Source: Buxus sempervirens (taxonomy: Eukaryota > Streptophyta > Magnoliopsida > Buxales > Buxaceae). Taken from it: DNA of 64,000 nt. The notes below the pieces were generated by a model. It had not been told where the DNA came from and searched no databases. It worked only from the letters and a program-made list of their open reading frames with translations. The stretch is taken from assembly GCA_947561395.2 (NCBI GenBank), contig OX387185.1, forward strand, positions 19,866,366 to 19,930,365. Reading direction: 5' to 3'. Each line of letters starts with the position of its first letter. Positions within the stretch are counted from its first letter, which is position 1. Positions 1-64,000 of this stretch are shown here, piece by piece. Position numbers and translations under genes: made by a program.

Positions 1-308
1 TTTGGACCTTTTTGAAAATTTTATCTTTTCTATAAAAAATTGAAAAATCTTTTATGTTTTTTGAGAGCCTTCTACAAAATCTTTTGTAAAACCCCGAATT
101 TTCCTTAAATAATAAATTAAATTAGTAAATAATATTACCGAGAGTTATGATTGATAGAAACATTTTAATATTGTAGGGTGTGATCAACTTAGCGGAGATC
201 CAGAGTTAGACGCAGATCTGACCGTCCGATCGTGAGATATCGAGGTATGTATTCTAATTGGGCAAGGTGTATAGAAGAGTTGCATGGGAGATGCATAGGA
301 TCAGGGGG

Positions 309-325
309 TATATATATGTATAAAG
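309..325 (+). promoter_or_regulatory. Possible TATA region of A1
   Basis: A TATATATATG-TATAAAG run about 225 bp inside the LTR, in sense orientation. It is AT-rich enough to serve as a TATA element, but nothing else confirms it. Confidence 0.35.
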
Positions 326-690
326 AAATAACCTAATCTTATACGTGTATTCTCGCTCGTATTGAAGCCGCAAGCGACGAACTGTTTGAACGACCAAAGA
401 GAAGAGAAGAAGGAGAAGAAGAAGGAAGGGCTGGGCGTGCGTTCATCGTCCAGGGAGTTTCTCAGTGCTAGAGGTTCGCCATTGTTCATAATAGAGAAGG
501 AGGAATCAGCGTATAGAGGTAGGTGACATCGTTTTGGTTTTAAAATTGGATTTACCCTTGTTTAATCGCAAATGCATGTTTCTATGTTATGTAATGTTGT
601 ATTTAGTTATCTAAGCATGTTATAAATACATTAGAATGAGTTTAGACGAGAAAAATCATGATTTAGAACTGTTTCTGCTCGATTTGGTAA

Positions 691-855
691 GACCGCCGAC
701 CTCGACTGTACTTGGCGCTCATCGGCGATCCTAGGCGCTGGTTATAAAATTGAGGACGTCGTGGACCGCGGGACGACGGACCGTTGGCGCTCGAAATTGA
801 ACTACCGCCGACTGGAGACCGCCCAGAGCGATCCTGAGCGATCCCAGGCGCTCTA
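691..855 (+). repeat. CpG-rich motif cluster in A1
   Basis: A GC-rich island in AT-rich LTR sequence, with repeated short words (ACCGCCGAC, GGCGCTC, GCGATCC, AGGCGCT). Several have arms that could pair. Related clusters occupy a similar place in A2 (25208-25482) and A3 (54779-54823). Confidence 0.6.
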
Positions 856-1944
856 AGCAGAATTTCCAATGTTTCATAATTTCGAACCTAATTCAACTCT
901 AAACTATTTTTAGACAATTTTAATGATTAACTAAGGTCTTTTAAGACCAAAATAAACTATCTAATTCCCTGTTTTACAGAAAAACAAATTAGGGAGATAT
1001 TTAGGACATTAGTTGCCAAGTTTTGAAGGAAAATGAGAAACGTGATTTTGGAGAAGCCTAACTACCATTTGATTATCTAAACACTTCTAAATGGCATTAT
1101 AAATCATAAGACATTATAAAGAGAATTCAGAATCCGAATGACTGAATAATGAAGTAAATGCACAGATATAACCATTATATGCCGCTAGGCACCAACCCTT
1201 ATAGAATTATGATACTTTAGGGAATCTTGGAGTCTAGTGGGCATAGCTGGTTATGGATCCATAGTCGTAGCTAGATAGCTAAGGGATATGTCATTTGGGT
1301 TGAGTTACTCCTATATGCGACGCGCTTCCTTTGCAAGTTAGTTTGTCTGGGAAGGTCCTATGTCTGGAGGGACACCCCGGTGAGCCGCTGGTGATTCCCT
1401 GTACATGTGGATAAGCGACCATCTCCATGTATTGATTCTGGTGCTGCATGCTGGTGGTACATGCCAACTCTGATGGGTACGTGTGCAATAAGTCGGTGAC
1501 TACGGCTCTTGTCTAAGCTGCGCTGCATGGGGCTTGAGTATCATTAGTAGCATCGCTCCTAAGTCGCACGGTGGTATAGCAATTGGTTGAGAATCATCTC
1601 AAAAGGTTTATCTATCTTTGTGAGTCCTACAATGACACTGAAAACACAACACTTGATATGATTATTATTATTATTGTGCACGTGCAGGATGCATGTGATT
1701 GGGATATTGGTTGGATGTGACTGCCTAGTACATCCTGGCAATGCGTGGATTATGCTACTGATTTGGCTATTGAGTTCTTATATTAAAACTTGCTGAAAAT
1801 CATTTCTAGAACTGTTTATCAAACTGTTTTGTGTTCATGAATGGTATAAATGATTATGCGAGCCTGATTTATCTATGTTGCTTAAACGTGCATGAAATGT
1901 TACTTTGCTTATATTAACTGTTTAGTCATGCATGTGTTGCCTAC

Positions 1945-1988
1945 TGAGATATTCGAATCTCACCCTACTTCTATTCCATTTTTTTCAG
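1945..1988 (+). other. Conserved LTR-end hairpin plus T-tract and CAG
   Basis: TGAGAT and ATCTCA (1945-1962) form a 6-bp stem around ATTCGA. The stem is followed by CCC, then a T-rich tract ending in TTTTTCAG, which resembles a 3' splice site. The same hairpin occurs near the same end of A2, A3 and the G LTR, and in a variant form in F. Confidence 0.65.
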
Positions 1989-2506
1989 CTGATACGCGAG
2001 AGGGGGATCTCTTAGACTTCCAGGGAGAGATAGCCGAGTATTCGCCGGAGGATTATTATTATCCAGATCTTGTCTGAGGTGGATTGATGTTATAGACTTA
2101 GCATTTTTGATTGGTTTATTATCATTTATTTGGATTTGATGTATGAGAGAGATAAGAGAGAGATAGTAACCAGTTCATTTTACCAGACTTTGATATTACT
2201 GACTGATGGTCAAGCTTTATGCTTAGTTGAGGATTTTGATCTACACTTCCGCACATACTTGTTTCCGCAACTCTGATAGTTTAATAAAATGATTGGATTT
2301 TGTTTTCTTTGGTCTGGTATGTTATTGATGTTGTAATTGATATGGGCTAGTAACACCTCGGATTTGGTTGTTGAACTAAATTCGGGTTGTTACAGTAGCG
2401 AACCGGGTTCGGGTCGGGTGTCGGTTTGCACTGACCCGGGTTCGGGGCGTTACATCTTTCCCTGAAGACGAAGGCTCATTAAAACCTTCAGGAAAAGGGC
2501 ATTATA

Positions 2507-3226
2507 CTAATGGAGTTTTTTTTTTTTGGAAGCCATGTCTGTTTGCCAAACAAACGCGGCTTCAAAAGTAAGGGGAGTTTCCTCCCAATTGTTCAGAATA
2601 AAAGAATCTGGGGCAGGGATACAAGCCTGCTCCTCAAGTTCAGGGTCCGCATCTGAAATCACCAATACTGGGTGAGTTGCATCGCCTGTTTCTTTTGTAG
2701 GGCTGGTCCCAGATGGAACTTCTACTGCAGCCCAATCAATGAAAGGTAGCTCCTCTGCTACTTCTTCTTGGTTGCCTTCTGTCATGGCAAAAAAGGCTCC
2801 CACGTCCTCAGAGAAATCCTGCTCCTGTTCTGCCTATGGCCCAGGCCCACCCAATGCTTGTGGCGGTGAAGGTGGAACATATGGTTGCACGGTTGAGGTC
2901 TTGGGTTTCTGGAATGGATTGATGTTATAGTATGGGGGTTTGGACTGATCCTGGGGACGAGACAGCTGAATCATGTGAGAAAGCTTAGGAAAAGTTTCCC
3001 TGATGTGAGGGAATTTCATGTCTTCTATCTCCTTCTGTCTTTTCCAATTCCTTGGCTTGGACCCCAATCCTGCTTTGTGGACCATCTTCTTAACCTTTAC
3101 TGGTTCTATCCTTCCTTGCAGGTTAACCCCCAGACCTTTTCCAGGGTGAAAGTTGTACTTTTCCAGCACATTCTTGACCATTTTCTCAGCACAGGTCAAT
3201 TTTCCTTCTTTTTCTTGATACCCCAC
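2507..3226 (-). pseudogene. Element E: post-protease linker with G-patch-like motif
   Basis: Two in-frame open segments (3226-2834 and 2803-2507) are separated by one stop. The first contains FHPGKGLGVNLQGRIEP followed by HKAGLGSKP, a glycine-rich pattern like the G-patch. The second is acidic and proline-rich. Such a segment between protease and RT is seen in Tat-lineage polyproteins; I infer possible nucleic-acid binding. The frame ends in a run of K codons near 2515. The rest of pol lies beyond the solo LTR and outside the window. Confidence 0.65.
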
Positions 3227-3922
3227 AGGTATGAAATTAACAGTTTCAAACTGGAAAGAGTGAATTCCATTTTGTCAGCAGTCATTTCCATGTTTATGTA
3301 GGGTACATCAGGGGACCTCATTGGAGGAACCAAATTTTCAGCTAGGACAGTAATCACCTTTTGCCCTCTAATATATTTGACTCTTTGATGGAGGGTAGAT
3401 GGTATAGCCCTAGCTGTATGAATCCATGGCCTTCCTAGGAGTAAGTTGAAGGCTGCAGGTATATCCATCACTTCAAATGTGATGTTAAAAAATATACGGT
3501 CCAATTGTGACCGGCAGTTCAACCTCCCCTAGGGAGTGTGTTTTGGAGCTGTCAAATGCTCTTATGATTCTTCCATTTTGTTTAATTTTGTTTTGCTCCA
3601 AACCGAGCTTAACAAAGGTTATTAACGGGCAGACATTCAGACCCGACCTATTATCAATCAAGACCCGGGCTATCATGCAACCCTTACTGAGCACAGCTAT
3701 GTGCAATGGGTCAACATGATGGTACCCTGCTGGGCTGATTTCAGTCTCAGAAAAAGTTATAACATTATGAGATAAAATCTGACCAACCATCTTGCCTAGT
3801 TGGTCTGGTTCAATGTTTTTAGGCACATGGGCCCCCTGAAGTATCCTTAACAAGGAGTCCCTATGTTTTTCAGAATTTAACAATAAGCCCAATATTGAGA
3901 TCTGGGCAGGGACTTTGTTCAA
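3227..3922 (-). pseudogene. Element E: retroviral-type aspartic protease
   Basis: The protease that would mature the gag-pol polyprotein. The segment 3922-3485 reads through LRILQGAHVPKNI, a lead-in typical of these elements, to the active-site region VLIDNRSGLNVCP. The catalytic Asp is present, but the Gly of the Asp-x-Gly-Ser site is replaced by Arg, which should inactivate it. A frameshift near 3485-3520 moves the rest into another frame, where the flap and C-terminal region with LLLGRPWIHT continues to about 3230. The enzyme is therefore lost twice over. It sits after gag, as expected. Confidence 0.8.
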
Positions 3923-4008
3923 CTGCTCGACAATGTTGAACTCACTCTTTTTTATGATTTTAATGAGGTCAGCAGCCTAACTACTAGTTACCTGAGGGGC
4001 ATCTTCCA

Positions 4009-6129
4009 TTACCTTGGCCTTTCCTTTATTTTTCTCTTCTTTTCTTTTTCTATCTCCTTTTGCTTTTTTTCCACCCCTACACATTTTCCTGACCTCATCA
4101 TGAGGTTCACTTCTTTCTTTCTTTCTGCCTCAGCTGCAGGGAATGTAGTGGTATAGCCTTCACTGTAGTTCCATGGTACAGCCGATTCTGAGTAGGAAGG
4201 CTTAGGGACATTCATCACCAAGGGAGGAAGTTTGGACTTGGGTGATGAAATTTGAGTGAGAGGGATATCAACAACCAATGGTGGACCCCGTTTTGGTTGA
4301 GGGGTCGCAGAAGTGACTGATGCATTAAGGTGGTCACAATTTATGACCAATGGTGGTTTTGACTGAATGGGTGAAGTGAAGGTGGATGGACTACAATTGA
4401 TAACCAAAGGTGATTTGGCTATATTCATTTGGGCCATGAGAGATGAAACCCGGTCTAGAGAGGAGCTAATGCTCTCAACAGCACTCTCATTTCCTTTTGA
4501 AACTATATTTATTTCTGTCTCCTTAATTATTTGGTCAAAATAAACCTTGACCGTTGTCCCTATAGGAGCAATTAACTGGGATGGGTCAAAAGTTACTTTA
4601 TCAGAGGAAATTACCCCTATGACATTAGAGGGGCCTGCCCCATGATGCTGAGGCAACGGGTTTTGGCCAATGTCTGTTCTGGGAGGATTAGGAGCCCCTG
4701 TATTGAAAGACAGGGTATTCTGGTCTAGTAAATCCTGAATTGCATGTTTCAAAGGCCAGCACTTGTCAGTAGGGTGCTCAGGTGCACCCATGTGGTAATC
4801 ACAAGTGGTGGAGGGGTCAAAATTTCTCCCCTTGGATGCATTCGGATTGGGTTCTCTTAAAGTGATATACCCTGCTTTCAATAAAGTGGGCAGCAACTGA
4901 GGAGTCATTGGAATAGGGGTGAAAACCCTATTTCTCCTTGCTGCGAAATAGGCATCATTTTCCTCCTTAGTAAAAACCCTTTTTTGGTCTGAGGGTGCTG
5001 TTGGAACATTAACCCTCATGGGGGCCTGGGTAGATGGGGCAGGTGGAGTAGGAAAGTGAGCAGGTATGTTGATTTGTATGGGCTTGTTAGGGCCTGATGG
5101 TGGCTGTACATGTTCACCTCCCCTTCTTTTTTGTTCCCATTCTTCTTTATCCCGCCTCCTTTCTATAGATTGGGGTCTTGTTGGCTGACCATAGCGGAGT
5201 GGTCAATTATTTTACCTGACCTTATCCCATCTTCAATTCGGTCAGCCACTTGTACCAAAGCCACAAAATTAGTGGTGGTCTGACCCACCAGGTGGCTGTA
5301 GAATGGTTGACCCAGCGTACTAATGAAAGTGGAAATCATTTCTTGCTCTAGCATGGGTGGCCTGACCTGGGAGGCTGTCTCCCTCCATCTCTTGGCATAC
5401 TGTCTCACGGATTCATCCCTAGCCTTACTCATTCTCATTACATCATACCTGTCTGGCACGATTTCTGAATTAAACCGGTACTGAGCTAGGAAGGCATCTG
5501 CCAGGTCCTTCCATATTTTGATCTTTCCGTGGTCTAAAGTGGCGAACCATCTCAATGCAGTTCCAGTTAGGCTCCTTTGAAAGAGTTGAATCAAGACGCC
5601 CTCATCCTGCCCGAACTGGCATAGGGGCACCGCAGTACAACTTTAGATGACTCATGGGGCAGCCAGTGCCATCATATTTGTCTAGGTCTGGGCATTTGAA
5701 CTTAGCTGGCAGGTTAACATTGGGGTACAGGCATAAGTCCTCAAAATTGGTGCCCCCGAAGTTGTTCACCCCTTTTACTTCTCTCAGTTCGTCTTGGATC
5801 ATTTCCAGTCTGTGCATGAACTTCGTTTCAACTTCTTCCCTCATCCTTTCCTTTTCCTTGGCTTTGTTCAATTCCACTGTCTCATCCCTAATCAGTATAG
5901 GTTCAGGGGTGGGTTCATAGATGGGTTCAGGAATAGGTTGAACCGGAGGTGGAATGTTGATTTGTGGTGGAGGTGCTGGGTTGGAAGTGGATGCTTGATT
6001 TTGGGCTTGCACTTGTTGGGCCTGCTCCGACAGGATGTTTTCTAGCATTCGGGCCAGTCCTGCCACTTGCTCCTGAAGCAAGAGAATATCTGGGTGAGGA
6101 GCATCAGCTTCAGCCTCAATGGGATTCAT
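4009..6129 (-). pseudogene. Element E: gag polyprotein
   Basis: The best start is the ATG at 6129 (MNPIEAEADAPHP); the open frame extends upstream but without an ATG. A proline-rich N-terminus and a charged helical stretch lead into the capsid-like region (LPAKFKCPDLDKYDGTG). The frame then shifts near 5600-5630 and continues as SLTGTALRWFATLD and SVRQYAKRWRETASQV, the conserved gag core. After a stop at about 5163 it continues to a zinc knuckle that starts CDYHMGAPEH; the usual GH is EH here. The C-terminal part has three degenerate repeats of a P-P-L-V-[IVM]-N type. Function: virus-like-particle coat. At least one frameshift and one stop disable it. Confidence 0.85.
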
Positions 6130-6376
6130 GGCGCGAGCTCTTGATCTGGTTACAGGAGCTATGATTGCAAGTGTATTAGTACCTAGCAAAAAGATAAAGG
6201 AAAAAGATCAATGCCCAATTAATCTCATTCACATGCCTAGGAATGCCTATGTGCAAGCTGGGTGAACACGAGTTTGGATTTTGTTTCTTTATTTGCTTCT
6301 TTTCTTTTTTTTTTTTGGAATTGAATTGTTGGAATATTCTAGGGCTTCCAACAGGTCCCACAATAAAGAGAAAATG

Positions 6377-7590
6377 ATCTGAAATTCAAAGGCTTTCAGA
6401 GGCCCGGGGGTATTTTTGAAAAAGGTCTGAAATTCAAAGGCTTTCAGAGGCCCAGGGATTTTTGAAAAAATTCTGAAATTCAAAGGCTTTCAGAGGCCCA
6501 AGGAGTTTTTGAGAAAAAGTCTGAAATTCAAAGGCTTTCAGAGGCCCAAGGATTTTTTGAGAAAAAGTCTGAAATTCAAAGGCTTTCAGAGGCCCAAAGA
6601 GTTTTTGAGAAAAAGTTTGAAATTCAAAGGCCCAAGGAGTTTTTGAGAAAAAGTCTGAAATTCAAAGGCTTTCAGAGGCCCAAAAGATCTAAAATTCAAA
6701 GGCTTTCAGAGGTCCAAAAGAAAAAGATCTGAAATTCAAAGGCTTTCAGAGGCCCAAAAGATCTGAAATTCAAAGGCTTTCAGAGGCCCAAAAGGAAAAA
6801 AAAGATCTGAAATTCAAAGGCTTTCAGAGGCCCAAAAGATCTGAAATTCAAAGGCTTTCAGAGGCCCAAAAAGATCTGAAAGCCTTTGGCTTTCAAAGGC
6901 CCAAAAGATCTGAAATTCAAAGGCTTTCAGAGGCCCAAAGGAAAAAGATATGAAATTCAAAGGCTTCCAGAGGCCCAAAGGAAAAAGATATAAAATTCAA
7001 AGGCTTTCAGAGGCCCAAAAGATCTAAAATTCAAAGGCTTTCAGAGGCCCAAAGGAAAAAGATCTGAAATTCAAAGGCTTTCAGAGGCCCAAAAGACCTG
7101 AAATTCAAAGGCTTCCAGAGGCCCAAAGGAAAAAGGTCTGAAATTCAAAGGCTTTCAGAGGCCCAAAAGATCTGAAATTCAAAGGCTTTCAGAGGCCCAA
7201 AGGAAAAAGATTTGAAATTCAAAGGCTTCCAGAGGCCCAAAGGAAAAAGGTCTGAAATTCAAAGGCTTTCAAAGGCCCAAAAGATCTAAAATTCAAAGGC
7301 TTCCAGAGGCCCAAAGGAAAAATGTCTGAAATTCAAAGGTTTTCAGAGGCCCAAAAGATCAGAAATTCAAAGGCTTTCAGAGGCCCAAGGAGTTTTTTGA
7401 GAAAAAGTCTGAAATTCAAAGGCTTTCAGAGGCCCAAGGAGTTTTTTGAGAAAAAGTCTGAAATTCAAAGGCTTTCAGAGGCCTAAGGAGATTTTGAGAA
7501 AAAGTCTGAAATTCAAAGGCTTTCAGAGGCCCAAAGAGTTTTTGAGAAAAAGTCTGAAATTCAAAGGCTTTCAGAGGCCCAAAGGATTTT
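6377..7590 (-). repeat. Tandem array of about 30 units in E's leader
   Basis: By eye there are about 30 copies of a unit with the core CTGAAATTCAAAGGCTTTCAG followed by AGGCCCA. Variable tails give unit lengths of about 33, 40 or 49 bp. CTGAAA and TTTCAG in each core can pair. The array lies between the PBS and gag. One unit (near 6878) is rearranged and one (near 6620) is shortened. Occasional open frames through it are by-products of the repeat. Confidence 0.95.
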
Positions 7591-7711
7591 CTCTCACATT
7601 TCTTTTTTTTTTTGAAGCATTTTATTCAAACTCATTTCCCTTTATCATTATTTAAAGGTTAAAGGAATAAGATTTAGTGGGAAAAACTGATTAAAATTGA
7701 ATTTTCCGCGA

Positions 7712-7851
7712 AAACCGTATACACAGTACAGTCCAGCCCTGCCCGTATTCAAATTACGAGCGAGCCGTGACCGTATGGAAAACTCGGGCGAACCCAGCCC
7801 GTATAACTAATACGGACGAGCCCAGCCCGTGTATCAAATGCGGTTTTACGG
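7712..7851 (-). repeat. CCGTAT/ATACGG hairpin cluster in E's leader
   Basis: Repeated CCCGTAT...ATACGG-type palindromes with short loops, for example CCCGTATAACTAATACGG near 7798-7815. The same motif family is found in E's LTR at 10672-10776. Confidence 0.7.
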
Positions 7852-9051
7852 AGCTCTTTTATGTTTTCTCAGTTTTTACATGGTTTGATCACTTTAATTG
7901 CTCAACCAAACATACGGTTCACCCATTGCAAAGCTTCTAAACTGTCCCAAAGTGGACCTTGACCTTTTTGCTAAAACACATGTTTAGGAGGGCACATGTA
8001 CCCTCCAAATTAACACCATACTCAAGAATTTGGTACCCTTTTGTTGACTCTTGCATGAACATTGGGTAGGATTGATTATAAACAGAGTTAAAAACTCTTC
8101 CTATGGGCTACACCAATTTTAGGAAACATGAATATTTTGGGACCAATTTTATCCCAAATTGATGGACACCATGACACCCCTATGACATGAAAACAATATA
8201 GAAAAATAGGATTACCTTGTTACCTTGTTTACCTTCAATATGGCATCCGCATTATGCCCTGGTTTGTAAGCCATGCAAACGGCCTTCCCACAATTACAAG
8301 CCCATATCCCCACGTAATTGTGTACTTTAGCCAAAAACGTGTAACTCCACCTTCAAGCGTAGGGGTTTTGGGTTTTGGCTTAATGGCAACTTATCGCTCA
8401 AGCCTAATGATGACCAGAATCATAGATCCACGTTATCATCACATCATTAGCTCAAAGTTCTAAGGTGAATGTTTTCACTTTCGCTTTCCGAAGTATCGAC
8501 CTCGTTGCGCCAAGCTACACACATTCGGGTTCAACTTCCTATAGGTTAAGGGTAGGCTGTGTAAAAGATAAAATGTGCACAGTGCATTGTAAGAATATGG
8601 TGCATTCACAACGTCCCAAACCCTTGCCACTCTTTTCGCAGCCATGCATAAACAAACCAAGGCATAATAGGAAAGCATATTTAAAGTAAACAAATACACA
8701 AAACAATCCTATAGTACCTAAAACATGCTCATAAAAAAAATCATCTAATCATGCAAACATATGATCATGTTATACACCCAAAAACGCATCATAGAGATCA
8801 TGCTGAAAATTAAAACATGCTATCATAAAAATATAGCAAGAAATAAACATGGTTCAGCAAAACGAACCTCCCCTACGCATGTTTGTAGAAACAATCCTAT
8901 AAATCAAAATTAAGCATGTTTCTACCCCCATGAATTCTTAAGCCATAATTCAGATTTAAAACATACCCAACATGCTTAAGAACACAAAATAGCAAGCAAA
9001 TCCAAAATATCAAAAACATGAACTAACACCAAAAGGCTGAAATCCTCAAAT
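7852..9051 (-). other. Element E leader, non-coding
   Basis: AT-rich sequence between the hairpin cluster and the PBS. I see no conserved protein and no recognisable RNA in it. Confidence 0.6.
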
Positions 9052-9068
9052 CCCCAGCGGAGTCGCCA
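9052..9068 (-). other. Element E primer-binding site
   Basis: The minus strand reads TGGCGACTCCGCTGGGG starting 2 nt inside the LTR end. It is nearly the same as the PBS of element C (51001-51019). A site of this kind has been associated with tRNA-Arg in Ogre-type elements; the tRNA assignment is from memory. Confidence 0.8.
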
Positions 9069-10013
9069 GTTGTGAGACATGGGAAAAATCAAGTCCAATG
9101 ACTTCCTCAATCATCACACGGGATTAAATAAAACAAAGAGTCGCCACCATTCAATTTAGGTGTGAATGGACACCAAAATATTAAATAAGCTCAAAAGGCA
9201 ATTTTAGGGTAAAAATAACCCTCCTAAAAAAACAACCAGAGATGGGTAAGGGGATTACGTTATGAACAGGGGAAGGTGTTAGGCACCCCAATTCATCCAT
9301 ACAAAGTGGTTACCAGGTATTGTTCATGTTTTTCAAAGAAAAAAGGGCTTGCTATAAAATTCATGAAAAATCACATAAAGACAAAAATTGTATGGTTTTT
9401 TATACGAATATTCTGATTGATCTAGAGCTTTCAAATATGATCATACCATTCCTAGGGTTTCATGATCAAAATAAAATTGAGATAAAATCAAATAAAATCA
9501 ATTTAAAGTGAAAAATCCAAAAATCTGGCTTCAAGTTAAATTCTAGAAATCTAGAAAAATATGATTTTTATAAAATATTTCAAAATTGAACTTGAATAGT
9601 CCAGGATATAGATATAGCCCAAATTTCACATTAAATCAGAAAATCAAAACCAAAAATACCCACGTTGATGAAGAACATCAAAAGGGGAGAACTTAAACCG
9701 TAGGGTCTTCTCTCAATAATGAAAAACGATTTAAAAACAACTTCATGAAACCCTAGAATTTACTTTCAGGCTTTTGTATCCAGATCTACCATATTGATCA
9801 TGATAAATCCAAAATCTTAGCCTAAAATCACAAAAAATCACGAAAACAGTGCTGTAGGTGCAAAAGTGGTGAAAAATCCAAATTTTATCAAAAAAGTGGG
9901 GATCTCATGCTATAAACATCATAGATTCATGGATTCATTCAGATTTATCATAAAAACAATTAAAACATGATCATGATATTCAAAACAGCCACATCTCACA
10001 GATTAGAGCACAT

Positions 10014-10330
10014 GGGGGTCTACCCTACGGATCCACTTGTTCTCTTTTCCCCTAGCTCTCTCTTCACGTTTTACGGCTAGAGAGGATTCTTGAGGTACTT
10101 GAAGATAGGTTTGGGTACACAAACACAATCAAAGGCTTTATTCTAGAAGAAAAGAAAAAAATAGATTATGGGGTTCTATTCTAGGGATCCACCTGTTCTT
10201 TTTTCCCTAGCTCTCTCTTCACGTTTTACTGCTAGAGAGACTCTTGAGGTACTTAGAGGCAAGTTTAGGAATACAAGTACAAAAGATCAGGCCTTATTCT
10301 ACAGCAATGGAGAAGATACTATTACTTTTA
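10014..10330 (-). repeat. Internal tandem duplication in E's LTR
   Basis: Two diverged copies of about 155 bp (about 10014-10168 and 10169-10330). Both share CTAGCTCTCTCTTCACGTTT and then a ...CTAGAGAG...TTGAGGTACTT block. Confidence 0.8.
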
Positions 10331-10461
10331 GAATTGAAGACAGAAAATAAAAGGGAAAAGGGACTTACCTGGATTGAGCAAGCAAGGCAGCAGGGATTCC
10401 TCTCTTCTCTTGGAGCTTCTTAGACTTCAAATTTTTGTGGCCTTTTGCTTGAGGAAAGGCC

Positions 10462-10474
10462 CTCTATTTATAGG
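10462..10474 (-). promoter_or_regulatory. TATA box of E's LTR
   Basis: The minus strand reads CCTATAAATAGAG, a strong plant TATA box, about 400 bp from the LTR start. It would drive genomic RNA synthesis leftwards. Confidence 0.75.
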
Positions 10475-10671
10475 CAAACCTAGGGGTATGGTTGGTCCAA
10501 AGTTTGGCAAGATAGAGTTTCAGTTTGAGTTAAACACAAGATCATGCCCATCCTTTATCCACAAAGATATTTCGCACGAATAAAATATATAATTCGCTCA
10601 TTTAAAGGGATATTGGACTAAAGATAAGGCTCAGAAATCAAGAGAAGAATAAAACTCGCACGAGTCTGATG

Positions 10672-10776
10672 TGCCCGTAAATGATTTACGCTCCAAAAGT
10701 GTCTGTATATGTATTACGGGCACTGCGTGCCCGTATATAAAATTCTGGCTCGCTTAGCCGTAGATACAATACGGTC
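10672..10776 (-). repeat. Hairpin cluster upstream of E's TATA box
   Basis: Three hairpins: CGTAAAT/ATTTACG, ACGGGCAC/GTGCCCGT with a 3-nt loop, and CCGTA/TACGG. They lie about 200 bp upstream of the TATA box. The motif matches the leader cluster at 7712-7851. Confidence 0.7.
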
Positions 10777-11844
10777 CAAGCTTAAATTATTCATTTTCAT
10801 GCATTTTTTGCTTGTTTTAAATTCCAATTAACGTTTTCATTATTTTCTCATTTTATAGTGCAATTTGGGGTGTCTACACCTGGGTGCCTAATCTTGTCTA
10901 GTTATGGCTTTGGTCTGCGGCTTTGAGATTCTAAGAAGGGTCTCGGTTGTGGTTTGGGGAAGTCTGTAGACAGCCCAATCCACCCCGTCAGATGACGGGT
11001 CCCGTGGGTTCCCTGGTTTGAGTCAACTCTGGTTTCTCACCCGATTCCTAATCCAGCATGCAATTTTGGTTTAGTCTGGCGGGACCACCTGAGTGGTGTG
11101 GGTCCCTTTTAATTGTTTTTTATCTTTCTTTAATTAAGTGCTTTGAGTCTAATTGGGTGGGCCCCGTTGGAAGGCCCACGGATACCTTGGCGGGCTGGGT
11201 TAAGCCCGTATGCCCTTGGCGGGCCTCCATCTAAGCCTGGGAGGCCCTTTGGGCTTGGGTTTAAGTGAATTGATTTTAGTTACCTGTTTTAAGTTGGGGT
11301 TTAAGTGATTTTCATGCAACAAGTGGGTCTGCACTGGTTTGCAGGCCCCTGGGTGGGCCACGCATGGTTGCCAAAATGATTTATTTGAATTTATCTTCTT
11401 TAAGTTCTCAAGAGGGCTAGACCATGGGCTTGCGGCCCATTAGTCCAGGCTTGGATCAGGTGGTCTGTAGTTCAGTGGGTCAGGATGTTGCACCCTGCCC
11501 AGTTAGGTTTATGGGCTTAGTGGGCCCGATAGGCCAGCACCCGAGGTCACGGCCAAACCATGCTTACACTAGCCATCATGATTTATTTTTATTGGGCTTT
11601 GGTGGGCCTCAAAGGTTTTGGCCCAATTAGTTCGTTTTAATTATCTTGTTTAATGTACAAAGGTGATTTTGGACTGAGTGGGCCCCGTTGGAAGGCCCAC
11701 AAAGGAATCAAGTTGGGCTTGAAGGCCCGTGTACCATTTTGGGTTTCCGGTTGGCTCGGAAACTCTACTGGTTCAACCGGTTCAGTTCAAATAACCAAGC
11801 AAATTAGCAAGCATGCAAAATCAGGTTTTTCGAGAATTTTAGAA

Positions 11845-11990
11845 GCAACCGAAATCCACTTTCGGTCGAACACAACCTGCAGCATAACCGAAAATACATT
11901 TCGGTTACACTGTCTTTCTGGTTTAACCGAAACTGAGTTTCGGTTAAGCTAGAAAGCCCTTGTAACGGATTTGAGTTTTCGGTTAACCTG
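11845..11990 (-). repeat. Downstream AACCGAAA hairpin cluster, copy 1
   Basis: Four successive palindromes of the form AACCGAAA-n-TTTCGGTT, in the transcribed part of the LTR. The fourth is degenerate. Confidence 0.8.
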
Positions 11991-13199
11991 CCGAAAATGA
12001 TTTCTGCATTTTTTAGCAGGAAGCCAGTCTAGGACATTTGTGAGCATGTATGAAGCTCCTATGGGCCTCTGTGTGGCCCCATAATGGTACGAATGATAGC
12101 CATTTGGCTCATCTCTTTGGGGCTTTCAAGACCAAACACTAGGGGGATCAAAGGGTTTCTTCCCCCCTTTTCCAAACCAAAGCAAGGGCTAACCAGGGGT
12201 CTGAGTATCCCTGGTTTGTTTTTCCCTTGCTCCAAAACAAGCTAACATGCTTTCATGGGGACAAATATCACACAAAAATCACACAATATGACTTACCTAG
12301 GCATGCTTCTCATGCCTTTCATGGCCTCAAACAGTGACTAAAAAAAGATGGAAACCTTATGGAAAACACATGCAAACAATGGAACTTACGAAACCTAAAA
12401 GATGGTGATATCTAAAGAAAGGAAGAAGAGGGGGCTTATGCCTGTGTAAGGACCTAAAATTTCCTTTTTGAATTTTGACCAAGGTCAAAATTTGACCGGT
12501 CAAAGTCTTTCATATTTGCTTTTGCTTGGTGCTAAACACATAACTCCCTACCTACACACACACCCAATCAAACCATTTAAAACCCTAACCTTTCACAACA
12601 CATCACATCCTCTTTTCACTTTTCTTTTCTCTTAGCCGCCACATCCACTCTCTCTCACGTTTAGCCCTCTTTTCCTCTCCATTTCACTCACTCTCTCTCT
12701 TCCTCTCACATCTCTTTCTCATATGCTTACCTCCATGTTTTATTTTGTTCTTGGGATTAAGAGAAGATGAAAATGACAAAAGAGAGGAGATGGATGTAAT
12801 CCAAAGGTTTCATACAAGTAAGTGGGTTTAATATATTTCATATGATTTTGTGCATTGATTCCTTTGTTTTAGTTGGATGATTTACATAGAAAGTTATAGA
12901 TTTGTTTTGACAAAAAGGAATCGAATGCTGCTGTTATCTCTTGTATTTTGTTCCTACTGATATATATTGAAAAGGACAAATTAGTTTATTTCTGATTTAA
13001 TTAGTAACCCCTTCTATGTTTGAACAATTTGTACCGAGTAAGACAAATTTGTTAAAAAGGAGCCAAAATGCTGCTGATATTTCAGATTTAAAATATGGAA
13101 ATATCTTTCTCTGTTAACGTAGATTGTAAGCCACTGATGTTTTCGTAACCTACAGGCTGAATTCTTTGTTCATTGTTCATTCAAGAAAATTAAAGAAAT

Positions 13200-13363
13200 G
13201 ATGATGTCATCACCCCTTTAGTGGATGATGACATCATCCTCCAACAATACATTTAGAAGGAGTCGTCCATTTCATTGTTCATTCAACTATTCATTGTTCA
13301 TTCAACCAAGAGCAATAAAGAATCGATGCTATCATCATCCCTTTAGTGGATGATGATATCATC
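13200..13363 (+). repeat. Two long hairpins with TGATGTCATCA-type arms
   Basis: GATGATGTCATCA pairs perfectly with TGATGACATCATC across a 13-nt loop (13200-13238). A second, slightly imperfect hairpin with similar arms lies at 13325-13363. Each is preceded by CATTGTTCATTCA words, so a unit of about 125 bp appears to be duplicated. Confidence 0.8.
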
Positions 13364-13990
13364 ATCCAAATTGCGGAAAAACCCATACTGTTCACACTGT
13401 TCATAGTTGTTTCATTCAATAAAGAATTCATTAAGACAAACACTATTTATAGTCCACTTGTGAATATGATGAGGACTTCATAAAAAATAAATAAATAAAT
13501 AAAGAGGAATCTGGATGTTACGTCCATGTGCAAAACCTGTGAACTTTTAATTACTGTTTGGTTCTCAACTCAGCTGACTAATTAGTTCTTCTCATTAAAG
13601 CTATTACAATCAGAATTCAGATTTCCTTATATTGGGGTTTGCTTTGCTCGTCTTCAAGCATTATGGATTAATGTTCTATAATTATTTTAAAAACAGCATT
13701 TATTTACTTTGCCCTTTATTTGCTGAATTCCATTATCAATTAGGAATGGGAAAGTGAGAAAGAAAGAGAAAGGAAGTGATGGGGTTGGCTATTATGTCTT
13801 TTAATTAAAGTGGAAGAGAGATAAGGAGATGGGGTTGTTTCATGTGCCATAACATAAGCATACGCCCTATTGTTGTTTATATGTTTGAAATTATATGACT
13901 TGGTGGAATGTTTAATAATTGTTGAAATTAAATCAAAGCATGGCATGTTGAGTTGGTAGTTGTAAATGAGACATGATTATATGGATATTA

Positions 13991-14452
13991 GTACTACTAG
14001 TATCTTGATACTAGTCTAGTACCCAACACCAAGTGTTGTTGGGAGATATAATTTTGTACTGCTAGCACGAGTTGCTAGTTCAGTACCCAGCATTTTGAGA
14101 TGTCTGGGATGATGATTAAATTGTACTGCTAGCCACGCTAGTTCAGTACCCGGTGTGTGATTAACCACTGGGATGATTGTGATGCGATTGTACTGCTAGT
14201 GGCAAGGGTTCACTAGTCCAGTACCCAATATGAAGACTGGTAGACACATATATGATGGTACTTCTAGTTGTGAGGCCACACACTAGTTAAGTAGTCTATC
14301 AGGGACGTTCTATTGGGAGTGTGTTTACTGCTAGTCTATACTAGTTCAGTACCCAGTGAGGGACGCCCACTGGAAGAGGATATTGAGACGATTGTACTGT
14401 TAGCAGACATAATGCTAATTCAGTACCCAGCGTGACCTAGATGTCTACTGGG
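13991..14452 (+). repeat. Seven-unit dual-hairpin tandem array
   Basis: Seven imperfect units of about 66 bp. Each has a first hairpin whose outer arms are GTACTG-CTAG and CTAG-TT-CAGTAC. Many units have a second hairpin of the CCCAG...CTGGG type. Inner stem bases differ between units but stay paired, for example CTAGTG/CACTAG, TTAGC/GCTAA, CTAGT/ACTAG and CTAGC/GCTAG. The second hairpin shows CCCAACA/TGTTGGG in one unit and CCAGTG/CACTGG in others. Confidence 0.88.
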
Positions 14453-14809
14453 ATGTGAGGATGATACTTGGTGGTTAATATTTCTTTACATTCGGTTACT
14501 TTTATTTTGTTATTTATATTTCTGTAAGGTATATGTCCATAAAAATCACAGGTAAGTATTTCTAACACTTAGATTAAGATTTATTTATTGTTTCTTTTTA
14601 TCATGATTAATTTATTGTTCTCATGTTAGAATTCATGATCCCTTATGTTTAATATTGTTAATATTAAAATATATATGTAAATATGTTATGAACCCAACTT
14701 AGGAAAACCCTGCATATTTAATGATAATATATTAAATATCAATTTGGTGTACATATATTATTTAAATAAGGAATATTATGCATATTCTCATACGGGGTGT
14801 ATTAACCTC

Positions 14810-14853
14810 ACTTACTGGGTTTCTTTGAGACTCACCCCTTATATTTTCACAGG
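14810..14853 (+). other. F end motif: CTTACTG...CTCACCC, T-tract, CACAG
   Basis: TGGGT (14816-14820) can pair with ACTCA (14830-14834) using one G-U pair. CACCCC and a TTATATTTTCACAG tract follow. This matches, in variant form, the end hairpin of A1, A2, A3 and G. Confidence 0.5.
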
Positions 14854-15428
14854 AAACCTGCAATCTTGAGATAATGAAATATGGTGACGGGATGGTGATT
14901 AGAATGATGAACATGTTGTCTGAAATGTTATTGCTTTGGCAAAGATCTTTGATGTTGATGTATTTTATGAACCATTGGGGTTCAAGAATTGTAATTGGAT
15001 GTCTGTGGATAAGCCATGGTTCGGGCTGGTTCAATTTTGATTTTAATTGTTATATTGGTTTAAATTCCGCTTTAACTCTGATTGAAGAAGTATTAAATTA
15101 AATACTCAAGTATTTATTGAGAAATAAATGCATTTTCGGATTCGCTTACGAGCAAGGTTACGCTCGGTCCTACTCATGCATAGTAAGTCGTGAGATGTGG
15201 ATTTAGGGCGTGATAGCCTGGGTTACATTAAGATTCAAGAGGGAGGAACATGCTCCTCTTATCGTGACAAACAAAACAATAAGGAGAACCCTCACAACAG
15301 TGGCACTATGGTGTTGTAACAACCACCTTAAGCCAACCAAACCATTCCCTAGACCCTCTTGGAACTACCGGTACCATCTTCTCTTACCATAGAAGGGTAT
15401 TGAACCGTAAAGCCATGAAGAAGATGAT

Positions 15429-15448
15429 GGGGGGGGGGGGGGGGGGGG
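15429..15448 (+). repeat. Poly-G tract of 20
   Basis: An unbroken run of 20 G, in the 3' LTR of C. The same place in the other LTR (about 52840-52855) has a shorter, interrupted G run. Confidence 0.9.
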
Positions 15449-15809
15449 TTGAGGGAACATACATGGTGAGCAACAAATCATATCCTAGCATGCTTGAATA
15501 TCAACTTGCTCCAAATGAGCTTAAATTTACATATGATGAATAAAACCTAGTGGGGAGCCATACCTTACAGTTGAACTCTCCTTGGATGGTGTTTGAACCC
15601 ACTTGAAGGCTCCACAGCAGCTTGAGCTTCCTCTCAACTCCAGCAAGTCCTCCAAGATCTCCTCCAAGTGGTAGCAATGAGGAAGAATGGTGGGTAAGGG
15701 GCTTGGGAGGGGTTGGGCTAGGGTTTTAGGGGCTTTGGAAAGGTGGAAAAGGTAGAGAAGAGAGGGACGAGCAGGGTAGGGAGGAGCCAAAATTCGGCAA
15801 GCAACCAAC

Positions 15810-15841
15810 CCCCAGCCAAATGGCTGGGGTCCCTATTTATA
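15810..15841 (-). promoter_or_regulatory. TATA box and core-promoter hairpin, C 3' LTR
   Basis: The minus strand reads TATAAATAGGG (15831-15841). Immediately downstream is a 9-bp perfect inverted repeat, CCCCAGCCA/TGGCTGGGG, with a 2-nt loop (15810-15829), between the TATA box and the expected start of transcription. Confidence 0.75.
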
Positions 15842-15852
15842 GCCAAAAAAAG

Positions 15853-16058
15853 AATAACCGAAATTAATTTTCAGTTACACAAATTTTCCAGTATAACCGA
15901 AAATTAATTTCGGTTATACAGGATTTGCTTGTAACCGAAATAACATTTCGGTTACTTTCGCACTCTATTGGCAGTTAATTTCTGTTAGGTACGGATTCAG
16001 ACAATCTGTCGGGCAAAATTCGCTATCACTTTATGAACCAAAATTTAGTTTCGGTCAC
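15853..16058 (-). repeat. Upstream AACCGAAA hairpin cluster, copy 1
   Basis: Four TAACCGAAA-n-TTTCGGTTA palindromes begin about 10 bp upstream of the TATA box; the first and last are degenerate. The motif is the same as in the downstream cluster at 11845-11990. Confidence 0.82.
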
Positions 16059-16284
16059 TCTGCCAATATTTTTGATATTTACAGATTGCTCCTTGGATTT
16101 GACCGATTTGACACTGAGATATTCGCAGATAGCCCCCTGCGTAATTTTGGTTTGATCCCTGAGATATTTGGCGGATTTTGGATATTTACGGATTGCTCCT
16201 TGAGATATTTTCCTACGTTTCTTGCCACATGTGTAGTTTCTTTGCCACGTGGGCAGTTTCTGACATTGTTGCCCGGGAACTTCG

Positions 16285-16522
16285 ACAGCTCATATATTCC
16301 TCATCCGGGCCCCGATTCGAGCAAACTTGGTTGCGTTAGAACCGTATCAGAGCCCTCTATCCAATGACATAGGGGTAAGCACCTGACTCGGGGTTCGACA
16401 AAAGTCAACTTTCGGGCCACCTTTAAGTTTGACCAACCCATAGAACCTTCATCTGGACTCCGATTCCAGCAAACTCAATTGCGTTGGAACTGTGTCGGGA
16501 TTCTCTATTCATTGAAATAAAG
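16285..16522 (-). repeat. Diverged duplication in the U3 of the B-family LTR
   Basis: Two blocks (about 16285-16375 and 16438-16522) share CTTCATC, CTCCGATT, AGCAAACTC, TTGCGTT and TATCGGA-like words and end in a CTATCCA-like word. All five B-family LTRs keep both blocks. Confidence 0.7.
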
Positions 16523-16639
16523 CAAGGTGGCCAATTATCACTCGATCAAAAGGTCAACTTTTCACCCCTTAGGGTTTGACTTTCTGCCCAGGGTTTGCAT
16601 TTCCGGCTCTTCTGGGAGCACAAAAATGAGGTGCTTACA

Positions 16640-16654
16640 GCTGCCCCTCTTTGC
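16640..16654 (-). other. Polypurine tract of element C
   Basis: The minus strand reads GCAAAGAGGGGCAGC directly before the 3' LTR start TGTAAGC. This purine run would prime plus-strand DNA synthesis. Confidence 0.75.
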
Positions 16655-18379
16655 TGGAGTCACCTTGCGGATGAACGGCAAAGAGAAAAAAGAATCTTAT
16701 TTTTGCGCCGGGCATTTCTGTCGACATGGTCGACTAGCTTAGTCCTTTGAAGTTTTCATTTTGAGAGGGAAGCGGCCAAGTGATGTGGCGTCACTTCCTG
16801 GCTTCGGAGTTTCGTTACCATTTTTCCTCGGGTTCCTGTAGGGCAACTCTTCAGCGATTAGATTTAAGTTTGGAAAAGATTAGATTGGACTTGAGCTCGC
16901 CAACCTGTTTCGGCATTGATCCCAGGCACTTGACAATATTCTTTTTTTCTTGTTTGTTCCATTAAAGCTTTTAGGTAACTTCAGACTTTTGATCCATTTT
17001 GTGTCTTTTACTTGAGGCTTTTAACAGTTTTTTTTTCAAGATTTGATGGCCAGGAGTTGGTTTAGGATGTGGGACGAATGGAGAAAGGAGGAGGGAAGGG
17101 CAGAGGAGGAGTTGCTATTGGTGAGGAGGTGCTTCCAGTGTTGTCATATGCCTCAAGGGAGTTCACACACCTGCTCTATTCTATTTATAAAAGTGTGAAA
17201 TCAAAAATTACAAAAGGGCCATCTTGCCCGATGAGATCTTCATATTCGCTAGTTCTCCTTCATGTCTTGCCGCTTCTTTCTTCTGTGGCGTGCCTTCTGG
17301 TTGGCTTTTCTTTCTTGGACGGGGTAGAGGCCTCCTAGCTTGGAGTGACAATTGCTGGGGATTAGGCAGGAACCTCTTCCTTATTGACTCTTCTTTCGGG
17401 TCAAGCCTTGTTTCTGACAAGCGTGGGAGTTCCCTTGGGAAGGATGCTCCGCTGGGGATGAATGGGGTTCCTCACGCTGTCATTTTCCTTCGTAAGGTCT
17501 TTTCCCTCTGCTCCAATGTGAGTTCCTTATGCTCATCTGTGCTGAGTGCAAGAGACTCTACCAGGGATTGATGCGAGCTTGTTTTGTCATCTTTCCGCTC
17601 TTCTTTGCAAAGCTAGCCTCTTCAGACTGGGCGAGGCTTGGGAAGATTACATCGTCGAGCATCACCCTTTCTTTTTAGCAAGAACTCCACTGGGGATTTG
17701 GGGATCTCGTCCTCCGTTTCCTGAAAGCCTTCCATTGGGGATTTTGGAGGGTATTATACTCTGTTTATTGAGGGCACTCCATTGGGGATTTAGGAGAAGA
17801 CGCCCGTCATCCCACTTTCGCTGTACCTGTGAAGGGGGGAAAAGACAACATGTTAGCCATGGACTAGTTGAGGAATGCAAAACACTTCTCTTATTCTCTT
17901 CTTGCTCTGAGCCCTTTGCCCATTGCAGCTAGAAGCGGCCTCTGCCAAGGTCAGGAGATTACCAACTCAGGTTAGTAGCACAATGTGGAACTCACAAATA
18001 GTTAAGCAGAATAATTATAGAGAAAATGGGTGTGACAGTGTGTGCCTGTGTCTGCAGTATCAAAGAAATTTCCATGGTCAGACGGGACTTGGAGTGCTTG
18101 GTATTTTTAGTAGCATTGTCATCACAGGCCACAGTGAAGTCTTTGACTCAGGCGCAACCTGCCGGTCTGGGCCCCTCAGATCCGTGCATTTTTCTTAGTT
18201 TACTGTCTGCCACTGCCATTGCTCTCTCCAGTATCTTGCCCTGCTCAATCCAGATGTAACCGGTTCTTTTTTTTTCTCTCTCTCTCTCTCTCTCTTTTTG
18301 GGTGACTAACCACACAACGCCCTTTTTTCGGGTTTTCGCTATGTCCAGTCTTTCTGGGAGATTCTGAATTCTGTCATTG
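16655..18379 (-). other. Element C 3' untranslated part, proximal to the LTR
   Basis: Non-coding. It contains three or four copies of CCA[CT]TGGGGATTT at about 45-bp spacing (17686-17800), with a looser copy near 17450, and a (TC)n microsatellite at 18275-18295. Repeats in this place are common in Tat/Ogre elements. It is continuous with 31236-31725 once D is removed. Confidence 0.7.
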
Positions 18380-19226
18380 CTGATTGATGTACTTTTTCGC
18401 AAGTGCACAAATTCGTAACAAGTAATAAAGTGATGAAATAGAGTGTCGAACCCACAGGGAATTGTAGCTACTAAATACTGAAATTACTATCCTAAATTTT
18501 ATTTGGATAATCAAAAAGTGAGATGGGTGTTTAACTAGCAATTAAAATTATTAACTAAGAAAATAAAAGAGTAAGATTCAATAAGAGATTAAAAATACTA
18601 AGGCATTTGATTTCATCATAAGCCAATCTGAATTAAATCTTGAATACACATGCTACTGAATTTTATAATCCAATTTGAAAGCGAAAATCCCTATCCTATC
18701 CAATGGTCTCTCTCGAGTACCAACGAACTTACCTCCCCACGATAACTCACGATATCTCTATGTGAATTTAAAAGCAAAAAGGCACATTAAGATCTGTGGA
18801 CTTTCATGTACAAAACACAAAGCTACATAAACCATGTCAATATCTCTATCAACATGTAGAATATGGTATTTTATCACAGGAAATAAAATTGTATATCTCC
18901 TCTCAGTCTCAATACAACTACCAAATACAACTGAATGGTGATCAAGTATTCAATTGGATTAAGCACAATAATAAAATACTCAAAGAATGAATCATAAATT
19001 CATTAGCAATAATATTCAGAATTAAAACATCATGTTTAGATTACATCAAAGCCTTAGTAATAAAAGTTAGTTCATGATTGAACTAAGAACAACCATCAAA
19101 AACAGAGTATAATAAAAGAAAGAGAAGAAATAAACTAATGACGATCCAAGCTCTGATCTCTCCTACAGTCCAGCTTCCTTCTCACGTTCCCAGCATCAAC
19201 TCTCCCTTTTCACGTTCCAGCTCTCT

Positions 19227-19236
19227 CCTTTATAGA
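19227..19236 (-). promoter_or_regulatory. TATA box in D's 3' LTR
   Basis: The minus strand reads TCTATAAAGG. The equivalent in the 5' LTR (30530-30539) carries a substitution that breaks TATA. Confidence 0.65.
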
Positions 19237-19471
19237 AATCCCATAAGCTTGCCCAAGAATCCTTGAAGAGGAATAGAAACTTTCCTTTCAATAAAACTCC
19301 TAAGGAAAAGAGAACTTCCTTTTCTTGTATATCCACGACTTAGAAGTCCAAAAACGACCTAATCTCCTCAATTAGAAACCCTTTAAAATCCTCCTAAAAG
19401 CTAGAAGAAGATCCCCAAGAAAAAGGAAACAAATCCGCAAAGTTCGGAATTTTATAACAGTTTTTACTACT

Positions 19472-19695
19472 TGATCGTTCGAACGACTATCGAACGCGAG
19501 TCGAACGTTCAAGTCAAACAATTGTTTCCTCTTCTCTTGTTCGAACGTTCATCGAACGGCCAGCGAACGCTGCTCTCGGATTTCTCTGTAGAACACTAAC
19601 GTTCTAATGACAGTCGAACGGCCAGCGAACGCTACTTTTGGGTTTTTCTGCAGAACACTAATGTTCGAACGACAATCGAACGGCCAGCGAACGTT
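19472..19695 (-). repeat. GTTCGAACG motif cluster in D's 3' LTR
   Basis: Three to four units of about 65-70 bp contain GTTCGAACG and the string CGAACGGCCAGCGAACG, separated by a TTTCTCTG[CT]AGAACACTAA spacer. It lies about 235 bp upstream of the TATA box. Most words are self-complementary around TTCGAA. Confidence 0.85.
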
Positions 19696-19885
19696 GATCA
19701 TAACTTCTGCAATTTGACTCCGAATGTTACGCCGTTTGAACCGTGACTTCTATAACCACCAAGAATATCTCTACATCAACAAATTAGGCACAATTTAGAC
19801 AATGAAAATAAAATACAAAGATGAAATAAAACCAGATAAGTCATGAAATTAATGTGCTATAATGTGGTATTTTCATGACTTATCA

Positions 19886-19897
19886 CACCCCCCAACT
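19886..19897 (-). other. Polypurine tract of element D
   Basis: The minus strand reads AGTTGGGGGGTG immediately before the 3' LTR start TGATAAGTC. Confidence 0.8.
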
Positions 19898-20144
19898 TAA
19901 TTTTTGCTGGTCCCTAGCAAAACTGAACTAAAACAATTAAAATAGAAAGTCATAACTATACCACTTTCGCTGGCACTCTCGATTGCATTTAGCATATGCA
20001 ACAAGCCTTTAAACCCCTAGGTGCCCCTAGTGGACGAGTTATAGTCTCGTGAGGGTTTACCAGGATGATACCCACAAACATGAAATTGATTTCAAACACA
20101 TGCTATCAAAGAAGATAAAGCAACACCCAAAACAACAGTTAATA

Positions 20145-20470
20145 TGTAACATCTTGTCTGGTAGCTGTGAAGGTGTAGAGCTCACATGGAAAGCTACAGG
20201 CATGGATGTGCATATGATTGGGATCCCACAACGCTCGGGGATGCTATAAGTAACCTTAAGACCCCCAAATTAGCAAGAGGCCTTTTAAGGAACAACACGA
20301 GACTAAATCCCCTGGGGACTCCAAAGTTAAGCGTGCTCGGGTGAGAGCACTCTTAGGATGGGTGACCCCCTGGGAAGTTTTCTCGTGATGTGCCTTAAGA
20401 ACAAATCCGTGAGGGCCCTTTGGGCCCAGAGCAGACAATATCTTGCTGGTTATGGGTCTGCGGTGTTACA
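20145..20470 (+). repeat. Cassandra 5' LTR
   Basis: It starts TGTAACATC and ends GCGGTGTTACA. It differs from the 3' LTR at three places seen by eye: near 20339 in the 5S-like part, in the GATGTGCC word near 20390, and near 20440. Confidence 0.93.
20315..20390 (+). promoter_or_regulatory. 5S-rRNA-like segment with pol III internal promoter words
   Basis: AGTTAAGCGTGCT (20325-20337) matches the 5S box A. AGGATGGGTGACC (20355-20367) followed by CCCTGGGAAG matches the intermediate element and box C region. In plants these words drive RNA polymerase III on 5S genes. The repeat in the 3' LTR lies at about 20722-20797. Confidence 0.88.
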
Positions 20471-20551
20471 AATGGTATCAGAGCCTACCCCGACCGAAAA
20501 CTGTGCGGGTCCGGCCCAACGCGGGGACGCGTTGTCCCATGGAGGGGAGTA
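20471..20551 (+). other. Cassandra internal region: PBS and PPT
   Basis: TGGTATCAGAGC (20473-20484) is the initiator-Met tRNA PBS. GGAGGGGAGTA (20541-20551) is the PPT. The roughly 55 bp between them are GC-rich and non-coding. Confidence 0.92.
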
Positions 20552-20877
20552 TGTAACATCTTGTCTGGTAGCTGTGAAGGTGTAGAGCTCACATGGAAAG
20601 CTACAGGCATGGATGTGCATATGATTGGGATCCCACAACGCTCGGGGATGCTATAAGTAACCTTAAGACCCCCAAATTAGCAAGAGGCCTTTTAAGGAAC
20701 AACACGAGACTAAATCCCCTGGGGACTCCAAAGTTAAGCGTGCTCAGGTGAGAGCACTCTTAGGATGGGTGACCCCCTGGGAAGTTTTCTCGTGATGTCC
20801 CTTAAGAACAAATCCGTGAGGGCCCTTTGGGCCCAGAGCGGACAATATCTTGCTGGTTATGGGTCTGCGGTGTTACA
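20552..20877 (+). repeat. Cassandra 3' LTR
   Basis: 326 bp, the partner of 20145-20470, with its 5S-like segment at about 20722-20797. Confidence 0.93.
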
Positions 20878-20882
20878 TAATA

Positions 20883-22119
20883 TTCAAGGATAACTTAAAA
20901 TTTGAAACTCCATGTTCACGATCTTAAGAAATCAACAATGAGCCTAATCACTTATACTTAGATAGTGGAACATCACAAGTGCCTTTGGTGTAAAGTGATC
21001 TAACACATCATTATGAGGCTTCAAAATAATTCCATTATAAAAGTTCTAACAAACCCAAATTCAGAGGACTCCTTATTTGATGAAACAACCAAAGCATGAA
21101 ATTTTGACTTTCATTTTCTATATTTCTTTTTTTTTTCTTTCACAACATGTGGACTATGTAAGGTCTAGCTTCCTTAAGCTTTCTAATTGACCCATTTATC
21201 GAGTGTTGGACCAATGACTCCCGAACCAGAAGGCTCAAAGGGCATTAGGTGTGAAGACACCCCTACAAGTTTTACTAACTCGAGTCAAAAAGGCTACAAA
21301 GCTAAACTAGCCACATTATCAACCATTTAAGACTCCTTACCTTTTGACGCGAACAATCATTGCTTAGTGAGGCAAGAGGCCTGGTTACTTAGTAAAAAGG
21401 AGCTCAAAATCTCTTAGCACTGTTTGTTACTCTGAAAAAAAAAATTTCTTTTCTCATACCACAAATACCATGCCAAAGTTGTCCATCTATAAGTCAATCA
21501 ACCGAACTCAAGTTATCAAAACTTCTATGAATGGTTTCAGTTCTCATACCCCACACACAATGCATTAGTGTGCTCGTGCTAAGTTCAAAGTGAGACAAAT
21601 GAAATCACACTATCCAAAGATAAGTAATAAAGGCCAAAATTTAGATCTCCCAGTCATGTGATTATGTGTTCAATTGTTTAAGCTTAACCAAGAATATTAA
21701 ACTAATTGGATTGCTAGGCATGAGCTAGAAATTCACATCACAAAGAAAACTATCCTACCAGCAGGCTATTCAGCACATCAACTAAAAAATCTGGGTTTGA
21801 GATCACCAAAATAGAGGTCAACAAAACATGAGATTTCAGCACAACTCCCCCAATTTGAATCTAACATTGCCCTCAATGTTCAATAGCAAAATGAAAATAA
21901 AGAGAAAGGGACAAAATACTCCCCAGATTTTCAGATGTTGAGATGGACTGTAGGATGGACTTGTATGACTATGAATAACCTTCAAGAACCTGAAAAAAAA
22001 TAATAATAAAAAAATGAGTAAAAATGAAAGTAGAATACAAAAAAATAAAATGAAAAACACTTGGGTTGCCTCCCAAGAAGTGCTTGGTTATAGTCATTAG
22101 CTTGACTGAAAACCATCTT
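20883..22119 (-). other. Element D 3' non-coding region
   Basis: AT-rich DNA between integrase and the PPT, shared with 19898-20139. Many Athila elements carry an env-like ORF here; none of useful length is visible. Confidence 0.7.
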
Positions 22120-23231
22120 TTATGTTGACGGGTGGAGCAAATAGGAGGACTTGTAGTTCTTGAAATCCTCATCAACATAAGGCTTTAATCTCTGACCATT
22201 GACCTTGAAGGTGCCTTTTGTGTCATGATGAATTTCTACAGCTCCATGGGGGTAAACTGTTACCACAGTGAAAGGGCCAGACCAATGAGAACAAAGCTTG
22301 CTCGGAAAAAATCTCAGCCTAGAGTTGCAGAGTAACACTTTCTAGCCAACTAGAAACTGCTTCCGTTGAATGTGCTTATCATGCCAGAGTTTTGTTCTGT
22401 CCTTGTAAATTCAAGCATTCTCATAAGCATCAAGCCGAAATTCATCCATCTCATTTAGTTGTAGAAGCCTCTTCTCTCCAGCTGTCACAAGATCAAAATT
22501 CAAAGTTTTCATTGCCCAGTAGGCCTTGTGTTCTAATTCCACCGGGAGATGACAAGCTTTTCCATAGACAAGTCAGTATGGAGACATCCAATTGGTGTTT
22601 TGAAAGCAGTCTGGTATGCCCACAATGCATCATCAAGCTTCTTTGACCAATCCTTTCGGGATGAGTTAACTGTCTTATCCAATATGCGCTTCAGTTCCCG
22701 GTTGGAAACCTCAACTTGACCACTTGTTTGGGGATGATAAGGAGTGGCAACTCTATGTGTAACACCATATTTACGTAAGAGTGCCTCAAAGTGCTGATTG
22801 CAAAAGTGTTTTCCCCCATCACTAATGATTGCTCTTGGAGTGCCAAACCTGGTGAAATTTTGTTTTCTCAAAAAATTCAACACAACTTTAGAATCGTTTG
22901 TAGGGAGGGCTACTGCCTCTACCCATTTGGAAACATAATCAACAGCAACTAAAATGTATTGATTTGAGAAAGATGAAGGGAATGGTCCCATAAAATCAAT
23001 GCCCCAAACATCAAATAATTCAACAACAAGATTATTGTTTAGAGGCATTCATTTTTTTCTTGAAATATTTCCACTTCTTTGAGATTGATCACATGCGGAA
23101 ACAAAAGCAAAAGAATCTTTAAAGAGGGAGGGCCAATAAAAACCTGATTGTAGCACCTTAGCAATAGTTTTGTTTGGTCCAAAATGGCCTCCAACTTCGA
23201 GTGAATGACAATGCTTTAAGATATTCTCCAT
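22120..23231 (-). pseudogene. Element D: integrase
   Basis: Integrase joins the cDNA copy to the genome. The N-terminal zinc-binding region begins with HCHSLEVGGHFGPNKT (two His). In its Cys half the pattern reads CDQSQR, so one zinc-binding Cys appears lost. The catalytic core shows [24 protein letters not shown] and [11 protein letters not shown], so the D, D and E positions are present. The C-terminal part ends with FKVNGQRLKPYVDEDF, typical of Athila. A homopolymer indel near 23050 and a frameshift near 22590 break the frame. Confidence 0.88.
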
Positions 23232-24453
23232 CTCTTCTTCAGGTACACACTCCTAATGATTTGATCTTTGCAATGCTTGTAAAGGAAAGGATCTTCCCAA
23301 AAGTAATGCCTTACATCCGAAAAGAATTTCTTCTTTTGTTGATATGAGAACTCCGGATTGACCACATTGCCAACCAAGTAATTCACAAAATTTGCATACC
23401 AGGGAACTTCTATTAATGAAAAGGCAAGAAGTTGTTCATCAGGAAATACCTCATTGATTGGGATGGATGTGGTGGCTTTTTCATCTTCAAGCTCAAGTCG
23501 AGAGAGATGATCAGCTACTTGGTTCTCGGTTCCCTTCTTGTCTTTGATCTCCAAGTCGAACTCTTGCAAAAGTAGAATCCACCGAAATAGCTTTGGTTTT
23601 GCCTCCTTTTTGGCTAGCAAATATTTGAGGGCTGAATGGTCAGTATATACAATAACCTTGGAGCCAATCAAATAAGATCTAAACTTATCAAAGGCAAAAA
23701 CTACAGCCAATAATTCTTTTTCAGTTGTAGCATAATTGAGTTGCGCATCATTCAAGGTCCTACTAGCATAGTAAATGACATGCAATAATTTATTTTTCCA
23801 CTGTCCTAAAACAGCTCCTAAAGCATAATCACTAGCATCACACATCAACTCAAAAGGTAGCTCCCAATCTGGTGCACAAATTATTGGGGTTGAAATCAGT
23901 TTTTCCTTCAAAAGTTCGAAAGCATGCAAATAGTCTTTTTGAAAAAATAAAAGGTGTATCCTTGACCAATAAGCTACAAAGGGGTTGAGTGATTTTAGAA
24001 AAATCTTTAATAAAACGACGGTAAAACCCCGCATGCCCAAGAAAACTCCGTACACCCTTGATTGTTGTGGGTGGAGGTAATTTTTCAATAACCTCCACCT
24101 TGGCTTTATCCACTTCGATCCCTTTGGATGAGATCCTATGACCAAGCACTATTCCTTCCTACACCATGAAGTGACATTTTTCCCAATTTAACACAAGGTT
24201 AGTTTCTTCACATCTTGTCAATATCATAGATAAATGATTCAAACAAGCATCAAAAGAGAAACCAAAAACAGAGAAATCATCCATGAAAGTTTCCAGAAAC
24301 TTTTCCACCATGTCAGAAAATATTGCCATCATGCATCGCTGAAAAGTGGCTGGAGCATTGCACAAACCAAAAGGCATCCTCCTATAGGCAAATGTTACAT
24401 AGGGGCAAGTAAAAGTAGTCTTCTCTTGATCTTTTGGTGCAATTTGGATTTGG
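23232..24453 (-). pseudogene. Element D: RT C-terminal half and RNase H
   Basis: Continues the RT interrupted by A2. It has MPFGLCNAPATFQRCM, then the RT active site in FMDDFSVF (Met-Asp-Asp type). A stop follows at about 24160. The thumb and connection region contains [21 protein letters not shown] frameshift near 23945 lies in an A/T run. RNase H follows, with [35 protein letters not shown] and [16 protein letters not shown], and ends with the tether-like VADHLSRLE. Confidence 0.88.
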
Positions 24454-24630
24454 TTGTATGTAAAACCCCGTTTATTTTTAGGTTTGATGGAAAAAAAAAT
24501 AAAAATAATTACAATAATAAATATCTAAACTAATAAGGTGTGGATGTAGGGGTTTTGGTGGGCGAGCTCACACAATATCAGAGTTGAAAGGGGTCGTCGA
24601 GCAGCAAGCGTCCAAGCGTATTGCAGAAGG

Positions 24631-24639
24631 TATAAATAG
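24631..24639 (+). promoter_or_regulatory. TATA box of A2
   Basis: TATAAATAG, about 170 bp inside the LTR in sense orientation. Confidence 0.7.
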
Positions 24640-25207
24640 TTTAAGAAATTAGGTTTTGGGTTTTTGCCTTGAATACGCGTATATTCTACTGAGAAGGTTG
24701 CGGCTGCGGCTTTTGTTTAGGGTTCTTCGAGAAAAGGAGTTGGAGAGGTTTTGGTGGGAGAGTCGAGCTAAGGAAGACTTACTGCCAGTAAGTTTTTGCC
24801 AAGAAGAAGTTCGGAAAGGCTTTCTTCCTTCAGAAAACCCCTGCTCGACCAGAGCAAGCAGATGGCCGAAGTGATTGGGGATTTTCTGGGTTGCTGTTGC
24901 CAAGACTTGGAAGCATAAAAAGGTGAGTGGCACTGTTTTAAAACCTGGTTTATGTTATTTGTAGATTTTGTTTCAATGAATACATGGTTATCGAATGAAT
25001 TATTCACTGGGTTTCTGGGCGAAGACAGTCCGAAGGGTTTTTTTTGTATAACAAATTGGGGATAATTGAAAAGTATGTTAGATTAAATTCAAAATAGGTT
25101 TGAATGTGTTCTGGGGGTATTAGGAGACTAGAGAAGTGGTTACAGACTGAAAAATTTCGGCCAGAGTTGAAGATTTGGATTTAACAAAGACTTGAAAAAC
25201 ACAGTGG

Positions 25208-25482
25208 GTATCCGCCCACTTGGCACCCACTTGCACCCACTTCGGGAAGTAGGCGCATAGTAAAAACTGACCTGGCGCCGAGCTCGCGCCCACTTGGCGC
25301 TCAGCTCGCGCTCACTTAAAAAGCATGCGCAAATCTCACGCGAAACTGGCGCCGACCTCGTGCCCATTTCCCGCCCATCTTGCGCTCACTTAGTATCGAG
25401 TGAGCGCCTAGCCAAATTTTGCCTGATTCCTATCCGCTGACTGGCGCTCACCTGGCGCTCACTTCAGGAGGTGAGCGCATAG
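25208..25482 (+). repeat. GGCGCTCA motif cluster in A2
   Basis: About ten variants of GGCGC[TC]CA / CGCCCACTT with intervening ACTTGGCGC words, in otherwise AT-rich sequence. GTGAGCGC words on the opposite strand can pair with GCGCTCAC words. Confidence 0.8.
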
Positions 25483-25984
25483 TCCACTTTTATTGCTGAA
25501 TTTCATAATTGAGTAAACCAATGGGGATTTTGATGCTAGAAGGTCTTCGATCACTTAGCAAAGTACTTGTTTAGGACATTAGAGACAAAATTACTTATGA
25601 GAACATTGAAGATAGATTCTAGAATTTCGTAAGAGCTTCCAAGGTAGATGTAGGGCAACATTTTAGGTGATGTTCTGGATACCCAACACGGGGGCTTTTA
25701 ATTTAGTTCTTTTTGGATTACACACTGTACTTGATTGAGATTTATTAAACCCTGTTTTCTTGATGGCAAGTTCTGAACTATGTTGCAAGGATTATTTACT
25801 TGTGTGAGTTGATGTTCTAGCTGGAACAACTTGTGATGTGTGCACTGAATGCGGAGTTTTTATCGGTTATTTATCGGCTTTGGGTTTAGCTTCCCATGGA
25901 TCCTTGATAAGCTTAGTAATGTGATGGTATGTGTTTATTGGTGTAATTTCATGGCCTTGTGTGTTGCCACGACTAGTGTAGAGC

Positions 25985-26108
25985 AGCCAGATACCCTGAG
26001 TAGGCCTGGTTGTCAGTGCCGATACCCGGAGTAGGCCGGCATTGGATGACGATACCCTGAGTAGGCCGTCATTTCAAAGTGTCCGATACCCTGAGTAGGC
26101 CGGAACTG
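25985..26108 (+). repeat. Four-unit hairpin array with covarying stems
   Basis: Four hairpins share a 15-nt loop, ATACCCTGAGTAGGC (one base changed in the second). Stems differ but all pair: CCAG/CTGG (25987-26009), TGCCG/CGGCA (26017-26041), ATGACG/CGTCAT (26046-26072) and TCCG/CGGA (26082-26104). Unit spacing is about 30-36 bp. Confidence 0.93.
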
Positions 26109-26284
26109 TGTACATGGAGGTGTGGAGTGTCTACTTGGCATGTAAATTAATCAATGTAACCATATGCATGACATTGACCTTGTTTTGTGTTGTTATCGGA
26201 AGTACGTTGTTTTAAATTGTTGGTTATTTGTCGAAGCATGTCTTATAACTGTGTTGACTATTTCTGCATGCATGTGTCACTCGC

Positions 26285-26328
26285 TGAGATATTCGTATCT
26301 CATCCCTCGTTTTTGTTTTGTTTTTCAG
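26285..26328 (+). other. Conserved LTR-end hairpin of A2
   Basis: TGAGAT/ATCTCA around ATTCGT (26285-26302), then CCC and a T-rich tract ending TTTTTCAG. Same design as 1945-1988. Confidence 0.7.
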
Positions 26329-26659
26329 ATCTTCGTGGTGAGGCGCCTACGGGGGTAGATCCGACTGACACCTATAGGGAGGAGGATTATTACTACTGTC
26401 CTTAGACTAGTGGGTTGCTTGGTCTTAAACTTTGTTAAATTGAATTTGTGGGAATTGTAATAAGGTAGTAAGTTGGAATCATTTGATGTATTTGAAGATG
26501 CTATAAATTGCCTGGATGAGAATTTTAATTGTGCACTCTGATGTGATGTAAATTGTATGTGATTATCCAGCGATCACCATTTTTGGGGATCCTTAACTAA
26601 CCCCTGGGAGATGTGTTATATCTTTAATGAAAAACACGGATCCGGGGCGTTACATTGTA

Positions 26660-27596
26660 TGTTGAATATCCATCAAGAAAACAGTAATAAGCATGACCAG
26701 CAAGCCTTTCCAACATTTGATCAATAAAAGGGAGTGGAAAGTGGTCTTTTCGAGTGGCATCATTGAGTTTCCTATAATCTATGCACACCCTCCAACCTGT
26801 TACTATTCTTGTTGGAATAAGTTCATTGGTTTCATTCCTAACAACTGTAATACCACCTTTCTTTGGTACTACTTGAACTGGACTTACCCATGAACTATCA
26901 CAAATTGGATAGATGATACCTGCGTCCAGCAACTTGAGAACCTCAGACCTTACCACTTCTTTGCATGTTTGGATTGAGCCTTCTTTGTGGTTGTATCGTG
27001 CTCTTGTGGCTCTCCTCCATAAGGATTTTGTGCATGCAAATTGAAGCACTAATCCCTTTTATATCGGCTATTGACCAACCCAATGCTGATTTGTGAGCTC
27101 TTAACACCCAAAGTAGTTTCTCTTCTTCAAGACCTGTCAAAGAGGAAGAGACAATTACTGGAAAAGAATTTTCAACTCCTAAATAAACATATTTTAAATG
27201 AGAAGGTAAAGTTTTAAGCTCAAGCTTGGGAGGATCAGAAGTCAGTAAATTCTGTTGAGAGGCTTCTTTCTTATGAAGATCTTCAAAATTTGGCTTCTTC
27301 TTGTGAGTGTAAGGTGGTGAAGCCTCTAAATAGAGTGCACACTCTCTAATGCTCATGTCTATAGAAGAAATATTCCCTGATTTGGTAATGCATGCTTCTA
27401 GTAGTTCCCTTGGATTATTTTCCTTGAAGGTATCTGAAACCAAATTGTTGATGGTATCAATCTGAAAACATGAATCACTTGTGGAGGGATGCTTCATAGC
27501 TTCGAACACATCAAACACAATCTGTTCCTCTTGCACTCTAAGTATAAGCTTTCCTTGTTGGACATCAATAAGAGTTCTTCCTGTATCTAAGAATGG
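26660..27596 (-). pseudogene. Element D: protease-RT linker and RT N-terminal half
   Basis: The in-frame continuation after the stop at 27597-27599. It holds the linker (LKTLPSHLKYVYLG), the LEEEKLLWVLRAHKSALGWS region and, after a one-base insertion near 26955, the RT fingers: LLDAGIIYPICDSSWVSPVQ, VPKKGGITVV, WRVCIDYRKLNDATRKDHFP. It breaks off at the YSTYN motif, where A2 is inserted. The minus-strand C-terminal half resumes at 24453. Confidence 0.88.
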
Positions 27597-29585
27597 TCAG
27601 CCTAGGATGAGTGGAATTTCTCTGTCCTCCTCCATGTCCAATACAATGAAATCTACAGGAAAAATAAACTTGTCAACCTTAACAAGAACATCTTCTATGA
27701 TACCTCTTGGGTATTTGATGGATCGATCCGCTAGTTGGAGAGATACGGTTGTTGCCTTAGCTTCACCAATCCCCAATTTCTGGAAAACTAAAAATGGCAT
27801 TAGATTTATACTTGCTCCTAAATCACATAAAGCTTTATTGAAGTGAGAATTTCCAATTGTGCAAGGAATAGTAAAACTCCCTGGATCTTTTAGCTTTTGT
27901 GGAAGTTTATTTTGCAAGATTGTTGTACATTCCTCGGTTAGTATCACCGTTTCATGATCCACCCATTTTCTCTTGTTAGACAACATTTCCTTCATGAACT
28001 TGGCATAAGTAGGCATTTGTTCCAATGCATCTGCAAAAGGGATGTCTAGAAACTTAGAAAATTGCTTGTCCAACTTATTTTTTCTCAATCTTTGTGGAAA
28101 AGGAATAGGAGGAACATATGGAGGAAGAGTTTTAGAAAGCAAATCTGTTTTTGTATTTTCTTTGTGCTTCTCATTTTCCTCTTCTTCATCTTCTTTTCTC
28201 ACTTCTTGCTGAATTTCTAGATTTTTCCCACTCCTTAGGGTGATGGCTTTAGCATGTTCTCTTGGATTGGTGATAGTATCACTTGGGAGAGACCCTTGAG
28301 ATCTTTCTGCCAATTGCTTTGAAAACTTCCCCATTTGGTGCTCAAGGTTCCGGATGCTAGCATCTTGGTTTCGGAAAGTAGTCCTTGCTTCTTGCATGAA
28401 TCCTGAAGTGTCTTGCATGAACTTGGTAAGCAATTCCTCCATATTTGGCTTCTTTTCTTGCTGTTGGAACCTGGGAGGTTGCTTATTGATATTTTGAGGA
28501 CCATTCCAAGAAAAATTTGGATGATTTCGCCATTCGGGGTTGTAAGTATTTGAATAGGGATTTTTTGGGCATTGAAAGTTGGAGACATAATTGGCTTGCT
28601 TGGATGCACCCATGGCAAAAGAGTTTCCAACTTGACATTCAACACTTGAATGATTCCCTGCACAAATTTCATAAACAAAATGAGTAGATTGAACAGCATT
28701 CACATTAATATTATCTACTTTCTTTGACAATAAAGCAACTTGAGAAGTTAAAGAATTTATGGCAACAATTTCATGAACTCCCTGAATTTTTCTTGGTCCC
28801 AAATGATCTGATGGCCATTGGTAGTTATTTGAGGCCATTTGCTCAAGTAAATTGTAGGCTTCTTCAAATGGCTTCCCCATCAATGCTCCTCCCGCTGCGG
28901 CATCCACAATTGTCCGTGTATTTGGACTCAATCCATTATAGAAGGTTTGGACTTGCAACCAATTGGGTAAACCATGGAGAGGACATCTTCTAAGCAAGTC
29001 CTTATATCTTTCCCATGCTTCATATAGTGACTCCATGTCAAATTGAGCAAAGGTAGTGATATCATTCCTCATCTTAGCAGTTTTTGATGGAGGAAAGAAC
29101 TTTGCTAAAAAATTTTGAGCCAAACCATCCCACGTAGTGATGGTCATTGGTGGAAGTGAGTTTAACCAACCTTTTGCCTTATCTCTTAAAGAGAAAGGAA
29201 AGAGCCTCAACCTTTTTGCATCATCAAAAACTCCATTGTGCTTGAAGGTATCACAAATTTCCAGAAAATTTGCAATATGAGCATTGGGATCATCATTCGG
29301 CATGCCACTGAATTGCACGGTTGATTGGATCATTTGAATGATGGCTGGCTTTATCTCAAAATTATTGGCTTGAATGGCTGGCCTTCTAATGCTTGTATGA
29401 GCCCTGGTGACTAATGGCATGGCATAGTCTCTCAAAGCCCTATTGTTCTCCTCTTCTTCAATTTGATTTGCCATTTCAACTGGAGAGTTATTCAAAACTT
29501 GCCTCTTCTCCTTGTTCAACCGCCTACAGGTACGATCAATTTCGGGATCACAAGGAAAGATTTCAGCACTTCTTGAGTGTCGCAT
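27597..29585 (-). pseudogene. Element D: Athila gag and protease
   Basis: Start chosen at the first ATG (29585; MRHSRSAEIFPCDPEI), preceded in frame only by non-ATG codons. The gag core is intact: DPNAHIANFLEICDTF, LRLFPFSLRDKAKGWLNSLP, ESLYEAWERYKDLLRRCP, ASNNYQWPSD, the usual Athila signature. The zinc-knuckle area retains CAGNHSSVECQ. Near the C-terminus the protease site reads ALCDLGASINLMP. The frame is open for about 660 codons and ends at a TGA (27597-27599), where the family has Arg in the conserved LG-R-PF motif; this is a single C-to-T change at a CpG. It is the least damaged coding piece in the window. Confidence 0.93.
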
Positions 29586-29663
29586 ACACAAGACCTGAAA
29601 TAAAAATTAAAAATCCAAATTAAAACTGAGAATAGATAGTATCAGTATTAGTAAACAAATAAA

Positions 29664-29681
29664 TCCCTGGCAACGGCGCCA
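29664..29681 (-). other. Element D primer-binding site
   Basis: The minus strand reads TGGCGCCGTTGCCAGGGA, a few bases from the LTR end. It resembles the tRNA-Asp-type site usual in Athila elements. Confidence 0.88.
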
Positions 29682-29687
29682 AAAACT

Positions 29688-31230
29688 TGATGTACTTTTT
29701 CACAAGTGCATGAATTCGTAACAAGTAATAAAGTGATGAAATAGAGTGTCGAACCAACAGGGAATTGTAGCTACTAAATACTGAAATTACTATCCTAAAT
29801 TTTATTTGGATAATCAAAAAGTGAGATGGGTGTTTAACTAGCAATTAAAATTATTAACTAAGAAAATAAAAGAGTAAGATTCAATAAGAGATTAAAAATA
29901 CTAAGGCATTTGATTTCATCATAAGCCAATCTGAATTAAATCTTGAATACACATGCTACTGAATTTTATAATCCAATTTGAAAGCGAAAATCCCTATCCT
30001 ATCCAATGGTCTATCTCGAGTACCAACGAACTTACCTCCCCACGATAACTCACGATATCTCTATGTGAATTTAAAAGCAAAAAGGCACATTAAGATCTGT
30101 GGACTTTCATGTACAAAACACAAAGCTACATAAACCATGTCAATATCTCTATCAACATGTAGAATATGGTATTTTATCACAGGAACTAAAATTTTATATC
30201 TCCTCTCGGTCTCAATACAACTACCAAATACAACTGAATGGTGATCAAGTACTCAATTGGGTTAAGCACAATAATAACATACTCAAAGAATGAATCATAA
30301 ATTCATTAGCAATAATATTCAGAATTAAAACATCATGTTTAGATTACATCAAAGCCTTAGTAATAAAAGTTAGTTCATGATTGAACTAAGAACAACCATC
30401 AAAAACAGAGTATAATAAAAGAAAGAGAAGAAATAAACTAATGACGATCTAAGCTCTGATCTCTCCTACAGTCCAGCTTCCTTCTCACGTTCCCAGCATC
30501 AACTCTCCCTTTTCACGTTCCAGCTCTCTCCTTTACAGAAATCCCATAAGCTTGCCCAAGAATCCTTGAAGAGGAATAGAAACTTTCCTTCCAATAAAAC
30601 TCCTAAGGAAAAGAGAACTTCCTTTTCTTGTATATCCACGACTTAGATGTCCAAAAACGACCTAATCTCCTCAATTAGAAACCCTTAAAATCCTCCTAAA
30701 AGCTAGAAGAAGATCCCCAAGAAAAAGGAAACAAATCCGCAAAGTTCGGAATTTTATAACAGTTTTTACTACTTGATCGTTCAAACGACTATCGAACACG
30801 GGTCGAACGTTCAAGTCAAACAACTGTTTCCTCTTCTCTTGTTCGAACGTTCATTGAACGGCCAGCGAACGCTGCTCTCAGGTTTCTCTGTAGAACACTA
30901 AAGTTCGAACGACAGTCAACGGCCAGCGAATGCTACTCTCGGGTTTCTCTGCAGAACACTAACGTTCGAACGACAGTCGAACGGCCAGCGAACGTTGATC
31001 ATAACTTCTGCAATTTGACTCCGAATGTTACGCCGTTTGAACCGTGACTTCTATAACCACCAAGAGTATCTCTACATCAACAAATTAGGCACAATTTAGA
31101 CAATGAAAATAAAATACAAAAAATGAAAGACTTTGACAATTTCTAAGTAAAATTGGGAATTAAATATGAAATAAAACCAGATAAGTCATGAAATTAATGT
31201 GTTATAATGTGGTATGTTCATGACTTATCA
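29688..31230 (-). repeat. 5' LTR of element D
   Basis: 1543 bp, the partner of 18385-19885. The GTTCGAACG cluster lies at 30777-31005. The TATA position (30530-30539) reads TCTGTAAAGG on the minus strand, so the promoter copy that would drive transcription of D looks damaged. About 43 bp at 31117-31166 are absent from the other LTR. Confidence 0.95.
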
Positions 31231-31235
31231 CTGAT

Positions 31236-31725
31236 GAACACAGACTTAACTGTTTGCCTTGATCATTCCTTTTGGGATCCGAGAGGTCTTAAAGATAGGA
31301 CGAAATGTAGGCTTGGTCTTGGTTATGAAAGAAAGGATAAGTGGCTCAAAAAGCTTAGTTATTTGGGTTCGCAAAGTGTGCTACTTTTATTGTTGGTGGG
31401 GGGACTTACATCCTGGCTTATTTGTATCTCCATATTTTTGGTGGGGTGAGCATTTCCCCATTTTCTCTTTTTCTTTTCCTTTTTTTCTTTCTCTTTTTTT
31501 TTTGTTGCATTTTCTTCTCTTTTGAGGTTTTTTTGGGCAAGGATGCCCTGTTTCTTTTTGCTTTGCCAGGAATGCCCTTTTTGATGTGTAGAACACTTGC
31601 AATGGGTTGAAAGAATTTTAAAGCTCAAAATTGTCTAACTAGGGGAGAATTTAAGGTACTTGGATGGCTTTACATCTACTGGAGAGTCAAGGATGGCCTC
31701 TCTTCATTTACCAATCAGAATGATC
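31236..31725 (-). other. Element C 3' untranslated part, proximal to integrase
   Basis: Non-coding, with a strong pyrimidine-rich tract on the plus strand (31460-31560; purine-rich in the element's RNA). It joins 18379 when D is removed. Confidence 0.65.
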
Positions 31726-33081
31726 TTAGGCGTAGTACAGTTTGACTGCGTCCGCATTTATCGACTCAGGAAAAATTGCCCCATCCATTTCTTGTAGGAC
31801 AAGTGCTCCTCTGGACAGAGCCTTGTGGATTACGAATGGCCCTTCGTAGTTTGGCTTGATTTTCCCTCTGTTGTCCTCTTGATGAGGAAAGATTCTCTTC
31901 AGTACCAGGTCTCCCACCTTGAACTGTCGTGGCTTCACTTTCTTATTGTAGGCTCGTGCCACTCTTTGTTGATAGAGTTGGCCATGACACAAAGCCTTGA
32001 TCCTTTTTTCATCCAACAATTGCAATTGGTCAAATCTGGACTCCTCCCATTCGACGTCACTGATCTCAGCTTCCTTCAGAATTCTGAGCAACAGAATCTG
32101 TACTTCCACAGGGAGGACTGCTTACATTCCATATACTAAGGAGAACGGAGTTACCTCGATCGATGTTCTAATCGATGTCCGGTAGGCATGCAGTGCATAC
32201 AGCAGCTTCTCATGCCAGTCTCTGTATGTGACCACCATTTTCTCGAATATCTTTTTTAGATTCTTGTTGGCAGCCTCTACTGCTCCATTCATCTTGGGCC
32301 GGTATGCCGTGGAGTTTAGATGTCTGATCTTCAAATCTTCACACATCCTTTCCATGTCCTTATTATTCAAATTCTTTGCATTATCTGTGATGATCGCTTC
32401 TGGTACGCTGTAGCAACAGACTATAATAGTTCTGATAAACTTGAGCACATGAGATTTCTTCACATCTACGAAGGACATGACTTTTACCCACTTGGTAAAA
32501 TAATCAATGGCCACTAAGATGAATCTGTGCCCATTTGAAGCCTTTGGGTGGACCTGGCCTATCATGTCGATTCCCCAGATAGCGAACGGCCAAGGTGACA
32601 TCATGGAGTACAGTGTGTTCGGCGGTGCATGGATGTTGTCGGCATAAATCTGGCACAAATGGCATTTTCTAACATGGGCGTAACAATCCGCTTCCATGGT
32701 CATCCAGTAATAGCTCATCCTTAGAATCTTCCTTGCTAGCATATGCCCATTCATGTGTGCGCCGCACAACCCTCCATGGACCTCCTCAATCAACTTCTGC
32801 GCCTCATCTTCTCTGACACATAGCAGTAAAGAGTCGTTGTATGACTTCTTGTACAGCCTGCCTCCACTGTAGAAGTATTGCCCTGCCAACCTTTGTATAG
32901 TTTGCTTTTCTACAGTCGAGGCACCTTCTAGCAGAATTCTATCCCTTATGTATCTTTCAATGTCCGCGTACCAAGGCTCCTCTTCGGGTGTGCTTTTCTC
33001 GATACTGAAGCAGTACACAGGGTAGCGTCGAATTTCTATCTCCAGTGGTTGCACCCAAGTATCATCCGTGATGGTGGCCAT
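31726..33081 (-). pseudogene. Element C: integrase
   Basis: The zinc-binding HHCC region is visible (H-x-n-H in VHGGLCGAHMNGHM, then CHLCQIYADNIH). The core has WGIDMIGQVHPKASNGHRF, AIITDNAKNL and NGAVEAANKNLKKIFEKM, so D, D and E are kept. The C-terminal barrel segment reads FKVGDLVLKR and NYEGPFVIHKALSRGALVL and ends DAVKLYYA, as in Tat/Ogre elements. A stop interrupts the frame near 32110-32120, just after SLVYGM. It follows directly on the second RNase H, in one frame. Confidence 0.9.
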
Positions 33082-33460
33082 TGATGCCAGCGTAGCTAGT
33101 GCATCCGCAAACCGGTTCCCGTCTCATGGCATGTAGTCAAATGTTACGCTCTCAAATTGTTCTTCTAACTCCTTGACCAGCTCTTGTTATGGCACTAACT
33201 TCACATCTCTGGTCCTCCAGTCTCCCATCACTTGGTAGATGATAAGACTTGAATCACCGAACACCTTTAGCTCTTGTATACGCATCTCGATTGCCGCTTT
33301 CAAGCCTAGCACACATGCTTCATATTCGGCCATGTTGCTAGTGCAGTCAAACAGGAGTTTCACTGCTATGGGGTGATGGACACCATCTGGGGAGATTAGT
33401 ACTGCTTTGATTCTTTTCCATTCACATTGACTGCCTCGTCAAAGAACATTTGCCACTTGG
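33082..33460 (-). pseudogene. Element C: second (archaeal-type) RNase H
   Basis: Starts with WQMFFDEAVN, where the Gly after the catalytic Asp is replaced by Glu. A one-base deletion near 33415 shifts the frame, and the domain continues with NMAEYEACVLGL, FGDSSLIIYQV and FADALATLAS. This second RNase H between RNase H and integrase is a marker of the Tat lineage, which includes Ogre. A TGA lies just before the last Asp region, where an Arg codon is expected. Confidence 0.82.
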
Positions 33461-33914
33461 TTTCTTCTATATCCTCTGTAGACTCTGTACACATCACATC
33501 TTCGTCCGGGAAGTGAGTTAGGAGTGGTTGGTAATCGGGTAGGAGATGCTCTGCCAAGTGATCCGCCACAACTTGCCCCTTTATCGCCTTTCTAGTTGTA
33601 TAGACAATGTTGTATTCAGATAAAAGGACTTGCCACCTGGCAACTCTACCAGTGGAGATTGGCTTCTCAAAGATATACTTCAACGGATCCAGATTGGAGA
33701 TCAGCAAGACTGTGTGACTGAGCAAATAATGGTGAAGCCTCTGAGCTACCCAGATCAGGGCACAACACGTCTTTTCAAGCACAGTATACCTAACTTCAAA
33801 ATTGGTGAATTTCTTGCTCAAGTAGTAGATTGCTTGTTCTTTCCTTCCTTTCTCATCGTGTTGCCCTAACACACATCCCACAACCGTCTCAGAGACTGCC
33901 AGGTACATAATCAA
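33461..33914 (-). pseudogene. Element C: RNase H
   Basis: Directly follows RT after a stop near 33915. It contains VVGCVLGQHDEKGRKEQAIY, YTVLEKTCCALIWVAQRLHH and ISNLDPLKYIFEKP, ending with VVADHLAEH. It would digest the RNA strand during reverse transcription. One catalytic area is altered: the usual Thr-Asp pattern reads ISNLDP. Confidence 0.82.
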
Positions 33915-34800
33915 GGGTCATCACGGGACTGGTGGGACCAACGTCAGTGGATTCATCAGGTAGGACTTGATCTTATCAAACGCTACTTGGCAGTCTTCAT
34001 TCCAAACCACAGGGTTGTCTTTCTTTAGCAGCTTGAATATGGGCTTGCACACAGGAGTCATCTGTGCGATGAATCGGCTAATGTACTGTAGCCTGCCCAG
34101 GAACCCTCTTACTTCTTTCTCTGTTGACGGAGGAGGCATCTCTAGGATTGCCTTGGCTTTGACAGGGTCTACCTCAATGCCTCGCTTGCCCACTATGAAT
34201 CCGAGCAACTTTCCTGAAGTAACTCCAAACACGCACTTGTTTGGGTTGAGCCGGAGCTTGTGCTTTCTGAGTCTGTCAAACATTTTTCCAAGGTTCACCA
34301 AGTGGTCTTCTTCTTCCTTGGACTTTGCTATCATGTCGTCTACATATACTTCCATTTCCTTGTGCATCATGTCGTGGAATATTGAGGTCATTGCACGTTG
34401 ATACGTAGCACCCGCATTTTGCAGTTCGAACGGCATCACGTGTTAGCAGTAAGTGCCCTAGTGCGTGATAAAGGATGTTTTCTCCATATCTTCGGGTTCC
34501 ATCCTTATCTGATTGTAACCAGAGAAGCCGTCCATGAAAGAGAACATCGAATGCGTTGCTGTATTGTCCACCAATACATCAATGTGCGGCAATGGGAAGC
34601 CGTCCTTCGAACTTGCTCTATTTAGATCTCTGTAGTCAACACACATCCTGACTTTCCCGTCTTTCTTGGGAATTGGCACGATGTTGGCTAGCCACTTCGG
34701 ATAGTGAGTTACTTGCAATAATCCGGCATCCAACTGCTTGGTGACCTCTTCCTTGATCTTCAGGGCCCATTTCGGCTTTGTGCGCCTGAGTTTCTATTTC
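33915..34800 (-). pseudogene. Element C: reverse transcriptase
   Basis: Shows LDAGLLQVTHYPKWLANIVP, VRMCVDYRDLNRASSKDGFP, FSFMDGFSGYNQIRM and, after two or more stops near 34440-34457, MPFELQNAGATYQRAM. The active site is YVDDMIAKS, intact. Then RGFLGRLQYISRFIAQMTP of the connection region. Family-typical Trp, Tyr and Gly positions are replaced by stops or by Glu. It copies element RNA to DNA in functional relatives; this copy cannot. Confidence 0.9.
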
Positions 34801-35640
34801 ACAGGTACGACCTCAGACTTTGTTGGTAACCGATGCACAACCAAGTCTATGTCTAACCCGGGCATATCCTCGTATGACCATGCAAACACGTCAGAATAAG
34901 ATTTAAGAAAATCAAACATCTGTTTTCTCAATAATGGTGACAGCTTTTTACCAATTTGGAGGATCCTTGATTATGCCATTTCACCTATGTCAATTGGCTC
35001 TGTTTCCTCAATGTTAGCCTGGAGACCCTTTTCATGCCTTTCCAATACAAGTTGGATTTCCAGCAGGGTCTCCCATGATTCATCGTCGTCCTTAGACTCG
35101 AAAGACTCACAGGGGACGATGTCTGAATCCTCTTGCTGTGACGGGCAAGTGCCCCAATCTGATTCGTCGAGTTCTTGCTCGTTTTCAGGATTGGGCACTG
35201 GCTCATGCGTTTCATTTATTATTGCCATCTACACTAGCTTTTTGATTTCTTTTTGTTCCTTTTGTTCAATTATGGCAATCTTATTACCTATCCCGTGCCC
35301 CAGATCTTCCAGGTGTGCGTCGGGGTTGATACTAGGATTGCGATGCTCAAGTTGCTTATTTTTGTTGTTTCCATTTTCAAATAGATGCGAGTAGTAGGAA
35401 GCGTTCAGATATTCATTAAAAGTTTCAGCAGTAGCTACAACAGAAATTTCAGAGGTAACAGAAACCCCCTTTGGAATAGCAACTTTATTGATAGCAAAGG
35501 GCGCGGCGCTCCAGTTCTTCAGTGGTGCCCTGTCTTCCTTGTTAATAGCAATCGTCTTCTCTGGTTCTTCAGCCATTACCATGTTGGCACTATCGTCAGA
35601 TGAGATGCAAATGGGATTATGTGCTGCGCTTGCTGCCGAC
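34801..35640 (-). pseudogene. Element C: spacer between protease and RT
   Basis: Two open segments (35582-35229 and 35228-34971) separated by a stop. The second is acidic (DESDWGTCPSQQEDSDIVP). It leads to PLLRKQMFDFLKSYSDVFAW just before RT. Ogre elements carry an intron in this area, so part of this may be intronic. I cannot place splice sites with confidence. Confidence 0.6.
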
Positions 35641-35645
35641 TTGTT

Positions 35646-36855
35646 CTAACTTCTCTCTAATCGGGGAGCGTTGTCTGACGATACCCTTACCCATGATCCA
35701 CTGAGGGGAATTGCCATTAGTATCTCATCCTCAAGCGGCATATAGGCGATTGTGATTTCATTGGCAAGGTCGACCCTGGGCGGTGCGACAGCTATAGGTA
35801 TTCCGGTTGGAATCCCAGGCGCCATGGAGGAGTAAGCTGGTGTTGCCCATTTGCCATAAGCTGCATGGTATACTTCTTCGGGCACTGGCCCCAACACCTG
35901 AGGCATGTTGCGGAACATCCGGTTCAATCCATCACGAGTTTCGGGGTGCGGGATATAGGGAGGTGGAGGAGGAGACCATGGCCGATGGCTCAGCGCTCCT
36001 GAGCTGTCCCACCCTTCCATCATGCAGACGTACATGACCGGATCTTTTCCTTGGGATTCTTCAATGGGAGCGGGTGGCGGTGCTTCTACGGCTGTCACAG
36101 GAAGGGCTGGTATCCCTTTAGAGATAACCGGTTCATCTGGCGAGGCGAAGGCCACGGTGACATCGCCGACGGATTCCAAGGCGACCAGCGCTGGTAAGTC
36201 ATCTGGCGATCCCTCAGGAGCCAATGGGTCTACCTGCACGGTATTTCTAGTTATTTCCATAGATGTTGGCTCCTCCCAAAGCATCTGAGCCAGGTTTTGC
36301 AGGTAGTCTTCTTCCATGGCAGGGGTGTCCTGAAACTCATCTCCCCACCCTTGGGTGACTATGTTTTCAATGGCCTGGGCTGCTTCACGCTCCATGTTAG
36401 TGAAGCGGTGGTACAAGTTCCCGTGCATGCAAATGGGCCAGTGAGGGTCTATTTCTTCAGTCCTATCTCTTTTCCTTTCGGCACGGTTCCCAAAGAATTG
36501 GGAGTAGTCTTCTGGCTGTGGCTTGAATCCCAGTCCAAACCTAGTGGTCTGCTCATAAGGTCGGACGGCCACCTTGATGCCCTACTTGTATTTTCCCAGT
36601 CCTTCGCCAGCTCGAAGACCCCAGTCTGCTCAATCAGCAGTGCTGAACATGTCCTTTCTTCTTTTCTTCGGAGTCGTTGTCCCCTTTCAAATTCGGGGAT
36701 ATGGTTTACCTGTACCATCTCCACAGCTTGGAAATTGAGGGTGGTGGGTAGTTCATAGTCCACATAGGGTACTCCGACCCTTTCGAATTCCCGATGATCC
36801 TCGGCATGTACCGTTATAAGCTCATTACCCGATATAAACCAGACCATTCTATGCA
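35646..36855 (-). pseudogene. Element C: protease C-terminus and glycine-rich linker
   Basis: Continues the protease after solo LTR B2: LHRMVWFISGNELITVHAE, then a linker with TTRFGLGFKPQPEDYSQFFG. A frameshift near 36590 separates the GLG-like motif from it. The rest is acidic and proline-rich (RPWSPPPPPYIPHPE). It corresponds in place to the G-patch-like linker of element E. Confidence 0.7.
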
Positions 36856-37930
36856 ATGTGTGTGCGCGCCCGATTTCGGTCGTACGACGAGGCGCACGCA
36901 AAATGATGTGTGCCTCGAGATTTGTTTGGAGTCGCCACTGCCTGATGGGGTGCAGGCAGACACCTGGGTGCCTAAGTTCTTCTACTAAGGCTTGGTCTGC
37001 GGCTTGAGATTCTAAATAGGTTCTCGGTTGCGGTCTGAGGAAGTCTGTAGACACCCCAGTCCACCCCGTCAAAAGACGGGTCCCATAGGATTCCCTGGTT
37101 TGAGTCAACTCTGGTCTCTCACTCACCCGATTCCTAATCCAGCATTCAAATTTGGTTTAAGTCTGGCGGGACTGCCAAAGTGGTGTGGGTCCCTTTACTT
37201 GATTTTATCTTTTTAATTAAAGTGATGTGAGTCTGATTGGGCGGGCCCCGTTGGAAGGCCCACAGATTCCTTGGTGGGCTTGGTTGAGCCCACGTATCCC
37301 TTGGTGGGCCTCGGCCTAGCCTAAGAGGCCCTTTGGGCTTTGGTTCAAGTGAATTGATTTTACTTTTAAGTTTAAGTTGAATTCAAAGTGATTTTTATGC
37401 AAAAAGCGGGCCAGGATTGCCTCGTGGGCCCTTGAGTGGGCCACACAGGTGGTTGCCAAGTGTTTTTAGATTATCTTGATTAACTGTGCCAGAATGGGCC
37501 AAGCATTGGGCTTGGGGCCCTTTACTTGGGCTTGGGTTTGAAAGCCCAAGTCTTCATGAGTTAGGGTTTTGGAAACCCAAAAATTGGTTCGATTTAATGG
37601 GCTTTAGCGGGCCCGATCGGCCCTGCCCGCAGTCTCGGCCAAACCACACATAGATCTAAACATGCATGTTGCCCCAGTCGGGCTTTGGTGGGCCTCAAAG
37701 GGTCTGGCCCACTCTACTCATTTAATTATCTTATTTAAGCACAAATAAGTTGGTCGGGCTTGGTGGCCCCCGTTGGAAGGCCCTACCGGAAATCAATTTG
37801 GACCGGGTGTCCAAGGCCCATCTTGGGTTTCCGGGTGACCCGGAAACCCTTCTGGTTTATCCGGATTGATCAATCAAACCAAAAAAAATAGCAAAGATCA
37901 TCAAAAATAGCAAAAATGGCATTCTGGCAG

Positions 37931-38036
37931 TGTAGCCGGCCTGAGATGCCGGTTACACACAAGGCTCTGTGTATCCGGCATCTTTAGCCGGCTATACATG
38001 GGTTTCAATTGATCCGGCCTGAGTTGCCTGATCAAC
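37931..38036 (-). repeat. Downstream CCGGC hairpin cluster, B2
   Basis: Three palindromes of the TAGCCGGC/GCCGGTTA and GATCCGGC...GATCA type, at the place where C's LTRs have the AACCGAAA type. Confidence 0.78.
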
Positions 38037-39428
38037 CAACAGAAGCCTTTTTCTCGGATTTTCGCATTGGGGTTGGGTTTTTAGGCTCCTTGGGGTGTTC
38101 CAGGGATTGTGTGGGCTCCTGTGTGAGCCCACAGTGGTTCAGGTGGGAGGAAGACCTCCTCTTGGTCTCATTTAGGGACTGTGAAGTCAAGACCAAAGGG
38201 GATGGATGAGAATCCAATTTCTCTCCCCTTTAGACCAAACTTGGCAAATAAGCAGGGACTTGAGTGTCCGTGCTTTGGTTTCTTCTCACTCCAAAATCAT
38301 AGCAATCATCAAACCGAACTAAATAAACATGGAGATCGCCAAATGGTCTCACAAGGGAACTTTCCATTACAACAGTATGTGGTGTGTGCTTTTCTGTGTT
38401 TAGGAACTGGAAAACAATTCCATGCATGCCACGTTAAGCCATGAGTTAACAATAGAATGTGGACCATACTTCAAATCATCAAAGGCATGAATGCATACTT
38501 GAAATATGAGATAAGGACAACGGGACTGACTTCTCATGGAGGTCAAAATAGCAACCGGGCATGGATTGGTACCCAAATTATAACATACAAAACAGTGCAA
38601 AACCACGCTTATCACTTGCCGTGCATGCCTACAAAGCTTCACCCACGTACATGCTTCGAATGCACACTCGTAGGGTGAAATCACATGCAAAGCTACAACT
38701 ATAATCATGTGCAAATAAGTAAAACAAATGCATCCCACACTACTCATGCCATAACCATGCAAAACCAAGTCACATATCTAGCTAAAAAAATGTCTACAGA
38801 AGGGAATAGGGGGGTAGTTAATATGGGGTACAATGGACGGATAACCAATTGGAGGAACATGCTCCCCCATGCAAACAAGATAACAATGACAAGCTATGGA
38901 AAACATGCTTAGACAAACCCTCATCTTCCATGAGCCATACATGCATCTCCCCCCTTTTTCCAAGGGGGTTTTTAGACTAAAACAAGCAAGAGAAATGGGG
39001 AAAGAAAGTAGTAGTATGCTGGAAAGGGAACGAACATGCTGAAGATGGAAGATATTACAACATGCTCAAAAGATTCTCATTTCAATCTATGTTAAACATA
39101 ATGCCACCAAGAACATTACCTTAGGGTTTAACCCTGGAATAAGGCACGTGGAGTAAACCCTGGAATAAGGCACGTGGAGCCTCCTTTCGAACTCAAACAG
39201 TGGCTGGAGCAATCCTCTTCAACACCCACAGCAGCCTCTTCTCCTTCTTCAACTTCTTGAGTGAGGGAAAGAAGGTAATGGGGAGGGGTAAAGTGGTCAA
39301 GCAAGGAGGTTATTGGGTTTGGGGTGCAAGGAGGGGCAAAGGTTGGAGATTTCGGAGCTGGCTCAGAGGGGGAAGGAAGGGGAAAAACAGAAATGGGAAG
39401 CCAACCCTCGGAAATGAGCTGTTGTTTG

Positions 39429-39440
39429 CCTTGTATAGAC
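39429..39440 (-). promoter_or_regulatory. TATA box of B2, altered
   Basis: The minus strand reads GTCTATACAAGG; B3 has GTCTATAAAAGG at the same place. The change should weaken it. Confidence 0.6.
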
Positions 39441-39449
39441 AAACTTAAT

Positions 39450-39696
39450 GTATCCGGCAACTCAGGCCGGATACACTAAGCCCTCCTCATATCCGGCCTT
39501 CATAGCCGGTTACACAGGTGTTCCTTTGTATCCGGCATTCAATGCCGGATACAAAACATGATCATTCGAAAATAAAATGCCGCTGCGAATTTGTCGGGCG
39601 ATTGGCGCGAATCTCACGCGAAAATCTTTTTGTATCCGATATTTGAGTCCAGACATACACAAGGGTATGTGTATCCGGCATATTTGACCGGATACA
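39450..39696 (-). repeat. Upstream TATCCGGC hairpin cluster, B2
   Basis: Five TATCCGGC-n-GCCGGATA palindromes with 6-9 nt loops, just upstream of the TATA box. Confidence 0.85.
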
Positions 39697-40247
39697 AATC
39701 AAAAAATTACGGATTTGCCCTCCGACTTGACCGATTCGACCAATTTGACACTTTTGGATATCTACGGATTGCCCCCTACGAATTTTGGATATTTAAGATT
39801 TAGTCCCTGAGATATTTTGCTGCGTTGGCTGCCACGTGGGCAGTTCCTGCGCCACGTGTGCAGTTTCCGGTTTTGCTACTCGGAAACTTCAACAGCTCAT
39901 ATCTCCTTCATCCGAACTCCGATTTGAGCAAACTCAATTGCGTTAGACTCGTATCGGAGCCCTCTATCCAATGACATAGGGCTAAGCACTTGGCACGGGG
40001 TTTGAGGAAAAGTCAACTTTTGGCTCTCCCATAAGTTTGACTGGCCCACAGAACCTTCATCCGGACTCCGATTCCAGCAAACTCAGTTGCGTTGGACTCA
40101 TGTCGGGATTCCCTATCCATTGAGATAAGGTGGCCAATTATTACTTGATCAAAATGTCAAATTTCGACCCCTTAGGGTTTAACTTTCTGCTTAGGGTTTT
40201 CATTTTCAGCACTTCTAGGGGTGCAAAAATAAGGTGCTTACAATGTG

Positions 40248-40830
40248 GAAGATACGGCTCCTGTCTGATGCAGCTAAGGCCTCCCAATCAGCAGGTTAAA
40301 CGAGGTGTTGATATCCATGAGCTCAAAGTCCATGGTGAAGGGCCTATCCGCAATTATGACCACCAAGGTAACTTCCCCTAGTGATTCTCTCCTGGCATTG
40401 TCAAATCCTCGGACATTGTGCCCACTTGGCTTGATTAGGGTGGGGCTCAACTGTAAACTGTGGAATGTCCTCATCGGGCATATGTTCAAGGCTGACCCGT
40501 TGTCGATCATTGCACACTTTACGATAAGATCCGCACACTTCACCATTATGTAAAGTGGTTCGGTGTGGTTGTCCCCCTCAGGCGGCAGATCGGCTGTGGA
40601 GAAAGAGATAGCCGGGGGTGCCATGATTACTGACACCACTGCCCCTAGCTACTCGGGGTCAATGCTTTCTGGTACGTGTGCATCACCCAAAACCTTCATC
40701 AGCACTGCCCTGTGCTTTTCCGAATCAATCAGGAGTCACATTATGGAGTTTTGGGCAGGTAATTTGTTCAACTGCTGGAGGAGATCGTAGTCTGGTGGAG
40801 TAAAAACACTGTGGTGCAAATCTATAATCT
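40248..40830 (-). pseudogene. Element C: protease, N-terminal part
   Basis: Reads LNKLPAQNSIM, then VLMKVLGDAHVPESIDPE and the active site AMIDNGSALNICP, with Asp and Gly intact. It then gives FELMDINTSFNLLIGRP and a stop where Trp is expected, before solo LTR B2. At least two more stops lie upstream (near 40670 and 40738). Confidence 0.85.
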
Positions 40831-40943
40831 CCTTTTCAATGGCTCTTCTCTTTCTTTTGAGGGTCTATGGCAACTCTGTAACCACATCCTTCCCTTTTTC
40901 CTTCTTTTTGGCTTCTGCCTCTGCTCCCTCCTCTGGTGCCGGT

Positions 40944-40957
40944 GGGGGGGGGGGGGG
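40944..40957 (+). repeat. Poly-G tract of 14
   Basis: Poly-C on the coding strand, between the gag stop and protease. A likely slippage site and a plausible cause of the local frame change. Confidence 0.85.
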
Positions 40958-40989
40958 TCAGTATTTACATATCGACCGAATCGGGTGAT

Positions 40990-43304
40990 TCAGTTGATTT
41001 CTGTCTCAATGGTGGTGGTGGGGGTAGCTTGATGGTAGAAAGGTTTGGCGGGGTAAGATGGGGGTACGGTGTTGTACGAAGGGGGTTCAAGGTTGAGTTC
41101 TGAGAGGTTTAGGGTTGGCGGCTCAAAAGAGAGGGAGAAAGGGTCTTGCGGAGGAAAGTCCATGATGTCGAAGATGTTAAGGGTTGAAGGGTTGGGGTTA
41201 GAGATGGGAGTGGGGTAGAAGAATTCCTGGTCTCCGGTTGGGTGGAAGTGCACCAGAGGGAGATTTGGGAGGGAATTACTGCCATCTTCTTCAATGACGT
41301 TCACGGCCTTACTTTCCTCTGCTGATGTGTCTTCTGAGTCTGTATCAGCAGATTCATCTGAGCTTTCGTACGGATCAGGCGGGTTTGCAAGTTCAGGAGT
41401 GGATGGTGGTTCCTCTTCTTCTGCGACACGGGGAAGGCCGAACCATTCATACATGTTGCATGAGAGGGCGGGATCAGACTCGAGTGATGACGAGTCGGCG
41501 GAGTATGCCAGATATGGATTTAGCTCTGATGTCGCAGACATGCTCTCTAGCGGCCATTCTGTGGATAACTGGGGAGGCACCCTTGAACTGCCCACGGATG
41601 CATCTGAGATCTGAGGTCTATCCCGGCCCTGGAGTCCACTGGAACTGCCCACTCCTTCTTGGCATGGAGGGGACGGGGAGTCACTGATCCATCCACATTG
41701 CATCAAGTTCCATGGCCCCATGACTTCTTCACTGCTCTGAGGTTCATCCTCAATTACATAGATGTAAGCCTCTGTATTTTCCTTAGCCTTGGGTCCTTTC
41801 GGCGGAGCGCCCTCTTCATTCCTCCCGACAATGGTCATTTCTGCCATTTGGGCTCCCATTAGGAGTTGCACCTTCACCGTCTGCCCTGGTCGTCCGATCA
41901 GTACTGAGGGGTTGAGCTGCCTGGTGCCCTGATCACTGCTCACTTGATTGGTTGTCTTACTAGCAAAGGCCTTTGAGTGATCTGGGAGAGGCTTGGTAGT
42001 TATGCCGGCTGTTGGGGTCTGAGCGGGTGGTGCCGGGGGGTCCACCGTGATGCGCTTACTGTCGATCAAGTCCTGGATATCGTGCCTTAGATCCCAGCAC
42101 CAATTGGTATGATGCCCAGGTGCACCAGAGTGGTACTCGTACCACTCTGACGCATTGTAGCTTCTAGCGTTAACCAATTTGGGATTTGGAGGCTTCACTC
42201 GTACGTATCCCTTCTTTAGCAAAGTTGGCAGCAACTCTGCTTGCGCATAGGGCAGGGGAGTGAAGATTCGTTTCATCCTAGCCTCCATTTCTTCTCTCGT
42301 CCTTCTTACCCCTTGATAAGCGGTTTGCCCGGTCCCTTGGGCTGCTATTACCTCTGGCTTTTGAGAGAAATGGTGGGGTTGTGCAAGGTACACATAGTTG
42401 ACCGCCTGCTGTTCCTGTCTCCTGGGCTCTTGCCCCTGGTTCCTACTAGCTTGTCCTATTACTGGCCTTTTGGGTGCAGAACTTTGCCCACTGCCGTCTA
42501 TCTTTCCGGCCCTCACCGCGTCTTCAATCCAATCTGCAGTTAAGATCAGGTCGTTGAAATTCGACGTACTCTGCCCCAGCAGCAAAGTGAAGAAAGGTTG
42601 ACCCAATGACGCAATAAACAGGGATGTCATCTCCTATTCTAACAGCGGCGGCTATACTAATGCTGCCAATTCCTTCCAGCGCTTGGCGTATTCTCTCACT
42701 GACTCTTGGCTCTTCTTAGCCAGCCCTTGCAATTCTGCCCTGGTCTGTACGATATGACTATTCAAGCGATACTGCTGGATGAAGACTGCTGCCAGGTCAT
42801 TCCATATCTTTATTTTCGCCTTGTCCAGACTCAAGAACCAAGAATAAGCCGCTCCGGTTAGTGACTTCTGAAAGAATTGAACCATGATTCATTCCTCCTT
42901 GGTGTACTGGCACATGTCGCCAAAATAAGACCTCAGATGGTTTAGTGGGTAACCTGTGCCATCAAATTGATGCAACTCCGGGCACTTGAACTTAGCCGGG
43001 AGCTGGATGTCAGAGAAGAAACAGAGGTTTTCAAGCGTAGCTTCGCTCTGCACTGTGCTGGGTTGGAGCTGTTTAAGAAGCTCTCTCATGGTGGCCAACT
43101 CTGCTTTGTTCTCTTCTCTTACCGCTGCCAATTTTCCCTCAAACTGCGCTTCCTGGGTTCTGTACCAATCTTCGTCATCTTGCCCCAGATGGACAGGTAG
43201 AAACTGATCCTGCTGTGGTATGTGGAGCGGTGCTGCTGCTAGTGGTGGTGGTGGTGCCACCTCGACTGGCAGCGGGAACTGGGGCTGCGGCTGGTGGGTG
43301 ACCA
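40990..43304 (-). pseudogene. Element C: gag, main part with acidic C-terminal extension
   Basis: After the B3 insertion the frame continues VTHQPQPQFPLPVEV, a coiled-coil-like charged segment, then LPAKFKCPELHQFDGTGYP. After a stop it reads SLTGAAYSWFLSLDKAKI and SVREYAKRWKELAALV. Two or more stops follow near 42630-42655, then about 545 open codons. The zinc-knuckle region reads YEYHSGAPGHHTNWCWDL, with the first Cys apparently replaced by Tyr. The last 250-300 residues are unusually acidic and Ser-rich (ESSDESADTDSEDTSAEES), ending at 40990. Confidence 0.87.
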
Positions 43305-43654
43305 GCACCTGTGCGCGCGTCATAAACTTCGCACGGGAAAATTCGGAGTCGCCACCGCCTGATGGGGTGCAAGCGGACACCTGGGTGCCTAAGTTTGTCT
43401 ACTTTGGGCTTTGGTCTGCGGCTTGAGATTCTAAGTCGGGGTCTCGGTTGTGGTCTGGGGAAGTCCGTAGACACCCCAGTCCACCCCGTCGGATGACGGG
43501 TCCCGTGGGTTCCCTGGTTTGAGTCAGCTTGTTTTGGTCTCACCCGATTCCTAATCCGATAGGCAATTTGATTAGGTCTGGCGGGACCACCTGAGCGGTG
43601 TGGGTCCCTTTAATTGCTTTTATCTTGCTTAATTTAGGTGATCTGAGTCGGATT

Positions 43655-44200
43655 GGGTGGGCCCCGTTGGAAGGCCCACGGTGTCCTTGGCGGGCTTGGT
43701 TAAGCCCATGTGCCTATGTGGGGCCTTTGTCTAATCCTAGGAGGCCCTGTGGGCTTTGGTGAGGTGAATTGATTTTATTTAGTTTTAAATTGAAGCCTTA
43801 TGTGATTTCCATATAGCAGGTGGGTCGGCATTGGTTCGTGGGCCCCCATGGTGGTTGCCAAATAGTTTTGATTTATCTTCCTTAAGTTGAGCCAAAGTGG
43901 ATTGGTCCTTGGGCTTGGGGCCCATAGCCCAATTTTAGGCTTGAAAGCCTAAGTTCTAGAAGTGTAGGGCTTGCACCCTAACTTGGGTTGATTAGTGGGC
44001 TTTGGCGGGCCCGATAGGCCCTTGCCCTTGGTCTCGGCCAAACCATGCAATTTCAATCATCATTTCACACATCAAGGTTCGGGCGGGCCGCATTGGGTTT
44101 GGCCCACCCAATTCAATTGGTTCATTTTACTTAACTTATCCATTTGCATGATTTTGGGTTTACCGGGCTTGGTGGGCCCCGTTGGAAGGCCCACTAGTGT
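43655..44200 (-). repeat. TGGGCC-rich half of the B-family LTR (B3 copy)
   Basis: Two copies of GGGCCCCGTTGGAAGGCCC about 520 bp apart enclose many more TGGGCC/GGCCCA words. All five B-family LTRs share this. The words resemble plant site II / TCP-type elements. Confidence 0.7.
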
Positions 44201-44340
44201 TTCCAAATTGGACCGTGGTCAAGGTCCCATGTTGGGTTTCCGGGTGACCCGAAAACCCTATTGGTTCACTTGGTTTGGTTCAAACCATCACCAAATTCGG
44301 CTAGGAACCCCAAAAATTATGAAAACTGCATTTTTATCAT

Positions 44341-44406
44341 GTATCTGGCCTTAGTTGCCGGATACACACAACCCATAGGTGATCCGGCCTAAGTTGCCGG
44401 ATCACC
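44341..44406 (-). repeat. Downstream CCGG hairpin cluster, B3
   Basis: Two palindromes: GTATCTGGCC...CCGGATAC and TGATCCGGCC...GCCGGATCA. Confidence 0.78.
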
Positions 44407-45816
44407 CCGAAGAGGTCTTTTTTGGAGTTTTGCCCATTGGGGTTGTTTCCAGGGGCTTCCTAGGGCCTTCTATGAGCTGTGTGGGCCCCTGGATGGGCCC
44501 ACATTGGTTCAGGTTCAAGGGAGAAGCCTCATTTGGCTTCTTTTTGGGGTTTCTCATGCAAAGACAAAAGGGGAGAGGGAATGCATGGGGCTGCTGCCCC
44601 TCCATTTCCAGCAACCAACAGCAATGAGATGGGGTCTTGGCACCCCTACCTGGATATTCCCAAGCCACTACCCAATAGGCACTCAAGGCCAATGGGTTAG
44701 GCTCCCATGCCATGTAGATCGATCACTAAAGCAACATGCTGTAGAGGTAATAATAACAACAGTAACAAAAAGACAGCAAATAACATGGAGAAATTGGGCC
44801 TTGTTAAGTAGGCTGGAGGTGCATAGGGTTAATGGAGAGTGGCCATTTTCACACATGGGCTTGGGGATGCTGCTGTTGTCTCCCAACAGCAACTCGTATG
44901 CCATCACAGTGGGCTACCAAGGTAGGGGATCATGCTCATCATTCAACTAAATGGCCTTAAAGCACAAAAGGGGATGGGGAGCATGCATTGACCATGATGA
45001 CCGCTCAACCAAGAAAGCACAGCAAACATTACCTAGCATGTTATCACCCCAACAGGAACTCATGCTTAGACATAAGAACAGTCAGTTGAGAGAAGGGATC
45101 ATGGAGCATGCTATGACCTTAACCAAAACAACAAGCAAGAAAAAAAACTACAGCTAGCAAGGACAAGAAGAAACATAACCAGAAAAATAATCAAGAAGGG
45201 AATTTGGGGGATTTATCACGGGGGTACATTGGATTGAAAATGGGAGGAACAGGCCCCTCCTAGAAATGCTGAGAAGAAGACCAAAACAGCAACCTATGAC
45301 AACTAAAAATGTGCAAAGACTGAAACCTCATGCTCCCAAGGAGCTATACGTGGACTTCCTAACCATGGAGGACCTTATGCCATAAAAATGGAGGTAAATG
45401 CATGCTTGAACAATATAGACATGAACTCATGCAAGAAATGAAGACAAACTTGGCAAACACTTCAGAAAATTCCTATTTTAATATATGTACAATAACAAGT
45501 GCTTAGGAGCCTCACCTGGCTATTCTTGCACTCCAAAGCAAAGTGAAAATGTTCTCTTGAGGTGGTACAACAGCTGGAGGCCTTCCTTCTTGTCCACAGC
45601 AGCTCCTCCTCCCCCTCTTGTTGGAGTGTGAGTGAAGATGGAGAAAGAAAGGGGTTAGAGTGGCTTGGGATGGTCAAGGGTGGTGGTAGATGACTTAGGG
45701 AGTGGGAAGAGATGGGATTCGGAGGTGAGCAAGTGGGAGAAGAGAGCTGCAGAAAAGCCAAAAGAAGCCAACCCCCGGAAATGAGCTGCTGTTTGCCTTT
45801 TATAGACAAACTTAAT

Positions 45817-46062
45817 GTATCCGGCAACTCAGGCCGGATACACTAAGCCCTCCTCATATCCGGCCTTCATAGCCGGTTACACAGGTGTTCCTTTGTATCC
45901 GGCATTCTATGCCGGATACAAAACATGATCATTCGAAAATTTAATGCCGCCGAGAATTTGTCAGGCGATCGGCGAGAATCTCGCGCGAAAATCTCTTCGT
46001 ATCCGGTATTTGAGTCCGGATATACACAAGGGTATGCGTATCCGGCATATTTGACCGGATAC
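45817..46062 (-). repeat. Upstream TATCCGGC hairpin cluster, B3
   Basis: Five palindromes, same order and loops as B2 (39450-39696), directly upstream of the TATA box. Confidence 0.85.
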
Positions 46063-46648
46063 AAATAAAAAAATTACGGATTTGCCCTTCGACTTGACCG
46101 ATTCGACCGATTTGACACTTTTGGATATCTACGGATCGCCCCCTGAGAATTTTGGTTTAGTCCTTGAGATATTTGATGATTTTTGGATATTTGAGATTTA
46201 GTCCCTGAGATATTTCGCTGCATTCATCGCCACGTGCGCAATTTCTTCGCCACGTGTGCAGTTTCCGGTTTTGCTACTCGGAAACTTCGACAGCTCATAT
46301 CTCCTTCATCCGAACTCCAATTTGAGCAAACTCAATTGCGTTAGACTCGTATCGGAGCCCTCTATCCAATGACATAGGGCTAAGCACTTGGCACGGGGTT
46401 CGAGGAAAAGTCAACTTTCGGCTCCCCTTTAAGTTTGATTGCCCGCAGAACCCTCATCCGGACTCCGATTCCTGCAAACCCAGTTGCGTTGGACTTGTGT
46501 CGGGATTCTTTATCCATTGAGATAAAGCAAGGTGGCCAAATTTCACTGGATTAAAAGGTCAACTTTTCACCCCTCAGGGTTTGACTTTTTAGCTGGGTTT
46601 TGCATTTTTGGCTTTTCGGGAGCGCAAAAATGAGGTGCTTACAGCACC

Positions 46649-46806
46649 ACTGGGGGAACTTGCTTCAATTCTCTCAGTTATGCCATTAGTTCTTGGATGA
46701 CAGAACCCATGCTGTCGATTCTCTGTTGCATCTCATTGATTGTTTGTGCATGGCTAGATTCTGCCGGATGTTGCCCCGGTGGTGTCTGCTCTCCTGGCTG
46801 ATCCAT
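46649..46806 (-). pseudogene. Element C: gag N-terminus
   Basis: The ATG at 46806 gives MDQPGEQTPPGQHPAESSHA, then a heptad-like stretch INEMQQRIDSMGSVIQELMA, a stop, and LRELKQVPPVV up to the B3 insertion. The stop is a CAA-to-TAA type. The frame resumes at 43304. Confidence 0.8.
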
Positions 46807-46980
46807 ATCGAGTCTTTTCCTCGATCTTAGCAGGTACGGACTTCTGGAAGCAATTTTGGTACCTGGGGGAACAATTAGTAGACATTAGTACAATTTTACA
46901 TGAATTAGTCATGCAACTTATTTGATAGAATCTGTTCCTTCGATTTATGCTGATTTTTTGTTCGATTGGATTTGGACTAA

Positions 46981-47363
46981 CTGATCTATTTTAGCTACCC
47001 TGAGGTAACAAGGGAAGAGAACCTGATTCGGAATCAATTGATATATTTTGGCTACCCGTAGGCAATCGGGAGAGAGAACCGTATGAAATCTTGAAGTCTG
47101 ATCTATTTTGGCTGTCCTGAGACGACCGGGGAAGAGAACCCTAATGACTGAATCTATTTTAGCTACCTGTAGGCAACTGGGAGAGAGAACCCTATTTTTT
47201 CTGAAAGCTAATTTTTCTGAAAGCTGATCTATTTTAGTCGCTTAGGAGCGACTGGGAAAAAGAACCTGGTTTAACTGGTCTATTTTAGTCGCTTTCGAGC
47301 AACTGGGAAAGAGAACCCCAAATCACTAATCTATTTTAGCCGTCTTTGCAAGGGTAGGGAACC
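46981..47363 (-). repeat. Seven-unit CTATTTTAG/hairpin array in C
   Basis: Seven units at about 53-60 bp. Each has CTATTTT[AG]G, then a short hairpin, then [GA]GGGA[AG]AGAACC. Stems: AGTCGCT/AGCGACT perfect in unit 5, TACC/GGTA in unit 1, others with one or two mismatches. It lies between ORF1 and gag. Confidence 0.85.
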
Positions 47364-47454
47364 TTCAATTTAGGGGAATTTTTCTGAGCTCAGTATCACC
47401 GGGTAGGACCACGTATGGTCACAAAAGGGGCTGAGGAACAACACTCAGGGTTGC

Positions 47455-47800
47455 CTTAACCAATTCCCGACTCACTCATCGGTGGTCTCGGCGATACAAA
47501 GATTTCGGTTAGTAGTACCCGGACGCTCCGCAGCCAATATCCGATTCATTCACTGGCGGCCTTGGTGTCACTAAAAGGGGTAGGCTATGCTAGGACGATC
47601 CTCTACTAATATCCGACTCATCCGTCGGCGGCTTTGGTGCCCTAAGAATTCGGCTAGTAGTACCCAGACACTCCGCAGCCAATATTCGATTCATTCACCG
47701 GCGGCCTTGATGTCACTACTAGGGGTAGGCTATGCCAGGACAATCCTCCACCAATATCCAACTCATCTGTCGGCGGCTTTAGTGCGCTACAGGTTTGACC
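47455..47800 (-). repeat. Second tandem array in C, about 72-bp units
   Basis: Five copies of a CCAATATCCGA[TC]TCAT...GGCGGC[TC]TTGG-like unit at 71-74 bp spacing. The units alternate in their tails, so the higher-order period is about 145 bp. Confidence 0.8.
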
Positions 47801-48068
47801 GAATGATCTTGAAAAGATGCAAACGGGTGTGATCTGAGCTCAAAGTCTTGGGCGTTTTGAACACTTGCTGGGTTTTTGCGACTCAATGAGAGATGCATTC
47901 AAAGGAAATAAGTGGTCGCAGTGACCAGGAATGCTGTAGTTATCTGATAAGAGGTGGTCTGTGGGAGACCGAGTTGCCCTATTTGGAGGGAATTAATTCT
48001 TTTATTTCAAATTCTTGTTTTGTTAAGTCCAAACAAAATAGCAGAGTGAAAATAAATTCATGCTTTAA

Positions 48069-49492
48069 TCAAAAAGTGCCGCCATGGGAGGACACGTCTT
48101 GCCTCCTCAAGGCTCGCAGAAGCTTGTTCCGTAGACGTCGGTCATCCCCGGCGTGCTTGCGCACCAATTCCATTTCATGTTGTAAGGCCATATTGGCCTA
48201 CCTACTCTCCGGTTCCGAATCCACATAAGCTGAATGGATACGGGAGTGGGTCTCCTGCAGTTCGGCCACCCTGTCCCTATATGTGTTAGGGGGCGGAACA
48301 GGAATGTCGCTTGATGCGACAGGCTGAAGAGGTGGGGGGCAGTCGTGGCCGAACTCCTGAGCCATCTACTGCTCGTAGTCTCGAAAGTGTGATTCGATGA
48401 ACACATCTTCCTGATATACGCACATCGTCTTCCACTCTATCTGCAGTTGCGTCCTTAGTCCTTTAGTGAGGGGGCCAATCAAATTGCCCATGTCGTCCTT
48501 GACCGAGATTCCCTGCGGTTTCCCAAACTATCTCAGAACCCGAATCGGATAGTATGGCACAGCATGGGTAAGGCCTATCAGGGCAAGGCCCTCTCTTTTC
48601 TTGAAAGCTATAATGGGGGTATAGGGGATGTTGTATGTGCCCCACCATCGAATGTCTGTTTCTCCCCTCAGGTGGAGAAAGTGGTTAAACCAATCCTCGC
48701 GAGTAGGTAGGTCCGGTTTGATCTCTCTTTGGGCCAGCCATATGATGTTATCACAGGCTAACCCATAATGTGCACTGACGGGTGATGACACCATTAGGTG
48801 GTCTTGCAGCCAAATGTGGAGAAGGGGGCGTACCCTTGAAACCTCTGGGTTCCATTTTTGGACAAAGTTAGGAAGTGGAACAATTGAGCTAGGATCAGTG
48901 GCATGATTCGGTACCCTGCCCTGAGTTGATCCACAATTTCCATGAGGGCCAAATTAATGGTGTCTCCCCCAGTTGGAAAGAAGATTTGCGACAGAACCAC
49001 AAGGGTGAAGGTGTCAAACCAAGCATGGGGTCTTTCCTGATTTTTGTTTCTTATTTTCTCAGCAAGAAATGTTTTGGAGACCCTAGTAAATGCTTTGTCA
49101 CCTTCTAAAGTATGGAATTCTCCCCTTGAGAGGCCAAAGAAAACACAAGCTTCATTCTTGTAGCTTTCTTTGAGACCTGGCCTAGCGGGTTCTCCTAAGT
49201 CGCGAAATCGGAGGAACAGGTCAAGTTCCTCAATTGTGGGGGTCAACTCATTGACTTTGAATCGAAACACTGAGAGCTGGGGATCCCAGAAAAGCAGGGC
49301 TGCTAGGATCATATCCCAGTTAATCAACACGTTTAACATGGACAAAGTCTGTCCCATAAGGTATTTGTGCTCCCATTCAATCTGCTCACTCCCTTGGAGC
49401 TGCCTTGTTCAAGAACGGATCCAGGGGGTATCCCAAGCGCATTTCTCTATCCTAGGGAAATGGATTCTCTCAGATGAGGATGAGGATGCCAT
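48069..49492 (-). pseudogene. Element C: Ogre-type ORF1 (DUF7745-like)
   Basis: ATG at 49492 (MASSSSSERIHFPRIEK); the frame ends at the TGA at 48069-48071. It contains LTPTIEELDLFLRF, HAWFDTFTLVVLSQIFFP, GDTINLALMEIVDQLRAGYR and later LPTREDWFNHFLHLRGETDI. This pattern recalls the plant DUF7745 protein found as the extra ORF upstream of gag in Ogre/Tat elements. Its function is unknown. Defects: stops near 49408, 48528 and further on, and a one-base loss in a C-run near 48833. The family name is from memory. Confidence 0.75.
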
Positions 49493-51000
49493 GCCAACTA
49501 TCAGATCGAAATTCCAAATCAATTTAAGGTTCCACACCAAACTCTCAATCAGTTCTAAAATATTCATAATCTCAAGCAAAAGGACTAACCACCTAGCAGT
49601 TTTAACATGCTTCACAGAATAAAGCGAAAAACTAGAACAGTGCAGAATTTAACTCAGGCACACATGGTGTGTGGTCCTAAAGGTTAGCCCCAATGGAGGG
49701 GTGAATCCTAGACATACTTGTGTAGAGGAGCACATTAAAGTCCAGATCAGTCTTCTGTCTTTCATCTGCTTTCGATGTCGGACCACAACGAAAAAATACA
49801 ACTTGCCATCAAGGGCGAAGGATTTACAATATTTGCACAAATCTACAAAGAATTCATCTTCCGGGTTGTTGGGAGCCCAAAATAAGGGTACAAATTGCCT
49901 CCAAGGCGGGTAGGCCAAAAACTCCTAGATCTAGGGTTTAGTGCCCTTATTCTGATCTGGCATGCTTTCATCTGGTTGTCTAATCTGGCCGGCTCTCATA
50001 TGTCCTGAAAGACCAATCCGGACTTAAAGTGCTCCCCGCGGACTCTAATGGGTCAAGACCCAAAGCTTATAGGACTCAATGCATGGATCTGGGGTGGTTC
50101 TCCTGATCAAAGTTAGGTTAGTTTCCTAAATTAGAGCTTAGGTCGCCCGTGATCTAGGGTTTACTCAATTTGATGCAAAAAACGGGGGTTACTGCCCCTA
50201 ATGGACTCTGGATTTTATTCCAATTTTACTCCTCTTATATTCATCATTCACAACATACTCACCTTCACATGCACAACGCGCGGTTCATCTAGAAACGTTA
50301 GGTGGGGAAGGATACCTTGCCCGAGACATAAGCCTACAAGGGTCTGGACCAGTACTGGATCCTCGCGTGCCACGGCAAGAAACCGGTGGTGCTAATGGAC
50401 TCCAAAAAACTGGGGGGATGGGTTTACCCTGCTTTCCCCGGCAAGCCACGGGAGCGTAGGTGCTAATACCATCCCAAGAGTCAGTTCATAGGAATTAGAA
50501 GGGTAGGCTGCTAAAGAGGTCTAAGTCTTGGTAAAGAAGTTGCAATATCCGTATTTCACTCATTCATTCAGGGTCAGATCATCCACGCAGCCTCCCTCGT
50601 GCTTGTCACCCCACGTAGTTTATCACACAAAAAAACTGGAAATTAAATTCATCCACGGTGTGGTGGCGTGCCCGTGTGTGCAGTTGGGCTGCGTGCTGTG
50701 TCTACACAGGTGAGTTTTGTATGGATTTTGTTGATAAAGGGTTTGCTACAGTCTTGTATAGTAAAGTGCAGAATTGGCACGTAATACGAGGTTCCGGGAG
50801 AGTCCCCAGGTAAGTGGAGGGTCACAGGGGACCGCTTAAATCTCACTTGCCTTAGGCAATTATCTCGTCCTTTGGACAGGACTCCCCAGAATGCGTATTT
50901 ACGCGTATTCTGTACTTTATTGGGCGAGATAGTAAGAATCCTAAACCAACTAATCCCTCTTGTGTTGACTCATCTAACTAGGGTCCTACTGGGCTGAGAA
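49493..51000 (-). other. Element C 5' leader
   Basis: About 1.5 kb between PBS and ORF1. No conserved protein seen. A short repeated word (CACGGCAAGAAACCGG and CCGGCAAGCCACGG) occurs near 50365-50455. Confidence 0.6.
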
Positions 51001-51019
51001 GTCCCCAGTGGAGTCGCCA
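51001..51019 (-). other. Element C primer-binding site
   Basis: The minus strand reads TGGCGACTCCACTGGGGAC, three bases from the LTR end. It differs at one base from the site of E over their shared length. Confidence 0.85.
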
Positions 51020-52045
51020 GGCTGTGCGCGCGTCGGAAACGCGGCACAGGAAAGTTCGGAGTCGCCACTGCCTGATGGGGTGTAGGCGGACACCTGGGTG
51101 CCAAATCTTGTCTAGTTATGTCTTTGGTCTACATCTTTGAGATTCTAAGAAGGGTCTCGGTTGTGGTCTGAGGAAGTCCGTAGACACCCCAATCCACCCC
51201 ATCGGATGACAGGTCCCGTGGGTTCCCTGGTTTGAGTCAACTCTGGTTTCTCACTTGATTCCTAATCCAGCATGCAATTTTGGTTTAGTCTGGTGGGACC
51301 ACCTGAGTGGTGTGGGTCCCTTTTAATTGTTTTTATCTTTCTTCAATTAAGTGCTCTGAGTCTGATTGGGTGGGCCCCGTTGGAAGGCCCACGGATACCT
51401 TGGCGGGCTGGGTTAACCTGTATGCCCCTGGGGGGGCCTCCATCTAAGCCTGGGAGGCCCTTTGGGCTTGGGTTTAAATAAATTGATTTTAGTTTCCTGT
51501 TTTAAGTTGGGGTTTAAGTGATTTTCATGCAACAGGTGGGTCTGCACTGGTTTGTGGGCCACGCATGGTTGCAAAAATGATTTATTTGAATTTATCTTCT
51601 TTAAGTTCTCAAGAGGGCTAGACCATGGGCTTGGGGCCCATTAGTCCAGGCTTGGACCAGGTGGTCTATAGTTCAGTGGGTCAGGGTGTTGCACCCTGCC
51701 CAGTTAGGTTTATGGGCTTAGTGGACCCGATAGGCCCGCACCCGAGGTCACGGCCAAACCATGCTTACACTAGCCATCATGCTTTATTTTATTGGGCTTT
51801 GGTGGGCCTCAAAGGTTTTGGCCCAATTAGTTCGTTTTAATTATCTTGTTTAATGTACAAAGGTGATCTTGGACTGGGTGGGCCCCGTTGGAAGGCCCAC
51901 AAAGGAATCAAGTTGGGCTTGAAGGCCCGTGTACCATTTTGGGTTTCTGGTTGGCCCGGAAACCCTACTGGTTCAACCGGTTTGGTTCAAATAACCAAGC
52001 AAATTAGCAAGCATGCAAAATCAGGTTTTTCGAGAATTTTAGAAG

Positions 52046-52190
52046 CAACCGAAATCCACTTTCAGTCGAACACAACCTGCAGCATAACCGAAAATACATT
52101 TCGGTTACACTATCTTTCTGGTTTAACCGAAACTGAGTTTCGGTTAAGCCAGAAAGCCCTTGTAACCGATCTAAGTTTTCGGTTAACCTG
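52046..52190 (-). repeat. Downstream AACCGAAA hairpin cluster, copy 4
   Basis: Four palindromes, matching copy 1 (11845-11990). Confidence 0.8.
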
Positions 52191-53437
52191 CCGAAAATGA
52201 TTTTCTGCATTTTTTAGCAAGAAGCCAGTCTAGGACATTTGTGAGCATGTATGAAGCTCTTGTGGGCCTACAGTGGTACGAATGATAGCCATTTGGCTCA
52301 TCTCTTTGGGGCTTTCAAGACCAAACACTAGGGGATCAAAGGGGTTTCCTCCCCCTTTTCCAAACCAAAGCAAGGGCTAACCAGGGGTCTGAGTATCCCT
52401 GGTTTGTTTTTCCCTTGCTCCAAAACAAGCTAACATGCTTTCATGGGGACAAATATCACACAAAAATCACACAATATGACTTACCTAGGCATGCTTCTCA
52501 TGCCTTTCATGGCCTCAAACAGTGACTAAAAAAAAGATGGAAACCATATGGAAAACACATGCAAACAATGGAACTTACGAAACCTAAAAGATGGTGATAT
52601 CTAAAGAAAGGAAGAAGAGGGGGCTTACGCTTGGGTTACATTAAGATTCAAGAGGGAGGAACATGCTCCTCTTATCGTGACAAACAAAACAATAAGGAGA
52701 ACCCTCACAATAGTGGCACTATGGTGTTGTAACAACCACCTTAAGCCAACCAAACCATTCCCTAGACCCTCTTGGAACTACCGGTACCATCTTCTCTTAC
52801 CATAGAAGGGTATTGAACCTTAAAGCCATGAAGAAGATGATTGGGGCGGGGGGGTGAGGGAACATACATGGTGAGCAACAAATCATATCCTAGCATGCTT
52901 GAATATCAACTTGCTCCAAATGAGCTTAAATTTACATATGATGAATAAAACCTAGTCGGGAGCCATACCTTACAATTGAACTCTCCTTGGATGGTGTTTG
53001 AACCCACTTGAAGGCTCCACAGCAGCTTGAGCTTCCTCTCAACTCCAGCAAGTCCTCCAAGATCTCCTCCAAGTGGTAGCAATGAGGAAGAATGGTGGGT
53101 AAGGGGCTTGGGAGGGGTTGTGTAACGCCCCGAACCCGGGTCAGTGCAAACCAGCACCCAACCTGAACCCAGTTCGCTACTGTAACAACTCAAGTCCGGT
53201 TCAACAACCAAAACCAAGGTGTTACCACGAAGCTGGGGTCAGATACACACTAAGATTCACAATAATTTTTAAAACTAATTAATTACATCAGAGTTCTGGT
53301 GGGAAATAAAACAATTCTTTATTCAATTTAATCAATTCAGTTTACAATAACATTTGTTTAATCAACATGTGACATTAATATCAATTACAATTCTACCCAT
53401 CAAATAAAACCCCATCTTCACGATCTCTCCAAGCAAC

Positions 53438-53476
53438 CTGAAAAATAGGGGAAAACGGAATGAGATTTATATCTCA
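53438..53476 (-). other. Conserved LTR-end hairpin of A3
   Basis: In sense: CTTGCTGAGAT, loop ATAA, ATCTCA (53461-53476), then a T-rich tract and TTTTTCAG. Confidence 0.7.
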
Positions 53477-53714
53477 GCAAGTAGTAGGTGCATGCAAGTA
53501 AACAGTCTCATTTAGGCAAATAGTCATGAGGTATACGATTAATCAACGATAAGGCGACGAATTCAAATCAACATGGCCAATTCCAAATAAAGCAATAGGA
53601 TATGCAATTATACGTAAATACCAGTAAAAAGATGTTACGATAGATAAAACTGAAGATTAGTGATAAAACATGTATTCATAATTAATGGTCCATCTCACAA
53701 ATCCGATAGTAACA

Positions 53715-54250
53715 TTCTCCCATGTAGGATGCAAACACGTAGTATTCACATCTCCCCTACATGAGGTTCCTCCCGCAGGAGCTAACACATCTCACCCGCA
53801 GGTGGTAACACACACATCTCCCTTATGGGATGCAATCACATCGTGATTGCATCTCCCCCACAAGAGGTCTCTCCTGCAGGAGTTACACATTTCACCCGCA
53901 GGTGGTAATCACATATCTCCCTTGTAGGATGCAATCACATCATGATTACATCTCCCCACAAGAGGTCACATCTCTCCCGCAGGAGGTCACATATCTCCCC
54001 TGTGGGATGCAATCCAATCAGGATCACATCTCCCCCACAGGAGGTCTCATCTCACCTGCAGGTGGTCACATATCTCCCCTGTAGGATGCAATCCAATCAG
54101 GATTACATCTCCCCCACAGGAGGTCTCATCTCACCCGTAGGTGGTCATATATCTCCCCTGTAGGATGCAATCCAATCAGGATTACATCTTCCCCACAGGA
54201 GGTCTCATCTTACCCGCAAGTGGTCACATATCTCATCCGCAAATGGTACA
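53715..54250 (-). repeat. Mini-hairpin tandem array in A3
   Basis: About six units of 79-97 bp. Each holds several 4-bp hairpins around a CGCA or TGCA loop: CTCC/GGAG, CACC/GGTG, plus AATCAC/GTGATT in some units. Arms change between units but keep pairing. Confidence 0.85.
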
Positions 54251-56312
54251 AATCTCTTATTGCCATCATGGCATTTAATCCACAGTCCAAATTATATTCA
54301 AAATAAAACTCCTGAACATAAATTTCATAGAAATCAGAATTAATGTAATTTCCAGAAAATCAGTATTCATATTTAAAGCTCAAATAAAACTAATTCAAAT
54401 CTTGCTTAGAGTTTTCCTTATTAATCCTTTTATTATCAACCAAGTTTTCATCTTAATACGTAAGATAGTTTCTATTTAAGTTTTCTGTAATTTTATTCTC
54501 CAGCATATCCTACAAATCTAAAATATAGTTTAGAAGGTGATTTTAATCCATAAATACCAGTAGGATTATTTATATAGATATCCCATACCATTTGACCCCT
54601 TTATGGACAAACCTTTCATTATAACCTTCAATTTATTGGTTAATTCTTCCAATTTAATTTTATAATTTTTTATACCTTAATTAGGTCCTTATAAAGATGC
54701 TAACATGCTTAACTAATCAGAACAATTATTGGATATTTATTCGTATTATAAAATCCCCAAAATCTGCAAATTTTGCATAGAGCGCCGACCTCTACAAGGC
54801 TAAGCGATCCTAGGCGCTTGTGCAAATTTCAACAATAAATTTCCAGATTTTCCAAGTTTGGATTTTTATACTTTTGCTTTGAGTTTAATTGGTCTAAATT
54901 AATCTACTAACATTCTAATTCATACCTAAAGCCCTCTAGATTAGTTTGCATCAATTAATTTCCACCCTATTACTATCCACATGATCATACCTATGATTAT
55001 TCAATACTTTTCATATTTCTTCAAGTTTTGATTTTTGTGTTTAGCCTTTGGGTTTAATTAGTCTAAAATAATTCCCTAACATTCTAAATCATCCTACAAC
55101 ACTATAGATTAATTTGCATCAATTAAATATAATCCCATGAATATTTACATGATCAAACCAAGATTTATTCCTTACTTTAGCAAATCCTTCAAGAACACAA
55201 AACTCTAAAATATAAACCATTCGATTCCATGTAAAATCATTTCCGGCTAATCAAACTAAACCATAATAAATCACAGAAAATGAAACCATGCAATTCCTCC
55301 AGTTTTCAAGGGTTACTACTTGCCTCATACGCTAAAATCCATCTTCAATTGAAGTTTCTAATTCTTGACCCAACTTCTGCTCCCAAACGCACCAACCTAG
55401 TGTTCTCCAATTCACATCTGCACCATTCACATTGTAGATCCATCAGTTATGAACAAAACTTTCAAATTTGAAGGCAATTCACCGTACGGATTTTCCCCGA
55501 TCGCGATTTGATGGAGACTGGTCGGACATCTCCAACAACCTTCTTCTTCCTTTCTCTCCCTCTTTTCTCTCATTATAAAACCCACGAAAATTTTCTCTTG
55601 TCTCACCTTACTCTTCTATTTATATTTGGCTTTAGAAGTCCTAAACCAACTCTAATAGGCTCCTTTAATTGGGCTAACCCAACCAAGGTCTAATTAAAGT
55701 CTAACTCCTTCTAATTAATTCCTACTTTTTCTCCACCTTCTATTTTTCAATTTAAACATTACTAATCAAATATCTTTTTATTTAAACTCCTCCTTACACC
55801 TATTTTCGTGCATAACATTCACTTAAATACTAAATATTACCAACAACCCAAATTAAGTTACTTTTCTCCCAATTAAGACTTGAGATCTCCTAACTACCCT
55901 TTTTCCTCATTTAGGCTTTTATTACTTTCTTTTAATTTCTAACTTATCCAAATAAATTATTTTATTCTATTTTCTAATCCTAATTATTATTTAATGATTT
56001 ATTTATTAATTACCCTTTTCTGAAAATTACCAAAATACCCTTTTGACCCTTTTTGGCTAATTTCCTCAAAATTCCTTCTTTATTTACAACTTACTACTTA
56101 TTTGAATTACTTATCCTCTAAATCTTTACTTTTTATTTCAACTAGGACTTAGACTCATATTTTCCTTTATTTATTATTTATTTATTTATTATGTGAAAAT
56201 TCGGGGTTTTACAGGTTGGGCTAGGGTTTTAGGGGCTTTGGAAAGGTGGAGAGGGTAGAGAAGAGAAGGACGAGCAGGGTAGGGAGGAGCCAAAATTCGG
56301 CAAGCAACCAAC

Positions 56313-56344
56313 CCCCAGCCAAATGGCTGGGGTCCCTATTTATA
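56313..56344 (-). promoter_or_regulatory. TATA box and core-promoter hairpin, C 5' LTR
   Basis: TATAAATAGGG on the minus strand (56334-56344) with the 9-bp CCCCAGCCA/TGGCTGGGG hairpin just downstream (56313-56332), identical to copy 1. Confidence 0.78.
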
Positions 56345-56356
56345 GCCAGAAAAAGA

Positions 56357-56560
56357 ATAACCAAAATTAATTTTCAGTTACACAAATTTTCCAATATAAC
56401 CGAAAATTAATTTCGGTTATATAGGATTTGCTTGTAACCGAAATAACATTTCGGTTACTTTCGCACTCGATTGACAGTTAATTTCTGTCACGTACGGATT
56501 CAGACAATCTGTCAGGTGATATTCGATTTCACTTTATGAACCGAAAATATATTTCGGTCA
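56357..56560 (-). repeat. Upstream AACCGAAA hairpin cluster, copy 4
   Basis: Four palindromes immediately upstream of the TATA box; the last (near 56540) is better preserved than in copy 1. Confidence 0.82.
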
Positions 56561-57152
56561 CTCTGCCAATATTTTTGATATTTACGGATTGCTCACTGGA
56601 TTTGACTGATTTGACCTGATTTGACACTGAGATATTCGCAGATAGCCCCCTGCGCAATTTTGGTTTGATCCCTGAGATATTTGGTGGATTTGGGATATTT
56701 ACGGATTGCTCCTTGAGATATTTTCCTGCGTTTCTTGCCACGTGTGCAGTTTCTTTGCCACGTGGGCAGTTTCCGACATTACTGCCCGGGAATTTCGACA
56801 GCTCATATCTTCCTCATCTGGGCCCCGATTCGAGCAAACTTGGTTGCGTTAGAACCGTATCTGAGCCCTCTATCCAATGACATAGGGGTAAGCACTTGAC
56901 TCGGGGTTCAACAAAAGTCAACTTTCGGCCCACCTTTAAGTTTGACTGGCCCACAGAACCTTCATCCGGACTTCGATTCAAACAAACTCAGTTGCGTTGG
57001 AACCGCGTTGGGATTCTCTATTCATTGAAATAAAGCAAGGTGGCCAATTATCACTCGATCAAAAGGTCAACTTTTCATTCCTTAGGGTTTGACTTTCTGC
57101 CCAGGGTTTGCATTTTCAGCTCTTCTGGGAGCGAAAAAATGATGTGCTTACA

Positions 57153-57297
57153 CCCTTAATTTACATACGTCCGGATTTTATGAAATTCCCAAATTGCCCT
57201 TGCGACACAACTACTTGAATTATTGGCTCATTATTAATTTTTAATAATATTAGCAAATTCCTTATATTAGGCTAATCCAAAAATCCGGGGTCTTACA
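57153..57297 (-). repeat. 3' LTR of G, 5' stub
   Basis: The minus strand starts TGTAAGACCCCGGATT next to the PPT. Truncated by the insertion of C at 57152/57153. Confidence 0.78.
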
Positions 57298-57338
57298 TAC
57301 TCCCCTCCTTCAAAAAAATTTCGTCCGCGAAATTTAAG
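57294..57338 (-). pseudogene. Remnant of the pol C-terminus in G
   Basis: The minus strand encodes LNFADEIFLKEGSM followed by a TAA that overlaps the LTR start. This tail, ending across the PPT, is typical of Tekay/Del pol. It shows that G derives from an autonomous chromovirus. Confidence 0.75.
57298..57312 (-). other. Polypurine tract of G
   Basis: The minus strand reads TGAAGGAGGGGAGTA directly before the LTR. Confidence 0.82.
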
Positions 57339-58952
57339 ACAGGACAAGGAAACCAAAATCCCATTGATAGTCATAATTTGGTAAAACAGCCAAATCTCGG
57401 TTAAACCGGCAAATCTGAATATGGATACCAGAATTTAATACTGTTATTAAGTTCAGACTTGAAATACTTATCTTATGCTCAAAATGAGTATTACCCCAAA
57501 ATCACTCTCTTTAAAATAGACTATTGATATCTTCTACAACACCTCTAACTCAATTTTTATGAAATCCACAGCTATCCATCTTTTAATTAGTTTAATTTCT
57601 ATAATCCTTCTCTAATATGGTCCCAAGCAAACTCAGATGTGATTTGAACCTAAAAGAAGGATTCACATAGTCTTTACTTTGCAACTCCAAATGCACCTAG
57701 ATCACCTATACTAAATCTGAAGTGTTGACCAAACTCATTAGATTAAAAACCCCTAATTTACACCACTAATTTAACAGCATCCTAATTTACACCACTAATT
57801 TAACAGCATTTCATTATTCACTCCAATCCCCTTTGATCATTTCTAATTAATCCTTCAAGTAATTTTCCCAATTGAGTTTTACCAATTAAAGGTATATGTG
57901 CTGGAACAATTTCAGCACTCTAAGCAATACTCAAATCCTAACTCATGCAGATTTCTAATTTCATTAATTTATACCTTAGATAGGTTCCCGTTTTTAGTGT
58001 CTCTTGTTCCTCAAAAGTCCTTTAATAACCTCTAGTTAAACTTCCTAAATAATTCTCACAGAAGAAACTTAAAACAATCAAAAGAGTGCTGGAAATGAGC
58101 TGGGTGCCAACCTCTGGGGAGATAGGCATCACTCAGCAGCACTCAGTGCCCATTCACTTCGGCTGTTTTATGATGTGGCTAAAGAAAATCCACCAGGACT
58201 GATCTAAAAAAAACTTTTATTCAAACCATTTCCAGCATGAATCTAACCCTTTAAACAAACATTTAACATATTTTTGAATTTAATTAAAACATGAAACCAA
58301 CCTATGTTAAATCAATCGCCCATTATCCCTTCAAAACAAGATTTTAGCAACATCAAACCTAAATTCAGATTTCAATAGGGACTGATCAAATTTTTCCTTT
58401 CCAAAACACTTTCTAAACATTCTTAATTACCTAAAGAAATGATTTATGCATAATTGAGTTTTAATCCATTCATGTAAACAATCTCCATAAACCTAGCCGC
58501 CCATCATCCTTTCTAACAGATTTTTAGCAATATCAAAAGTACATTCAAATTCCTTATGGACTGATCTGGTTTTTCTCTTCCCTTTCACTTCCAGCATGCT
58601 TCTAATTATCTAAACTTCCAATTGATGTAACGTTGAATTTAATTGAGGCATGAGACATATCTCTAATGAATTAGGCACCATTTTATCCAAAAACAGAGGT
58701 TCAAAAAAACAGTTGCACAATTAACAAATGAGTTGATTATATGCTAGTTTGTATGCTAATTTCTGAGCTGAACTTACCCTAGGCACCAGACTAAAATGGA
58801 TCAGATTGGCATGGGCGCCAACCTCAAGAACCTAAGCAGTCTTGGGCGCCCAGCCATAAACATAACTCTTGCATGTGGCTATTACAAATTCACCTAGACT
58901 GAATTGTTTCTTCACATTCCAATCATTCAATACAGATTTATATTCTCATAAA
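57339..58952 (-). other. G internal non-coding region, LTR-proximal
   Basis: AT-rich. It holds a diverged direct repeat (about 58285-58430 and 58470-58600, sharing ATCGCCCAT[TC]AT-like, TTTTAGCAA[CT]ATCAAA and GGACTGATC words). Two GC-rich spots (near 58105 and 58810) have GGGTGCCAACCTC / GGGCGCCAACCTC. Confidence 0.6.
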
Positions 58953-60025
58953 CAATCTGTGCGCATGGGAAAATCGCACATGGCGGGGCGCACGTGATTT
59001 GTGTGTGCCTCCAGATGGGTAAAATGGGAAGGTTGGAGTCGCCACTGCTTGATGGGGTGCAGGCAGACACCTGGGTGCTTATGTTTTTCTATTAGACTGG
59101 TCTACAGCTTGAGATTCTAAGCAAGTTCTCTGTTGCGGTCTGGGGAAGTCCGTAGACACCCCAGTCCACCCCATCGGATGACGGGTCCCATAAGTTTTCC
59201 TGGTTTGAGTCAATTTTGGTTATCTCACCCGATTCCTATCCCAACATGCACATTTTATTGAGTCTTGCGGAACCGCCCGAGTGGTGTGGGTCCCTTTATT
59301 TGATTTTATCTTTTTAGCTTAAAAATGATTTGAGTCTGATTGGGGGGGCCCCGTTGGAAGGCCTGCGGATTCCTTGGTAGGCTAAGCGTAGCCCGCATGC
59401 CTTTGGTTGGGCCTCAATCTAAGCATGAGAGGCCCATTGGGCTTTGGTCCAAGTGAATTGATTTTTATTTAAGCTCAAGTTGCAGATTAAGTGATTTACA
59501 TACAAAGGTGGTCCGGGGTTTGCTTGTGGGCCCATGGGTAGGCCCACAATGGTTGCCAAATGACTTATTTGAATTAATCTTCTTTTAATTTCCCAAAGTG
59601 GGCTAGACCTTGGGCTTGGGGCCCATTAGTCTAGACTTGGACCAGGTGGTCCATGGTTCGAGGGGTCAGGGTGTTGGACCCTATCCAGTTAGGGTGATGG
59701 GATTAGTGGGCCCGATAGGCCCGTACCCACGGTCACGGCCACACCACCTATCCTAAGCCTGCATGCTTCCTTTTTGGGCTTTGGTGGGCCTCATAGGGTT
59801 TAGCCCATTTGATTTGTTTTAATTATCTTGTTATTTTCACAAATGATCTTGGACTGGGTGGGCCCCGTTGGAAGGCCCACGAAGGAATCAGATTGGGCTT
59901 GGAAGCCCATGTACCATTTTGGGTTTCTGGTTGACCCGGAAACCCTACTGATTCACCCGGTTCGGCTCAAGCAACACAACAAATCAGTAAACATCAAAAT
60001 CTGGTTTTCACTAAACTTTCAAAGT

Positions 60026-60163
60026 GATCGAAATTCTATTTCGGTCAAACATGGAGCACAGTATAACCGAAATTGGATTTCGGTTATACTGTGTTTTTAG
60101 CTTAACCGAAATCCAATTTCGGTTAAGCCAAAAAACACTCAGAACCGACCTGAGTATTCGGTT
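60026..60163 (-). repeat. Downstream AACCGAAA hairpin cluster, B5
   Basis: Four palindromes; two are perfect over nine bases (AACCGAAAT/ATTTCGGTT). Confidence 0.8.
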
Positions 60164-61461
60164 AGCATGTAAAAATCCCTTTTTTCAATTTTTCAACTGG
60201 GACCCACCCTTGATGCCTGTGTGCATGTATGAGGCCTACGTGGGCCCTTGTGTGGGCCCACAGTGGTTCGAAAGGAGCCCTTTGGCTCTCTTTTTTGGGG
60301 TTTTTCCAAACCAAACACAAAGGGGATAGGTGGGAGCTCCCTTCCTCTTCTTCGTCCTGTACTAAGACCAGCACATAAACAGGGATCCAGAATCCCTGTT
60401 TTGGTCTCGTGCCCTCAAAAGAAACAAACATTCATGCTTAGGGGAAGATATCAAACTCAAACATAACATTCTCAAAGTAGGATTAAACAAAAGGACAAGC
60501 TAGGCAACTTAAGAGTCAAAACCTGATTTCTGCACATGCATACTTTACCCAAATAGTGACCTACTTAAGGTAACTAAACATGCTTCTAATTAAGAAAGAA
60601 ATGATCATGCCAATGCAATGTGTACGAAGACTAATGGAGTGATCACATGTAGTGGAAAAATAGAAACCTAATCGAAGCTAAACCATGATGAGACATACGA
60701 AAGTGGTGAATAAAACATCATGCTCACAAGTCTAAACAATCTTTAACATGCATTCCTTCACTGGTTACGAACCCTTGCATGCATAGAAAACCACAACCAA
60801 TTTGCATACGTATCAAGAATGAAAAGATAATCTAAAAAATACTTAAAGAAGGGGAGAGGAGGGGGTTACATGAAAGGGTACATTAGACTTGCACACACAG
60901 GAGGAACATGCTCCTCTCTTTGATGACGAAAAAGCACAATAACAACCAGCAAAACAGTGGCCGTATGGTGGTGTAATGACCACTTTTAAACCACCCCAAA
61001 CCACTTTCCATCCTTTCTTCATACTACAAATACCTTACCTTTCTTGCCATGTGGGAATAACCACTCATCAAATAAGCATGGGAGGTGATGACAATGACAA
61101 GAGGGCATTCACATGGTGATCGAAATATGGCATCACAGCACACTTGAAAATCAACATACTCCAAGTGACCTCACATTTACATATGTTAAATAAAAATTAA
61201 TGGGGAGACATACCTTAATGTTGAAGGCCTCCTTAGAAGGTGATTGAGTCCACTTGAAGCCCCCACCGCAGCTTGAGTTCCTCTCCACCTGGCACCAAGT
61301 CTTCCTAGGCTTCCTTCAAGTAGTATGGATGAAGAAGGAGAAGGTGGGAAGGGGTTTAGAGTGGTTAGACTAGGGTTTAGGGGGTTAAGAAGGAAGGGGA
61401 AGGTGGTTCGGACAGAGTAGGGGGAGAGAGGGCAGAGCAAAGTGTCTAACCCCCGAAAATG

Positions 61462-61485
61462 AGCTGCTGAGCAGCTTTTATAGAC
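61462..61485 (-). promoter_or_regulatory. TATA box and core hairpin of B5
   Basis: The minus strand reads GTCTATAAAAGC at 61474-61485. AGCTGCT/AGCAGCT, a 7-bp perfect inverted repeat with a 1-nt loop (61462-61476), sits where C's LTRs have CCCCAGCCA/TGGCTGGGG. Confidence 0.7.
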
Positions 61486-61492
61486 AAAAATG

Positions 61493-61738
61493 AGTAACCG
61501 GAATTAAATTCTGGTTATGAAGAAAATATAGTATAACCGGAATTAAATTCTGGTTATGAAGAAAATATAGTATAACCGAAATTAAATTTCGGTTATATTA
61601 TAAATGTGTGTAACCGAAATTGAATTTCGGTTACACCTTTTCCCGACATGCAATCATGAGCAATGCAGGGATTTGTCGGGAAATCTGCCAGAAGATTCGG
61701 ATTTTCACTTTAGGAACCAAAATTGGATTCCGGTTATT
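61493..61738 (-). repeat. Upstream AACCGAAA hairpin cluster, B5
   Basis: Five to six palindromes; two neighbours share the CCGGAATTAAATTCTGG form and appear to be a recent tandem copy of about 48 bp. Confidence 0.82.
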
Positions 61739-62321
61739 CTGAGATATTTCCTAATTTTCCCCTAAGATATTATCTTGATTTTTAGATTATTTACAGATTC
61801 AGTCCCTGAATATTTACAGATTCGTCCCTGTGATTTTTTAGTATTTTGGATATTTACAGATTTAATCCCTGAGATATTTTTAGAACTTTTGATATTTATG
61901 GATTCACCCCTGAGATATTTTTTCTGCTCTTTCTCCATGTGGGCAGTTTCTGGCATTGCTGCCCGAAAACTTCAACTGCTCATATCTTCTTCATCTGGAC
62001 TCCGATTCTAGCAAACTCAGTTGCATTAGAACCGTATCGGAGTCCTCTATCCACTGGGATAGGATTAAGCAACTGATTTGGGGTTATTTCTGCTCCCCCT
62101 CAGGTTTGACCGGCCTGTAAATCCTTCATCTGGACTCCAATTCCAGCAAACTCAGTTGCGTTGGAACCGTGTCGGGATTTTCTATCCATTGAGATAAAGC
62201 AAGGTGGCCAATTATCACTCTATCAATAAGTCAACTTTTTGTCCCCTCAGGGTTTGACTTTTCTGCTCGGGTTTTCATTTTCAGCACTTTGGGGGTGCAA
62301 AAATGAGGTGCTGACACAATC

Positions 62322-63740
62322 ATTTTATGAAAAATTGGATTTAAATTATCCATATTATCAATTTCTAAAAGAAACAGCCGCCTAAGACAATTGGAACAGA
62401 AATTTCAGCATCTCAATTTAATTCGTCCAAAACAAAATCTAGTTGTGCTACTTAGTTCTAAATGCCGATTTCGAGTGATTGAAATTCTCAAATCCTCAAG
62501 TGAAGATTATCAATACCAATTCCAAATCTAATTGCATCAGAGTTCACTAAATTGAGTGGAATAACTGAAATTATTACTCCGTATCAAATAGAAGGTTGCT
62601 GCCCCTGGTATAACTCAACTCCACCTCCACAGAGATGATGATCAGATCCAGATCTCTCTCTCTCTATCCTCCACTGAATTTCTAGATCTAATCCTAAAAA
62701 TTAATAAAATCGGAAATTAAAAAAATTTCTCTATAATCCTCTCCTTATGATTTCCTTTGTAACAATATACACCTCAATTTTCTAATTATAGTACTTCCAT
62801 GCACTCCTCTAGAGGCAAAGTCTCTGAAATTTCTTGTAAACATCATGATTACCATCCCCAAATTCTGATGGAGAAATTCTTCCCATAATTTCACTTTTGT
62901 CTTCTAAAATCACCACGCTTCCACTGCGCATTCACTAATTTCCAAATTACCAACACTTTCTCAATAATCCTCATGAATCCAACCACTTATAATTTCTTAC
63001 TCTCACTAACCATACTTACTAATAATATTAAAATAACTCAAAAGAGAATATCATGACTTTCTATCACCCACCCTTTCAAATATATATATGCATCTATATG
63101 AAGGTTAAGGAAAGAAATCACGTAAATCCTCTTCCGGCTCAAATTAAGCAGAATAGCACACAACAATTTCTTATAGATGTATAAATCGTACATTACATAT
63201 CCCATATGTATAAAGCTTATTACCCAAGTAAGTGTTCAGCATTGGCCGATGCCTTACATTACTCAAGTATAGCTATATACCTATGGCTCATCATCCAATT
63301 AAGCACACAGTAGCATGTATGCTTAATCAACCATCACCAATTTCATGCTTCAAATATAATCATCCACAATTAAGATTATTTCACATTCCCTAAACATTTA
63401 TCTTACTATTTATCTCTACCTCTTTTACTTCTCAGGATCTTCAAGTTCCTTCCGATTAGAACTACAATAACTTTTCTCTAACCATGCAAAATTAATAATA
63501 ATAATAATAATAATAATAATGCATTATATCACAAATAACAATCATATCATACCAAATAATTGTAGCATAAGGTTCAAGTAACTTACCTTTAATAATAAGG
63601 ATTGCCGCTATATTTTGTAGAAGGAACACTCTCATCCTAAATTTCCTATATAACTGGTGCTAACTAACGTGCACACAACCCCCGAGGCCATCCTAGGGTT
63701 TCTTATTTCTATGCCATGTTTCCTTTCAAAACTCTGATAT
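62322..63740 (-). other. G internal non-coding region, PBS-proximal
   Basis: AT-rich, no protein recognised. Contains an (AAT)n run at 63492-63520 and a (TC)n run near 62655. Confidence 0.65.
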
Positions 63741-63752
63741 GCTCTGATACCA
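63741..63752 (-). other. Primer-binding site of G (initiator Met)
   Basis: The minus strand reads TGGTATCAGAGC, two bases from the LTR end at 63755. Complementary to initiator-Met tRNA. Confidence 0.88.
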
Positions 63753-63754
63753 TC

Positions 63755-64000
63755 TGTAACGCCCCGGAACTGAGTTACGTAATGAAATCGTAACTCGTCC
63801 CCGAGGAGTTAGCTTTTCAATACAGGATTGCTATATCAGAGTAAGGAAAACATGAAATGGCAATAATAAAATCAAAGTCAACTAAAATTTTCCCCAACTC
63901 ACCTGAACCAAGCATATACCCGCCTGTATCGTCCTTTCTGAGATCTGAAATCAAAACAAAACAGTGAGATACAACTATCTCAGTAAGTAGCAATGCATGC
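63755..64000 (-). repeat. 5' LTR of G, partial
   Basis: The plus strand starts TGTAACGCCCCGG. Includes the conserved end hairpin TGAGAT/ATCTCA at 63965-63982 with the T-rich tract and CAG on its downstream side (63944-63964). It continues past the window. Confidence 0.82.

Follow-up and report, generated by a model that had tools for sequence, protein, structure and literature searches.

Tandem hairpins with a common loop in an LTR of Buxus sempervirens: a candidate RNA signal for packaging or export in plant chromovirus-type retrotransposons

The window, that is, the whole stretch of 64,000 nucleotides of Buxus sempervirens DNA that was analysed, contains a solo LTR of 2196 bp on the plus strand (TGTAAAACCCCG...CGGGGCGTTACA, 24459..26654), which is flanked on the left (24454..24458) and on the right (26655..26659) by the target site duplication TTGTA. 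The TG...CA ends and the 5-bp duplication by which this class of repeat is defined are thus both found, and the identification also draws on the RT frame that the insertion interrupts, on homologous LTRs and on a relative with an internal region. The interrupted host is a Ty3/gypsy element on the minus strand (18384..31128), whose own LTRs (18384-19826 and 29687-31128) are 97.5% identical and which has gag (27597-29606) and RNase H matches; relatives of its integrase stretch carry an rve domain, and the break of its RT frame by the solo LTR is seen in translation. The original prediction had placed an array of hairpins in an LTR that it called A2, and the LTR location held, but the repeat is a solo LTR that has no second copy in the window at E<1e-10, where weak local matches only were found. 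The TATA box TATAAATA lies at 24631..24638 on the plus strand, so that transcription would start near 24660, and the array is found about 1.35 kb downstream of this box. At 25205..25490 (plus strand) the same LTR is filled with imperfect copies of GCGCTCAC/GTGAGCGC in both direct and inverted orientation, and elsewhere in the window a dense tandem repeat block with overlapping self-matches occupies 6365-7590.

The array is composed of four hairpins read on the plus strand: unit 1 (25983..26013) is GCAGCCAG - ATACCCTGAGTAGGC - CTGGTTGT, unit 2 (26014..26044) is CAGTGCCG - ATACCCGGAGTAGGC - CGGCATTG, unit 3 (26044..26074) is GGATGACG - ATACCCTGAGTAGGC - CGTCATTT, and unit 4 (26078..26107) is AGTGTCCG - ATACCCTGAGTAGGC - CGGAACT, with one bulged G. 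They are supported by core search, folding, a random-flank test and a between-unit test. The bounds first given for the array were 25985..26108; unit 1 begins at 25983 when its full stem is counted. The core ATACCCTGAGTAGGC starts at 25991, 26022 (with one T to G change), 26052 and 26086, giving a spacing of 31, 30 and 34, and when up to 2 mismatches were allowed it was matched four times in the whole window, always in the array, against a mean of 0.04 in shuffles. The perfect Watson-Crick stems that close the loop measure 4, 5, 6 and 4 bp in units 1 to 4. When G-U pairs are allowed, the stems of units 1-3 reach at least 8 bp and the units adjoin each other; the stem of unit 4, read by eye, is formed by 4 bp, the bulged G and then AGT/ACT. 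When the 3' flanks were randomised, the observed sum of unbroken stem runs was matched by none of 2 million draws and the observed total of pairs by one of 2 million. Additionally, among all 24 possible re-pairings of the arms the true partners gave the top score, and in the four-unit alignment 90.6% of cells are paired, with changes on both sides in 6 of the 8 pairs. The between-unit covariation score was 0.833, compared with 0.30 in shuffles (0 of 500 reached 0.833) and at most 0.25 when the alignment was slid. Thus the central claim of the original prediction, one constant loop on four different paired stems, was borne out by the core search, the random-flank draws, the re-pairing test and the shuffles alike. 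For single units RNAfold calculated −6.7 to −14.9 kcal/mol when the plus strand was folded and −9.8 to −13.0 kcal/mol for the minus strand, values so similar that energy gives no choice of strand. The window was also scanned for adjacent hairpins whose loops resemble each other while their stems differ. Of the 13 pairs returned, three are this array, nine have loops of 5-7 nt and one belongs to the block of imperfect repeats in this LTR. A 68-aa reading over part of the array gave no match in a protein search.

The array belongs to an abundant family. In the assembly (676.5 Mb, 247 contigs), 14,419 exact units GAWACCCNGAGTAGGCC and 2,867 exact cores ATACCCTGAGTAGGC were counted, and the reversed-pattern control gave 0 in both cases. 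Stretches around cores were fetched as 40 short and 20 long loci, followed by 40 more short loci in which pair 2 was to be changed (L091-L130, selected by a pattern requiring T or G at this pair in one unit), nearly all of them from contig C1, with which the listings begin. The spacing of 31/30/34 is kept in 34 of the first 40 short loci. In single copies, L034 and L066, duplication has enlarged the array to five units, and second arrays lie about 315-350 bases from the first in L088, L090 and L082; in those of L082 and L090, unit 3 is without its loop and retains its stem. Pieces of LTR elsewhere show 66-93% identity to the window LTR, and one piece of 169 bp shows 98%.

As for the element to which such LTRs belong, perfect target site duplications surround a single LTR in 4 of the 5 other copies that were read at both ends, and these four are therefore solo LTRs. 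The primer motif TGGTATCAGAG followed the right end of the LTR in none of the 15 right ends read, and the remaining copies among them could be solo or 3' LTRs. Genome-wide, GGCGTTACA is followed by TGGTATCAGAG within 6 bases at 974 places, in this or related families. At one such place (L134/L135) the LTR start, the donor-like site described below, the array, the acceptor hairpin and the primer motif TGGTATCAGAG are found in the same element, and several open frames there encode Retrotrans_gag, RVP_2, RVT_1, RT_RNaseH, Integrase_H2C2 and SH3_Tf2-1 (92.8 bits), with rve (31.3 bits, cut-off 32.6) and Chromo (23.1 bits, cut-off 25.1) both just under threshold. The two array-bearing LTR stretches of this relative are 97.3% identical, the 3' LTR being internally deleted. 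Its gene content, together with its array, indicates that the family is of the Ty3/gypsy chromovirus type, an assignment that for the window LTR takes its internal-region evidence from this relative, since the window copy is a solo LTR. The family is presumably the one named Tekay/Del, and the primer site of the relative is taken to be that of a tRNA-Met primer.

When 14 other LTR copies were compared with the window LTR in 50-base blocks, identity was 45-84% before 25759, rose to 95-99% over the conserved block that holds the array (25909..26158, plus strand) and was 98% at 26259-26308. The copies had been picked by exact cores, a bias that touches at most 45 bases of the 250-base array block, and six of the 20 long loci (L072, L080, L081, L082, L088, L089) are partial LTRs and were left out of this alignment. 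The TATA box is kept in 7 and altered in 5 of the 12 other copies that cover it.

Pairing across copies was evaluated in 84 non-identical arrays, namely the window, 38 from L031-L070, 14 from L071-L090 and 31 from L091-L130, after the exclusion of loci of other families (L094, L098, L110, L113, L127) and of clusters that had fewer than 3 recognised units, were shorter than 55 nt, were without a near-exact core or duplicated another array. In these arrays 2,389 of 2,471 stem cells are paired, against 2,188 ± 74 (maximum 2,355) in 2,000 tree-based simulations. Chance-level pairing in other copies had been named beforehand as the outcome that would speak against a structured motif, and the stems of the other copies are paired beyond chance. 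Doubly compensated cells numbered 38 against 26 under the same null (p=0.15). Taken pair by pair and uncorrected for the number of pairs, double changes gave p=0.006 at pair 2 of unit 1 (65 of 80 arrays have A-T there, and 10 have C-G) and p=0.04 at pair 2 of unit 2 (55 of 81 have C-G, and 10 have A-T). An R-scape-like scan of 23,041 pairs in the 84 arrays found no pair at E<0.05, in our opinion because most copies are recent; its sum over the stems, 127.8, was higher than in any of 100 nulls (maximum 109.6). The covariation check that had been proposed therefore came out mixed, with pairing that none of the 2,000 simulations equalled but without a pair at E<0.05 and with double changes at p=0.15.

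More distant comparisons are in line with retained pairing. At least 5 of 6 pairs, with G-U allowed, are formed in 73.5% of 306 units, and when the stems were grouped greedily into 33 classes, of which some are spurious or out of frame, the class representatives had 100 of 198 Watson-Crick pairs, against a mean of 65 and a maximum of 92 in 10,000 shuffles. Changes of stem length also affect both arms, as an extra base on each arm of unit 1 is found in 8 of 84 arrays and bases of unit 4 are lost jointly on both arms in some of them. The arms of unit 4 occur as AGTGTCCG/CGGAACT, AGTTTCCG/CGGGAACT, AGTTCCG/CGGAACT and ATATCCG/CGGATAT, and its bulge is absent in some other copies through changes on one or both arms. 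Changes of pair 1 on both sides gave 99 matches (81 A-T, by hand count) where about 50 were expected from single-change counts, a figure that was left unused, since unequal copy ages could explain it. In summary, a structural constraint on the array is well supported and pairing is kept, but textbook covariation inside the recent family is weak.

The same loop is found in further LTR groups. In L131 and L132 it is carried on ATTCTG/CAGAAT or ATTCCG/CGGAAT stems inside tandem units of 62 and 118 bp, and a second repeated hairpin, GGAGTG-ACCCATGATAAA-CACTCC, lies alongside in both (L132:963-1510, 118-bp units; L131:1845-2134, 62-bp units). L132 matches the acceptor region of the window LTR at 81% over 78 bp, and hairpins of the CTCCATGAGGGAG type occur close by. 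In L133 two units stand on still other stems, which are partly paired. The claim that the loop and the pairing are conserved and the stem sequence is not thus extends to other copies and to related LTRs.

Such observations bear on a purely mutational origin, in which template switching at quasi-palindromes would match the arms and tandem duplication would multiply the unit. The joint insertions and losses on both arms could each be a single template-switch event, and units do expand in single copies, as the five units of L034 and L066 illustrate. However, conservation peaks on the array and its flanks, G-U pairs (unit 1 pair 5, unit 3 pairs 7-8) stay fixed and are not corrected to perfect pairs, and one loop is retained in several LTR-like contexts despite changed surroundings, so that a mere by-product of mutation is considered distinctly improbable.

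The position of the array within the LTR suggests that it is carried by a leader intron. The window LTR contains a single AGGTRAGW motif, AG|GTGAGT, with its GT at 24923-24924, and a single pyrimidine-rich YAG, TTTTGTTTTGTTTTTCAG, ending at 26328, so that a putative intron on the plus strand (24923..26328, with AG at 26327-26328) would enclose the array. The donor GTGAGT is present in all 15 LTRs, the window included, the sequence preceding it being unalignable in four copies of one group, and the acceptor is CAG in 12 of the 15, again with the window, and CAA in 3; the donor-like site also occurs in L134/L135, the relative with primer site, gag and pol. Shortly before the acceptor-like site, within the block of 98% identity at 26259-26308, stands the hairpin TGAGATA-TTCG-TATCTCA (26285..26302, plus strand), whose CTCAT we take to be branch-point-like, with its A at 26302. 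Other stretches before an acceptor-like site read TGGGAC-ATTA-GTCTCA or TGGGACT-TTA-AGTCTCA, with pairing retained. ATG is found once in the 265 nt of the putative first exon, 31 times in the 1,404 nt of the intron and 8 times in the 326 nt of the second exon; in simulated LTRs the scarcity in the first exon has P=0.04, and the second exon has none. Since the splice motifs by themselves arise by chance in 12% of simulated LTRs and the ATG signal is weak, it is from conservation that we infer the intron, and the array probably lies inside it, between a conserved donor-like site and a conserved hairpin with its acceptor-like site. According to the part of a recent review that was available, introns are generally absent from plant LTR elements (PMC12786077).

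The acceptor module, a hairpin followed by a T-rich tract and CAG, was also found at three more LTR-like places of the window, 1880-2030 on the plus strand and 53380-53560 and 63740-64000 on the minus strand, the last of which continues into an LTR end and TGGTATCAGAG. In the four places the stem TGAGAT/ATCTCA is constant and the loop varies (TTCG, GTTG, ATAA, ATTCGA). No core-like unit with up to 3 mismatches was found in the 0.3-1.5 kb searched near the three other places, the third of which is at the window edge with hardly any sequence upstream, which indicates that the array is not a general part of the acceptor module.

This location is compatible with another function, in which the array would be an intronic scaffold that sets intron removal or lets ribosomes pass the AUG-rich leader, with no role in packaging or export. 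Such control of splicing or translation would agree with the position of the array in a probable intron, where some 220 nt separate it from the acceptor downstream, with the second conserved hairpin that covers the branch-point-like site and with the difference in ATG content between the putative first exon and the intron. However, a loop that is repeated four times points to a binding partner more than to mere structure, and the scarcity of ATG is weak in the first exon and absent in the second; this explanation is therefore regarded as rather unlikely.

Whether the hairpins act in RNA or in DNA was approached through the polarity of stem changes, as the original prediction had argued that the extension of stems by G-U pairs favours RNA. 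Changes shared between arrays agreed with this, with 14 G-U against 7 A-C in the 84 arrays (the first 53 gave 13 against 4), but terminal-branch changes (48 G-U against 41 A-C) and the first pair genome-wide (855 against 843) did not. All polarity events together were 62 G-U and 48 A-C (p=0.11), a full-set count that omits pair 2, on which L091-L130 had been chosen. The balance of C-to-T and G-to-A changes does not differ between stem and non-stem columns (p=0.48 in 84 arrays, 0.09 in 53). Recent changes are expected to be neutral, and the genome-wide count thus says little and gives the RNA reading no help.

An action in DNA, where the units of the LTR would form cruciforms, bind proteins or be targeted for silencing, is in keeping with the strand symmetry of Watson-Crick pairing, with the similar predicted energies of the two strands and with a polarity of changes that is not decisive; in the available part of a report on Sirevirus LTRs, the repeated palindromes of those elements are described as possibly regulatory (PMC2829016). 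Unlike those motifs, the array lies downstream of the TATA box, and its free stem sequence is ill-suited to a DNA-binding protein. A loop of 15 nt on 6-8 bp makes a poor cruciform, and the shared changes lean to G-U, so that a function exerted in DNA is judged quite improbable. An RNA element is likely the better reading, favoured by the probable leader location and the free stem sequence, and the formation of the hairpins in RNA is supported by the constraint on them.

Considering these findings together, the compensated stems, the genome-wide units, the pairing above the null, the conservation peak and the location flanked by splice-like sites point to an RNA signal. In an LTR retrotransposon of the Ty3/gypsy chromovirus type, the array would act in cis as an RNA element, situated downstream of the TATA box in the part of the LTR that is presumably transcribed as leader and, being in a probable intron, carried by the unspliced full-length RNA only. 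Each unit would display the same loop, the stem sequence being free provided that pairing holds, and the four adjacent units would offer several sites to one protein that recognises the loop, for which the Gag nucleocapsid encoded by the element itself and an export factor of the host are the likeliest candidates. This binding would tag the unspliced RNA for packaging or export, and the spliced RNA, which would be without the array, would be translated. That the array is a repeated-loop signal of this kind on unspliced element RNA is given about even chances. The wider proposal, that several plant chromovirus-type LTR groups share an undescribed class of repeated-loop signal and that an LTR-encoded leader intron lets splicing sort the packaged or exported genome RNA from the translated RNA, is put forward tentatively, as possible rather than probable.

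LTR retrotransposons make up much of plant genomes, and little is known about what sets their genomic RNA apart from messenger RNA; the available part of the review mentioned above names no packaging signal sequence in plant elements (PMC12786077). If the proposal is true, the array would be a signal by which plant Ty3/gypsy elements have their RNA packaged or exported. With more than 14,000 exact units in one genome, it constitutes a concrete and testable candidate, and its loop offers a handle on the binding protein. Additionally, the results suggest that conserved RNA structure can reside in long plant LTRs, which are often seen as regulatory DNA that evolves fast.

Comparison with known systems began with the databases. 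Rfam, ribozyme families included, gave two sub-threshold matches for 24300-26800 of the window and none on the array, and a published description of such an element was not found in the one open library searched, in agreement with the earlier statement that no element of this kind had been described in plant LTRs. Viral contigs yielded no array and one single core (L001). Among prokaryote genomes a first search found none and another gave 21 loci, mostly of an unrelated dispersed repeat; this repeat, seen in bacterial metagenome bins (L002, L005-L022), is often tandem and has the form TGTCACCCCGAGTAGG-(variable short stem)-CCGTATCGAGGGG, with constant outer arms and a variable inner hairpin. 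Four of its loci are titled Eremiobacterota and the others only 'bacterium', and the 11 bases that it has in common with the plant core are probably due to chance.

The closest system in print, as far as the available part of its report goes, is the RM boxes of Sireviruses, symmetrical motifs that likewise recur within a plant retrotransposon LTR. They belong to Ty1/copia elements, lie upstream of the TATA box and repeat one palindrome per element, in most cases with CGG-CCG as its core (PMC2829016). The array, by contrast, combines a constant loop with varied stems in a Ty3/gypsy element and departs from the criteria for Sirevirus repeated motifs, as its unit stems differ and it lies downstream of the TATA box. 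In barley, the available part of a study describes separate pools of BARE RNA for translation and for replication, arising in part by splicing, and neither 'hairpin' nor 'packaging signal' was found when its main text was searched by whole words (PMC3735527). BARE is a plant LTR element of the Ty1/copia type, unlike the Ty3/gypsy element of the array. Among animal retroelements, the CTE of MPMV is an export element with a repeated loop. The RTE of mouse IAP and the MTE of MusD are structured cis elements that export unspliced retroelement RNA from the nucleus, as stated in the available part of the review (PMC12786077). The array differs from these three in being formed by four small hairpins, and it is likened to them by description, not by sequence. 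Finally, in the retroviral psi, as in the paired stem-loops of gammaretroviruses, tandem hairpins with a common loop lie in the leader downstream of the splice donor, so that unspliced RNA is chosen. The array has a different loop, belongs to a plant element and stands in a much larger leader, where Gag binding and splicing are putative; tandem hairpins with a common loop, a feature of retroviral-type packaging signals, are nevertheless present in it.
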